A stretch of DNA of 61,151 nt from Deltaproteobacteria bacterium (lineage in GTDB: Bacteria > SAR324 > NAC60-12), in NCBI GenBank assembly GCA_002685535.1, contig NYXK01000186.1, positions 75,591-136,741 of the forward strand, read 5' to 3'. Position 1 is the first letter of the stretch; the number at the start of each line of letters is the position of its first letter. The notes beneath the pieces are model-generated. The model was not told the DNA's origin and did no database searches. It saw only the letters and a program-made list of their open reading frames with translations. A program made the translations under genes and the position numbers. Positions 1 through 61,151 of the stretch are shown piece by piece.

Positions 1-1383
1 TTCATTGGAGATGTCCACGGTCTTTGTGTTTTCGCTAGATTCGCTTGTCACCTTTGTCGCGCGACTACTATCCGACGTCGCATGGTCCTTAGTGAATGCA
101 GAGTATTGGGACATTTCAGATCTGGGTAGTGCGTTGATGTTTGGAAGACCGGATAGCACGCGTGTCGAAGTCGCATCCATTCCGTCCTTCGCTGATATCT
201 TCTCCTCATTCTCAGCAGGGGGATCGTTGCTCGAGTTCATCATCGCCTCATCCATGTGACCCGAGTTTTGACCTTCGAGATCCAGAAGAGACTCCTTGGT
301 AGCCAGATCAGCCATAGACTGCTCCATGGCGTAGCGAAGAAGCTCATCGTCGTCCATATCATCAACATCTTTAGACGCATCCTCTTGAGTCTTCTTCATC
401 CAATTAGCCTTGCCAAATTGGGGAGGCTTCTTGGATGCTTTGTTCTTGAAGCTGAATTTAGACTTGTTAGTTTGTGTAGCGAAACCGCCAATTATCCTCC
501 AGAGATGGGCTGAGATGCTTTTCTTGTCGTTGCTGGTGTCCTGGGTCTGGTCCTTGTCTTTGGCCACACTATCGGCACCAGTATCGACGGAGATGGAGGC
601 GAGAAGATTACTTGCGTAGTTGACAAGCGACTCATCGACGTCTATATTAGCAGGATCTGGTGTTGTAGGTGTGTTTCCAGTAACAGAGATCGATGCTAGA
701 AGACCAGAAGTCCAAGCAAGGAGAGACTCGTCTCCAGGCTGGACGGGCGGTGCTGGCTTTCCAGCTGCCATGCCCTTGAGCATTGCATAAAGAGCATTGC
801 CGGTGGCCGGAGAGCTGAGTTTCTTGTTCTTCATCTTCTTTGACTTAGCCTTTGATTTGGACTTTGTCTTTGACTTCGAAGATTTGCGGAACAAGCTGTT
901 GAGACCACCTTCAATTGGCTCCAAAGAGACATCGGAGGCATTGTCGTCAATATGATCGCCAGTTGGGACCCATTGGGTTGGGACGGTGTACTTCGTGTTT
1001 GTAGGTGATGGCGCATTGGAAATGCTAGTCAGTCCTTCATCAACTGCTTCCAAGGAGACGTCGGACACGTTCTTGTAAATGTTGGTGATTGATGGGGCTT
1101 CTGGCTCTTGGACTGCGCATTCTGCAGAGGATGGGAGTAAGGTGGAGTTTGAGATGCTACTTTCTTGTGCTGCTCGAGGTGGGGAGTTGGGCGAGTTGTG
1201 GTTTTCGTTTGACCTCATCACCGCATCGTTGGATATGTCAGGTTCTTTCATCCTGCTCATATGCACGGTGTATCTTCTCTTTCTGCACGAGAATCGTTCG
1301 TGGCGTGCGCTGGGTGTCACGATCACTGATGTGTTGGTTCGAAGGAATGGGGTGGGGATGGGAAGGAGCAGAATTCGAGACAT
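1..1383 (-). CDS. Hypothetical protein with duplicated acidic motifs and a Lys-rich stretch (3' end beyond window)
   Basis: An uninterrupted frame runs from an ATG at 1383 to the left edge, at least 461 codons, so the C-terminus is missing. No known domain was recognised. Two short motifs are each present twice: an SDVSLE-type motif (about residues 105-121 and 148-164) and a DESL...LLASISV motif (about 218-234 and 250-266). Between them is a Lys/Ser-rich tract (about 168-190) that resembles a nuclear localisation signal. The later part is polar and acidic, with DDMDDDELL near residue 350. The first 41 residues are unlike the rest, and Met42 or Met45 could be the true start. Low-complexity composition suggests a mostly disordered intracellular protein; its function is unknown. 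The coding frame is clear because no stop occurs over 1.38 kb, while the other frames are broken. Confidence 0.7.
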   Translation of the reverse strand, partial: MSRILLLPIPTPFLRTNTSVIVTPSARHERFSCRKRRYTVHMSRMKEPDISNDAVMRSNENHNSPNSPPRAAQESSISNSTLLPSSAECAVQEPEAPSITNIYKNVSDVSLEAVDEGLTSISNAPSPTNTKYTVPTQWVPTGDHIDDNASDVSLEPIEGGLNSLFRKSSKSKTKSKSKAKSKKMKNKKLSSPATGNALYAMLKGMAAGKPAPPVQPGDESLLAWTSGLLASISVTGNTPTTPDPANIDVDESLVNYASNLLASISVDTGADSVAKDKDQTQDTSNDKKSISAHLWRIIGGFATQTNKSKFSFKNKASKKPPQFGKANWMKKTQEDASKDVDDMDDDELLRYAMEQSMADLATKESLLDLEGQNSGHMDEAMMNSSNDPPAENEEKISAKDGMDATSTRVLSGLPNINALPRSEMSQYSAFTKDHATSDSSRATKVTSESSENTKTVDISNE

Positions 1384-1852
1384 GAATTTGAATATCAGCG
1401 AGCTCTGCGTTGCTATTGTGTGCTCGGCTCGAGAGTCAATTTTCGCAGACACTAGCACTAAACGGGCTCGAACAATGAAAAGGAAGCCCAGCCTTGTTTT
1501 TAGCGCCTGCCAGGTTTGTTGACATGCAGATAATCAATAAGGCTTGAAGTGAAGTGGATGACTGATCCATTCAAGCGAGGGTGCAAAGTGGCAAAGCGGA
1601 GTCAAGTCAAAAGGACGTCAACGGAAGCAAAAGCACTTGAAGCAGTAAGGCCTAACGACTGGCGAATGCAAATATGATAAAACGCGATGAGTTACAAAGA
1701 AATATGTATAAGAAAGAAACCGGGACCCCATTCTTGAACACCATGATCACCTTCTCATTAATTGAACCATTTCCCTATAACCTATATCCAGAAATTTGCT
1801 GCTATTTGAGCATGACCCGTATCCCTTTACTATTCCTTTCCGACTAAAGCAA
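1384..1852. other. Intergenic: upstream of the left-edge gene, downstream of the DUF3494 gene
   Basis: About 470 bases with no supported gene. It should hold the promoter and 5' UTR of the leftmost minus-strand gene and the 3' UTR of the GPI-anchored protein gene. No further element was recognised. Confidence 0.6.
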
Positions 1853-4084
1853 TCATAACAATACCATTAACGAAGCTATGATAACAAGCCCGCCAATGCA
1901 CTTCGAGATACCTCGGCCAGAAGCGACCGAAACAAGGATGTTCGTCGAAGGTGGGGTCCCGGCTGGCTCTCCGATTGAGGTTGGGGTGGGAAATGATAAA
2001 GCTGCCGTATTGATGGGCAGAGATGTCTCGGTGGGACAACTTGTGGTGGTCGTCTGAGTACTGGGAAGAACGCACGAGCAGGTGCTTTGAGCGGAGCAAG
2101 GAAAGGGTCCCTCGGTGCCCGTCCACTAGATCGAGTTAGCTGATGGGACGATTCACCACGAGTTCAAACCTACTGTCGATGTCTGTCCTGTGCATGTACA
2201 GTCTTGTGGACATGATGTCAGTGTAGAGATTGCCGTGGATGTGATGGTCATGACCGGATACTCGAGCTCACAACTCTGTGATGTTGCGCTTTCTGTAGTA
2301 TATTCACCGCTTCGCGCTCCAAGTAGATCGCTCGAACAGAGCTTCAATATAGTGGTCTTGGTGACATTGATCGTACTCGTAATTTTTGCCGTCGAAGTCT
2401 TCACTGAAGACCTGACAATGCTGATCGTGGTCGTATCCTTGACCGTCACGTGCACAGTAGCCGTCTGTGTTTGAGTTGATCGGAAAAGGTGTGTGGTGGT
2501 CTTCGTAGTCATGATAGTTGAAGTCGACTTGACGATCGTTGTTGTCACTGCTGTTCTGGTAGATGTGGATGAGCATGTCCCTGTAGTTCTGGTGACGATT
2601 GACGTAGTGAAGATGATGCTGGTTGGAGCACAAGTACAAATGCTGGTAATTGATGAAGTTGCCAGTGATGTTGTGGAGGAAAGGGCAAGTGCTGTAGATG
2701 TCCCACTTTGGGAAGATAATATTGATGGCAATGAGGAAGCTTGCGAAAGAGTTGACGACAGCAGAGAAGCTGAAGACAGCGAATTAGTTGAAGACCGCAA
2801 AGAAGTTGAAGCGAGTGAAGATGTCGGAAGAAGTGAAGATACTGGGAAACTAGAGCTTGAAAACGACGTCGAGGGTGTTGATAGTGACAAAGTTTGAGAG
2901 AACGCACTTGACAACAGGGACGAGCCTGGACCTGAATCAAATCGGGTTAGCGAGGATTTTCTGAAAGAAGGCAAGAAAGGAATGCTCTGACAGAACCCCG
3001 GACCCAAAAACAATTCTGAATTCAGTGAGGGAAGTGAGGCCGAAATATTAAATCAAGGCCCACCCATGCTGAGAGAAGTAAACGTACCAGTAAATGTGGC
3101 GCTTAGAGGTACTGAGGTGGGCTGCACCGTAGAAAATGGCGTTGTAGATGTTGGCGATTGAGTTGCAACCGTGGACGGGTTCGTAGTTGGATCTACGGTC
3201 GCGCTCGTAGGTAGGCCCGTAGACAGGTCCGTAGGCACATTTGTCGCGCTGGGTGTCAGGCTCGAAGGTACCAAGGATGTGCTGGTCAAGATGTTGGAAC
3301 CGGAGGTTGAACCGAGGGTCGCTGGAACTGACGGTGTTGAACTCGGCTGCGCAATCGAGCTTGAAGATGCCACAGCACAAGCAGCTGGTACATTGACAAC
3401 ATTGGTATCCAGTGTCACCGTAGCCCCAAGGCCAAATGCTCGTCCGGCTAACGAGGCACCAGTACCAAAGGTAACGGATTGGTCTGCAAGTATGGTTCCA
3501 GAAAGAGACGTTCCGAGTCCTATTGTCGCAGAGGATCCAACTGCCCAAAAGACTTGACATTCCTGTCCGCCGTTGATGAGGACGACCGCCGAATTGGATG
3601 CTGTTGTCAAAGCTGTTCCGATCTGGAAGTACCATGCATCATCTGCTGCTCCTGTCCCCACCAATGTAAGAGTGCCAGTAAGCTGTGCCGCAGCGCTGAA
3701 GGTGTAAGTCCCTGGTAATAGATTTTGATTCCCGAGGTCTTGTCCTGTGAGATCTGCGTCCGAACTCAAGCCATTGATGGTCGTAAAGGCGGCAGTCGCA
3801 TCTAAGTCGACCGTCGTTGTCTGCCCTCCGATGGCAAGGTCCCCGTTGATGATTCCTGGAGGGAAACCAGTAACGCTTGTGTCTCCTGTACCGAGATCAC
3901 CATTGATTACTGTTGCTCCGGTGTTCGTTACACTCGCAGCGCCATAAATGCCGTAAGGTTCGGCAGTACCCAGGTCGATCTGGGAATATTAGCTAGGATA
4001 GTCACCGTTCAGATAGGAATAGCAAACTTGAGCGGAGCAAAGAGTGAACAGTTCGAAAACGCCAAGAATAACAAGCAACCTCAT
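1853..4084 (-). CDS. GPI-anchored Ser/Thr-rich surface protein with N-terminal DUF3494 (ice-binding-like) domain
   Basis: Spliced model: exons 4084-4028, 3979-3088, 3015-2174 and 2125-1853, about 687 residues. All junctions are GT-AG and keep frame. Exon 1 encodes a signal peptide (MRLLVILGVF...CSAQ). Exon 2 begins with the DUF3494 pattern: the SVTNTGATVINGDLG and GFPPGIINGD motifs, then G-T-Y-x-F, a WYFQIG strand, and a C-terminal VTLDTNVVNV segment, about 200 residues in all. In known ice-binding proteins this is a discontinuous beta-solenoid. The rest is a long Ser/Thr/Val stalk, with Cys residues near the end and a hydrophobic tail (GGLVIIASLMVLL) typical of GPI attachment. A wall-bound, heavily O-glycosylated product is inferred. 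DUF3494 proteins in fungi may bind ice, or act as adhesins with no ice activity; the sequence does not decide between these. Confidence 0.8.
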
Positions 4085-6429
4085 GATGGGGACGGGCATA
4101 ATGAATCAATCACGCCCGTACCGCAGGCGTTTTCTGATGATGAAGAGAAAAGGAGTGAAGCAACGAAGACAACAAACTAAACATGGTGTGGAATGGACCA
4201 GAACGGGGTTCTTAAAGTGCATGTATACGCGGCATATCAGTACAATAGAACCCCGCTTTGCGAGTGAGCCGGAAAGCCACCTTGATACTCAGATGATAGG
4301 TTTGAACTCTGCCTTCAATACTACTCTCGGTCCTTTCGATCCCAATGAAGATTTTTTTTTTCCTTCTTGATTTCTGAGCCGCTTCAGTAATTTCAAGGTC
4401 GAGGCAATGCTGAAGCTTTGACCTCGCGGGAGCGCAACTTACAATTGAAGCTTTCCAACGGTACAGACATGGCCCCACTGTTTCTCGGGATGTTTACATT
4501 TGTTATTGCGAAACAACTCGAGGCGCTCGAAGAATGACTTGACATTCCCAGTCCCTTTTCAAAGACTTCTGTACAGATCGACCCCGCACGATAGGGATCA
4601 AGGGATCGCGATGAGCCTCATTTGGCCCGCAACTAGCGCCCATGACTCAAGGTGGAATGAGGTGCGCGTGAGAGTCGCCACGACACTGACACCAATATCT
4701 CTGCCGTTGAAGACACATCAAATGTCGCAAACACATAGAAGAAACAGGGAACGACATATCGTCTCCAGCGCCTCATGATGTCGGTATAGCCCCTTTCACT
4801 GGAATGGACTGCGGAGGCATTGGGTGGAGGCGCTGGATGGCAGGACAACTTGCGATTGCCTGAGACATCGAAATCTGGCTAGGGATGCATTTGGGCAGCA
4901 TGCTGACCATTTGAGCTGAGGAGGAGGGAGTTCGTGAAGGGGACAAAGCAGTTGAATACGCGTATTGAAGGCCACGACTTCTGAAGAAGGGGGTTTCGTG
5001 TTCATGGATGGGATGATGTTCAGGATTGAAAGTTGGATGATGAGAAATTTAGGAGTGAAAAGTGATAAATGCATTAAACGAGCATGCACAAATTTGTACA
5101 ACTTCGACCACGTGACTCTGCACTCACTGAGAGTTTACTTCCCAACTGTAGAGCTGTTGTATATCTAATAAGAAGCGATTTTAAGTACTCCTGGTTCCCT
5201 TGGCAGTCATAATATCATTGAATCCTATTATCTTCATCTGCCTTGAGCACAAGAACGTCCACAGGTCGCTGAATTAAACTCCCTGGGCTTCTCCAGGGGC
5301 TCTCACGCTAGAGATCTGGTCCCAGGAGCGACGGGAACCTCCCGAGTCCTGATGTCCTTGAAGTTCCAGGTTCTCTTTCCTTCACTATATCGCCACGACT
5401 CATCCCACAACAAGCTTTCTTAATCCATAGAACCATCGGCCTATTAAAATCACTTACAGACGTGGATTGGAGACAAAATACATTCCGCACTCGCGATATC
5501 AAATTGCGGAATTCGAAGTGATCTCCACCAAAGGATGTCAGACTTGCCCCGCTATATGTAAGATCCACTGCGGAAGGTCGCGATATCGATGTGCAACAAA
5601 CAACAAACAGACCGACAGCGGACGTTCAAGAAGATGAGAGCGATGCTTAACAGGAATTAATGGAAGGATTGGAGCTTCATTTCAAGCTGAAGTGGCTGCC
5701 CGGATGTTAAGGTAGGGATTAAAAAGACTGTCACGTGGATGGACCTCCCATCCTTCGTTTCCTCTCGACTGTTTTCCCTCCAGGCTTGCAGTCTGAAGTC
5801 ATGAGTGAAAATTTCAAAGATTCTTCACTCACCGATGATCACGATGCGCATATACCCTGCAGTAGTTCTCTTCAATTGATTTCGAACAGCTTCTCTCCAG
5901 AGCCACAGCTCCATACCTTCGTAAGCAGAATATGGCAGATGTCGTGAAGCAATATCATTTGTCCCTCAATTACGACGGCTCTTCTGCGATTGGATGCCTG
6001 AAACCAAGTACCTGGCTTGGTCCAAACAGGCGATACGGTCAAGCATCCACCTTTGAAAATTCCCTTTCCCCACGTCGCTGATATCTCACCCTACAGCGTA
6101 CTCAGTGTGCAGCCGGCCTGGTATGACCGGCTTGGCGCTTCCGGGTGAGATGGTGGAGCGAGTGCGAAGACACTGAGCTTGGATACAGCTCTCCTCATCA
6201 ACATGGGGCAGAATAATGCCCGTTCAGAGCCGACCTGAGTGTAAATGCCGAGGGACAGAGAGCTACAGTTCAGAAAGTGAAAATCATTGGCCCGTGAAAC
6301 CCGAGATGCGAGGCTTGATGACAGAGCCGGGTTGAGTACAAAAGTGAGTTTCAGTCTCACGACTGACGTATCCTCACTTCCTCATTTTGGAATTTCGACT
6401 TTCTCTCGGGAAAGAAAGCAAAATATATC
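4085..6429. other. Intergenic, 2.3 kb
   Basis: No convincing coding exon was found. Open frames here are short, lack splice partners and encode no recognisable family. The segment separates two divergently transcribed genes (DUF3494 protein and epoxide hydrolase) and must contain both promoters. No repeat or transposon end was seen. Confidence 0.55.
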
Positions 6430-7960
6430 ATGTCACCTATCATACCATTCAAGATCGATGTCCCGGATGCTTCACTAGCAAGACTTAAGCAGAAGCTGGA
6501 ATTGACTCGTTTCCCAGAAGGAGAGATCGAAGAAGCAGGCTGGGATTATGGCGCTCCCTTGTAAATGTCTTCTTATCAATAGAATGATATGTTATCTAAC
6601 ACACACCAGGAAAGAAGTCAAAGCCTTGACCAAATACTGGATCGAAGAATTCGACTGGCGAGCCATAGAAAAGAAACTCAATGCCATTCCTCAATTCAAG
6701 ACCGAGATTAAAGTCGAGGGTTTCGATCCAATCGATATGCATTTCGTGCATCAGAAAAGTGATGTCAAGGGCGCCATTCCACTTCTTTTCTTGCATGGCT
6801 GGCCCGGAAGCTTCTTGGAGGTTACGAAGATGTTGCCTCTACTGAAGGGAGAGGATGGGAAGCAGGCTTTCCATGTTGTGGCGCCGAGCTTGCCGAACTA
6901 TGGCTTTTCTGGAAGAGTCACGAAGGTGGGAGATTTTTCTTGTGGTTTTGGACATTACTGATGAAAGTAGAAAGGATTCGGACTTGGTCAGTATGCTGAG
7001 GCTGCCAATAATCTCATGCTAGCCCTTGGATATGATCAATATGGTGAGTATCCTCCCACGAAATACACCTAAAACTTATATTAACAACCATCCAGTGACT
7101 CAAGGAGTATAGTCGCCTACATTTGCGTTTCGACCATGAACTAATATGAAGTAGGGCGATTGGGGAGCTATCATAATCCGCGTGATCGGTGCCCGCTTCC
7201 CACAACACAACAAAGCCTCGCATCTCAACTTGGCGATCGCAGGCGAGCCAAAATGGGATGATAATAACCCGAAACCAGAGTATACCGAGCGTGAGCTCAC
7301 AACCATGAAAGCCGGCAAAATATGGCGAGAGACTGGCAATGGATATTTCGCTATTCAGTCTACCAAGGTAATCACCCGACCTGCCCAGATAGAGTACACC
7401 AGTGTGACAAGGATTAACTGCTCTTCTAGCCGGCAACATTGGCCTTCTCCCTAGCCGACTCGCCTACAGGTCTTCTAGCATGGATCTATGAAAAGCTCGT
7501 CGGCTGGACAGACGACTATCCCTGGACACCCGACGAGATCCTAACCGTACGCTTTCTCCCCTTTCCTCTCCCTCTCCCTCACACCCAACCCCCCCTCCCT
7601 TCTTCCCCTTCCGTTACTCACTAACCACTTCTCCCCCTAAAGTGGATCTCGATCTACCAGCACTCGACCCCCGGCCCCGGCGCCTCCATCTACACGTACT
7701 ACGAAGCCACGCACGACCCCAACTTCAACTTCCTCACCATCCAGCAATATATCGACGTGCCGCTCGGCATCGCCGATTTCCCAAAGGAAGTCGCTGCTGC
7801 GCCGAAGAGTTGGAGGAAAGGGTTGGGCCCGATTGTTGAGGATGTGGAGTTTGAGAGGGGTGGCCATTTTGCGGCTTGGGAGAGGCCGGGGGATGTTGCT
7901 GGGTGTTTGGTGAGGATGTTTGGGAGGGGTGGGGGGTCGGAGGGGGTTGCGAGGGTGTGA
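6430..7960 (+). CDS. Epoxide hydrolase (alpha/beta hydrolase with N-terminal EHN domain)
   Basis: Seven exons: 6430-6560, 6610-6925, 6971-7043, 7096-7106, 7155-7367, 7430-7546 and 7643-7960. They give one frame of about 392 residues. The protein has the EHN-type N-terminus (PFKIDVPD...[11 protein letters not shown]), the oxyanion HGWPGSFLE motif, the nucleophile motif G-G-D-W-G with Asp as nucleophile, and a C-terminal [10 protein letters not shown] carrying the catalytic His. It should convert epoxides to vicinal diols, as in microsomal-type epoxide hydrolases of detoxification or secondary metabolism. No signal peptide is evident. Exon 4 is only 11 nt and sits directly before the GDWG codons, so automated annotation may miss it. 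The start is the first ATG fitting the EHN alignment. Family assignment is firm; the substrate is unknown. Confidence 0.9.
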
Positions 7961-8223
7961 AATTTGATGCTTATGATATTTAGGAATGAAGGAGTGATGA
8001 CCTGAATATACTTTGGGTGAATATTCACCTGCAGGGACGTGAGAGGGTCTATGCTGTTATGTGCAATGCGTCGATTCCCCCCTTCCCCTCCAGTTTTGCA
8101 TTTCTCCTCATTTCCTGAACCTGACAGTTGAAGAATACTATCCAGAACGATTCTCAAAAGTATCCAAACCCGAGCATCCTATACCCCAAACTTCCGAAAC
8201 ATCCACCCCTCAAAACGCCCTTC

Positions 8224-8250
8224 ACCCTCACCCCTCACCCCTCACCCCTC
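8224..8250. repeat. Short ACCCCTC heptamer tandem repeat
   Basis: Three perfect ACCCCTC units preceded by a partial unit. The repeat overlaps the stop codon (8242-8244, minus strand) of the small hypothetical gene, so unit gain or loss could change its C-terminus. Confidence 0.8.
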
Positions 8251-8905
8251 CACCCTCCTCATCCCACAAACCGTAATCTTCACCTCCCTCGGATCCAAAT
8301 CAATCAGATTCCCCTCCATCGCCGTACTAACCAGACTCGCCTTCACAATCTCCCCAATCTCCTTCTCCAGCATGCCAGGCGTGACGATCTCCTCTCCCAC
8401 GGCTTCCAGATCCCGCTTCCACTCGCTCCAGCTGTCGTACTCGTTCTTGTCGAGCGTGGGGATGTTGAGCGCCCCGCTGATGTACACGATGCGGTCTTTA
8501 TTTAGCTTGGTGAATTGCATCGTGCCGATGTATGTGTCCTGATTGTGATTTAGCTCTATCTTTGCATTGATTTTCCGGGGAGATGAGCTGAGTTGGTTTG
8601 CACTCTCGAATCTGAAGTCTGAGATGATCGACCGCAATCTAATCACTTTCGAAAATACGTACCATATCTCCCCAATCATAAATCGGCAGAATGATCTCTT
8701 GCAGTGCGGGTAACAAAATGAATAAATCGTTCAATTCACCATGTCTCAAAGCCTCCCATGAACGGTGATCTAGGATGAGTGCTTTCAGGGTTTTCTTGCG
8801 GGATGGTGGAATGACTTCGTGCCATTCCATGGGGTCATCAGATTGGCAGTACAACGCTCGTGAAGGCGTGCCATCGGGTTTGAGGAATTGGATGCTTTGG
8901 TTCAT
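8242..8905 (-). CDS. Small hypothetical protein
   Basis: Two exons, 8905-8663 and 8538-8242, joined in phase 0 through a GTACGT donor and a CAATCAG acceptor with a GCTAAAT branch-like site; about 179 residues. No family was recognised with confidence. The N-terminal half contains a leucine-rich stretch (LKALILDHRSW, LFILLPALQEIIL) like the last part of fungal F-box- or 2EXR-type proteins. The C-terminal half is acidic and helical (EWKRDLEAVGEE, EKEIGEIV) and ends in a short basic strand. No Met-containing exon was found upstream, although the frame stays open for about 40 codons before the chosen ATG. It could therefore be a shortened relative of a larger protein. It is divergent from the 2OG-like gene at 9345. 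Confidence 0.55.
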
Positions 8906-9344
8906 GATGTGTGTTGGTGGGGCGGGTGCAGTGGTGATGGCTCGGAGTTCCCTCCTGGGTGGAAGCTTGACAGATCTTGGGAGGACTTGGCTGGGAACGC
9001 CTCCTCTTTGGGTGAAATGATTATCGGAATGAGCTACTACGTGATTTGGATAAGTTGGAAGTGTACAAGGGTTTTATATAGAAGAAAGGAGAAGCAGATA
9101 CTCGAATTGAGTTAGTTGGATGCTCGGTTGCTGATGTTTTGATGAACGAACTGAAGGCTGGGCAGAGCGGAAAGATCGGGCGAGGAGTCGGGACGGGCAA
9201 GTGACACGATCACGTGAAATAGATTCACCTTCGCGACTTCCTCGCTTGTTTTAGCGCCCCGCGTCGCGTCTTCCTTTATTTCCATGCTCCTTCTCTCCAT
9301 CTGCTTCGACTTTCCTTCGACAACTTCGAAGTCAGGACAACACC
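8906..9344. promoter_or_regulatory. Divergent promoter region
   Basis: A 439-base interval between the start codons of a minus-strand hypothetical gene (8905) and the plus-strand 2OG-like gene (9345). It must supply 5' UTRs and promoters for both. No specific binding motif could be assigned. Confidence 0.5.
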
Positions 9345-12300
9345 ATGTTCCATCAACTTCGACTCGACTCCTGGATCGAGGACAAGATGCTGGACAACGG
9401 TGAAAACGGTGAGCTGCCAGCCGGCATGGACGATTCCATTTCTCCTTCTACAGAATTCAACGCCACGGAATTCAAGGCCAGCCTGAACGCTTGCTTGAAG
9501 TCAATCAGGAGCTCAGGTACTTTCGCGACCTTCGATCGCATGAGAAGTGCGCCTGATCCTGGCATTTACTTGAAGGACCCTGCTACTTCCATCTCACTCC
9601 CTTTGTCAGACGAAGATGCGCAGAAGATCAAGCTGGCTTGCAGCGCTGCATACAGCTCGGAAGGCGAGGCACTTTCCGTCGCTTCGAATGCTTGGGGAAT
9701 TACCTCAGGTAAACTTGAAGTTCAGAGTGAGGCGTGGAAGCAACGTCTCAGAGGCATCGTTATCACTGCATGTATTAACTTGGGTCTGTACGCGACTCGC
9801 GACAGGAGATTTTCCCGTACACTATTCGACTCTAGATCTGCTGAGATTTCCGCTGAGCTCTCCAAATTGGTGCTGTGCGAGCAGGGTGATCTGTCTGAGC
9901 CTAGCCAGTGGTGAGACTTCCATATATTCTCCGACAGGCACTCATTGATGCTCGCAGCTCCGAAGACGTTCCCGGCATATTTGCAACTCTTTCAATTGTG
10001 CTTCCAACAAATCATTCTGGCGGCGAAATCACGGTGATCCATGCAGGAGAAAAGAGGGTGTTTGATCCCTCGCCATACTCCAATACCGAAGCATCCTGGA
10101 CTGGCTGGTAATGAAGCGAGAATTCTCTGCGTTACAAGCTTCAGCTGACTAGTCAATAGCCTTGTGGACGCCTCATATGAGAATAAGCCAATTTTGACAG
10201 GTCGTCGATTGATCCTCAAATATAATCTCGTTCATGCTATAGACAAGTCCACTATATTGGCCGAGAAAGCCAGAGATGGCGCTCATGTCGCCCAACTCCG
10301 CAATTTATTCTCGAATTGGAAAAGAAATTTCCACAATGAGCAGTACCCACGAACGCTGGGCTATGTACTTGAACATTACTACACGAATTTCTGGGCAAGC
10401 TACAGTCTAACAGGTCGTGATCACCATGTCGGCTCCCATCTTCGAGATATTTGCGAAGAGTACGGACTCTCGCTCTACATTGCTGAAGTTGAGCTCGAGG
10501 TTTCGGGAGTCTGTTGTGATTATGACGAAAATGATGAAATTGAAAACTGGGAAGGAACTGATCCAGGATCTGTCGGATTCCACGCCTTCACCGGAGACCC
10601 TGATCGACACACCATCCTGAGAAAGGTCTATGACATGGATGGGAGACACATCGAGCAATGGCTTGATTTTGATGAGAAATACTTCGTGCAGCAGGATACA
10701 TTCGCAGGTGTCGATCCCGATGAGGAATATATGGATGTGGATCAAGAAGGCGACCCGGTTCTCACAGAAAATGGAGAAGTCACCCTGCATCACGTTTATC
10801 TCAGAACAGTAAGACTCCCGCATTGACTGTAGCACTACTCGAGCTGATTGCCTTGATGAAGATCGCACTTGTCATGCCCAAATATCACCGAGCCGAGTTT
10901 TTTGTAGGCCCCTACCTTGACACGGCAAGCAAATCTTACCAACGAGGCGAGAGAGCGACTCGAACACCAAAAGGCGTTGCTTCTATGGTTGAGGAATTGT
11001 CTAGTGATTTGGCTCATAGCCCAGGCAATCTTAGTATCTTGAGCGGCCTCGAGAAGATCTGTAAATTGGTAATCCGGCGGTCCCAAGAACTCATGGCCTC
11101 AGATGCATCATATCGCTGGAGTGAAGCTAGGACCAAACATAGCCCTTTCTTCTCTGGAGAACTCAGGATTCGGATATTGTTGACGTGTATCGACATTGGT
11201 AACAAAGAACTGTTTCTTGAAGCATACGATCTTTTCCAGGACAGATTGCCTATTTCATCCTTCAGGAATATTGGGGTGGCTGTTAGGCGGTTCAATTTAG
11301 AGTCAATGCTGCCGAAGTGAGTCTGTTCCAAATCCCAGAACGAGTGGTGCTAGAGCTGACTTGGTGCAGGACAATTGCTCGGATTTTGCAGTCCTCTCAC
11401 CAGCTCCAGACACAATTCGACATTCTACAGTCAATCTGGGCTGGTCTGACCGAGGAAGCTGATAGGCTGGAGACCGCGCCTGATAATGCTTTGAAGGGTT
11501 GGATTGGGGCCGCAATACATCAAGCAGTCGATCGAGACAACAATTACATGGGCTTCGCAGATCATGGACACGCTCTGGCCTGCTGTTGCAAAAAGTTGGC
11601 AAGCGTCGCACCCGACGACATACACAATAAGTGCGTACTATCGGTCGACCTATGAATCATTCTGACGTAATTGGACAGGTTTCTCCCTGCTATCAGGCGA
11701 CAGTTCGCCGACAAAGATAATGTCACAAGTACAGCCATGGCATTTCTAGCATCCGTGGCAGATGATGGAGCTACCGAGGCGCTACCTATGAATCTCGCGA
11801 ACGAAATATTCCTTTATATAGTCCCTGGACTTGCGGAACGGTTTAGCTTTGGCTATCATCAGTCTTGGGATTATTCTAAGAAGGAGACTCAACAAATCGA
11901 CCATTTCTTGGCGTTTTTCGACCGCAGCTACCAGCTTGGACTTCTGAGCGAACTCAATGTTATAGTCTCGGGGCTGACCTCTGAATCCATGGGTAATGGC
12001 GATATTAATATTACGCGATTTAACACCTACCTCCTACCGATGCTCAAGCGTCTAGCGGCCTGGCTCTTGGGCACCATGGTTCCTGCTCAGGGCTCGCCCG
12101 TTCAGGCACTGTTCCAAGGACTCTTGCCTGTCTACATCAAAAGATTCGTAAAAAAAGAACCCCGGCCACCTACAGACTGGACTCGACCAAAATCACCGGC
12201 ATATTGCTATTGCAGAGACCATGCTGCCTTCAACGAATTCCTACAAGACCCAAATCGGGAAATTGGCAGATTCGTCATGAGCATACGGCGGCAAAATCAT

Positions 12301-12672
12301 ATTCAAGCAGCAGTGGATAAGACCGAATTCTACACTGACATTGACCGCAGCGAGAGGAATCGTGCTCTCATTGTCATCAAGAATCATCAAAGACATTTCG
12401 TTGCTGATCACGAGGCATGGCAGAAGCGCAAAGACACTGCAGCAGCGAATATCAAAGATCTTGCCTCTGAAGCAGAGTTGAGAGCTTTACTTGGAGATCT
12501 TTATGATTCTGTCACGACTGCTACGATAACTGAAGAAAGTGAGGTAGTCGGTATAACACAAGTTGATCAGTCGCGGCCTCTTGAGAATGAAGTTGGAAGC
12601 TCACGGTCCTTTGGCAAGCGAAAGGGTACGAAGAGAAGATATGTCGAGTCGGATGATGAGGATGACGCCTAA
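9345..12672 (+). CDS. 2OG-Fe(II) dioxygenase-like protein, copy A (probably non-catalytic)
   Basis: Six exons: 9345-9910, 9958-10107, 10160-10808, 10862-11316, 11370-11630 and 11679-12672; about 1024 residues. Residues near 180-260 follow the P4H-like double-stranded beta-helix of a fungal 2OG oxygenase family: P-G-I-F-A-T-L, then GGE, then G-R-R-L-x-L-x-Y. From memory, active members have H-T-D ahead of PGxF and a distal H before the PV/PI...G-x-R segment. Here those positions read S-Q-C and Y (DASYENKP). All three metal ligands are therefore replaced, while the 2OG-contacting Arg remains. About 650 helical residues follow, then a short cysteine cluster (YCYCRDH), an FNEFL motif and an acidic tail with a basic KRKGTKRR run. 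It is a tandem paralogue of the next gene, with every intron at the same position and phase. The role is unknown; a scaffold or sensor is possible. Confidence 0.8.
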
Positions 12673-13200
12673 GGAACAGCTCTTCTGGTATGCATCAACG
12701 CTTGAGCATCAAGAGTTTGTGAAGACGCATGGTTGTTGCCAATTCGCTTCATCTATACTCTTGCTTTTTACGTGGGTCGCATAGTGAGCTGGTGCTTGGG
12801 AGGAGGCTGAAGAATTTACAGACGAATACCTCAGGACACAATTACGAGCAGATCACTTGCTAGCATAATTAATTTACAGGAATTTGCCATTACTTACCTG
12901 TCCATGTCCAGGGAATTCGAACCATGTCTCCGTAGAGCGGGAGGCGATGATAAAGCCATTTAGTTGTCCTCTGAGGTTACGAATCACTTCCTGTCCAGAG
13001 CCCTTCCTCACCAAACTGTGTGATCAAGAAGCACACCCTATATGAGTGTCTGCAAATTTCACGCCCAAAACTCAATTTCGTAAGTAAAGAGACATGTGAT
13101 GAGATCAGCTGACCGGACGCGAACAGTCGCGTCGTCCTTGGGAATCGCGTCACTCCATTTTCATCAACAGCGACATCTATTAGAACGGACACAGCAAGAG
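12673..13200. other. Intergenic between the two tandem paralogues
   Basis: About 530 bases. It holds the 3' UTR of copy A and the promoter of copy B. An in-frame ATG at 13096 could extend copy B by 35 residues, but the extension has no counterpart in copy A, so I place the start at 13201. Confidence 0.5.
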
Positions 13201-16200
13201 ATGTCTGATCTATCAAAACCAGCAGCCCTAGACCTCCGCGAAGGCCTCCTAGAGTGTCTCTCCAACATCGAACCTAGCGACACATCAAAACCATTCGCTA
13301 TCTCCAGCGCACTTCTGAACCCCATCAATCCCGGCATTGTGTTCACAGATGGACCCATTCTCGGATCCATTGGCCTTCCGCTCTCGGATAGAGATGCTGA
13401 AGTCATTCGAGCAGCTGGAACGCCGTTGCCCGTTCCCACAAACGTGAAAAGCGGCATGAACAATGCAGAGCCTGGAATTACCCCGCCAAAGCCAAATATC
13501 TGGGAGGTACCAGCTAGTATGTTCGCGCTGCGAAATCCGGCTTGGGATGGCTTGCTGAAATGGATCGTGAAGAATGTAGCAAAGGGATTGGGTGTTGATG
13601 CAATGGGCAATGCGGTTTCTGCGCAGTTGAGTAAGGTGTCAATGGTTGAGGAGGGGGCGATGGTGGAGCCGAGTCGGGAGTGAGTTTCTTGTCTATCATT
13701 TTGAAAATATACTTGAAGCTGAGTTTTATTTGTACTGATATCGAATAGAGGCGATCAGACGGCAGCTGTGCCTGGAATGTTCGGTACTTTGATCATCGCT
13801 CTACCTTCTTGGCATGAAGGCGGTGATGTCCTTATCACGAATGTGGGGAATCCGGAGACCAAAAGTTTTGGTACGGCGGAGACCTCGGGGTTTGATGCTA
13901 GTTATATTGCTTGGTAAGTATTTATAGATCTGGGTAAATTTGTGTGATTAGGAGAGGAGACTGATGCGTTTGGTGTGGCTTAGGTTCCACGATGTTACAC
14001 ACGCGCTGAAGCCCGTCACTGCTGGGCGAAGACTTACCTTAACGTATCACCTTGTGCATGAAAATTTGGGTCCAGATGTACTGGCTGCTAGTTCGAACAA
14101 GACGTTTGGGAAGCTGGATATGCTGTTCTCGTACTGGCACGCCAATGTACAGGAGGAAGTCCTTCACTTGGGTTACCTGCTCGATGGGAAGTATCGCAAG
14201 AACCCTGATTTATCGTTTGATATGTTGGAGGGTGCTGACAAGGAGACCGTCACTTATTTGCGAGACGCCGGTAGCAAGCATGGTGTTTGCATATACCTTG
14301 CGGAGCTAACGCGGTGGGTTGATCTTAATGATTACGACGATGACTGGGGCGCCGACGACAGCGATTGCATCGATCAAGAAAGCGCCTGCACTTATCTGAC
14401 TAATGTAGTTGAGCTAGACGGCACTCAAATCGCGCAGAATTTGTTCTTCGAGGATGATTTTCTGGTCCAAGAAGATGCATTCGAGGCCGTAGACTACGAC
14501 GAGCACCTCTACCAAGAATCGCGGGCGATCTACCATCGGACGGTATGGAAACTTGTCCTTGTTCCGACCTCCATCTAACTTTGAGCTCTAGGTCGTCCTC
14601 ATCATGCCCAAGGAGAATCGACTTCGTTGCTTCATGACACCCACGGGACCGGTTACCAGGACGAGCCCTTACGGTAGCTTCGTCACAGAGAAAGGCCCAC
14701 CGTATGTCCCGGATGTCACAGGCTGGATTAACCGGCTATCAGCGAAGCTCTTGACGGAATCAGGTGGTCCCGATGATCGAAATGACATAGAAGCGATCTG
14801 CCAAGGCGTGCTCCGAAGATTCCAAGAATGGAGGACTAAAAGCCCCAACGATCCAAAACCCCATCCCGATACGGACTTGGCTAGAGTGATCTCTGCATGT
14901 GTCGAGCATGATAAGAGAGATATGTTCTTGGAGGGCTTCGGTATGTGCCCTCCGAAGGTTTCATCGTCGATGTTCAGGTCTGTGGGAATTGCTCTTGTCC
15001 GTTGGCAATTAGAAGAACTCCTTCCGCAGTAAGTGGCCTTCTTTCCTCGCCATGACGCAACATCATGCACCGATACCTGGAGGAACTACTCAATTTCTCT
15101 TTTTAGCTGCTTCCATTAACCACTTTTCCAGGATATCACAGCATCTCTCGGCTCTCAGCCAGCTGTCCAGCCGCTTCGAAATCATCGAAGCTCTGAAAGC
15201 AGGTGTGGCAGAGGCATCCCAGAAAACTACCTACGATGACACCAGGTTTCAAGAATGGACGAGAAACGAGGCCGATAAGACGATTTGTGCACCAGCAGTT
15301 ATTGCGACTGGAATAACCTCTGCAAGTGATGGAGTGCTCCTTGCAAACCACTGTGTAACACTACCAACCTCAGACATGACGAACAAGTAAGAGACAGACC
15401 AGACTTACTGGAAGCACCCCTGCTGACATTGGGAAGGATACTGCCGGCAGTTAAGAGGAACGTAAAGTGTACATCGATGACAATTTCGTTCCAGCTAGCT
15501 ATATTCGAAGCCTCTGTGGATGGCAGCCTCTCACCAGATGCAGCGCGCGATATCTTTAGCGGAGTCATGTCAGAAATGCTTCCCGACTTTGGACTTCGGT
15601 CGCTGGGCTCTGTGACTCTCGAACAACCTCCGAATGAGGAACTTCCCAAGTGGAAGTCCAAGTGGCATCCACCACCCCTGCCAGTCATGGTCCCTACTCT
15701 GCAGCGAATCACCGACATTGCGAGCCTTCTTTGCCACTGCCAACTCCTTGGTCTGGACCAGCATCTAAGTGCTCTTATTTCGAAGTTGGCTACCGAAGCA
15801 AAGATGACGGGTGTCGGTGATTTCCCCTCCACCTTCTTGCCCTTCCTGAAAGCACTTGGAGCTTCTCTCAGAAAGTGGAACATCGAAGTCCAACACTCAG
15901 CCTTCCAAGGTCTCTTTCAACACGTCATGAGCACCTACATCGAGCGATACATCCAACAACCACCACCCATATTCAAAGACTGGACACGAGAAACCGTCAC
16001 CTGCAAGCCCGACTGCAAAGACTGCGAAAAGCTCAACGAGTTCCTCGCCAATCCTCACAAGCAAGCAGCAGACTTCCTCGGCGGCGCATCGCGCAGGGAT
16101 CACCTACAGGCTCAAGTCGCTGGCACAGGGATCGAAGCTGAGCAGAGAAGGAAATATGCTTCCGGATCTGCATATGCCTTGTTCTTGACGAAGAATCAGA

Positions 16201-16466
16201 GATATATTGAAATTGGTCGTAAGGCGTGGGAGAAGCGTGGCGAGGAGACTAGGAATAGTTTTCGGGATATTGAATCCGAAGCGAATCTCAAAGCGCTGCT
16301 TGGAGATGCTTATGCGGCTATCATCTCGGGGACTTTGCCTGAGCAGCGAGCGATGCATTATGTGCCTCCTTTGGGGACGAGTGCTAATACTGCGAATCGT
16401 TTGCCACCGCCAGGTCCGAGAGGAATCAAGAGAAAGTCCGTGGAGATGATCGTGATCGATGATTGA
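13201..16466 (+). CDS. 2OG-Fe(II) dioxygenase-like protein, copy B
   Basis: Six exons: 13201-13679, 13749-13913, 13984-14542, 14592-15028, 15132-15386 and 15437-16466; about 974 residues. The domain order matches copy A. The core is better preserved: V-P-G-M-F-G-T-L, LPSWHEGGD, and FHDVTHALKPV with the distal His kept, then G-R-R-L-T-L-T-Y. The proximal H-x-D is again absent: the aligned residues are S-R-E, next to the first intron. Iron binding by the usual facial triad therefore looks unlikely. The C-terminal part contains C-K-P-D-C-K-D-C followed by LNEFL, the counterpart of the cysteine cluster in copy A, and a conserved R-R-x-H-L motif. The five introns fall at the same positions and phases as in copy A, which shows tandem duplication. 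Sequence identity is modest, so the duplication is old or divergence was fast. Confidence 0.82.
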
Positions 16467-16609
16467 GTAGTCGGTAAACAAGAACCTAGTCTTTCCCGCA
16501 GTTTGTTTTGCTGTGTGTTATTTGGCGTCTTGTCTTTATTTTCTTTGTATTAATGACTTGGGTATCAAAGTTTACAAAACATTGGATTATATCCTCTCCT
16601 TTCAACTTT

Positions 16610-19600
16610 CTAGGCCACCTCCATCTCCGCAAAAAGCTCATCTCCATCTCTCCTCCTTTTATTCGGCACCGACGCCTCACCCGGCTGCACCGCATTCTTC
16701 GACGACGCCGTCGAGCACTTCGTACTCGCCCATCTATACGGCGTAGCGCAATACCCACGAGCCGTCCCATCCAGCTGGTCCTCCGAGCCTGGAAACGCCA
16801 TACAAGTACCACCCGTCGTCCCAGTTCCACAACTCATCCCAACGTACGGACACAAATTCACACAACCTGGGCGAGGGATTTTCTTCCCGGGAGTGAGCGT
16901 GCTACAATATGCGTAGTTGTTATCGCAGATCGTGTTTGGATTCGAGCAGAAGAGCGCAGAGGTGGTGGGGTTAACTTTGCATTTCTCTGCTCGAACTGGA
17001 CCCGTAGCCTTGACTTGATTACTGGTCTGTTTTGGTGCTGTCTTGGCGCCTTTCGCGGCTTCAATTCCTGGACCGGTATTGGAGTTGAAGATCCCATTGA
17101 TGATGGATCCCAGCTTTACTTCTGAAGTTTCGACTGCAGCTTGAGCAGGGAGGACTGATGCCGGCGGTAGCTTCGTATCAGTTGCATCGGTATTCGAATA
17201 CCCAGTCGACTCCTTGACGCACAGCTCTGGTTTGTTCCAAATTGCATCTGCTGCGTACTTCCACAGATTCGCGAAATTGATGACAGTGTCTGGCGTGAAG
17301 AAGATCCGGCAATCTGCCGCGTCGTACTGGAACTGGAGAGGTATTTCTTCCTTTTTCCTGACCTGATCTCGTAGGTTCAATGTCGCATATGTGATCTCGA
17401 CTTCTAGCGCTGTCGCGCGATCGGCTAGGAAATCAGCGGGTTGGTTGTTGAATTCGCGAATCGCCTGGGTGTCTGCAATATCGCTGTCGAGTTGAGTGTC
17501 AATTCCGTACGAGCGAACACCTCTAGTGAGTCTGCTTGGAGTTAGCATCGTAGGAATAGAAGCTATGAAGTCGGGTCTTTACCCAACAGCTTGCATTGGT
17601 CCATAACTTGGCCTGCCTCCGACTACGACCGTCTTCACTCCAGCCTCGTTGTGCATCATTTCGACAAACATGGAGCAAGTCGACGAACACACTCCGTCGG
17701 TAAGGATGACGATATCTTCAGCTGCGAACAACTGAGGCTTCTCAGTGATACTCTTATCGTATCCGGTGACGATAAAGCCGTCGGTATATGCTTCGAGAGC
17801 TAGGGAATCGAAGAGAGGATCTTCAAGATTGTATCGTTGCTGTACAATGTTAGCCGAGGTCAAACGCGTTCGGTTGCTGACATACTGTGGTGGTGAAACT
17901 GTCTCCATTAGACGCATGAGGACCGAAGAACTCTTCCCAGGATCCAAACAATTCGTTTGTGTCTGCATTCAGCCTTGTCGATGCCACCCACTCGTTGGCG
18001 TAGAGGTACGTATAATCATCATCGTCGCTTGGCAAAGTCTTGAAGTAATCTGTCATGGCTTTGCCCATGACATTCGCCGCTGGTTGTGCGCGGAGGCGAC
18101 TTCCGCCGTATGGGTCGATCTTTGGGAAGAAATGTCTGAAGGTATCAATACTATGATATGAACAGTTAGCAGCGGTCTGTCTCAGTGTTGAGGGATTGCA
18201 CTAACGCGAGTAAAGCATCACCACCAAAATTCCGCTGCAAGTCGATGACAACCTTCTTCATTCCTCTCGAATGAGCGGTACTAATGAAGCGTCCAACAAC
18301 AGAGGAGTACTCGTCCACCGTATCTCCGAACTCTTGAAAACTTGGAATACTTAGTACGGCGATATTGTCCGGCAGGAAATACCCAGATAGGAAGCCTCCA
18401 CCGAAAGTTCCGAGATTCTCTTGAGCAATATCTGGAGACGGGTATGCTGCATTGTTCCATGCCGTTGGGCTTGGAATAGCTGTTAAAGTTGCTGTCGGCG
18501 AAGTCTGGGACGAAGTCACGGCCGAACTTTCATCTTCTTCGTCTTCCTCGTCTTCTGGAAGCGGTTCTGGATCGTATGATGCGGGCCACCACCCAAGCAC
18601 GAAGGAGTTGTAGAAATCACCTCCTGTTTCCAGAGGTCCAGTCTCACCTGCAGACTACGAGTTAGTCAGTTCCCCGGATCGAGAATGCTCACTTACTATC
18701 ACCAAGAAATATTCCTTTCCACGGTGTAGTCACCGTCGTTTTATTCTCAAACCCTATCACAAGGTCTTCGCCTGGGTAGAAAGTCGATCCACCACCCCAG
18801 ATACTTGGCATGCCCTGGATGACCTGCGCAGGACTACTCATGAGCTGATTCCAGTCGGTATGGGATTCACGCCCTCCGATTGCATTCTCTGCTGCAAATC
18901 GAGTCAGGTAGTCGGTCACGTCCTGCCCGTCGAGTGTCACTATAGGGGATGGCTCCCAGGAGTTGCCATCTCTTTGGCTTTGGAATATGTCGGCTGTTGA
19001 GAGTCAGGACTTGCATTGGAATTCGAGGGGTGGCTGACATACCCGCGACGTAGACCTTTGGAAGCTCAATCCCATCTTCTGATACAGAAACTATTCTGTA
19101 ACTAGTACCGAAAGCGAACACACCCAAGATCCCAGAAGCAAGGTCGAAATGGTCATCGTGTGCAGAGTAGATCAACCTCTGTAGAGTTGCCTCAAACTCG
19201 TACTGATTCGCGAAAGCTCCAGTATCGATCTTCGTCTGGATCACATCGAGACCTCCAAGTAAATCAACTGGAGGTTGAAGATAGCTTGCAGGAGGGGCTT
19301 TCAGATGTGCCAGAGTGGACTGAAACTGGACCGAATCTTTATAGTATTTCAAGAAGCGAGACCCGACTGCGGGGTTGAAAGGAACTGAGGTGAGACACTC
19401 GTATACTTTGGAAGCTGGAAACTGGTTGACGGCTAAAGCAGATTTTAATGTCTTGTGCTGAGCTTGGGAGGGACTTTGACTTACTCGCATCTCGAACGAT
19501 ATCACCACATGCTGTGGACTGAGGCGGCGCTTCCCTTTTGACCTGAGACGCAGCGGACTTGGAGGAGGGTGCAGCCTGGGTTCCACTTGACAACAACACA

Positions 19601-19635
19601 CAAATGAGTGTATAAATGAGAAATGAGCACACCAT
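16610..19635 (-). CDS. Secreted S41-family serine peptidase (CPAF-like fungal type)
   Basis: Seven exons: 19635-19485, 19432-19043, 18993-18697, 18647-18206, 18150-17886, 17839-17583 and 17522-16610; about 904 residues. A signal peptide (MVCSFLIYTLICVLLSSG) leads into a prodomain with a conserved CGDIVRDA and YECLTSVPF. A PDZ-like segment contains the LDGQDV turn. An acidic low-complexity insertion (EDEEDEEDESS) follows. The tail-specific-protease core has VVIDLQRNFGGD and the nucleophile region LTDGVCSSTCSMF, Ser about 567-568. After the core is a Cys-rich C-terminal tail and a basic KRRR near the end. Family S41 proteins cleave peptide bonds with a Ser-Lys or Ser-His arrangement; which applies here cannot be read directly. 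The gene is head to head with the STAND-ankyrin gene. It is converging tail to tail with copy B, 143 bases away. Confidence 0.85.
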
Positions 19636-20505
19636 CGTGATCGAATAACGAAAGTAATGATCGACTTTGACGACATCCAGTGAAATAAAATGATGCCTAC
19701 GAGATATTATATACCGGAACACGAGACGGCACGTCTTTGAATGTCGAAGGAGTGCCCCAACCTCTTGTCATTGACCGCAGGCGGCCCAGGCACAGGACTT
19801 AAGGACCAGTGCAGGGAGAAACCGTGGCGGAGCATCGCTTTCCCAGAAGGATACCGCCTGTGGCGCCGTTAGGGCTGACGGGAAGCATGGGACGATTCAG
19901 GCTTGAAGTACTTGGGGGCCAAAACCACCCTCGCTGCATAAATTTGCACAGAAATTTGTGATTCATCATCTCTTAAAGTCCCCTGATAGAAGGCATATGA
20001 GGCTAATAGGTCCCAATACGGCGGAAAATGGCCGAAGCTGAGGCTCAAACCTCGCGGGCTGAGTTAAGCTTGCTTTGAGGTGGAGGGCATTCCCGAGCTG
20101 ATCCCCGTGATAGGCGGGCACCGAGCTAATTTTATCGATGAGGATCCCCATGTATCAGCCATCTGCACCTCGCCGTCGGAGCTGGGGTCTGGAGGTTCAT
20201 CTCATTAATTTCGACCAATCGTGATGAGATAGATGCATGTCAGGCGGCTACAAATATACAGGGCTGCGGCACAGCACACCAACATCAACACTCCACTGCT
20301 CCAGGCTTGAAATCCTAAAGAAGTGTTCTTGTCATACGTTGATCACGAAAACAATTCCAGCCACCCGGGTCGACCACGAACACGACCGAAACATCTTTTC
20401 TATCTCAATATCTACACTCTGGGGTTTGAACTATGGGTAGACGAGGTTCTGAAGCTTGACCAATTACCAGGATCGTCCTACAAGTTGTTTGTATAGACTG
20501 TAATC
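19636..20505. promoter_or_regulatory. Divergent promoter region between S41 peptidase and STAND-ankyrin genes
   Basis: An 870-base interval with no coding exon. It separates two head-to-head genes and could carry shared control elements. No defined factor site was recognised. Confidence 0.5.
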
Positions 20506-23500
20506 ATGGAAGTGGTTGGACTCCTTGGAAGCATCACTTCTCTCATTGAAGCCTCTCAAAAGCTATTCAGATTTGCCCAAGATGTCTATGAGGCAGACAG
20601 CCAAAGATGGGATGTGTTACAGCAGCTCAGTTGCCTTGATGCTGTCTCCAATTCCATAGTCAAGCTCAAAGCAACCGATCCATATGGCAACTGGGTCGAA
20701 GACCTGGATCCGAATGATCCAAAGTCTCCAGCATGCGGCCTTATGGTAGCCGTTAGCAAGGTGGAAATTCTGCTCCAAGTCAACGTCGACTCTATGCCTT
20801 TGCGAGCGAAGCTAGAGAACTTCAAGTGGCATTGGAAGAAGAAGAAACTTGAACCCTTATTTCATGAGATCAACCAGCACTGCGTGAGTATCCTGATCGT
20901 CTTAGGCTGGGGACAGACGGAGATCTTGAGCAAGATTGGGTCGATCACCAGAACCACAGCCGACAACATCAATAGTATGAGAGAATTCATGGAAGAAGAT
21001 CGAAAAAAGCGGGATGAAGTGAATATGTCTATGTTACAGATGGCCGAGACTGTACGAAATCTGGAAGCCAGTGATAAAAGGAGACAGACCGAGCAGGAGA
21101 AAGCTTACAGGAAAGAGGTTGAGAAATGGCTCTCTCCACTAGATTTCCAAGCCCGGCAACAAGCGATCTTCAGAAAGCTGGATTCATTACAAGGAATCTC
21201 TATTGGACAATGGTTCTTTGAAAGCGATGCATTCGGGTATTGGAAGGAGGGCAAAATCAGGCTTCTGAAAGGTGTAGGAGAGCCGGGTGCTGGCAAGGTA
21301 CCTGCCCACGATGCATTTTTATCATATGTCTGACTGACATGTGAAACAGACCGTTCTAACCTCTGTCATCGTGGATAAGCTCACGAAAGAATCGCCTGGG
21401 ATCCCAGTGCTCTGCGTCTTCCTCGAGAAGGTCGAGAACCTCAAACAGACCCCAGAGGCTCTCCGAGGTAGTCTGCTCAAGCAGATGATTCAGTTCAAGG
21501 AGTGCGTGTGAGGCCCCCTCAGCATATTTCTCAGACTGATAAGCGTTTTCCTTCAGGTCTGGCCTGAGCCCTGATATTCGAAAAGCATTTGATAAAGCCA
21601 CGAGAACTAACACGGCTCCCGATGACAACCAAACTATCGAGCTACTGAAAGTAAGTCCCCAAAAACTCATGACTCATGAGCCACCAATCATCTATCAAAC
21701 TCGGTTTCCTAACTCGGCCTATGACAATCTAGGCAGAATTCGAACATTACTCTAGAATGTTTGTTGCGGTGGACGGCTTGGATGAAGCGTCGGAGGAAGC
21801 AAGATGGTTTATTGAGAATGACCTTCCGGACATTGACCCTAAAAAGCTAAGCATTTTCACAACATCACGACCCGATAAACCTAAGGACCTGGGTATGTTT
21901 TGCAATGCGTGTCATCAGGAATGTATCAGGTATATATCTACTCTAGGAGCTTGCCAGAGCATTTCCCTTTCGTTTATTTGGCTAATTTTGATCATCAGAT
22001 ACTTCCTATGTACAGACTGCGAGGAATGCGAGACATGCCATGAGCAGGACATCGAGTGCCTCACACTTTGTGTCAGTTGCTTTGGTGGGGGTGTCCGCTG
22101 CCCACACGACTCGGCTCACGAATTGCAAGATACCACGCAAGAAGAGTACGAAATAATGATATCGACCCCGGACAGAGACATAGAAAGATTTGTGATCGAA
22201 TCGATAAGGGCTGATATGCCTAAGAAACTTCCAAAGACAAGTTTGAGTCGAAACGTGGGGCGGAATGAACTTGCTCGTCGTTGCGCACAATTACCAGATC
22301 TCTTTGAACAAGTTCGGAAGTTCATCGTCGAGAAAGCAGAAGGAAGATTCTTACTTGCGAGGGAGTTCGTCAAATCTTTCAAAAAGAAACATACCCTGGG
22401 AGACATTAAGCGCATGTTGAAGACTCAGGGGTCAATCGGAATTTTCCCCCTCTACGATGAGGACATGGCCTGGATTGTGAAGCAGGAGAATGGTGGTCTT
22501 GCTAGAGAGGTCCTGTCCCTGGTATATCACACGAAGAGGACTTTGACTCTATTGGAGCTGCAACAGGCCCTGGCGACAAGAAATGGCGACATTGAACATG
22601 ATCCAGAAGATATCATCCACGAAGATGACGTCCTGAACGCCACGAAAGGATTGGTTGCGATCGACAGACTAGAGACTTCCGGGGATGATCTCGATGTGAT
22701 TGTGCGATTCGACCATTTAACACGACGGGAATACTTCGATACGAATTGGCAATCATGGTTCGAAACAGGACAGGTCGATCTTACGAACAAGTGTCTGACC
22801 TTCTTGAACTTCGAGATATTCACAAAGCCATGCGCTTCCGAGGACGCGTTCAAAGTCAAGGAGAAAAAGCTGCCGTTTGTGTCTTACGCAGTCCAATTCT
22901 GGGGAGAACACGTCAGAGATGTTGGCCGAGCTTCTACGGAAGTGATAGATCGTGCAGTGGCATACATGAAAAGTTCTTCTCGAGTCGATGCCTATATTCA
23001 AGCTGCTTGGGCAGCTAATACTCGGCATCGAGACAAGTGGGATGTGCGAAGATCGATTCATCCACTGCACATCTGTGGTTGGTTTGACCTAGGGCACCTG
23101 ATTCCAGCGCTAGGATATGGAACAGCCGATATCGACGTCGAAGAAACAACTCACCAGCAGACCCCACTCATGTATGCTTGCAGGCGGGGCAATGTTGAGA
23201 CCGTTCAACGCTTTCTGGAGCTTGGTGCTGATGTCAACAAGCAAAGCCGCAAAGGCAGAACGCCACTTTTTGAAGCAATTCAACGGCTTCAAAAAGATTG
23301 CAAGAGTCATGAACTCAACGACGATTCGAAATTTCTGAAGAAAGTGTTCAACAGCAAGGAAGATATCAAGAAAAGCGAACAAATCGTGAAGCTACTTCTA
23401 GCCTCCAAGCATGGCAATAATTTCAATCCAAATATCCGGAATCCCAAATTACTCCAACGAACCGCTCTAATAACTAGCATTGCATTCATGCAAGTTACAA

Positions 23501-25116
23501 TCGCCCTTGACATACTCAATCAAGATAAATTGGATGTCAATATTGCCGACGTCGAAGGAACTACTGCATTGTGTCTCTCTGCGCGATTTGGGATGACAGA
23601 AGTGGTTGCGAGGCTTCTACAATTTCCATGCATCGACATAGATGCCACTGAGATTGGTGATCAGCGGACTGCTTTGTTGTTCGCCGCCAGATACAGCCCC
23701 GTTACTGAGGTCGTGGACCTTCTCTTGAGCAAGGGAGCGAACCCGAACAAGGCGGACATGCGTGGCAGAAACCCGCTCGTCATGTCCATGCTCACCGATA
23801 ACGAGGATATTTTCCAGACATTTACTGGAAAATGCAGCCCGGTCATCGAGTTGACTTGCATCGACAAAGACGGCCGCAGTTTGATGCACTGGGCTGCAGA
23901 GGCTGGGAACGCATCTGCGATCAACGTACTTTACTCAAAGGGGGTTCAGGTAAACTCGAGGGATAGCCTGGGGATGACTGCTCTATATGATGCATGCCGT
24001 TGTGGTAAAGCTGAGGCTGCATCGAGGCTGCTTGAATTTGGAGCAGATCGAGATGTGAAAGACAACCTTGGGCGTACGCCCGCCAGGGTCGCAATGCAGT
24101 ATGGACATACTGAGCTGGTGGATATCTGCAATATTGAAGGGGAAGACCTGCCAGACACAATAGATCTCCCCGCGTGGTCGCTAGCAATAACGAGGCAGCT
24201 CGGCAAGATTACTGAGCTCGTTGCCTCGAATAAGTCGTCGCTGGGTATGAGAGAACCTCATACGATTCGTACCGCCTTGCATTGTTCGCTACTTGGCAAC
24301 TACAGGGACGAGGAAGACAATGTCCAAATTCCTATCCTGAGAACGCTTCTCAATGAAGGGAACATGTCAACCGACGACGGTGATAGATACGGTCAAACAC
24401 CACTCCACTTCGCAGCCATGTTCGGAAATCTCGAGGCGACTAAGCTTCTGCTTGAGCGCGATGCCTCGCTTGACGCAGTCGACGACTTCGGACTGACGCC
24501 CCTCTTGATTGCGTACAAGAACAAACATCTCAACGTCGCAACTTTACTTATCGAAGCAGGTGCTGCGATCGACTCATATCGAATGGACCTAGAGGAGCTG
24601 CTTTTTGCAGCACTCAAATTGGAAAGTCAAATCGCTGTCCACTACCTCATAGCTGCAGGCGCTGATCGCATGGCAATGGACGAAGATGGCCGCACACCAG
24701 ACATGATTGCCGAACAGTCCAAAGACAAAGAGCTGATCAAAATCATGAAAGCCGCGAGGAGCACGAGGATCAAAGCTCCTACCAAGAGTATGAGTACAAA
24801 ATATGTTGTCTCGGAGCTGAGAGATGCAATTGAGGAGGTTGATGAGATTCTCGAAGAGGCTCATAGTGGGATCATGTTCAATGGTGTTCCGGCGAGAAAA
24901 TATTGCCACACACCATTCTCGGCGAGAAATTTTGATTTTGGGAAAGAGGTTGAGCATGGCAAACTGGTGGAAGTAGAGGCGAAACAGATGCCGCATCTCG
25001 AAACGAGACCCAGAAGAGAGGATGAGGTTGAAAAGATGCTTGGGGATGTGTCGCTTTCAGCAACTTCTACTTTCTTCCGTCGTGGTTTGGTCGAAGAGCC
25101 TGCGAGAGCAAGCTGA
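20506..25116 (+). CDS. STAND NTPase with ankyrin repeats (fungal NLR-like)
   Basis: Five exons: 20506-21297, 21350-21501, 21557-21650, 21733-21929 and 21999-25116; about 1450 residues. The N-terminus (VVGLLGSITSLIEASQKL...) matches the helical N-terminal domains of fungal STAND proteins. The Walker A is G-E-P-G-A-G-K-T (about 258-265), split by intron 1 between Lys and Thr. Walker B is FVAVDGLDEA (about 356-365), followed by TTSRP. After this comes a Cys-rich insertion (about 402-450) with CNAC, CTDCEECETC, CVSC and C-P-H-D-S-A-H, resembling a ZZ-type zinc finger. A helical linker and winged-helix-like part precede at least ten ankyrin repeats from about residue 795 (TPLMYACRRGNVETV) to about 1370. 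Such proteins act in non-self recognition and programmed cell death in fungi. No effector domain at the N-terminus could be named. Confidence 0.88.
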
Positions 25117-25436
25117 ATGTGAAAATGTAGAGATGTGTACGGTAGATGGGTGTCTTTAGACTTTTTATCATCATGTCGCATATTGCCAACTTAAAAGCCT
25201 GCACAAATGGGTCACCGTTATTCAGCAAATGTCTCTTCTGTTGCATCGTGCATCTCTCGTCGCATAGTTGACGAACCTCTAAGCACAAATCATTGCCAAC
25301 AGGCTGACCAAACGCCATTTGCTGACTCGACCCTCTGATCTCTGTAAATCACCGCCTCTGCTTGAACTTCGCTGTCATTTCAAGAACCAATGAAGGAGAG
25401 AGATAATCCCGTCAGAGAATTCCACAAGCTACCCAC
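25117..25436. other. Intergenic between convergent gene ends
   Basis: About 320 bases between two stop codons on opposite strands. It should contain both 3' UTRs; nothing else was seen. Confidence 0.6.
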
Positions 25437-26498
25437 CTACAACTCTTCCGCATACCCTCCGATAACCTTTTTTAGACTTTCCGCTGATGCCTCCAGAAAT
25501 TTCTGTTCTGTATCATTTAAGTGAATCGGAAACGACGAGATGATGCCATCCCGGCCCAGCACAGCTGGCAAGCTGAGACAGCAACCGAATTCTTCGCGCC
25601 AGTGACTGAGCGGCAAGACCTGTCGATGATCGAAGATGATGGCCTCACAGATCCGGGCAGACACAGCAGCGACTCCGTACGAGGTGAAGCCTTTGACTCG
25701 GATGATGGTTTCAGCTTTCATGCGTGTTGTCGTTGCGATCTCATCTCGCTCCGCACCGGTTAGCGGGAGGACTTTGAGAAGGGGAGTGCCGTGAACGGTG
25801 GCTGTGGACCAGGCGACCTGGATATGGGATCAGTGGCTTTGTTCCTAGCTGAGGATAATTGAGATAGATCAAGGACTTACGCATTGAGAATCACCATGTT
25901 CTCCGATCACGAAAGCGTGGATGGAGGTATCTGCGACCTATAAAATCTCAGCCATGTCTCCCTCGTTTTCACCCTATCCTCCCTAAGAGTGCAAAGATAC
26001 ATAACTCACATTCAATCTACTTGCAAGAATCCTCTTCAATCTGATAGAATCGAGCAACGTCCCCGAACCAAGTACCTGACTCTTCGGCAAGCCCGAGAAC
26101 TTCTGCGCGAACAAAGTGAGAATATCCACCGGGTTCGCCACAATCAACAAAATCGCATCCTTCCGAATGGGCTGCAGAGAACTCAGGATTGATTTCAAAA
26201 TCTTGAGATTACGATCGATCAGATCGAGGCGGGTGTCGCCAGGTCTCTGCTTCGCGCCGGCGGTGATAATGATGATGGCGGCGTGCTGCGCGTCGGTGAG
26301 TGTACCCTGACGGATACGGACGTTGGAGAGGAATGTTGCGTCTGAGAGGTCTTGGACTTGGGCTTTGCACATGTCCTCGTCGATATCGATGAGGACCACA
26401 TCGGGCACGACTTGGCGCAGGAGGAGGGAGAATGCGACGGCCGAGCCTACTGATCCGGCGCCAATGACTGCGATGGAGTTTGCGGCGGGGGCGGACAT
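25437..26498 (-). CDS. L-lactate dehydrogenase
   Basis: Three exons: 26498-26010, 25937-25881 and 25817-25437; 308 residues, the usual length of the family. The Rossmann motif is G-A-G-S-V-G-S, followed by VVLIDID, which selects NAD. The substrate loop reads AGAKQRPGDTRLDL, with Gln at the position that distinguishes lactate from malate dehydrogenases. NPVDILT and the catalytic IGEHGDS (His177) are present. It should interconvert pyruvate and L-lactate in the cytosol. No targeting peptide is seen. Soluble L-LDH is not universal in ascomycetes, and the sequence looks like the bacterial-type family. The last two introns flank a 57-nt exon that carries the catalytic His. Confidence 0.92.
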
Positions 26499-27160
26499 GA
26501 TGGGCGAGGAAGCGGGACGTGCGATGATTTAGAGGTTCAAAGTAGATAATGGGTATGAGATTGAGAGGTGTATGAAACTTATCTTATCGAGTGTTGAGAT
26601 GTCAAGGCTGAAGAAACGTACGACTTTGCATCCAAGACATGTATAGGTGCCTTAACTTTGAGGTTCAACATTCCTCGTTTTGGTCCACGTGTGCTTCGAG
26701 CTATCCATATTGAATTCGTCGAGTCATCGTCGTTTGGAAATTTCCAGAGTCTTGAATAATAATTTTGTACCGCGCTTTTCAATTGAGTGGAAGCAGCGTG
26801 ACCGTGCGTCAATATCTACTTCCATCCGAACCCACTTCCTTGGCAGTTAGCAAGAATCTTTTTGTGCACTGGAACTCAAGAAAGAACATCGAGAGATCTT
26901 TTTGGACCATTACTGGGAGACTTTGTAGAGATATTGGAATGAAGATCATGCGCTTCCAGAAGTTTAGGACCTCGAATAGATTGTCAACTGGACGAAGATC
27001 TGGACCGCCGATAAACCAATAATTGTAAAGAAGAAAGCCATTGATTGCTATGTTGATTTAAGTACAATAGCGGTCCTGATGAAGCTCACTGCACAGCCCC
27101 GAAAGTTGACATTACAACACAACGCAGATATTGAAGTAAATCACCAGCAGATGCACGCCT
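26499..27160. other. Intergenic, 660 bases
   Basis: Lies upstream of the lactate dehydrogenase and downstream of the acyl-CoA oxidase, both on the minus strand. It holds the dehydrogenase promoter; no coding exon or repeat was found. Confidence 0.55.
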
Positions 27161-29585
27161 CTACAACCGAGACCCGGAACGACGCTCGCGATTTTCACGC
27201 AAGAAAGGCGAAATGTACTGCTCCCAACCAGCTTTGAATACGCCGCCATTGTTCTTAGCCTCGACATTGACCGGAAGTCGACGAGTCCAAGCCATGATAC
27301 GATGGTACACATCGCCGTCCTTGCAACCCAGAGCAGATTGCAAGCTTGCGTCGGTGAAGGACCAAGCATCAGTCAGAGCAACGATGTCGGGCAACAGCTC
27401 CTGAATCAGTTGATCAGTCTGGTCACGCATCTCGAGGATCTGCGAAGCAGATATGTATCTATCGCCGAGGAATGAAGCAGCGAATGGCGAGAATGGGGAA
27501 CTGATGGTGCTGAGTCCGAAGAGCGAGACGAGGCGATTGAGCGCGGCTTTGATGCTCATGTCGGTATCGGCCGGGAGCGAAGCCAATTGTTTTATGCTCG
27601 CCTCCAGGACATAGAGCTCAATGTGAGCTCTTGCGGCAACAATCAAGCTTGTTGCATGCTTATTCTCGGCCTGCTCACGACTCAATCCATTTCCCTTCTC
27701 GGCTGCAGCAACCAGGTTATAAGCCTCAACAATACACTTCGCAGCACGTCGGCGGAAGATATCCAACAGCACACGACTCTCACGGAAGTCTGTTCCCACA
27801 GCTTTACAAGAGCTCGTCATATCTGCACAGTATGCCTCGAGATATACAAGATCGGCAGGCAAGGTAGCAGCATCAACTCCTTTCGTCAAATAGTGAGAGA
27901 CCTGTCCCCACATGACATAGTTCTCACCCTCAAAGGTACAAGTCGCGAGTACGCTGTTGACGATCTCTGGCAAGCCAGAAATCACCATATACCCATGGCC
28001 ACCACACATCTTGCGAGCCTCCTCAGCACCGTCCGCAGCTGTCTGAGTGGCCCAGGCTTTGAGTCCGCAGAGCAGCATGTGCGTGTATGCCAGAGTAGTA
28101 TGGTTTCCTGCGGCTTGAAGAGCTTGTAGAGTGGAGTATGTGCCATTGACAGAGTTCCCAGCGAAGATAGTGACATATGACATGGCAACGAGTGTCAGAA
28201 GGCGGTGTTGTTGATGGGTGTAGTCGAGGATGGTCGTCTCAGCAAAGTTTGGGGGCTTGGCAAGCTTCAGGCCCTGAGTACGGACGACTGAGTAACGAGT
28301 GGCAATGGTAAGAGCCTATGATATGATAAGAATACGACGATATTGTAATCAAAGATGATGTAGCATACCTGGGCTAATTGAAAGGCAACATGACCGATCA
28401 TGACGCGGCGCCCATTCATCATACCACCGTACAGAAGTTTTTGTCGAAGTGGAACAGAGGCATAAGTTCCATTGCGTGAAACGCTGGCAAGCTTCATCAG
28501 AAGATTGCTGCGTGGAATACGCACATTCTCGAAGACAGCATAGCCGTTATCGGCAGCGTTGTACGACAACTTCATACTATTTGGTCTCAGCTCTGAAAAA
28601 AGCGATTGATGGAATGGTACTTACCCGATGTCACCCAACTCAATGCCTTTCAGAGGCTTGAAATCTTCCAGATTCCTCAGCTGCATCATGAAAGGATGTA
28701 TGCCATAGTTCTTGCCATCAATAATCATGCGCGCCAGCAAGATGGTATGGGTAGCGGTGAATCCGATAGCTCCAGGCCAATATTTCGTCGCACTTTCTTG
28801 CGGGGTGTTGATCACAAACTCATCGGTGGCCTTGTCAAATGTGGCCGTAGTCTCTATACCCGCAACGAATGTGCCGTGTCCAAGTTCGGTCTGCGCATAC
28901 GAGCCGATGATCTTCCCTTCTTCAGCAAGCGGCAGCCAGTATTTGACTTGCTCCTCAGTGCCAACCAGCTTGAGATATGGGGTGAAGAGGAAATTGGTAA
29001 GGCCGAGTGGATTACTGTTGCCAAGGCTGAACAGATGGGTTCTCTCTGACGAGCGAAGATTAGCTCTGCTTGGATGACTCCTTGGTGATAGTTGCAAATA
29101 AGGAGTTTTGTCAATCGTGGATCGGATAGCTTACCAGAGAAGATATTAGTGTCGGGCTCTCCATCTTGGAAAGTGGCTTTGCCACAACGAAGTCCCTCTA
29201 GCAGAGTAGCTTGACGCGTTTGGTCACCGTAAGCTCGCGGAAGCTTGAAGGTGTCTGTATGGCCAAGAATACTCTCCACGCGTGCAAACGCAGCCATACT
29301 TGTCTCTAGCTCCTCTTTGCTGGATTTTATGGCCAGCTTCATGCTGGGCTAGATCGGGATGGACGTTTTTTACCTGCCATAGATGATCACGGCAAGCTTG
29401 CTAGGATCAAAGCTGGCCCTATTGCGAGCTTGCTTCATGCGGTCAACCTGCGAAAGGGAGATGTTCTCAGTCTCCTTGTCATTTCGTACTGCCCGTTGCT
29501 CTTTTGGTCTGTCTAACTCCAGAGGGTGTTGTTGGGACACCATCGTCGCGGATGACGAAGCTGCCTGATGGGTGGTGAGCTTCAT
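27161..29585 (-). CDS. Peroxisomal acyl-CoA oxidase
   Basis: Five exons: 29585-29374, 29319-29135, 29045-28625, 28576-28369 and 28315-27161; about 726 residues, near the family norm. The N-terminal helical domain has RASFDPSKLAVIIYG. The middle domain has the signature YAQTELGHGTFVAGIETTATFD for FAD and substrate binding, then KYWPGAIG. The C-terminal part has RKMCGGHGYMVISGLP, with the catalytic Glu region downstream (TFEGENYVMWGQ). The protein ends in S-R-L, a type 1 peroxisomal signal. It should oxidise acyl-CoA to trans-2-enoyl-CoA and make hydrogen peroxide, the first step of peroxisomal beta-oxidation. The first intron's acceptor was chosen at 29320 because it restores IIYG-SKEEL; the nearer AG would give a 30-nt intron. 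Met15 is an alternative start. Confidence 0.93.
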
Positions 29586-32500
29586 TGCAGTTTTCGTTGT
29601 CAGGCCTTGACTGGGATGTGTGAAGATATATTGGTACTACAAAGACAAGATTCAGAGCTGCGCGGATTTACTTCTCGTAGGTATGAAGAGCTCAAAAGAG
29701 GATTTCGGTCGTATATATGCTCTTCAACAGGCAAGCCAATCCTGGAGGCTTTGTTGTACGCCACAGCTTCCTCAAAGATCGGGTGATTATGAATCGAAAG
29801 TCTACACGACTTGATTCGGAAAGAGAATGGAAAGGTATTAACCAGCAACCCCGAGATCGCTTCTTGACAGGCCGTATTCACCAGACTCGAAGACGAAGTT
29901 CACTTTTGGCGAATTTGCTGGCATTTCACCTTGTCGCAGCATCAACCGCAGCACGACCCCTTTTGCATTCCTTTCACCATAAGTTTAGAGAATATGCATA
30001 CAAAGATACACCTTTCACATCCTTGACCATTCACACTTCGTCGTAATCTGAACAAGTTGGAACATGCAGTATCTGAGCATGACAGCCTTGGTATCTACCT
30101 ACAGTTGGCTCAAGGGAAGCATATTCATCCTCTTCATGGGGATGACTCGAGCGCCAACGGCGGTATAACAAATGCTACCTGTCCCATGATCAGCCAGCCG
30201 GAATTCCAAATTCCTTGCATAAAGTCGGGAGCCAGCGATCTCACCAATCTTGCGATCCAACATTGGCAAGTCGTTGTTGGTGGCTCTTTCATATACTCCG
30301 TACAATAAGTGGGCACCTTTGGAATCCAGGCTGTGTCACAACACGATGGTTCCTTTGACGGGCGAAGTCGCTCTTGGGCCGGTATTCATGGTGGGGGCTT
30401 GCCAATCGCCGAACTTCTTTCATGACCAAGTCTCAAGTTTTTCTTACCAAACGGCGCTTGCCCTTACTTCCCAAGCTCCTGGGGACCTACTGTTACACAG
30501 CATGCTATACGACCTGACGCTGTTGGAGCGGAATAGTGAAGTGTCTAATCCCACGGATCAGATTCACCCAAGTGTCTCGCTTCCGTTTCTGTCATGTCCT
30601 TATTTTGTCATGTAATTTTACTTCGTGAATAGACAACTGTTGCTATATTCATTTAGGTCAAGGTGGTTGCATTCACAGGGAAACAAGAGTGTGTCTTCCT
30701 CGGCGTTTAGTCTTGTTTATCGGCGACTGGTTTTGAATCTGGTTAGCGAGCTGCCCCAGTCCTCATGTTCCGAACCAACAAATTCTGCAGTGCAGCCAAC
30801 AGTAAAGCCACATACGTCACAGCTTTAGTATGTAACAATATTCAAGGGTTCGGAAATCATCTCGCTGCCCAAGAAAGGGAATGTGGGCCTCAAAGTGCAA
30901 AACGCCGCGTAGATACTTGAATACACTCACTCGGAGCAGGAAATCTCCCCCCACGCCCTTAGGTTGCCCGTACTCGTGTCCCATCTCGAATTCATATTCT
31001 AATATGAATAGGGAAGCACAATGACTGAAATTTCACTTACGTGTAAGTATGGAATTGACATTGTAGGCCAACATGCAGCGAGATGTTTTCGATTCCATGT
31101 TAGACGAAGACTTCACTTTGTGAAACTCCCATATCTTTGCGTTATGCAAGAATCAATACAAAATTCGTGGATAGTTGAAAGGTGGACAGATGAGATTATC
31201 AAATGACCTCATATGATTACTGAACTATTCCGATGCTCAAACGCGACCAGGTGATTATAAGACAGAGGATAAAGGGCGCTATCTGCGGCTGTTGCGGCTC
31301 CAACAAAACTCATTACTAGAGATGATTGGGTCGTGTAGCCAAGCTTTCTAGCAATTAAGAATTCCGAGATTGTCGGGATTTCCTTTTTCTGACCGCGATC
31401 AGTCACTGGCTCTCTGTTCAACACGACTGGTAGGTCGAACTTGCCACCAATATCAACACTTCACCGCCATCACTCAACTGGGACTTTTACGTACCCTAAC
31501 GAATACCCATCGCTTGCGGTATCCCATCAAAAAAGCCATTGATACTGTTACAGATTGTTTCCCTCCGAACAAGGGAGCGTAAATCATCAGCTTCCCACGC
31601 TGTGGAGAACAGTCTGCTTGCAGTTACTTGGACAAGATGCTGCCGTTACACCGAAAGATACCTTTACATGTGCCCACGAAAGACATTGGTATCTTCAAGT
31701 AATTCCGGAAGAAAGGGATGGCCAATTTTCAGATCCAATATGAGAAGTGACAGCCAGCCACCCCGCGTTCCAAGACTATGTGCAAGCCACCAACATCGAT
31801 ACCGGATTGGAACCATTGGGAGCTTCGAGGCAAAAGCCCACTTCTGCGATGCATATCCAGGCTCTTTCCATCTTCATTCCAATAAGCGAATTCTCAGTAC
31901 TTCCAACTGTTTGTGTAACGTAGTCTTCATGCATGATCAAACAAATTCAACGCGCCTATTCCCTCCCAACACCAGGTTATCCATCACCAGGTATCTTCCA
32001 GCCAAGCCTTTTCACCACTTATACACGGCCACGACCAATACGAGTACACAGAATAACTGCGAACAATTTCGGATAGCGGAAAAAGGACATTCATCTTCGA
32101 TACTTCTACCGTCCGTAAAGCGAGCAAACTTCCATGAAGCATTGACGTTGTCGCTGTTTTCTGGCTATAAAGACAGATCAAGCGATACAGTCTTCGAGTT
32201 TATATATGCGAGTGGGTCTTAATAAATGATCAATAACTCCCCCTCCTCCAGTCAAAAATGCTTTCCAGCTATAAATTCTGACTTCACTGTATCAGAAGCC
32301 GGAAGGATCTGGATCATGAAATCATCTATGTTCAGTCTCTGAGTATTGCTAAGATAAGCCGCTTTTATAGAGCAAGAAAGAACGGAAATGTTTGCTTTAA
32401 TTCAATTTCGAGAAGTTTTGAATAGCGGTCAATTTGTCCCAGACTCACTCAGAAGGTAGTCTGGCAATAACAAAACAGGCCATTCCACAAACACCAAACA

Positions 32501-32725
32501 CCAAACACCACAACTGACAACCCAGTTCTCAATTTCGCAGTCTAAAGTATCTCGTTCATACTTCACGGAATATAGTTATAGATGATCATTGGACCAAATA
32601 TCTTTATTCTTAACACCCTACATGCGGCACACATATATACGTTTAAGATCTCAACGTAACTCCCTCCCGCTGAGCCAAATTACTAATTCTACAGATTTCT
32701 TCTCCAAGCCTAAGCCATCCCCAAT
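29586..32725. other. Intergenic, 3.1 kb, one unsupported open frame
   Basis: No gene family could be found on either strand. The longest frame with an ATG is 31668-32222 (+), about 184 codons, rich in Ser, Arg and Thr. It has no signal peptide, domain or splice partner, so I do not call it a gene. A short CAAACAC tandem lies near 32488-32510. The interval includes the promoter of the acyl-CoA oxidase. Confidence 0.5.
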
Positions 32726-33377
32726 TCAATCCACTTCACACCCACAATCCTCCACATCAGCCCCATATCCACTTCCCTTCCCCCCGCCCTTTCTTTCTCC
32801 CTCCCCCTTCGACATCACCTCCCCTCCATTTTCAACCACTTCCACGCTCTCCCCCTCTCCACCCACCTCACAACTCACCGCCTCCGTAGCAGTCGCAGTA
32901 ACCGTCCTCGTCACCCACTCCACATTCACATCCACCACCTCCGTCATCTGCATCTCGTCCCTAACCAAGTCTATCTCCGTCACCAACACCGACTCAATAC
33001 TAACATCCGTACCCAAGATCGTAACTGTCTCTGTATTGGTCACGAACACCACGTCTGCTGGGTTGAATCCGGTGGGCAGGAAGGTCACCGTGTTTGTGAT
33101 TGTGATTGTTGCGGGACAGGTTTGAAGGACGGTTGTGGTGATTATTGAGGTTGATGTTGGTGGGGGGAGGAGGGAGACGCAGGGGCATGAGGTGTCCTGT
33201 TTAAATTGTTAGTCACTTAATCAGCATTAGTAGAACAATACAACATTAATTGTGGCCAAATTTGTGAACTTGAGCTTCATGATTGGAACCGGCGGAAAAA
33301 AATATCTAACTTACCTGTGCGAGACCCAAACTCGCGATACCTGACAACAGGAGGCAATAAAACCCCGACTTCCTCAT
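32726..33377 (-). CDS. Small secreted Thr/Val-rich protein
   Basis: Two exons, 33377-33315 and 33196-32726, joined in phase 0; 177 residues. Exon 1 is almost exactly a signal peptide (MRKSGFYCLLLSGIASLGLAQ). The mature part starts with a short Cys-containing segment (DTSCPCVSLLPPPT) and continues with alternating Thr/Val strands of the TITITNTVTFLP and TNTETVTIL type common in fungal surface proteins. It ends in an acidic then Gly/Lys-rich tail with D-C-G-C near the terminus. No GPI-type hydrophobic tail is present, so it is probably released or wall-associated. No family was identified. The 118-nt intron has a good donor (GTAAGT) and acceptor (AACAG). Confidence 0.65.
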
Positions 33378-33751
33378 GATTGTGGTACAATGTTGCGATG
33401 GTGGGAGGTGGAGGTGCGGAGAGGGTCGCGAAACGAATACAGTGGAAGTGCGTTCCTTGCTTGGAGATAAAAAGGAGATAGGAAAAGGTGGAGGAATGCG
33501 TTGCATTCTTCATGAAATGCTGTCTCACGACCCTGACTCGAAGGCTTCGGCGAAGCTCGCTTAATCATAGTATTTCTACGCTACCGAGATTGGCAGTATG
33601 TAAATAAAAATATCCTCGATTCTGACAGACTGCAACGATCGGACTTGAGGAAAATCTAGTTGCCGGTCAATACCTGCAGAGTAGGGAGATTTATGCCAGA
33701 ATTGTAGGAAGGCATAGGCGAGGTGTTTCCCTCTTCCCGTCAAACTCTACT
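33378..33751. other. Intergenic, 374 bases
   Basis: Upstream of the small secreted protein gene; it should contain its promoter. Nothing else was recognised. Confidence 0.5.
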
Positions 33752-34805
33752 TTAAGAAAATGTGGTTATTTCAATCACCTTGCTTCTAAAACCCCTCAAA
33801 ACCCTCACATCAACATTAACACAACTTTCCCACAAAGCAACCTCCAACATCCACGGCGTCATCTGCACCACAAACGTAAGCGCACTGCAAAACCCAAAAA
33901 GCTCCCCCTCATCCCTCCCCATAGCCAAAAACTTACCCCTCTGTGGCCCAACACTCTTGATAATATTCCATTCATTCTCAGCAGCTCGCTGCTCATCCTA
34001 GGCCTGCATTTTATCACCAGAACCAGGGCTCGTCTTCTGGAGGTCTGATGATCGACGAGATTCCCTGTCTTGGCACTTCGTTCTAGGACAAGTAAGCGGC
34101 GACGCTGCATGGCCAAGTATTGCACTCGGCGACGACTAGCTTGATCATCTCATTTGAAATGAGCGCAAATCCAATTTTGCGCTTCGGATGCCATAGGAGC
34201 ACGGCGTGTCGGATTGCGATGTCCGCCTTTCTGGTGGTGGACAGTTAGATCTGTGGCATCTGGGTCGTGACTCTCGAAAGGCGGAGAAGCGCGAGTTGTA
34301 TAATTTCCAGGCGGGGATGACACGGTTGAGGAGTTGCAGTTTGGTGAAGAGGTGGGAGTGTATCTCGGAGAGGAGGGACGGCTTGGGGATGTCTTTGAAG
34401 GTGTAGGAGGAGAGGTCTTCTTGGGATTGGAGAGGTAGGGTGGTGGTGTTGCTATGAAGCGGTCGAGGCGGGTTTACGAGTTTTTGTATCCGGTAGAGTC
34501 CTGATTTGCACGTTAGTATGTTCAATCATCTGAATCTCATGCTTCCGGACAATTGGGATTTTGGTTGATACATGTCCCCGCCGTGGAGCTGGTATATGTC
34601 TTGAGTTTATGTCCATGAAAGGAGATGTAGTAGAGATTCATCATACCTCAATCCTGCCTCTAAATTAAATGCATAAAACAACCCATTGATAGAAGTAGCA
34701 ACAGCTGCGCAATGCTTCTCATCCGAGATATTCAGAGCTCCACATACCCCTTCAACCGTACTTCCACCAGCACCAATCGGTGGACCGGACCCTGTTTCTG
34801 GTTTA
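33752..34805 (-). pseudogene. Probable decayed multi-exon gene of unknown function
   Basis: Three coding-like blocks lie on the minus strand with splice-like borders but do not join in one frame. Block A (34805-34647) follows a branch and AG acceptor. It reads GSGPPIGAGGSTVEGVCGAL, then CAAVATSINGLFYAFNLEAGL, and ends at a GTATGA donor. Block B starts at 34500, after a perfect TACTAAC branch and an AATCAG acceptor. It reads well (DIPKPSLLSEIHSHLFTKLQ, LLNRVIPAWKLYNSRFSAF), then apparently continues in another frame (DIAIRHAVLLWHPKRKIGFA, LISNEMIKLVVAE). Block C (33997-33752) follows a CCTAG acceptor and ends FRSKVIEITTFS-stop. The A-B joint at consensus sites runs into a stop, and B itself seems frameshifted. 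No start exon was found. A poorly modelled functional gene remains possible. Confidence 0.35.
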
Positions 34806-35667
34806 CTATTTTGGCAAGATTAGATACTAGTCTGTCAAAGACCAGAGGTGTAAACATTAAGTTCAGTGACTTGACTCAACGAGACAAGCTTCCGCATTAA
34901 TCGATGAAGAATCTCATCTCAGATCCAATCCATACAGTTCCCACAATTGTCAAAAAATAATTTTTGAAGTGGAAAGCACAGCTTAAATCAAAATTTGACA
35001 ATGACTTGTATAACGCGATACCGTGGGTTCGAATCGCATGAACTGCCGTCCAGGGGTTCAGAGTGGGCGGTATCGGATGTAATGTGATGTGCAGATGAGT
35101 GGTCGAAGTTAAAGATTTAAGACGGTCCGGGGAGACGTGCTGGCAATGGAACGCGTCCAGGCATATTAACACAGCACAGTAAGTGGATCGACGACGCGAG
35201 AAATCTAATCGTCATTGGACGGCGTCGGCGTCATTGAAATCAATGGCTTGCATGTATTTTGTCAGGTACGATAACCAAGCTGGAAAAGGGGTATGTCAGT
35301 AACTGACTTAGCGGCTGGTGATTGTAAGCTAAGGCGAGCCGGTGGATGTTTACGTAGTCGAGTTGAGGCTGGAATAGGGAAAGAATTACGGCTTTTTAGA
35401 TTGATTCAAGTCAAGTCAAGTCAAGTGCAGCCCACGTAAATCATACATATTACTATATCCGCCTCGAAGCTTTGTTCAAAAGCAGAAATGCGGCCTGTCT
35501 GCCTGGCTGGCTACCTGCCAGGATCCTGTTTGTCGTTCACCCTCTCCCATGCCCTGTACGCCGAGTCTCCACAGCCTTGAGACTATATGCACGCTCAAAT
35601 TCCAGTTGCCTATCCTATTTGCTAACCATAGAAGTCCCGCATCATGTACTGAAAGGTCGGTGAAAGC
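34806..35667. other. Intergenic with a hairpin-forming segment
   Basis: No coding exon could be supported. The interval contains an inverted repeat at 35016-35075 and a TCAAG pentamer run near 35406-35426. It lies between the 3' end of the CET1 gene and the possible pseudogene. Confidence 0.45.
35016..35075. repeat. Inverted repeat CGATACCG / CGGTATCG with inner GAAC / GTTC
   Basis: Arms at 35016-35023 and 35068-35075 are perfect 8-bp complements. Inside, GAAC (35040-35043) and GTTC (35056-35059) can pair again. A GGGTTCGAATC string near 35026 resembles a tRNA T-loop, but the acceptor and anticodon stems cannot be built. Confidence 0.6.
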
Positions 35668-38086
35668 TTAGACAGCAGGCGTTGTTCTCGACAGAACACG
35701 CATATTGTCAAGGAAACCCTCGACGAGCGCTATATACTCGTTTGGCTCTCCTGCTGCTGCTTTCTGACCTTGGTCTCTGACTGCTGCTGTCAAGAGTTCG
35801 ATCTCGAGTTCGTGTTCTTTTGTGGTTTGATTGACGCCCTAGGATATGTTAGCAGAGGCGTCTTCGACAAGGTGATGAGATATAAGTTAGTACTTACATT
35901 GACTGAACTCGACTGAGTTACTTGCGTCAAGTCAATTTGATACATCGACTGGGTATAACTCAAACGATCCTTGTTCCGGTCCGATGAAGTTTTCTCTCCC
36001 AAGTCTTGAACATCGCCATCGAATCGCATCTCAAAATTGATACTGATTCTGCAGTCGAGGGGTGTCATTGGGCTGTAGATGTCAAGGTCGATGATGCGAG
36101 CTTTGATTATCTTGGCCAGTGGTTCGCCGGTCTTTTGATCGTGAGTTATCCGGACTTTGACGCCATGTCGAGGATTCAACTTCTCTCGGAGGGCTGGTGG
36201 TATCATGCCATGCATTGAAGGTGGAAGTGTGTAAAAACTGTCAGCTTCTCTCGAGTGTTTATACTTGATCTCGACTCTGTTCTTGGCTACTGCTTCCTGG
36301 TTGTTTGGGTGCGCCTGTCGAACTTGGGCATTCAGGAAATCGTTCAAGTGCCTATGTTGGCTCTGAGAAGATATTAGTGAAGCACATAAACACAGGATTG
36401 CGATCATACCTCTGTCATAGAACTTTGGAAGCCGACTCGCGAATTTTCCATAAGAACACACTCGGTCTTAACCGGTAAGCGATACCGCTCATTGGTCTCC
36501 TTGTCGACAATATGACCTAATTTGGCTTCGATTTCGATTTCCACACCTCTACTAGCGAGCTCTCCCAGATCACCACGAGATACAACATTCAAGAACAGAA
36601 AGTCTGCAACTTCTTTCGTCATGCCTTGCGCAGGCTTGATACCAGTGATACTCTCTTCCCATTTCCCTAAAAGTATCGAAGGGTGAACCTTCCCATCTAT
36701 AGCAGGCCGACCGGCTGCTTGATTTCCATTTGTGTCTGGCTGAGCGGGTGATGCATGGACGGGTTGTACAGCTAGCGGCTGCTTTCCATTCACTTTCGCG
36801 GGCCCGCGGCCTGTAATGCCTTTGTTCCGAATACTCTGCGCCCAAATCGGAGGTTCAGTGTATCTGATTCGCTTTTTCGCTGGTTGTTGTGGCGACGTGG
36901 TACTGATATGATGGTTTCCGTTGACCTGAGGTCGGCTGTCCATGGAGTCTGTACGGCGAGGCTCTTCAACGGATAGTTCACGATCATCCATCTTCCTCTT
37001 TCCCTGGTTATAATCCTTTTCGGACTGAGGAGTTGTAATTTCTCCCCTTGGCTGGCTAGGCAGACGAGTCTTCGGACTCACGCTAACGCTTCTTTCCCGT
37101 TCACTCTGCGATCTTCTTTGTTGTTGTTCACTAATGGAAGTTCTTTGGGAATCGTAACCGCTTGGAGTACTCGGTTGTCTTTGTATGGAAGGGGGCGCCG
37201 GAGGTTTGGGAGAAGTTTGTGGATATTGTGGAAAGGGATTTGGAGGTATGCTTCGTTGTGAATATGGACTCGAAGGTTGTGGATAAGCTCCAGAAGATTG
37301 TCTTTGAATTAAAGGAGGGCCGAGTGGCGTTCCAGGTTGAGACTGCTGAGATGGCTGACGGTGGTGCTGAGGAATTTGTGAGGATGGATATTGTGTTGCA
37401 GAGACCGGGCTATCTTGCTGGTATTGACCAAAATGCTGTTGATGTTGGCTGTTGGCAGATGTGGGTGTCGACGAGTGCGACGAGACGGATCTTTGGTGCT
37501 GTGTCGGAGGGCCTTGCTGTTGTTGCTGGTGATGCTGTTGGAGATATGGATGAGGAGCACCTGGTATACCAACTGGTGGAGTCTGTGGTGTAGGTGAGGG
37601 CTGGGTAAAGGAGTTCTGGTGGTGAATCTGCGGGGATTGGTTCGGCTGAGGGTAACTATCTCTTTGTTGAAGATGAGGTGGATAGGGGTGATGTTGAGCA
37701 GGGCTTTGTGGAGTTTGATGAGACTGAGGAAATGGGTATTGGCTAGTCGAGGATGACGGTGTATGTTGATACGGCGACTGTACAGAGAAAGACCTGGCAG
37801 GAGATCGCAAGTCATTGTGGGGTGGAGCTTGAATGGGCGGCGGTTGGGGAGGTCGTCCCTGGTAGTTTTGTTGATATTGAGTCGGTGAAGCATACGATAC
37901 TGATCCACCAGCACTGGGGGGTGCGCCGTAGTCCTGTGAAGGGTGTTTGCCCGGCGAGGCTCGTGGAGGGTGACTGTAGTCTCCGAAACTGTGCTGAGGA
38001 TGTGTTTGAACCGGCGTCACGGGCGTAGGAGCAGCTTGCTTGGAGCTGTCGCCGCCATCGGTATTGATGATTGAACGGAGGTCCAT
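35668..38086 (-). CDS. CET1: mRNA-capping enzyme subunit beta (RNA 5'-triphosphatase, TTM fold)
   Basis: Three exons: 38086-36410, 36362-35898 and 35838-35668; about 770 residues. The first 400 or so residues are Pro/Gln/Ser-rich and disordered, followed by basic KRKMDDRE and AKKRIRY segments. The catalytic triphosphate-tunnel domain begins near residue 460 (HPSILLGKWEESITGI). It contains the metal-binding strand E-I-E-I-E-A-K-L-G, then RLPVKTEC, VEIKYKHSREAD, the basic strand VKVRITHDQ and a second acidic strand CRISINFEMRF. It removes the gamma-phosphate from nascent mRNA 5' ends before guanylylation in the nucleus, and is essential in yeasts. The gene symbol follows the yeast name. Exons 2 and 3 are short and carry the second half of the tunnel. 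The long Gln/Pro head is typical of filamentous ascomycete versions. Confidence 0.9.
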
Positions 38087-39079
38087 GTCTGCGATTCGGT
38101 CTCCAGTGACTTGACCAGACCTGACCTGCCCCGACCAAGCGCGCCCTCCTCTGTGCTGTCCGGGCTATTGAAGACTCGAGACACTTGTTGACAAGGCGTT
38201 CATCTGTATGTAATCGCGATCCAGTCCTCCCTTCGTGGCGGCTCTCGAGTAATGGGATTATATTGCTGGCGCAAAGCGCAAACGGGGGGTCGAGACAAAG
38301 GATTCAGGACACACGACTTTACAGCGAGCGACGATGACAGGCGCGACAGGAACTTCGCAGATGTCGAAATGGTTCGCTGCAACGATTGACAATAGCTACA
38401 GGTACATGAAGGCGGCGGTGATGCTGGTGGCCGTGGAATCCAATGGCAGAGGCTCAGGGTGAGATGTTCTGGGTTGAACAGAATATCCTACCACCGAGCA
38501 TACATTTTATCTTGGCGGTTGCCGACCACCTGCACTGCACCTCACCTCCTTAAAAGATAGGCCAGGGCCAGCTACGTACACCAGCCGTTTACCTACCACT
38601 AGGCCCCCCATATGCAAGAGACACGTGAGAGCAATGATAGATATGTATGCGCCATGAATGGAGAGCCAGGAGATGAAGCTATTCAAAAATGCGTCATTTG
38701 GCAGAAGAAAACATCAATATCATCAAAAGCTTCCTATTCGGTGCTTGCAACCAAACAAACAAATTCATTTGGGCTTCGAGGAAAGGCTGACGGCCTCAGG
38801 CTGGCCACGGCAGCGCGCCAGGCTTGAATAGGAAAGGCGCATTGGTGCTCTAGATCAAAGCTGCCAAGCCTTCCGCGGGTTACGTGACGAGCTGTGCCTG
38901 GCCTGGCGAACAGCTGCTGAGTCGTAGTCGTGAAATCAACACCGAACCTCAAATCCCATTCTATCTCCTTCTCCAACAAACAAAACATTCAACCACCTCA
39001 ACCTCCAATTCTTGCGCATCCCTCATCAACAGAGGTCTCTCCTTTACATTGTTTCATTTTCTAGAACACGCCTTTGATC
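38087..39079. promoter_or_regulatory. Divergent promoter region between CET1 and RPN2
   Basis: About 990 bases between two head-to-head housekeeping genes. No coding exon was found; it should carry both promoters and 5' UTRs. The stretch before 39080 is rich in CA and CT, as is common upstream of highly expressed fungal genes. Confidence 0.5.
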
Positions 39080-42000
39080 ATGCCTGGCTTGACCTCAGCG
39101 TCTGGAGTGTTGGGCTTCCTGTCCGATGAGGAGCCCGAGCTCAAGGTCTTCGCGCTGCAGACCTTGAACGATGACATCGATACTCTGTGGACAGAGGTAG
39201 CTGGGTCGATTGGTCAAATGTGAGTTCCACCTGTTTTGATGGATTTTGCATAGCTGTTTGCTTGAAGCCTTACTGACTCGCCCCTTCAGCGAGGCTCTCT
39301 ACGAAGATGAATCCTTCCCCGAACGACAACTGGCTTCCTTGGTCCTGGCAAAGGTATACTATCATCTACAATCTTACAATGAGAGTATGACCTTTGCTCT
39401 TGGTGCTGGCGATCTGTTCAAGCTTGACAACGAAGGCGAATTCGAGGACGAGATCATCTCGAGATGTGTTGAAACCTACATTAGCATAACTGCCGCAAAG
39501 CACTCTGCCCCTCAAGCATCTGCGAAGTCAGGATCCCTCCCAACATTGGCAACTTCTTTCGCCGCTGGTGGAAGCGACCCAGCTTCTGCTGGTCTTACTT
39601 CTCCCACAACCCCGTTTTCACAGGCGACTCTACCTTCGAAATCCCTGCTTTCGAGGGCACCAACCGAGAACTTGCTGGAGCCATCAGGAACAGACGGTGG
39701 TGATTTCATTCCCGATCGACAGACACAAGTTGCGCTTCAAAAGGTCATCGAAAGATTGTTCGAAAGCTGCATGCGGGATGGAAGATACAGACAGGTCGTT
39801 GGAATCGCCGTGGAAGCCCAGAATCTAGAAGTGCTAGGCCGAGTCATCAAGCGTGCAAGCGACGATGAAAAGAAGTCGCGGGGAAAGCAGGCAGAGGGCA
39901 GTCCAGGGCCGACTGAAGAATTGATGGAATATGTGTTGGATATCTGCATGGGCGTTGTGCAAGAACGAAGTCTGCGAACGGAAATCCTGAAGTTGATCCT
40001 GGATCTGCTGAGCGAAATCCCGACACCAGATTACTTCTCAATTGCCAAGTGCGCGGTGTACCTGGATCAGGATGAGGAGGTCTCATCAATGCTTAAGAAG
40101 TTGGTGGTAAGTGCTCTTGGAAAGTATTGACCGGAACTAGCTGACTTTAAAAGTCTCACGAGGACCAAACTTCAATTGTGGTCGCATACCAAATCGCATT
40201 CGACTTGTACGACAATGGCACACAAGAATTCCTTGCGAAGGTTATCAAGTCTCTCCCTGAGCAGCCAGCCCCAGAGAGTGAAAATCGTAAGTGGGCGGTC
40301 TAAGATTTTTTTATGTTAATCTGACCATCAATAGCTACCGAATCTGACCAACTTTTGGGAGAATTGAACGACCGCGCAGGCGCACCGGCTCCGGACTCTG
40401 TTAACATTTCCGACAAGGAATACGAAACATACAATCGGATACGTGCAATCTTGGACGGCAGCGAAACCATCAGGTTGAATCTCGAATTCCTCTACCGAAA
40501 CAATCATACCGATCTGAGCATTCTGAACAAGGTCAGAGACAGCTTGGAGGGTCGAAACTCGATTTTTCACACTGCAGTCACTTTCTGCAATGCTTTTATG
40601 AACCAGGGCACGACAAATGACAAGTTCTTCCGTGACAATCTCGAGTGGCTTGGAAAGGCAGTCAACTGGTCGAAGTTCTCAGCAACAGCAGCTTTGGGTG
40701 TCATTCACCGTGGAAACCTGTCTCAGTGTAGAAAGCTTCTCGAGCCATATTTGCCACGCACAAACGCAATCGGCGGTTCGATTTTCAGCCAAGGTGGTGC
40801 TCTCTACGCATATGGACTTATCTATGCCAACCATGGTGCTGAGGCTCTCGACTACCTGAAGAAACAGTTCACTGATGCGACTGAGGAGGTGATTCAGCAT
40901 GGTGGTGCTTTGGGTCTTGGTATTGCAGGAATGGCTACTGGATCCGATGAGATTTACGACAGTCTCAAGAATGTGCTGTATACCGACTCTGCACTCAATG
41001 GTGAGGCTGTTGGTCTTGCTATGGGTCTCATCATGTTGGGTACTGGCAACATCAAGGCATTGGAAGATATGATCACCTATGCACACGACACCCAGCACGA
41101 GAAGATCGTCCGTGGTCTCGCCCTTGGAATGGCTCTCATCATGTACGGTCGACAAGAAGGCGCTGATGAGTTGATCGAGGGTCTTTTGAACGATCCCGAC
41201 CCAACTCTCAGATATGGTGGTATCATGACTGTCGCCCTTGCTTACTGTGGGACTGGCAGCAACAAGGCTGTTCGAAAGCTTCTTCACGTTGCTGTTAGCG
41301 ATGTGAATGATGATGTCCGGAGAATTGCAGTCATGAGTTTGGGTTTCATCCTCTTCCGCAAACCAGGCAGTGTTCCCCGCATGGTCGAGCTTCTGTCTGA
41401 ATCATACAACCCCCATGTTCGATATGGTGCTGCAATGGCTCTTGGTATTTCTTGCGCAGGAACTGGCCTTGCCGAGGCCATTGACTTGCTTGAGCCCATG
41501 GTCAAGGATCCAACAGACTTTGTCCGCCAAGGTGCTTTGATCTCGCTCGCCATGATTATGGTTCAACAAAACGAGGTCATGAACCCTAAAGTTGCTGAGA
41601 TCCGCAAGACTCTGAAGAAGATTGTCGGAGACCGACACGAGGATGCCATGACCAAGTTCGGTTGTGCTTTGGCCCTAGGTATCATCGATGCTGGTGGACG
41701 CAATTGCACGATTGGATTACAGACACAAACAGGAAACCTGAACATGGCTGGTATTGTCGGTATGGCTGTCTTCACCCAATACTGGTACTGGTTCCCATTC
41801 ACCCACTTCTTGTCCTTGAGCTTTACTCCAACATCTATGATCGGTCTCAATGACAACCTCGACATGCCAGCGTTTGAGTTCCACAGTGCAACACGACCCA
41901 GCTTGTTCGATTACCCACCTGAGCAAGAGGTCAAGACTGACGAGGCACCTACACTTATTGCTACTGCTGTTCTCTCCACGACTGCTCAAGCAAAGAGACG

Positions 42001-42645
42001 TGCTCAGAAGAAGGAGCGTGCTCAACGCCGTGAGAGCATGGATATTGACCAGACACCAACCACACCTAAAATCGGCGCACCAGCCGATGACAAGATGGAT
42101 GTGGATGAGGCAACCAAGGACAAGGATGGCAAGCCAGAAGAGAAGAAGGATGAAAACGAAAAGGATGCCTCACCAGCGGAAATCGCCAAGAAGAAGCTTG
42201 AGAAGGAGAAGGTCGGCTATGAATTGCAGAACATGTCTAGGGTCCTTCCAGCCCAACTCAAGTTCATCAGTTTCCCAGCCGGCCGCTACAAGCCAGTCAA
42301 GAAGGTAAGCTCAAAACCCATTCCTTGAAATCACGGTGCTAATAAATACAGCCAACTGGAGGTGTAATCCTAATGATCGACACCAAGCCCGACGAGGAAG
42401 TCGTCCTCATCGAGGAAAAGCTCAAGAAAGCCACAATCGAGAAAGCCGCCGCGCCCACAACTCTCGAAGACATGCGCACCGAGTCGTTCAACCTCCGCCG
42501 TCAAGCAGACGGTGCAGGCGAGGCTTCAGGAGCCGCAGCTGCTGCAGGTGTCCTGACCGCTGTTGATGAGGACGAAGAGGGTGCTGAGGAGGCAGAAGTC
42601 CCGAGGGACTTTGAGTACTTCACTGATAATGAGGACGAGTTGTAG
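39080..42645 (+). CDS. RPN2: 26S proteasome regulatory subunit RPN2
   Basis: Five exons: 39080-39219, 39290-40106, 40154-40286, 40335-42304 and 42352-42645; about 1117 residues. The helical N-terminal rod (SASGVLGFLSDEEPELKVFA) is followed by a disordered Ser/Pro insertion. The proteasome/cyclosome repeat toroid comes next, with GGALYAYGLIYANHG, GGALGLGIAGMATG, EAVGLAMGLIMLGTG and VRYGAAMALGISCAGTG repeats. The typical C-terminal module (YWYWFPFTHFLSLSFTPT) follows, then a long Lys/Glu/Asp-rich insertion with AKRRAQKKERAQRRES, and a final FEYFTDNEDEL. RPN2 is the scaffold subunit of the 19S base that binds RPN1, RPN10 and RPN13; the acidic tail is the known RPN13-binding region. All splice joints keep frame. 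Confidence 0.97.
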
Positions 42646-43824
42646 ATGGAAGTACCTGGGATGGTGAGGAGAAGAGAGAAGAGTGTAATTTTATACCGCT
42701 GGTGGAAAGGCGGAGAAGGACGTGGAGGCGGAGATAGTCTAGATGTAGATGTATAACAGCGAATCGAGCATTTTGGGTGCTGCATTGCAAGCACCCGCGT
42801 CGACACATTCTACTACATACTCAGATCATACTGAATACATACAATCCGATTAGAGACCGCCGGCCCAGGCCACCGCCGCCGACGCCGACGCCCAATATCA
42901 AGCCCACCCCCCATCCACCTGCATGATATCGCTCTAGCTATTCGACGCCAAATCATTACGGAGGGCCACAGAAGCTTATCTCTACCTACGCAAGGATCGA
43001 CATATCAAGTCGTCGTCTCCTTCCTCCGGGATACTCCACAGATATGCTGTATGCGGTATGGCCGATGTTTTTGCCCCACTGTTGATGGGAAGCGGACCAA
43101 TCGCACGCCTCTCTTCAACATCCCTTCATACATGCCCACTCTTGACTTTCACTCACTTATCAGTAATTGAGTTTCGCTGATATGGAGCAGCACGGAGGTA
43201 CATACTGGCCTCGGATTCGAGGATGAAGTGTTTGTCGGGCTGAATTCTTGTGATGGTTTGAAAAGATCGCAGTTGGTATTGGAACCATGGGCTGCATTTG
43301 GATGGATTTTGTCTGGAAGGTAAGATTACAATTCGGATCTGTCCTGTCGATTTGGACGTATTTTTCGATAAGCTTCGCTTCCGAACCCAAGGTCGCGAAA
43401 TTCAAAGGCTCAAGATAAGATGGAGATGTACAATTCTGCATTTCCGACCGTTCTGGCCTGTCTATTTGCCTCTTCTGGAAAACACATCGAACAGTGGCCG
43501 TTATGTACTACCATCATACATTGCAGGGTAGTACTGCATCGTACAGGGTATGCGGCTAGGATTAGATGCCCGATACATGGATGAGATGGAGCTCGAGCTC
43601 TTATCTTTCTTATCACTTATCATTCCTCTCCGTCGATGTCTACCTGCGTATCGAGATCCAGGGCCAAGTCCATATATGTAAGTCGAGCCTCTCACTCAGC
43701 TTTCTCTCTTTCTCTATTTGAATCGTTTCCTTCCCTTCGATTCCAAGAGCCTTTCATATCAAACATTCTCCTCCCTCCTCTCCCAATCTAAGCGGGACCC
43801 TCCTCTCCTCCTCTACTCCTCAAA
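42646..43824. other. Intergenic, 1.2 kb
   Basis: Separates RPN2 and the NCS1 permease, both on the plus strand. No convincing exon was found. A CT-rich stretch lies just before 43825, as expected for a fungal promoter and 5' UTR. Confidence 0.55.
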
Positions 43825-45871
43825 ATGAAGGCCCTTACCTCCCACCGCTACATCCCCACCACCGCGCAACTCAAAGCCCGCACCACCACCCTCTCATCCT
43901 GGAGACTCCCAAAACAGAAATCCACACTAGCACCCGACGATGTCTGGACAAACGAGGATATGGATCCGGTGAAGATCGAGAATCAGACGTGGACGATCTG
44001 GACGTGGATGGCGTATTGGGCAACGGATACGATTAATTTGGGGACGTGGCAGACTGCGAGTTCGATTTTGGCGGTCGGGTTGAGTTGGAGGGAGGCGATT
44101 CCTGCTGTGAGTTTATTGAATCTCGTCTAGCTGAAACTCGATTTTTTTGGTTTGAATGGTTGAGATATCGATGCGAGAGAAGCAAGCAAGCCAGCTTGAC
44201 GGCAGAACGTGGGGGTTTGGCTCGCTTGTCCCTTCGCATTGTAAACATACAAGATCAAGCATTCAATTCTTACTGACTTCCACCACAGATCGTCGTCGGC
44301 ACATCTTGCGTCGCTATTCCTGTGGTCCTCAACGGAGCTATCGGTGCCAAACTGCACATTCCCTTCTCGGTTGCTATCAGAGCCTCATTCGGTTACTACT
44401 TCGCATACTTCGCTATCATATCTCGAGCTATCCTCGCGATGTTCTGGCTGGGTATCCAAGGTGCTAGCGGAGCGCAGTGTATCACTGTTATGATCGAGGC
44501 GATATGGCCAAGTTATGCGAATATCAAAAATACGATTCCAGAGAGTCAGGGGATCACGAGTAAGGGGATGGTCAGGTAAGTCCATATCTCATTCCCATAA
44601 TGATTGAGATGCTTGAGCTAGAAGGAAACCCATTGCTGATCTGTGATGACAGCTATTTCCTCTTCTGGATAATTCAACTCCCCCTCCTCCTCATCCCACC
44701 CACCAAACTCCGCTACCTCTTCATCACAAAGCTCATCGCCGCGCCCATCACCGCCCTCGCAACCATGGGCTGGGCCGTCCATAAAGCTGGCGGCTCAGGC
44801 GACATCTTCGCCGCTAAAGCCACGGTTTCCGGCAGTACGAAAGCCTACCTCTTCCTCTCATGCATGTCCTCCGTAACAGGCACCTGGTCTACACTCGCAT
44901 GCAACATCCCCGATTTCTCAAGATACGCAAGATCCAGTAAAGGGCAATACATCCAATTGCCTGTGCTGCCTATTATCTTCACACTGTGCGCCGTCATCGG
45001 CATTGTGACCACCTCCGCCACAGGAATCATCTACGGGGAAGTAATCTGGAACCCCCTCGACATCGTCGCCAAATGGCTCGAAAACGGCTCCGGCGGACGA
45101 GCAGCCGCCTTCTTCGCCGCAACGAGCTGGTACATCGCCCAAGTCGGCACTAACATCACCGCGAATTCCATCTCCGCCGCCAATGATCTCACCGTGCTCT
45201 TCCCCAGATGGATCAACATCCAGCGCGGCTGCGTCATCGCCGCCATCGTCGGAGGCTGGGTCATCGTGCCGTGGAAAATCTTGTCGTCTGCGCAGACGTT
45301 CCTTGCGTTCATGGGTGGATATGCGGTGTTCCTCGCCCCGATTGCGGGGATATTGTGTTCGGATTATTGGATGGTGAAGAAACAGCATATTGATGTTCCA
45401 GCGCTGTATGATCCCCGAGGCAGATATGGGTATCGCTATGGCACGAATTGGATTGCGCTTTTCACGATGCTGATCTCCGTTGGCCCGAATCTGCCTGGGT
45501 TGGCGAGAAGTATCAATCCGACTGGGGTGAGCATTTCGAATGGAGCGAGGAATCTGTTTACGTTTGATTGGCTGTTTGGGTTTGTGGTTAGCGTGTTTCT
45601 TTATACGGTATTGAGTTTGATCTTCCCGCAGAAGGGGAGTCTGGTCGAGAGGACGGTTTATGGGCCGGAGAGTGTGTTGGTGGGCGTTAGTGATGTGGAG
45701 AGTGTGTCGGCTGGAGATGCGGGTGAGCGAGGGGGTGAAAGTGTGGAGGAGGGGAAGGAGCATCATGGGAAGGATTTTGGGAATGTGGATGCGGTTGATG
45801 TTGGGACGGAGTGGCATACGCATAAGCATGAGAAGCATATGAGTGAGAAGTCGGCAGTGGAGAAGATGTAA
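43825..45871 (+). CDS. NCS1 nucleobase:cation symporter (uracil/allantoin permease type)
   Basis: Three exons: 43825-44106, 44289-44575 and 44653-45871; 595 residues. It has the fungal Fur-type N-terminus (W-x-N-E-D-M-D-P), a first helix with WMAYWATDTINLGTWQ, the FGYYFAYFAIISR and WLGIQGASGAQC helices, GTWSTLACNIPDFSRYA, and the QVGTNITANSISAANDL loop that forms part of the substrate site. About twelve membrane segments can be counted. The cytosolic C-terminus is acidic and ends in a His-rich HTHKHEKHMS. Fur-type permeases import uracil, allantoin, uric acid or their analogues at the plasma membrane with protons. The substrate cannot be fixed here, although the length and C-tail fit the Fur branch. 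The promoter lies in the 1.2-kb space upstream. Confidence 0.93.
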
Positions 45872-47601
45872 GATTGCTCTGTTCCGTTTATTGCTACTGT
45901 TGTACGCTTGGAGTAGCTTAGCTTCAACCCAGTTCGGAAATGTAGTAAGGAATGTAGATCTAGAATGCATGAGGTGGCATGTTGTTACGCTTAGACTTTA
46001 ATTTGTCACTACTTTGGTGCACGGAGATAGCGTGTGCAGTAATGCAGTACATTATACAATGACAAAATTGACCTTTGCGCCCGCACCGATGAGAGAGTCG
46101 AGCTGGGTGGCGGGAGGCAGGGTAAAGTAACTCGCTTATTTAAGGGCAAATGTAAACAGCGATCATCAGTGTATGATGAATTACTAAGCTGTTACATGAT
46201 GAAAGCTAAGCTGTCACATTTTCTCGCTGGAATTGGGATTAACCCCAACCTGTTGAGTCAACGTGATTGAATTGTGAATTCTTCCCCCTTTCCACTGAGA
46301 TCCGGTCATTGCAGGGACATGACGCTAATGGTAGGTTGCACCTAGCCCTGGAACGAAGGCTAACGATCATCTCTCCGAATGCATCTTGGAACAGATACTT
46401 TATTTCTCCAGTGGTAAAACGAAGACGGTGGTGCTAATATCGAGGCGTCAACGTGTATAACATGGTTGAGTAACCCGGCAAACAGATAAATCAAAATATC
46501 TGGGTTCCGCAGAAAACAATGACTGCAAATCTCCTCACTGGGCAATTTCCCCACCTGTTGCATAGTAGGTAGATGTTTGACTGACATTGGTTTTTTGACT
46601 AACCTACACGGAATTTTAGGGAGTAAAGCCTAAAGGCACGCTCTTCTTGGAGGTATGGCTCCATATCTTGAAGTGAAAATGTGATTTTCCGCTTGTACTA
46701 CGTAACACCCTGATCTGCATCCAACCCAATAAAGCTCAAAGTCTCGAGCGCTACTCATGTCAGTATCTCCCGATGTGCCTCGAATTGAGTCGATGTCGTA
46801 CATCGTCGGGGAAGGCGAAAGAGAGGGGGAGTCTGTTCCATCGCAGATGTGATAGAGAGGAGAGAACTCACGGCATGCATCTGATTGGCATACTCTAAGG
46901 GTCGTAATCGACGGGAGAACAAACCCCTTCGTGTACTTGTGTGACGGCCAACCAAGTCAGAAAGTGTGTCGATCGCCGACATCGGATTATCCTTCCAGCT
47001 CGAGGCCAACTGCAAGCAATTCAAAGCTTGTGGTACTATCTACACGATATTGGAGGAGGACAGCACATGAGAGGTAATGAGGTGGCATCTGTCGAAGCTC
47101 CAGGTCCCTATGCTGTACGTTCCTTGCAGGTCCACGTATGCTGTGCACCTGTGTGCTCTGATGATCGTCAGTCGTACACTTCAGGTACGCTCCCGGAACC
47201 CGGTTACACTTCTCGGGACGTGATGCATATTGCCAAAAATTTACAAAGGCAGAAAAGCCGAAGCATTACTGGCCTCACACAAGAGGGAAATTTCCCTTTG
47301 GCATCCAGATCCGCTTGGTGACGATGAGCTTAGCCATTCGATCGCGAAGTGTGAAGATCTGGCTCGGGGCATGTGCTCATACGCTGGCAACTATTGAGTT
47401 ACCTCTCATGTATGGTAAGCATGGCAAAGTTCAGACGTATGTGCCTCTCCCTCTTCTGATTCTGTCATTCTGAATCGGCAGATTGATCTGTGATATCTCG
47501 GTTTCTTCACGAAACACTTGGACCCGAACGCCAGTCTTAACAGGGCCATTCCAGGTCAAAACTACATCACGACAGTCGGTGCTCGAACCCAAACGACGAA
47601 C
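45872..47601. other. Intergenic, 1.7 kb, upstream of the DMATS gene
   Basis: No supported coding exon. A 126-codon plus-strand frame at 46941-47321 has no family signal or splice partner. The part nearest 47602 should hold the DMATS promoter; a 28-codon non-ATG upstream extension of the DMATS frame is not supported by family alignment. Confidence 0.5.
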
Positions 47602-48902
47602 ATGCCGGCACCATGTACTCGAGAAACCATGGAGCCATGGAAAGTATTGAGTCGGAGCTTGACATTCCAATCTCCAGACCAGAAGTCATGGTGGAACTCA
47701 TTGGGACCCGTCGCTGGCGCATCCATGAGCCAAACAGGATACAGCATCGACGCCCAGTACAAGAACCTTCTTCTCATCTACTCAACGCTCATTCCATCTC
47801 TCGGACCATACTACTCGCGGAATCAGTCTTCTAGAACATGGAACGACTGTATGGCCAATCCCGACGGGCCTTTAGACGTCAGTGTCAACTATCAGGAGAA
47901 CTCAAAGTGCGCCTTTCGCATGACTATGGAGCCAGTGGGGATTCATGCCGGGACGGAGAGAGATCCTGTCAATGAGCTAGCTGCAAAACAATTGCTTCAA
48001 AACCTGGACAAGATACAGGCAGGGACGGATCTCAGCTGGTTCGATCATTTCGAGCAGATTGTGGTGATGAACAGCGATGCTCGTCGAAATCGTGGCACCA
48101 TCCAGTCAATTGGATGCAAATCTCAGCACGTCGTTGGAGTGGATTTCCAGGACGGTCCATTCACAGTCAAAGCATATGTGAGCCCTTTGCTAAGCTCGGT
48201 TATGACAGGAATAAGTTTTCTTGAAGTCATGTTTGGAAGCTTGCGCTCGCTCACTGAGAAGATGAATCTGCGTCTCGATTTGAAGCCCGTGGAGGATTAT
48301 TTGACTGGCAAAGATGGTGTTCTGGGAGAGAAGACCTACGTGTCGTTTGATTGCAAATGTCCGACCGAATCGCGTATCAAAATTTACTCAGCATTGTGGG
48401 TGACCAGTCTGGAAGAAGTTCGCGATCTGTGGACTTTGGGTGGAAGACTGACTGGCTCGATGATTGAGGAGGGGTTTGCTATTGTCGAAAAAGCATGGCA
48501 TTTGTTGCTTCCAAGACGCCTCCCAAATGGGGAAGAAAGAAGTCGGATCACGGTCAATTTCAATTGGGAGCTGTCTCCAAAAGACGGAAGCATTGCTCCG
48601 AAGCTCTATTTCCTGGTGGACGAAGACTTCGATGAACATGTGTCGAAGGCAGTGGTCTCACTTTTCAGAGATCTTGGTTGGACTAAGAATGCGGATACCC
48701 ATCTTTCGCTGGAGAAAGAAGCCTAGTAAGTTCTCACAGCTGCGACAAGATCCGTGATCGTGTCGGCTATGCTAACGATGCCAGTTCCATTCGTGAGTTC
48801 GAAGGACAGAGTAATGTTTACATTTGGCTGGCCATCGCATATTCGGCTGAAGGGCCATATATCACCGTCTATTCAAATCCTCTGGCTGGAGTGAAAGTTT
48901 GA
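47602..48902 (+). CDS. Aromatic prenyltransferase of the DMATS family
   Basis: Two exons, 47602-48725 and 48785-48902; 413 residues, within the usual 400-460. The N-terminus shows EPWKVLSRSL and the WWNSLGPVAG motif, then QYKNLLLIYSTLIPSLGP. Residues that hold the prenyl diphosphate can be placed: R in CAFRMTMEP, K and Y in FTVKAYVSP, R-K-Y in SRIKIY, K-Y in PKLYFLV, and the last Tyr in PYITVYSNPL (exon 2). These enzymes transfer dimethylallyl groups to indoles, tryptophan, tyrosine or related rings without metal ions. The acceptor and position are unknown. The start was set at the ATG that gives the family N-terminus. The gene is followed on the same strand by a methyltransferase and an MFS transporter, which suggests a secondary-metabolite locus. 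Confidence 0.95.
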
Positions 48903-49650
48903 CAAGGATTTTGAGACGGACATTGACTGAACCGGAATGTAGCTCAATCTAAATAGACCTTGGTTCTGGAAATTTTAGCTAGACAAATAAGCCAACACAA
49001 TTCGAGTATGCCTTCGGAAACTTGTAGAGCACTCTTCCCCACCTCTCATTGTGTTCCAACATCGCCATTCATGGTCGCCAAGATAGAAGGAAAAATGTGT
49101 ATGCTATTTTTCTTCCGAAGTCACTCTTTTACTAACCATATTGGATCATTCAGCACAATACCAGCAAATCTCCGACTTGAAAAGCGGAAAGAAATAGCGG
49201 TGTGAAATCGCACGAGAAGCACGACAGCTAGGAACCCTAGCGTCGTGAGACATCGCAACACCAGATCGCTGGCAACTTTCCGATACAAGCCCAGCGGAGG
49301 AATCCCGCAAGTGATGTGTCCATGAACAGGATCCATATTACCGAAAAGCAGACAAGGCATCAGCAAATCAGCTCTGACCCAGGCTAGGTATTTGATAGCT
49401 TGCCTGATTATGCTGCGTGACATCAGCAGCGAGGCCCCAGTGTACAGCATGGGGATATGAGGATGCGAGACAATAGTTGATCCCGCTCTCAGGGTCTGGA
49501 TGTATCAAGTAGCGCAAGTCTGGGGTCATGTCTATATTTTACTCATTGCCTGCAAAGAAGACAAGCTCAATATCGCTTTCTACCTCAGTAGATTCAAGAT
49601 TATATCATCGTATCTTCGAAGGTCGATTTATTCATCTAGTCTATATAACC
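48903..49650. other. Intergenic between DMATS and methyltransferase genes
   Basis: About 750 bases. It holds the DMATS 3' UTR and the methyltransferase promoter. No exon or repeat was seen. Confidence 0.55.
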
Positions 49651-51094
49651 ATGGTATCAACAGGCGCCGAGACTGCAGAAAGCCTCTTCAATACGTTAGG
49701 CGCTCGATACGAAGATGCTTTCGCCAACGACCCCCTCCTCTGCGATTTTATCAAAAGCGTCGCCGAGAGCCTTCAACCCAAAAGCAAAGTAATAGATGTA
49801 GGATGCGGGACTGGTAAGCCAGTTTCTTACCTGCTGGCAGAAGCTGGTCACGAAGTTTATGGGATCGATGTCTCTGGCGAGATGGTTCGTCTCGCAACAT
49901 CCCAAGTTCCCAGTGGCAAATTTCAGCAGGCAGATATGAGAGAGTACGAGCCTCCAGTTCAGATGGACGCTGTTTTTGCAGTCTTGTCTTTGTTTCAATT
50001 GACGCCTGGTGATCTGGTCTCTATGATGTATAAGTTTGGTGAGTGGGTTCGAATGGACGGAATTGTAGCTCTGTGCGTCCTGCCCTCTACTGCTTTGGCG
50101 CCGGAGAAGGTCGTTTATGACCCTACATGGGATGCAGTCTGGATGATTGGAAAAGAGTGGATGGGGAGCTTGACGAATGAATCGTTCTTTTCGGAGCAAG
50201 GTTGGGCACGAATACTGAAAGATGCGGGATTTGTTCTCGAAGTCGAACCGGTCTCGTACCTTTTCTCTCCCATCGGAGAGAACCACATTCCCGAAGCTCA
50301 TCATTGCTTGGTAGCTAGGCGAGCAGAGAAAAAACCACTCCTTGGACCATTCCCTCGACCGACCAGTAGCCGCATAAAGAATTTTTGTGAGACGAACGGA
50401 GAGTTCTTGGGACATCCGCGCTTGGCGAGTGAGGACTTAGAGGTACTAGTCACTGGATTGGACCCGAAAGAGATATCTCTCCTTGTGAGAAAGGGTCAAG
50501 GTAACATCCAGTATTCCGATTTGTTTGATTTGTAGACTAATGAGCTTTGCAGGTAGTGGGCTGTCGCTGGCACGTAGCGGGTCTCCCAACTTCTGGAGTC
50601 TACCAGCTGCGCAAGCTTCACTCTCGTCCATCTCATCCGGGGCAGTAGAGACTGTGCTTGCTCCTTGGATGCTCAGTAATCCAGACGAGCTTCACAATAC
50701 TCTGGCTGGTCTGGTACGAATTGCGAAGTCGCAGATCATTCTCCTCCAAGGCGCCCCTGACAATGAAGCGACTCAACTCATCAACGCCGTCGCTCGTTCG
50801 CTTCCGATTGCTCACCAGGGCCTACTTCTCGACTCCGCGAGTGGATATCTTACCCATCACGGGTTTAGTAGCATTTCGCTACAGCGTATCCATGCTACCT
50901 TCTCTTTCCCCGAAGAAGATATCTCACAACGCTGCAATGCTGCTGCCGAATTTCTATTTTCACTTTGGCATCGCGACCATGCCCAAAGGAAAGAGGCGGT
51001 AGAAATTGTTAGTCATAGACTTCGTCTACTTTTCAATGGCCGTGAACATTCGATCGGATTCAACATGGTGGCTCTTATAGCAACCCGCTTGTAA
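49651..51094 (+). CDS. SAM-dependent methyltransferase with two fused methyltransferase-like modules
   Basis: Two exons, 49651-50500 and 50553-51094; 463 residues. The N-terminal module has SAM motif I V-I-D-V-G-C-G-T-G-K-P (about 47-57), an acidic YGIDVSGEM strand and a QADMRE motif. The second module (about 285-463) begins at the splice joint GQGSGLSLARSGSPNFW. It carries a strand TVLAPWML, then LLQGAPDNEATQLINAV, HQGLLLDSASGYLTHHGF and a C-terminal sheet. It looks like the C-terminal half of a second class I methyltransferase without its own glycine-rich motif I. The likely reaction is O-, N- or C-methylation of a small molecule, probably the product of the neighbouring prenyltransferase. 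The ATG at 49651 has a good ACCATGG context; 41 upstream codons in frame look like 5' UTR. Confidence 0.85.
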
Positions 51095-52495
51095 AACCAT
51101 GTCCAAATGTGGTCAACAGCTCGCTGAGGCAGGATCTTGATTCAGCCGTCTGTATCGTACTGCAGCTCAGTAAAAGCAATCCATCCATTTAAGGGGTTTC
51201 ATCTCTCAAAATGAAGTTATCCGTACCAAAGCTTGCTTATAGCCTATATTTTGTTCCCAGAGTAGGTCCCGTCAGAGGCAAAACGCTCTTTGTAAACAGA
51301 AACTGTCATCTGAAACGACACAGACTTGCCGAGCTGCTAAGTAGCTTATAGCCTAGAGCGAAAATTGATAGAGCTCCAGTGAATCTTTCTTTATACCGCG
51401 GCAATCCATGGAATGTCTATGCTGCACGTGGGAACCCCATCGCTATGTTTCCAGCCGTATTTTGCTCTGAGCTGATTGCAGGCAATTAGCGGATTAAGCG
51501 AAAGCCCAAAGCGACGTCTAGGGTTCCAAATGTTCTCGTGAGTTCTTGCAACGCTTGTGTGACGATGAATCTGGTGATCAGGACAGACATGGGTAAATGA
51601 AGACTTAATAATTGTACGCTCAATTTGCTTGTCACTGCGGGAAATGACCTCGGCGCCTGTCAGGTGAAATTGAGCAAACGTTGTACAATGACAGCCACTG
51701 AGATTGCGCCCAATCATGCACTGTTCGTTGTTGGTACGAATTACTGAAAACAGATACTGTGCTACGAAAATCACTAGGATTACTACCGGGAGGCGAATGG
51801 CTGCAACAAGCACCTCGCGGCTTTCCACTCGCATCACTGAACTATTTTGGATGATACCGTCGCTCCACAAAAGTACCAGATAACGTGGCGAGCAACTCGG
51901 CATTTTGTGTGACCCAAATCCATCTCTGGTAACGTAGCCATCCAAAGCCGTGTGATACATAGGCTTTCCTACTCATCGATCTCGCCGTAGTGGCTCCCCC
52001 TTGCAAGCCAAAAGCCACCCTAGCACACTGATTTCGCAGATCCAGCCAGCCATTGTGTTCTTTGCCTCTATTATTCAAGTAACAAGATGCCAATAGCAGC
52101 CACAGTTCTTTCGCAGCTTGGCTCAGGCTGGTCATACAGAATAGTAAGTTCAGACACATAGAGATGGTTGGCTTACTTCGCCTATACCCCGACCTTGAGC
52201 AACATGATCATAGCACAAGATCTTCGTCTAGAAGAGATCTTCAAAAGATCATTTTGCTCTATTGCCACTAGGTTTGGACTCTTGTACTTGCAAGTGCTCA
52301 TGGTCTTTCGCTATGTCTTGGTTAGGCTATTTCTTTGTTTTTCCGAGGATTCAGGGTGCACTTCCAAGGTCACGGCCTCTCCACTCCATCTCTTTTCAAT
52401 GTTGAAGGTTCTCAGTTTGGAGACTCGTTGAGTTATTGTAGCAAGGCTTTTTACTGTTGTAGTATTTTTCATTGAAAACTATCATTCTATTCACG
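51095..52495. other. Intergenic between methyltransferase and MFS genes
   Basis: About 1.4 kb. Apart from the doubtful minus-strand frame at 51391-51960, nothing coding was recognised. No P450 haem motif (FxxGxRxC) or other tailoring-enzyme exon was seen on either strand. Confidence 0.5.
51391..51960 (-). CDS. Doubtful single-exon ORF, possible membrane protein
   Basis: A 189-codon frame starting at an ATG, between two cluster genes and not a shadow of either. It contains one hydrophobic helix (RLPVVILVIFVAQYLFSVI, about residues 57-75) and otherwise a His/Ser/Arg-rich sequence. No family was recognised. A frame of this length could arise by chance in a window this size, and the codon pattern is not clearly biased. 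It is listed so that it can be tested. Confidence 0.2.
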   Translation of the reverse strand: MYHTALDGYVTRDGFGSHKMPSCSPRYLVLLWSDGIIQNSSVMRVESREVLVAAIRLPVVILVIFVAQYLFSVIRTNNEQCMIGRNLSGCHCTTFAQFHLTGAEVISRSDKQIERTIIKSSFTHVCPDHQIHRHTSVARTHENIWNPRRRFGLSLNPLIACNQLRAKYGWKHSDGVPTCSIDIPWIAAV

Positions 52496-54186
52496 ATGAG
52501 TATGACTGAAAACACTTTTACAGGAAAAAAGGAGTATCGACACAGATGGCGTTCATCTAAGCATTTCATCACTTTCGCAATTGGGCTCACATTATTCACA
52601 GGCAAGTCCTCCAAAGATAAAGCAGAAAATTCATACCTACTGACATAATGTTGTTCGCCCTGCAGAAGCTCTACTTTACGGCTTCATTGTTCCTATCTTA
52701 CCATACATGCTCGAAAATCGGCTGCATCTCGACCCCTCCAAGTCGCAAAGCTACACCTCCAAACTTTTGACGATGAACGGGCTCTTACAGCTCCTCTTTG
52801 CGCCCATCACCGCGCATGTAGCAGATAAATTTGGAAAAAAACGAGCCCAGCTTCTACTGGCATTACTCGTCAGCATTGTCGGTACAGTCTTTGTTGCGAT
52901 GTCCACCGCTGGTGAGTAGCTAATGTTGATCAGTTATAGCACTTCATCTATACCGAAGCTGACAAAAAGTTGCCTTTAGTCTGGGCCTTGTATCTCGGTA
53001 GAGCTCTTCAAGCAATCGCGGCATCATCGGCGTGGATTGTCGGTTTCGCCACGTTGACAGCAGCAACTGGCCCTAAGAATCAGGGGACTGCCATGGGCAT
53101 TGTCTTGTCTTTCTCAGCAAGCGGGATGATTACAGGACCTACCATATCCGGAATTTTGCTGAAGTTTATGGGATACTGGCTCACGTGGATCGTACCCGTC
53201 GTAGTCCTTCTTGTTGATGTTTCCGCTCGTGTACTCATGATAGAGCCATACGCAGATATGGATGCCGCGGCACACATTGATCCGAACAGTGCTCAGGAGA
53301 CGCTGAACGAAGACGAGGAAGTCACATCCTTATTGGAAAGTAGGGCAACTTCGTACGAGACAATTATGCCACAGGTCACCCCAGAAAGCAACAGCGAGAA
53401 GCAAAATAGGAACTTCTATCGCACCATGCTTGTGGACGGCGGAGTTCTGACAGGCCTGGCCAGTTGTGTACTCTACAGTACGATACTTACCAGCTTTGAA
53501 AACACACTTCCTCTTCATACCCAGCGAGCCTTTGGCTGGGATAGCTTTCCAACTAGCATAATGTTCTTCTGCCTACAGATTCCATCTCTCCTTTTGGGTC
53601 CTCTGTGCGGATGGGTGCGTGACCTCTTTGGAATCAGACACCCTTCCGTCGCTGGCTGGGCCGCCATGATACCTTTCTTGTGTCTCCTTGGCACTCCAGG
53701 AAATGATTGGTTTCCTTGGGCAAAGGCATCTGGCCCAGCGATTACCATCATGAGTTTGGTCACCATCGGGACCTTAAACAACTTAGTGCAAGGCTCTGGC
53801 CCAATGGAACTCTCAGGTACATCTAGCAATTCCCCTCTCTCGATCCGAACAAAGTTGCTGACTCAGGGTGATATTAGCCGCTGTAAGAGCATACGAATCC
53901 AGCAACCCTCAAGTCTTCGGCAACAAAGGGGCTGGCTCAAGAGTTTTTGCGTTGGTCGAAACTGCATTTACATTAGGCATGATGTTGGGCCCTCTCATAT
54001 CAGGATCAGTGGTAGCAATGGTCGGCTACTTCTACATGAACGTGGTTCTCGGTATGAACAATCCCAGTCCCATCATAACTTCTCGGGTTGTTCTAACACT
54101 TGGCGTAAGGGATCCTATGCGGCGCATTGTCAGCTACTTCTTTCTTCTTCCTCGGAAGACGTAATGAGACAGAAGACCAAGGCTGA
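52496..54186 (+). CDS. MFS transporter (DHA1-like), likely exporter of the DMATS locus
   Basis: Five exons: 52496-52601, 52666-52911, 52980-53816, 53878-54051 and 54134-54186; 471 residues. Helix 1 reads ITFAIGLTLFTEALLYGFIV. The loop 2-3 signature ADKFGKKRAQ matches the MFS motif D-x-x-G-R/K-R/K. Further helices include WALYLGRALQAIAASSAWIV and a motif-C-like ASGMITGPTISGILL. A central acidic loop (EDEEVTSLLES) divides the two halves. The last exon closes the final helix (VVLATSFFFLGRR). Intron 1 has a GC donor (AG|GCAAGT) instead of GT; without it the first helix cannot be joined. Substrate export or self-resistance for the neighbouring prenylated metabolite is inferred from position only. 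Confidence 0.88.
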
Positions 54187-56011
54187 CTCCCCACATTCCT
54201 GACCTCCATAAGAATTGTCCAGCATTTTCGTTATTCGTGGCATCATTGCGGAGATTCTCGCTTATGCTGTTGATTTTGCGGCTTTCAAGCACCTTGGCAT
54301 CTTGGAGAATTGATCATGACGTTGAAAAAGCTTCAGTGACATCCCGAAAGTGTAAAACAGAAGATAGAAGACTTCGAAATTTCTCATTGCTACTGATGCA
54401 GTAGCTGTGGAGACAGTATTTGTGAGTTTTGAACCTAATCATCGCCATTGCAGTTTTCTGGGGCCCATTGTGCGTGAAATTCCGATGATGCATTTCGCCA
54501 CCTTAGATCCTCATATATCATCTCAGCACTTACATCTCAGCCGTGTCGTCAACTTCATGTTAGGAAAGTGCTTGAGAGCGAAGTTCAAGTTCGTGCAATC
54601 GGAACTTTATCTCATCTTGGCAAAAGTAGGATGTTTTCTCAATCAACGCCAAGGTTGTGTCAATTGGCACTGATTCCACACGCGAACATCCTTTAATTGG
54701 CTCGCAACAGAAAATGTCTCTAGCCGCTGATATATGTTTATCTGAATCTTGTTTACTAGCCGGTCTAACGAGCATACATTTTCACGCCTCAGTTAAGCAA
54801 CTGGATATCGCTTAAATGCCGGGTCTGACCTTGGCAAACAACAACACGGCCAGACCCCGGAAAACCTTATTTCGATTCTCTACGGAGCAAGAGATTATTG
54901 AGAAGGTGCTCAACGCTGATCCAATATATTAAAGATAAGCACCGCAGGAATAACATGCCGCTAGACTGGGTCTTGCGTCGATTTTGTAGATCTGATCGGT
55001 GGGTGGGGTGCACGGGCGGCTCCGATCTGAAGTCTTGACCAAGTACCACGAGTCAGGAAATGCTTGAACGAAGCGCAAACCACAGTATCGATATGAGAGA
55101 CTGATGGAGAAGTCAATACCGCGACAGATCATCTGTGGCTCAGCAGACTCTAGAAATATATCTTATGTGACAGCCCTGAACTTCTCACCCATCAATTGTC
55201 ATTTCGCAACACAACCTCGGCTCGGCAGATATCCCAATCCCCAAACATAAGTCCGGGGAAATGGCATCGATTGGAATAGCCGATCCGTGGTAAATATCCT
55301 AAGAGACGGCATTGTTGTGTTTATACGAGAAAGTGCCGGGAGCTGCCTGTTTCGGTCTGGTAGTTCTTCTAGGGGAAGGGCCAAGAGCCGAGTTGGGATG
55401 AATGCCGATGACTGTGGAGAAAATACGGGCTGCAGATAGCCGCCTACTTTTGAGGGTCCGATTCCTTCCCGAGATATAAGCTATTGTAAACAGGCTCGAC
55501 TAAGAAGGAATACCGGATGCCTGTACTTCAATTGTCCAATCCGCTTGAAAGCTGTAGCAACCGCTCCTGGGAAGAAATGGTAACTGGAGTTTTTGGCTAG
55601 ATCACTTACAAAATCTGAACTTGTGCGACTCTTCTGCTCTCAGATCCAAGAACTTCGAACGATCACTCCGTGAATAAGTACTACCACATTGAACTAAGAC
55701 ATGGGGTATTCCCAGTTGCCGCCCGATTTTCTTTACAAGCCATCTTGGCACGCCGACAGGTCCAGCATAATGGACAGCACCTTCTTTTCAGAGAATCTTG
55801 GCCCTTGACTATATGTCTTGGAATCCTACTGTGGATATCCAAAGTCAAGGCTGAAGATAACGACATCTACGGACGGAAAAATGCAATCGCAATAGCCTGC
55901 TTGAAGAAGTTCATCAGGAAAGTACAAATATGTCACCAATGGCCAGAATTTGGACAGAACCACCCCTCTCAAACCAGGTTTTCTGCTCTCCCATCAGCCA
56001 GCATCTCATCC
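54187..56011. other. Intergenic, 1.8 kb
   Basis: No supported coding exon on either strand. An upstream extension of the metalloprotease frame back to 55670 is open, but it precedes the signal peptide and is best read as 5' UTR. No transposon ends were seen. Confidence 0.5.
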
Positions 56012-57090
56012 ATGATGGTCCGCTTCACTCTACTCGCCTCGCTCATTGCAGGTGCCATCACAACCGTCTCGGCCCACCCTCAACCCCGCGATGAATCCCG
56101 CCAAATCGGCTGCGGTACCGAGCCACCTGCCGAGTTCCTAGAAGCAGCATCTCAAATCAGTGCTTGGGAGAAAGAGACTTTCACCAATGCTACCCGAACC
56201 GACAGTGCTCGTGCGGCGACTGTTACGATCGACACTTATATTCATGTTGTCGCTAGAAGCACCGCCTTGTCGGGAGGATACGTTCCAGCTGCTCAGTTGA
56301 CGAACCAGATCAGTGTTTTGAATGAACATTATGGTGAGTCTGAATCTCAAGGTTCCTTCTTTAAAAAAGTCACAGGCTAACAAATGAAAAGCACCTGCTG
56401 GGTTTCAATTCAAGCTCATCTCAACTGACTACACTGTCAACACTGCTTGGGCTGCTGATGCCAACGGAAACGATGTTGCCATGAAGCGGGCTCTCCGCAA
56501 GGGAACGTACAGCTCCTTGAATATCTACTTCCAGTACACCGTTTCCGGATATCTGGGATACGCACAGTTTCCCCAAGTTGCTGCTGTCGGATCGACTGAT
56601 TACATGTAAGTCTCCCCGCCTTTACAACAGCATCGCCACCCAAGATTGCCCCCGATTGCGAGTTGCTGACATCGTCCAGCACTGATGGTCTCAACATCCT
56701 CTACACCACAGCCCCAGGTGGCTCTCTTAGAAACTACAATCTCGGCGGAACAGTCACTCACGAAGTTGGTCACTGGCTTGGACTTTTCCACGTTTTCCAG
56801 GGTGGCTGCACTGGAAGCGGTGACATGATTGCGGATACACCGCCTCAGTCGACTTTGACCGACGGGTGCCCAGTCGGACAAGATTCTTGCTCGGGTGGCG
56901 GGGTTGATTCTATCCATAACTACATGGATTATTCTTATGAGTAAGTGTGAAGTGTTCTTTCGCTCCTCGTGACTTTTGTGGTGTTTTTGGAAGAGTGCTA
57001 ATTAGTTCCAGCGCGTGCTACGAGTCCTTCACTCCAAACCAGATTACCAGAATGACCAACATGTGGTCTACGTACCGCGCCGGGCTATAA
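56012..57090 (+). CDS. Secreted zinc metalloprotease, M43 (pappalysin-like) family
   Basis: Four exons: 56012-56333, 56392-56605, 56680-56940 and 57012-57090; about 291 residues. A signal peptide ([20 protein letters not shown]) and short propeptide precede a domain with [11 protein letters not shown] and [15 protein letters not shown]. The zinc site is [12 protein letters not shown] (about 205-216), a full HExxHxxGxxH motif. The Met-turn NYMDYS follows near the last intron, and paired cysteines ([24 protein letters not shown]) suggest disulfides. It should cleave extracellular proteins. Related fungal M43B enzymes are secreted during growth on protein or host tissue. The start may be at 56012 or at the next codon, as two Met codons are adjacent. 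The acceptor TTCCAG at 57011 gives the conserved [11 protein letters not shown]. Confidence 0.95.
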
Positions 57091-57659
57091 GCTTTGTGTG
57101 GTCCTACTCGGTTGCGATATGTAATAGTGCGATGCATTGGAAGGGCCTTGATGCTAGAGAGGTGTTTGGGGGCGAAGTCTCGGGCGTGATGAGGGTGTGG
57201 TGGGTATGGAGGTAACGAGGACGAAGTAGAGTCGAACAACAGCCTCACTTTTTCTGCAGATCTATTAACCATGTCTGGTACTTGACTATGTATTCATGAA
57301 AACATAAACGATCCTCATGTTTGCGCTTCTCGCGGTGTTTATTGACTCAGCTTGATTGTTTACCGGAACCTCGGCCCCTCACTTACCGGAGAGGAGGAAG
57401 TAAACAGTTTGAATCATTTGCATTGTCTTTCCCCAACTAACACCACAGCCTCGCTATTGATTAGCGGATCCTCACAAAGATTCCGGGTCGAACCGCAAGA
57501 GCAACATTCCAGTCCTTCGTCCTGTTGCTCCCTCCCTGGCTACGAAGCTCGGAGTCTCCTTGCTGAATTTCACTGAGATGCAATGTCTTGTGTATATGCT
57601 AGATATTATGTATATAGAAGAACCTCTGTAGAACAATGCCATTCCACTCCCTCGGTCCC
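57091..57659. other. Intergenic between convergent gene ends
   Basis: About 570 bases containing the two 3' UTRs of the M43 protease (+) and the mannanase (-). No gene was seen. Confidence 0.55.
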
Positions 57660-58982
57660 TTAGTCCCGGAGCTTTGCATTGACAGCATTAACCTTCTTCG
57701 CATGATCATAGATCAACGGCTTGGCCTCCTCCGTATTACTCACATAAATCGTGAACCCATCATTCGTACTGCACCCAAAGCTCAATCCACACAACCCAAG
57801 CTGCCAATACATATCACCCATCTCATACTTGAGGCTCAGTCTCTGCCACTCACTCATGACCGCCACCCTCGTCTCATTCGCAGCCACCGTGCGATTCAAC
57901 CACGCCAATCGATCAGCCGGATTCAAGAACCCATATTCCTCAAACAGCACCGGCTTCTGCAATTTCTTCTGCGCCTTCCCATGGTCGATAATCCACTGAT
58001 TCGACCACTCAACCGTCTTCGTCCACCAATCAGGATAGAGATGGAACGTCCCGAAATCCATCTCATCAAGCGCCAACTCGGCATAGAAATTCCCTCCATC
58101 CGACCCAGCATACGCCCAATCCTCCGCGCCCTCGTAGAAGAACTCGCCCTCGCCTCCCCAAGTAACCATATGATGCTCATCGATATCCTTGATGTATCTC
58201 CCCATCTCAGCGATCCACGCGTCCATCATGACATACGAGCAATTCGTGCCTTCTGAGCGCGGAAGGTTACGCACGCCGTCGGCCTTGCAGCGTGGCTCGT
58301 TGGCGAGTTCCCAGGCGAAGATCGCTGGTGAGTCTTTATAGCGGGATACGACGGCCTTGACGTATTTCTTGAACGCCTTGACGATCTTCCGAACGTGGTA
58401 AAAATCATCGTGGTATTTGCCGCCGAGGTTGACTGTGTACATGTCCATGCCGCCGTAGTCGGCCCAGTTATTTGTCAGGGCCATGATGAGCTTGACACCT
58501 GTTTGTTCGGCGAGCTTGACGACTTTGTCCATGGCTTCGAGGCCGGTGGGCCCATAGTTGATTGTTGGCTTGCCGTCTTTCCAGGATTGGAAGTAGACTG
58601 GTGAGGCTCCGGCACCTTCGCCGCCGTATTGTGGAAGTCCGCCGGGTACAAATGTTTCGTTCTTGTCGTTGAATGCCCAAGTTCGAATCACTTTCTGTCC
58701 GGCCTTGACGGCGGTCTCCATTGCTATCTTGACATCTGGAGGGCTCTGTCTGTATGTTAGTATCTGTAAGTGCCAATTGGATGGTAAACTGACATTGATG
58801 AATGGGAACCAGTAAGCATTACTGCCTGCGAACAGAAATGGCTTTCCGTCAAGCTTGAAATGCTCTCCATCGGCATAAGGGAAGCCCTTTGGCCTCTTGT
58901 TATGGCCCTTTCCACTCGTAGGAGAAGCAATTGACTGAGTAGCCAAAAGAGCCAAAGCTGCAGCTCCAGTAGAGAACTTCAT
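57660..58982 (-). CDS. Secreted endo-1,4-beta-mannosidase, GH5 subfamily 7 type
   Basis: Two exons, 58982-58794 and 58745-57660; 424 residues. The uninterrupted frame through the intron would add 16 residues, but it has a GTCAGT donor, an ATACTAACA branch and an AG acceptor, and removal gives the continuous FPFIN-SPPDVK of the family. A signal peptide (FSTGAAALALLATQSIASP) leads to a (beta/alpha)8 domain: GSNAYWFPF, KVIRTWAFN, the acid/base W-E-L-A-N-E-P (Glu about 213) and the nucleophile L-F-E-E-Y-G (Glu about 333), with DFGTFHLYPDWW between. It should hydrolyse internal beta-1,4-mannosyl bonds of mannans and glucomannans outside the cell. No cellulose-binding module is attached. Confidence 0.95.
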   Translation of the reverse strand: MKFSTGAAALALLATQSIASPTSGKGHNKRPKGFPYADGEHFKLDGKPFLFAGSNAYWFPFINVSLPSNWHLQILTYRQSPPDVKIAMETAVKAGQKVIRTWAFNDKNETFVPGGLPQYGGEGAGASPVYFQSWKDGKPTINYGPTGLEAMDKVVKLAEQTGVKLIMALTNNWADYGGMDMYTVNLGGKYHDDFYHVRKIVKAFKKYVKAVVSRYKDSPAIFAWELANEPRCKADGVRNLPRSEGTNCSYVMMDAWIAEMGRYIKDIDEHHMVTWGGEGEFFYEGAEDWAYAGSDGGNFYAELALDEMDFGTFHLYPDWWTKTVEWSNQWIIDHGKAQKKLQKPVLFEEYGFLNPADRLAWLNRTVAANETRVAVMSEWQRLSLKYEMGDMYWQLGLCGLSFGCSTNDGFTIYVSNTEEAKPLIYDHAKKVNAVNAKLRD

Positions 58983-59750
58983 GATAGCTGGATTAAACTG
59001 TTCAAGGAATCGAACCGCTTGGATACCAGAAACAGAAACAGAACAAGGGAAGCTGCAAGCTGGCCCTGGGTTTATACATCTCGACAGCTCTATCCTGACG
59101 TCTGTTTACACGGAACGTCCCCTCCGCAGCCTGAGAAGGGAATTGGCCCATAATTTCCCCAAAGCTAGGCAAGCAGCTCAATCTAAGTTGACGATTCGAG
59201 CCTCTGTCAAAATTTCCTAGAAAATCTGGAGATGCCCAGGAACACGGTACTTTGCTGCTGCGGGGTATTTGAGGCTAGGAGCAGAAAAATTAAAGTTATG
59301 TGGGATGTGGTCCACTTGGAAAGCGGAGGGAATAGTGCCGTACAGCCAGAATGGGATTAGAAACATTGGGAGATCGGGTTGCAATTAAGGATAAGATGGA
59401 GTTGGTGAACTTCCACCAATTAATTCCTGTTGTAGCGTGGATCTTAGCATAAGGGAGTGACCCGAGCTCAGGAACCGGTTCGGTTCGTCGGACCGCAAGA
59501 ACGTTTCTGCTGTCCTGCAGGTCAACATCCACTCATAAATGGGAACATCATCCCATCTTTTGTGTTGGAATGCCGCTCATGAAATGATACGACAGAAGAC
59601 GTTCCATTCCCCCGTCAGGAAATCACAGAACCAAGACCGACAAGGAAAATTGATGGACGAGTTCTATTCCGCTTGGTACACGGGGAATATGACTGCCTTG
59701 CAGTACTTTGTACAAAAACTAAACAATACAAATGCTGATGTGCAATGCGC
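58983..59750. other. Intergenic upstream of the mannanase
   Basis: About 770 bases. It should hold the mannanase promoter and the 3' UTR of the GH76 gene. No exon was recognised. Confidence 0.55.
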
Positions 59751-61151
59751 CTAAACACCCAAAATCATAGTGGCGCTTCCTCCGATTACGCCGCATATTA
59801 CAAGCGCTGTTAGGATGCCCGCTCCAACCCTATCACCAGTCGTGATCACAATCTGTGCCAGTTGTGACGAGTCCGTCTTGCTATCCGATCCTGCGTTGGC
59901 GTCTCCCGAACTGGTACCTGTGCCTTTGACATCACTCTTCCATCCAGGAGCCTGGTCTACCAGATTACTCTGTATAGCTTCCAGCACTGCCATCTGTTCT
60001 CCAACTCCCAGACTCCCATCGTTGGCTCCTGTTGTCCACTTCAGTCCACATTGAGTACCAGTACTTCCTGCCGTGCAAGTCTTCACTGCGGCCATGGCAG
60101 ACGTCTCGATCTCCTTGATAATATTGTCGTGCGTCCAGGGAGCAAGCTCTGCAGTTGCCGCCAGTTCGCGGATAAAGTATGTCTTGAAAGAACGTTGATC
60201 GACGTTACATTTTCCGGTCGGCTCGCAGGGCTCGTACAGGATTCCGTCCAGGTAGAACTGCTTCGAGGCAGTGATAAGGGACTCGGTTCGTGATTTCCAG
60301 ATGTCGGAACCGTTTGTCTGGTATAATGTTAGCTAAGAGGACCCGGATCGGCGGAAGCGTACGTACGTAGTTGTACATAGTGGCAGCGCCCATCAGGAAA
60401 ATGCCGGTATTGTAGGTCCACTTGTTGTGGTCTTTCGAGGTGCAGTTGTCCGTATTCTGGGTTCCATCAAAGACTTCAAACTTCTCATTGATGAGCCCAA
60501 TATCATTCATCCAAACCCATGTCTTCTCCGCCCATTCTGCATACGTCGCGTTTCCAGTGTACAAAGCCAGTCTCGCAGCGAGATTGAAGAAGCAGCCGTT
60601 CGAGATACTGTTCTTGTATGTGTAACCACTGTTGAAGGTGAAAATCTGCCACCTGAGACCTCCTCCGCATGTCGAAGTATCCCATCTCGGTGCTTGTGTG
60701 TTGAAAACTCCTTGGGCAAGGGCGAGCCATCCGGGGGACCCCTCTGGAGGGTCTTCGAATCCTGTCTCCGCAGCGGTCATCGCAGCCATTCCCCAGAATC
60801 CCTGATCGTCGTTTCCCAACGTCTTTGTTTGATTCAACGGCATGAAGTCTCCATTATCCCCTGTCTGATGTAACAGAGCCTGCTTCGTTACCGCATTGTA
60901 GGTTGTGTCTCCTGTGTAGTACCAGTAGTTGATCATCGTTCCGAACCTGCCCAGGGGCCGTCAGTATAGGGACTCGAGATCCAGCCAGATCGAATATTGG
61001 ACTCACATAGCACCAGCCTCCCACCAGTAGTATGGGTCTGGCAAGTTACCAGGGGTATCTCCAGTCCTGTTTCCCGTGTAGTAGGTCATCAGATCGTATG
61101 CAACGGTGCTCGCAGCGTCGACAATCGATTGTCTCGAGGTAAGGTCCAGTG
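59751..61151 (-). CDS. GPI-anchored GH76 mannan endo-1,6-alpha-mannosidase (DCW1/DFG5 type), 5' end missing
   Basis: Three visible exons: 61151-61007 (cut by the right edge), 60946-60367 and 60317-59751. The family pattern is clear: [39 protein letters not shown], the catalytic [34 protein letters not shown] and [13 protein letters not shown]-like segments. The C-terminus has a Ser/Gly-rich stem and a hydrophobic tail ([19 protein letters not shown]) fitting a GPI signal. In yeast, Dcw1 and Dfg5 link GPI-anchored glycoproteins to the wall glucan and are jointly essential. This protein probably acts at the cell surface in the same process. The N-terminal signal peptide lies outside the window. 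Confidence 0.94.

What the first reader, a model, noticed from the sequence alone, without database searches (positions are those of the whole stretch)
9345..16466. Tandem 2OG-dioxygenase paralogues that both lost the iron-binding H-x-D motif
Both proteins keep the P4H-like strand order and the G-R-R-L 2OG-contact segment, but the proximal H-x-D before PGxF reads S-Q-C in copy A and S-R-E in copy B. In copy A the spacing to PG(I/M)F equals that of the canonical motif as I recall it, so the residues are substituted, not deleted. All five introns are shared, yet identity is moderate. A duplicated, conserved, metal-less dioxygenase with about 650 extra residues suggests a new non-catalytic role, for example ligand sensing or scaffolding.
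Basis: partly seen in the sequence, partly recalled or inferred. Interest (0 to 1): 0.72.

Follow-up and report, generated by a model that had tools for sequence, protein, structure and literature searches.

The report
Twin fungal oxygenase-like pseudoenzymes
Two neighbouring fungal genes encode large proteins related to iron-using oxygenases of bacteria, but they have lost iron-holding residues that the bacterial relatives examined all keep, so they have probably been retained for a job other than that chemistry.

Summary
Copies A (1024 aa) and B (974 aa) are intact six-exon genes whose five introns share place and phase. They are not orphans. Bacterial relatives (753-802 aa in five plasmid records; PF13640 over its cut-off in 4 of 4 scanned) share the N-terminal part, P4H/PHD-like core and long C-terminal half (hhalign probability 100, E 9e-43). 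The "650 extra residues" are therefore a family trait.

In 85 of 85 bacterial relatives aligned, the site reads Y-H-D-H-R. A reads C-S-C-Y-R, B V-S-E-H-R. "Metal-less" fits A; B keeps the distal His and has Glu for Asp, so weak metal binding cannot be excluded. A third, shorter relative in the same bin is degenerate too.

The core is the best-conserved region between A and B (39.6% against 25-35% elsewhere). Of bacterial invariants, the last C-terminal part keeps 8 of 8 in B and 6 of 8 in A; the core keeps 11 and 12 of 24. Most likely these are retained pseudoenzymes with a binding or scaffold role, as argued for fission-yeast Epe1. That role is inferred.

The parts
9345..12672 (+). Copy A: exons 9345-9910, 9958-10107, 10160-10808, 10862-11316, 11370-11630, 11679-12672; 1024 aa
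   Evidence: open frame, five GT-AG introns; homology to bacterial family
13201..16466 (+). Copy B: exons 13201-13679, 13749-13913, 13984-14542, 14592-15028, 15132-15386, 15437-16466; 974 aa
   Evidence: homology
9903..9958 (+). Copy A S-Q-C at the proximal H-x-D position (AGC CAG TG|C, third codon split by intron 1, 9911-9957)
   Evidence: Bradyrhizobium H133/D135 = S/C; 85 of 85 bacterial relatives H and D
13672..13749 (+). Copy B S-R-E at the proximal H-x-D position (AGT CGG GA|A, third codon split by intron 1, 13680-13748)
10176..10178 (+). Copy A Tyr (TAT) at the distal His position
   Evidence: H191 is His in 85 of 85 bacterial relatives, Tyr in A
14000..14002 (+). Copy B distal His (CAC), retained
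10206..10208 (+). Copy A Arg (CGA), second R of G-R-R-L, at the presumed 2OG-contact position
   Evidence: R201 in 85 of 85 and in A, B and the third relative; the contact role is recalled
14030..14032 (+). Copy B Arg (AGA), second R of G-R-R-L, at the presumed 2OG-contact position
12172..12498 (+). Copy A C-terminal Cys/His module (C-x-C-x2-H ... H ... K)
   Evidence: 6 of 8 bacterial C-terminal invariants kept; third Cys is His, the Arg is Gln
15975..16307 (+). Copy B C-terminal Cys/His module (C-x3-C-x2-C ... R-x-H ... K)
   Evidence: 8 of 8 bacterial C-terminal invariants kept; includes the best-modelled part
12499..12669 (+). Copy A tail beyond the bacterial end, basic then acidic (GKRKGTKRRYVESDDEDDA)
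   Evidence: nuclear-signal reading is inference
16308..16463 (+). Copy B tail beyond the bacterial end (PRGIKRKSVEMIVIDD)
   Evidence: nuclear-signal reading is inference

Best explanation
A and B are retained pseudoenzymes of a large 2OG-Fe(II) oxygenase family. An ancestor like the bacterial proteins had a P4H/PHD-type core (H-x-D...H, Arg for 2OG), a long, largely helical C-terminal half and a Cys/His module. In the fungal lineage the proximal His was lost, perhaps before the A/B duplication (both copies use AGY serine codons), and the Asp (Cys in A, Glu in B) and, in A, the distal His (Tyr) were replaced. The fold and the C-terminal half were kept by selection. I propose that the dead core and the helical/Cys-His half now act as a binding surface, a scaffold or a competitor for the partners or substrate of an active relative, perhaps in the nucleus given the basic tails. 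Shown: homology, architecture, lost ligands, intact frames, regional conservation. Inferred: loss of catalysis, the order of losses, nuclear site, scaffold or competitor role, and the existence of an active fungal relative.
For: Homology over nearly the full length: blastp A against a Bradyrhizobium relative E 2e-29 and B E 2e-26 for the N-terminal part, plus separate C-terminal matches E 3e-6 and 5e-9; hhalign probability 100, E 9e-43, 697 columns. Y124, H133, D135, H191 and R201 in 85 of 85 bacterial relatives aligned; A = C,S,C,Y,R and B = V,S,E,H,R. PF13640 over its cut-off in 4 of 4 bacterial relatives scanned, but no 2OG model in Pfam for A or B, whole or core, nor in NCBIfam for their cores. 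A bacterial relative folds with a 2OG core: pLDDT 85.6, best PDB matches PiuC (E 9e-5), P. putida P4H and PHD2. The core is the most conserved region between A and B (39.6%), although 60 of 78 four-fold sites in identical residues differ, so time for decay has passed. Core invariant Gly/Pro 6 of 6 kept in A and in B; C-terminal invariants 8 of 8 in B and 6 of 8 in A. Precedents: Epe1 with H-x-E...Y and a non-enzymatic function (PMC7192584, passages); the OGFOD1 C-terminal domain, a double-stranded beta-helix without a metal site (PMC4396695, passages).
Against: B keeps one His and a Glu, and AspH variants with a single His ligand retain activity (PMC10947486). Only 12 (A) and 11 (B) of 24 bacterial core invariants survive, so the core has also diverged. 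A third relative looks truncated, which fits decay. The PDB matches of the bacterial core are modest (TM-score by target 0.35-0.54). No expression or binding data; with two full-length copies and no fungal orthologues on hand, selection is judged from intact frames and regional identity, not from dN/dS. Nuclear location rests on short basic tails only.
Confidence: 0.62

Rival explanations
1. B (not A) is still an oxygenase with a minimal Glu + His metal site, the proximal His being replaced by water or by a residue from elsewhere.
For: B keeps the distal His, the Arg and a carboxylate (Glu) at the Asp position. AspH works with two His and its single-His variants keep activity (PMC10947486).
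Against: Y124 is Val and Lys138 is Gln in B (each invariant in 85 of 85), and the motif loop is 3 residues longer. In the AspH variants the apparent Km for 2OG rose roughly 100- and 190-fold, and earlier bovine work is said there to have found no activity for the matching variant.
Confidence: 0.17
2. A and B are relics on the way to pseudogenes: catalysis was lost by drift and the open frames are simply not yet broken.
For: A third relative in the same bin (G000:C13:27013-27593, minus strand) is also degenerate, with a 252-residue frame and no C-terminal half found; A and B are only 28% identical.
Against: Both frames of about 1000 codons and all five introns are intact while 60 of 78 four-fold sites differ; the core stays at 39.6% identity. 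The other five frames of exon 6 hold 6 to 23 stops each.
Confidence: 0.13
3. The motif is misread: alternative splicing or a different alignment restores H-x-D.
For: Donor 9908 in A would give P-S-H-S-E-D.
Against: One of 51 open pairs in A and none of 30 in B; that product is two residues short, uses a weaker-looking donor and keeps the distal Tyr. The motif falls in register with 85 aligned relatives, and intron 1 splits the same motif codon in A, B and the third relative.
Confidence: 0.04

Closest known systems
Large bacterial '2OG-Fe(II) oxygenase' proteins, about 750-800 aa (PF13640), e.g. WP_225006078.1 of Bradyrhizobium barranii
   Same: N-terminal part, 2OG core, long C-terminal half and C-x-C-x2-C...R-x-H...K module; homologous over nearly the full length
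   Different: Bacterial proteins keep Y, H, D, H, R in 85 of 85 aligned; the 38 bacterial rows end before the basic tail that A and B carry
Epe1 of Schizosaccharomyces pombe (JmjC)
   Same: A fungal 2OG-fold protein with a non-canonical site (H-x-E...Y) argued to act without catalysis (PMC7192584, passages)
   Different: JmjC branch, not PF13640 (recalled); keeps the proximal His, whereas A and B lose it
OGFOD1 C-terminal domain (Tpa1/Ofd1 alike, recalled)
   Same: A double-stranded beta-helix without metal site, retained in a functional protein (PMC4396695, passages)
   Different: There the dead domain sits behind an active one in one chain; A and B have a single core
AspH and its His-to-Ala variants
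   Same: 2OG oxygenases with fewer than three protein ligands
   Different: AspH keeps two His natively; its variants are laboratory mutants (PMC10947486)

Membership tests
2OG-FeII_Oxy_3 (PF13640) | Match over the curated cut-off (27 bits) | tested here: not met
   No 2OG match for A or B, whole or core; bacterial relatives pass in 4 of 4
Large bacterial 2OG-Fe(II) oxygenase family (homology) | Significant full-length homology | tested here: met
   hhalign E 9e-43 over 697 columns; blastp E 2e-29 and 2e-26
Functional Fe(II)/2OG dioxygenase | Facial triad H-x-D/E...H | tested here: not met
   A: S, C, Y. B: S, E, H
Functional Fe(II)/2OG dioxygenase | Arg/Lys for the 2OG C5 carboxylate (role recalled) | tested here: met
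   R201 in A, B, the third relative and 85 of 85 bacterial
Functional Fe(II)/2OG dioxygenase | Fe(II) and 2OG binding, turnover | not testable with these tools
   Needs purified protein
P4H/PHD-type double-stranded beta-helix | Fold | tested here: inconclusive
   Shown by model for the bacterial relative L106; for A and B only by alignment to that family
R3H domain (C-terminal module) | R-x3-H motif and PF01424 match | tested here: not met
   No R3H among Pfam matches of 7 C-terminal pieces; hhalign against 15 R3H sequences probability 0.5%, 6 columns; the conserved spacing here is R-x-H. Only a fold-level hint: 2lrr TM 0.70 of target, E 0.63
JmjC / Epe1 | JmjC-domain match (Pfam) | tested here: not met
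   No JmjC match for A or B

The most novel reading that the evidence does not exclude
A fungal clade of large 2OG-oxygenase relatives has switched as a group from chemistry to binding: the dead core is under stronger constraint than the rest and, with the Cys/His module, forms a nuclear nucleic-acid- or protein-binding scaffold that regulates active relatives, an independent counterpart to Epe1 outside the JmjC branch.
Probability: 0.22. Interest if true: 0.62.

Novelty: new variant of a known kind. Interest (0 to 1): 0.42.

Why it matters
Loss of metal ligands in 2OG oxygenases is known in some proteins (Epe1, the OGFOD1 C-terminal domain). Here a full-length, multi-domain family with an invariant site in the bacterial proteins examined has fungal members without it whose core stays well conserved. 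That gives a clean comparison (same architecture, with and without the ligands) for asking what a 2OG fold is kept for. It also warns annotators: A and B match no 2OG model in Pfam, while a homology search would name them oxygenases.

Tried and rejected
R3H idea for the C-terminal module: Foldseek matched SMUBP-2 R3H (2lrr, probability 0.99, TM 0.70 of target, but E 0.63) and PARN R3H (1ug8, probability 0.89, E 2.2). Pfam on 7 pieces, a PDB profile search and hhalign against 15 R3H sequences (a first try, held one wrong row) gave no support. Kept only as a lead.

Fungal relatives: viral contigs with A2 and A1, phage records, the first genome-contig scan with the B core and 98 genomes including the own one (only the own genome matched) gave none. 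In the own bin the bacterial profile found only A and B at E up to 1; it missed the third relative that the A+B profile found, so it would miss other diverged copies. A PF13640 protein on contig C160 (E 2e-6) was not examined. Intact fungal members are my recollection and come from no call.

PDB profile searches gave nothing better than E 0.3. Pfam gave A only sub-threshold matches (DUF3916 E 0.012, Sld3_N 0.2). PADLOC names the core of 3 bacterial relatives a generic 2OG model. Nine paper searches listed nothing that I recognised as this family or pair; I saw listings and starts of abstracts, and opened three papers. That is not proof that it is unpublished.

In one search, 6 of 80 loci were lost by frame choice; one search recovered all 80. 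Two of the 80 are incomplete (L042, L066) and were left out of the invariant count (83 rows). The 80 are the best of 361 by likeness to the Bradyrhizobium query, and one search pattern (F[AT]AFYADC) lies next to the distal His, so intact sites may be over-sampled. In the plain alignment the third relative is out of register by one at the motif; the shared intron puts T-S-C at H-x-D.

Full report
Observation. I rebuilt both genes. A: 9345-9910, 9958-10107, 10160-10808, 10862-11316, 11370-11630, 11679-12672 (1024 aa). B: 13201-13679, 13749-13913, 13984-14542, 14592-15028, 15132-15386, 15437-16466 (974 aa). All ten introns are GT-AG (47-103 bases), with matching positions and phases 2,2,0,2,2. 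A and B are 28% identical over 1038 columns (blastp E 4e-97). Intron 1 splits the third codon of the motif in A (TG|C), in B (GA|A) and in a third relative (TG|C). Enumerating splice pairs round intron 1 gave 51 open products for A, of which one holds H-x-[DE] near the joint (two residues short, distal Tyr unchanged), and 30 for B, of which none does.

What the window is. It lies in a 7.28-Mb bin filed as a prokaryote; 16 same-genus genomes, 51-92% complete, measure 1.3-3.3 Mb. The window holds eukaryotic genes (RPN2, mRNA triphosphatase beta chain, a tryptophan dimethylallyltransferase) and short introns, so I take it for a fungal contig in a mixed bin. The fungus is not identified.

Family. 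A and B match no 2OG family in Pfam, whole or core, nor in NCBIfam by core. The core of B, however, finds bacterial '2OG-Fe(II) oxygenases' on plasmids (22 records, best E 8e-12). Five that I fetched whole are 753-802 aa; a sixth, from Bradyrhizobium, is annotated as two frames. Four of four scanned pass the PF13640 cut-off. Aligned with A and B they share the N-terminal part, the core and the C-terminal half. A profile of 67 bacterial proteins (A3) aligns to the A+B profile with probability 100 and E 9e-43 over 697 columns. A scan of genome contigs found 361 relatives, of which the best 80 were kept.

Active site. With all 80 loci plus 5 plasmid proteins, Y124, H133, D135, H191 and R201 (Bradyrhizobium numbering) are present in 85 of 85. 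A has C, S, C, Y, R; B has V, S, E, H, R. The third relative keeps Y and R and reads T-S-C...T when anchored by the shared intron. Lys138, also 85 of 85, is Asp in A and Gln in B. Of 24 core columns invariant in 83 bacterial rows A keeps 12 and B 11, among them all six Gly/Pro. That the triad is H133/D135/H191 and that R201 and Y124 serve 2OG is recalled family knowledge, applied by position. A bacterial relative (L106) was folded with its alignment: pLDDT 85.6, pTM 0.67, core strands followed by a mostly helical C-terminal half. Its best PDB matches are PiuC, P. putida P4H and PHD2 (E 9e-5 to 4e-4, TM by target 0.38-0.54 among the first ten). The core assignment of A and B is thus by homology to a modelled P4H/PHD-like protein.

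C-terminal half. Of eight bacterial invariants in the last part (C669, C671, C674, L681, R698, H700, L725, K729), B keeps eight and A six, with Cys674 replaced by His and Arg698 by Gln in A. Elsewhere the score is lower: N-terminal 1 (A) and 2 (B) of 6, middle 7 and 5 of 15, residues 401-640 1 and 1 of 2. Exon 6 of B, folded with an alignment, gave mean pLDDT 69.9; ten-residue means are 66-95 between residues 91 and 290, best at 191-230 (88-95), and about 40 in the tail. The fold hint to R3H domains has no sequence support. A and B have tails beyond the end of the bacterial rows with basic stretches (KRKGTKRR; IKRK), perhaps nuclear signals.

Selection. Between A and B four-fold sites in identical residues differ at 60 of 78, near saturation, yet both frames are open. 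Region identities, with boundaries set by me, are: N-terminal 32.2%, core 39.6%, post-core 33.8%, middle 26.7 and 26.9%, Cys/His module 35.1%, tail 25.0%. Overall identity is 31.1% over 914 columns; a shuffled-B control aligned the same way gives 23.6% on average over 20 trials (maximum 27.1%), so values near 27% carry little by themselves. The core, without its ligands, is the best-kept region. This is the main argument for a retained function of the fold. It is not a dN/dS test.

How it most likely works. The least forced reading is a pseudoenzyme in which the core and the helical/Cys-His half serve as a binding surface. Fission-yeast Epe1, with H-x-E...Y, is a fungal precedent for non-enzymatic action (PMC7192584, passages); the OGFOD1 C-terminal domain shows a metal-less beta-helix kept in a working protein (PMC4396695, passages). 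The limit on this reading is AspH, where one His suffices for activity (PMC10947486, abstract and passages), so B is less certain than A. AGY serine codons in both copies at the proximal His suggest that this loss came before the duplication; that is inference from two sequences.

Novelty. The architecture is known in bacteria as annotated sequence; my nine paper searches (listed under Tried and rejected) showed no function for it. The fungal pair is a new variant of a known kind: pseudoenzymes with a 2OG fold are known, this lineage with this architecture was not found described.

Noticed in passing
whole window; G000 contigs C190 and C13: The window looks fungal inside a bin filed as a prokaryote; the bin is 7.28 Mb against 1.3-3.3 Mb for 16 same-genus genomes. 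C13 carries the third relative, so it is probably fungal too.
   Followed up: partly
L013 (G000:C13:27013-27593, minus strand): A third relative of A and B: 252-residue frame, P-T-S-C at the motif, distal Thr, intron 1 in the same codon, intron 2 shifted by one base, no C-terminal half found.
   Followed up: partly
L001 (G000:C160:10637-10942, minus strand): The only PF13640 match in the bin over the cut-off (E 2e-6); host and site residues not examined.
   Followed up: no
3056-3988 (-): Ice-binding-like protein (PF11999, E 5e-47), which hints at a cold-adapted fungus.
   Followed up: no
21733-25113 (+): Long open frame of 1127 aa with many ankyrin repeats.
   Followed up: no
47494-48723 (+): Tryptophan dimethylallyltransferase (PF11991, E 1e-83), possibly part of a secondary-metabolite cluster.
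   Followed up: no
L016, L017, L019: Neighbours of three plasmid-borne bacterial relatives include a DEAD/DEAH helicase with a SWIM protein, RtcB, and a WGR-domain protein.
   Followed up: no
L021:2261-4425: In Bradyrhizobium sp. ISRA435 the family gene is annotated as two separate frames, 298 and 353 codons with stops.
   Followed up: no
15975-16307 (+): The C-terminal module of B resembles R3H domains in fold only (2lrr, TM 0.70 of target, E 0.63); sequence tests were negative.
   Followed up: yes
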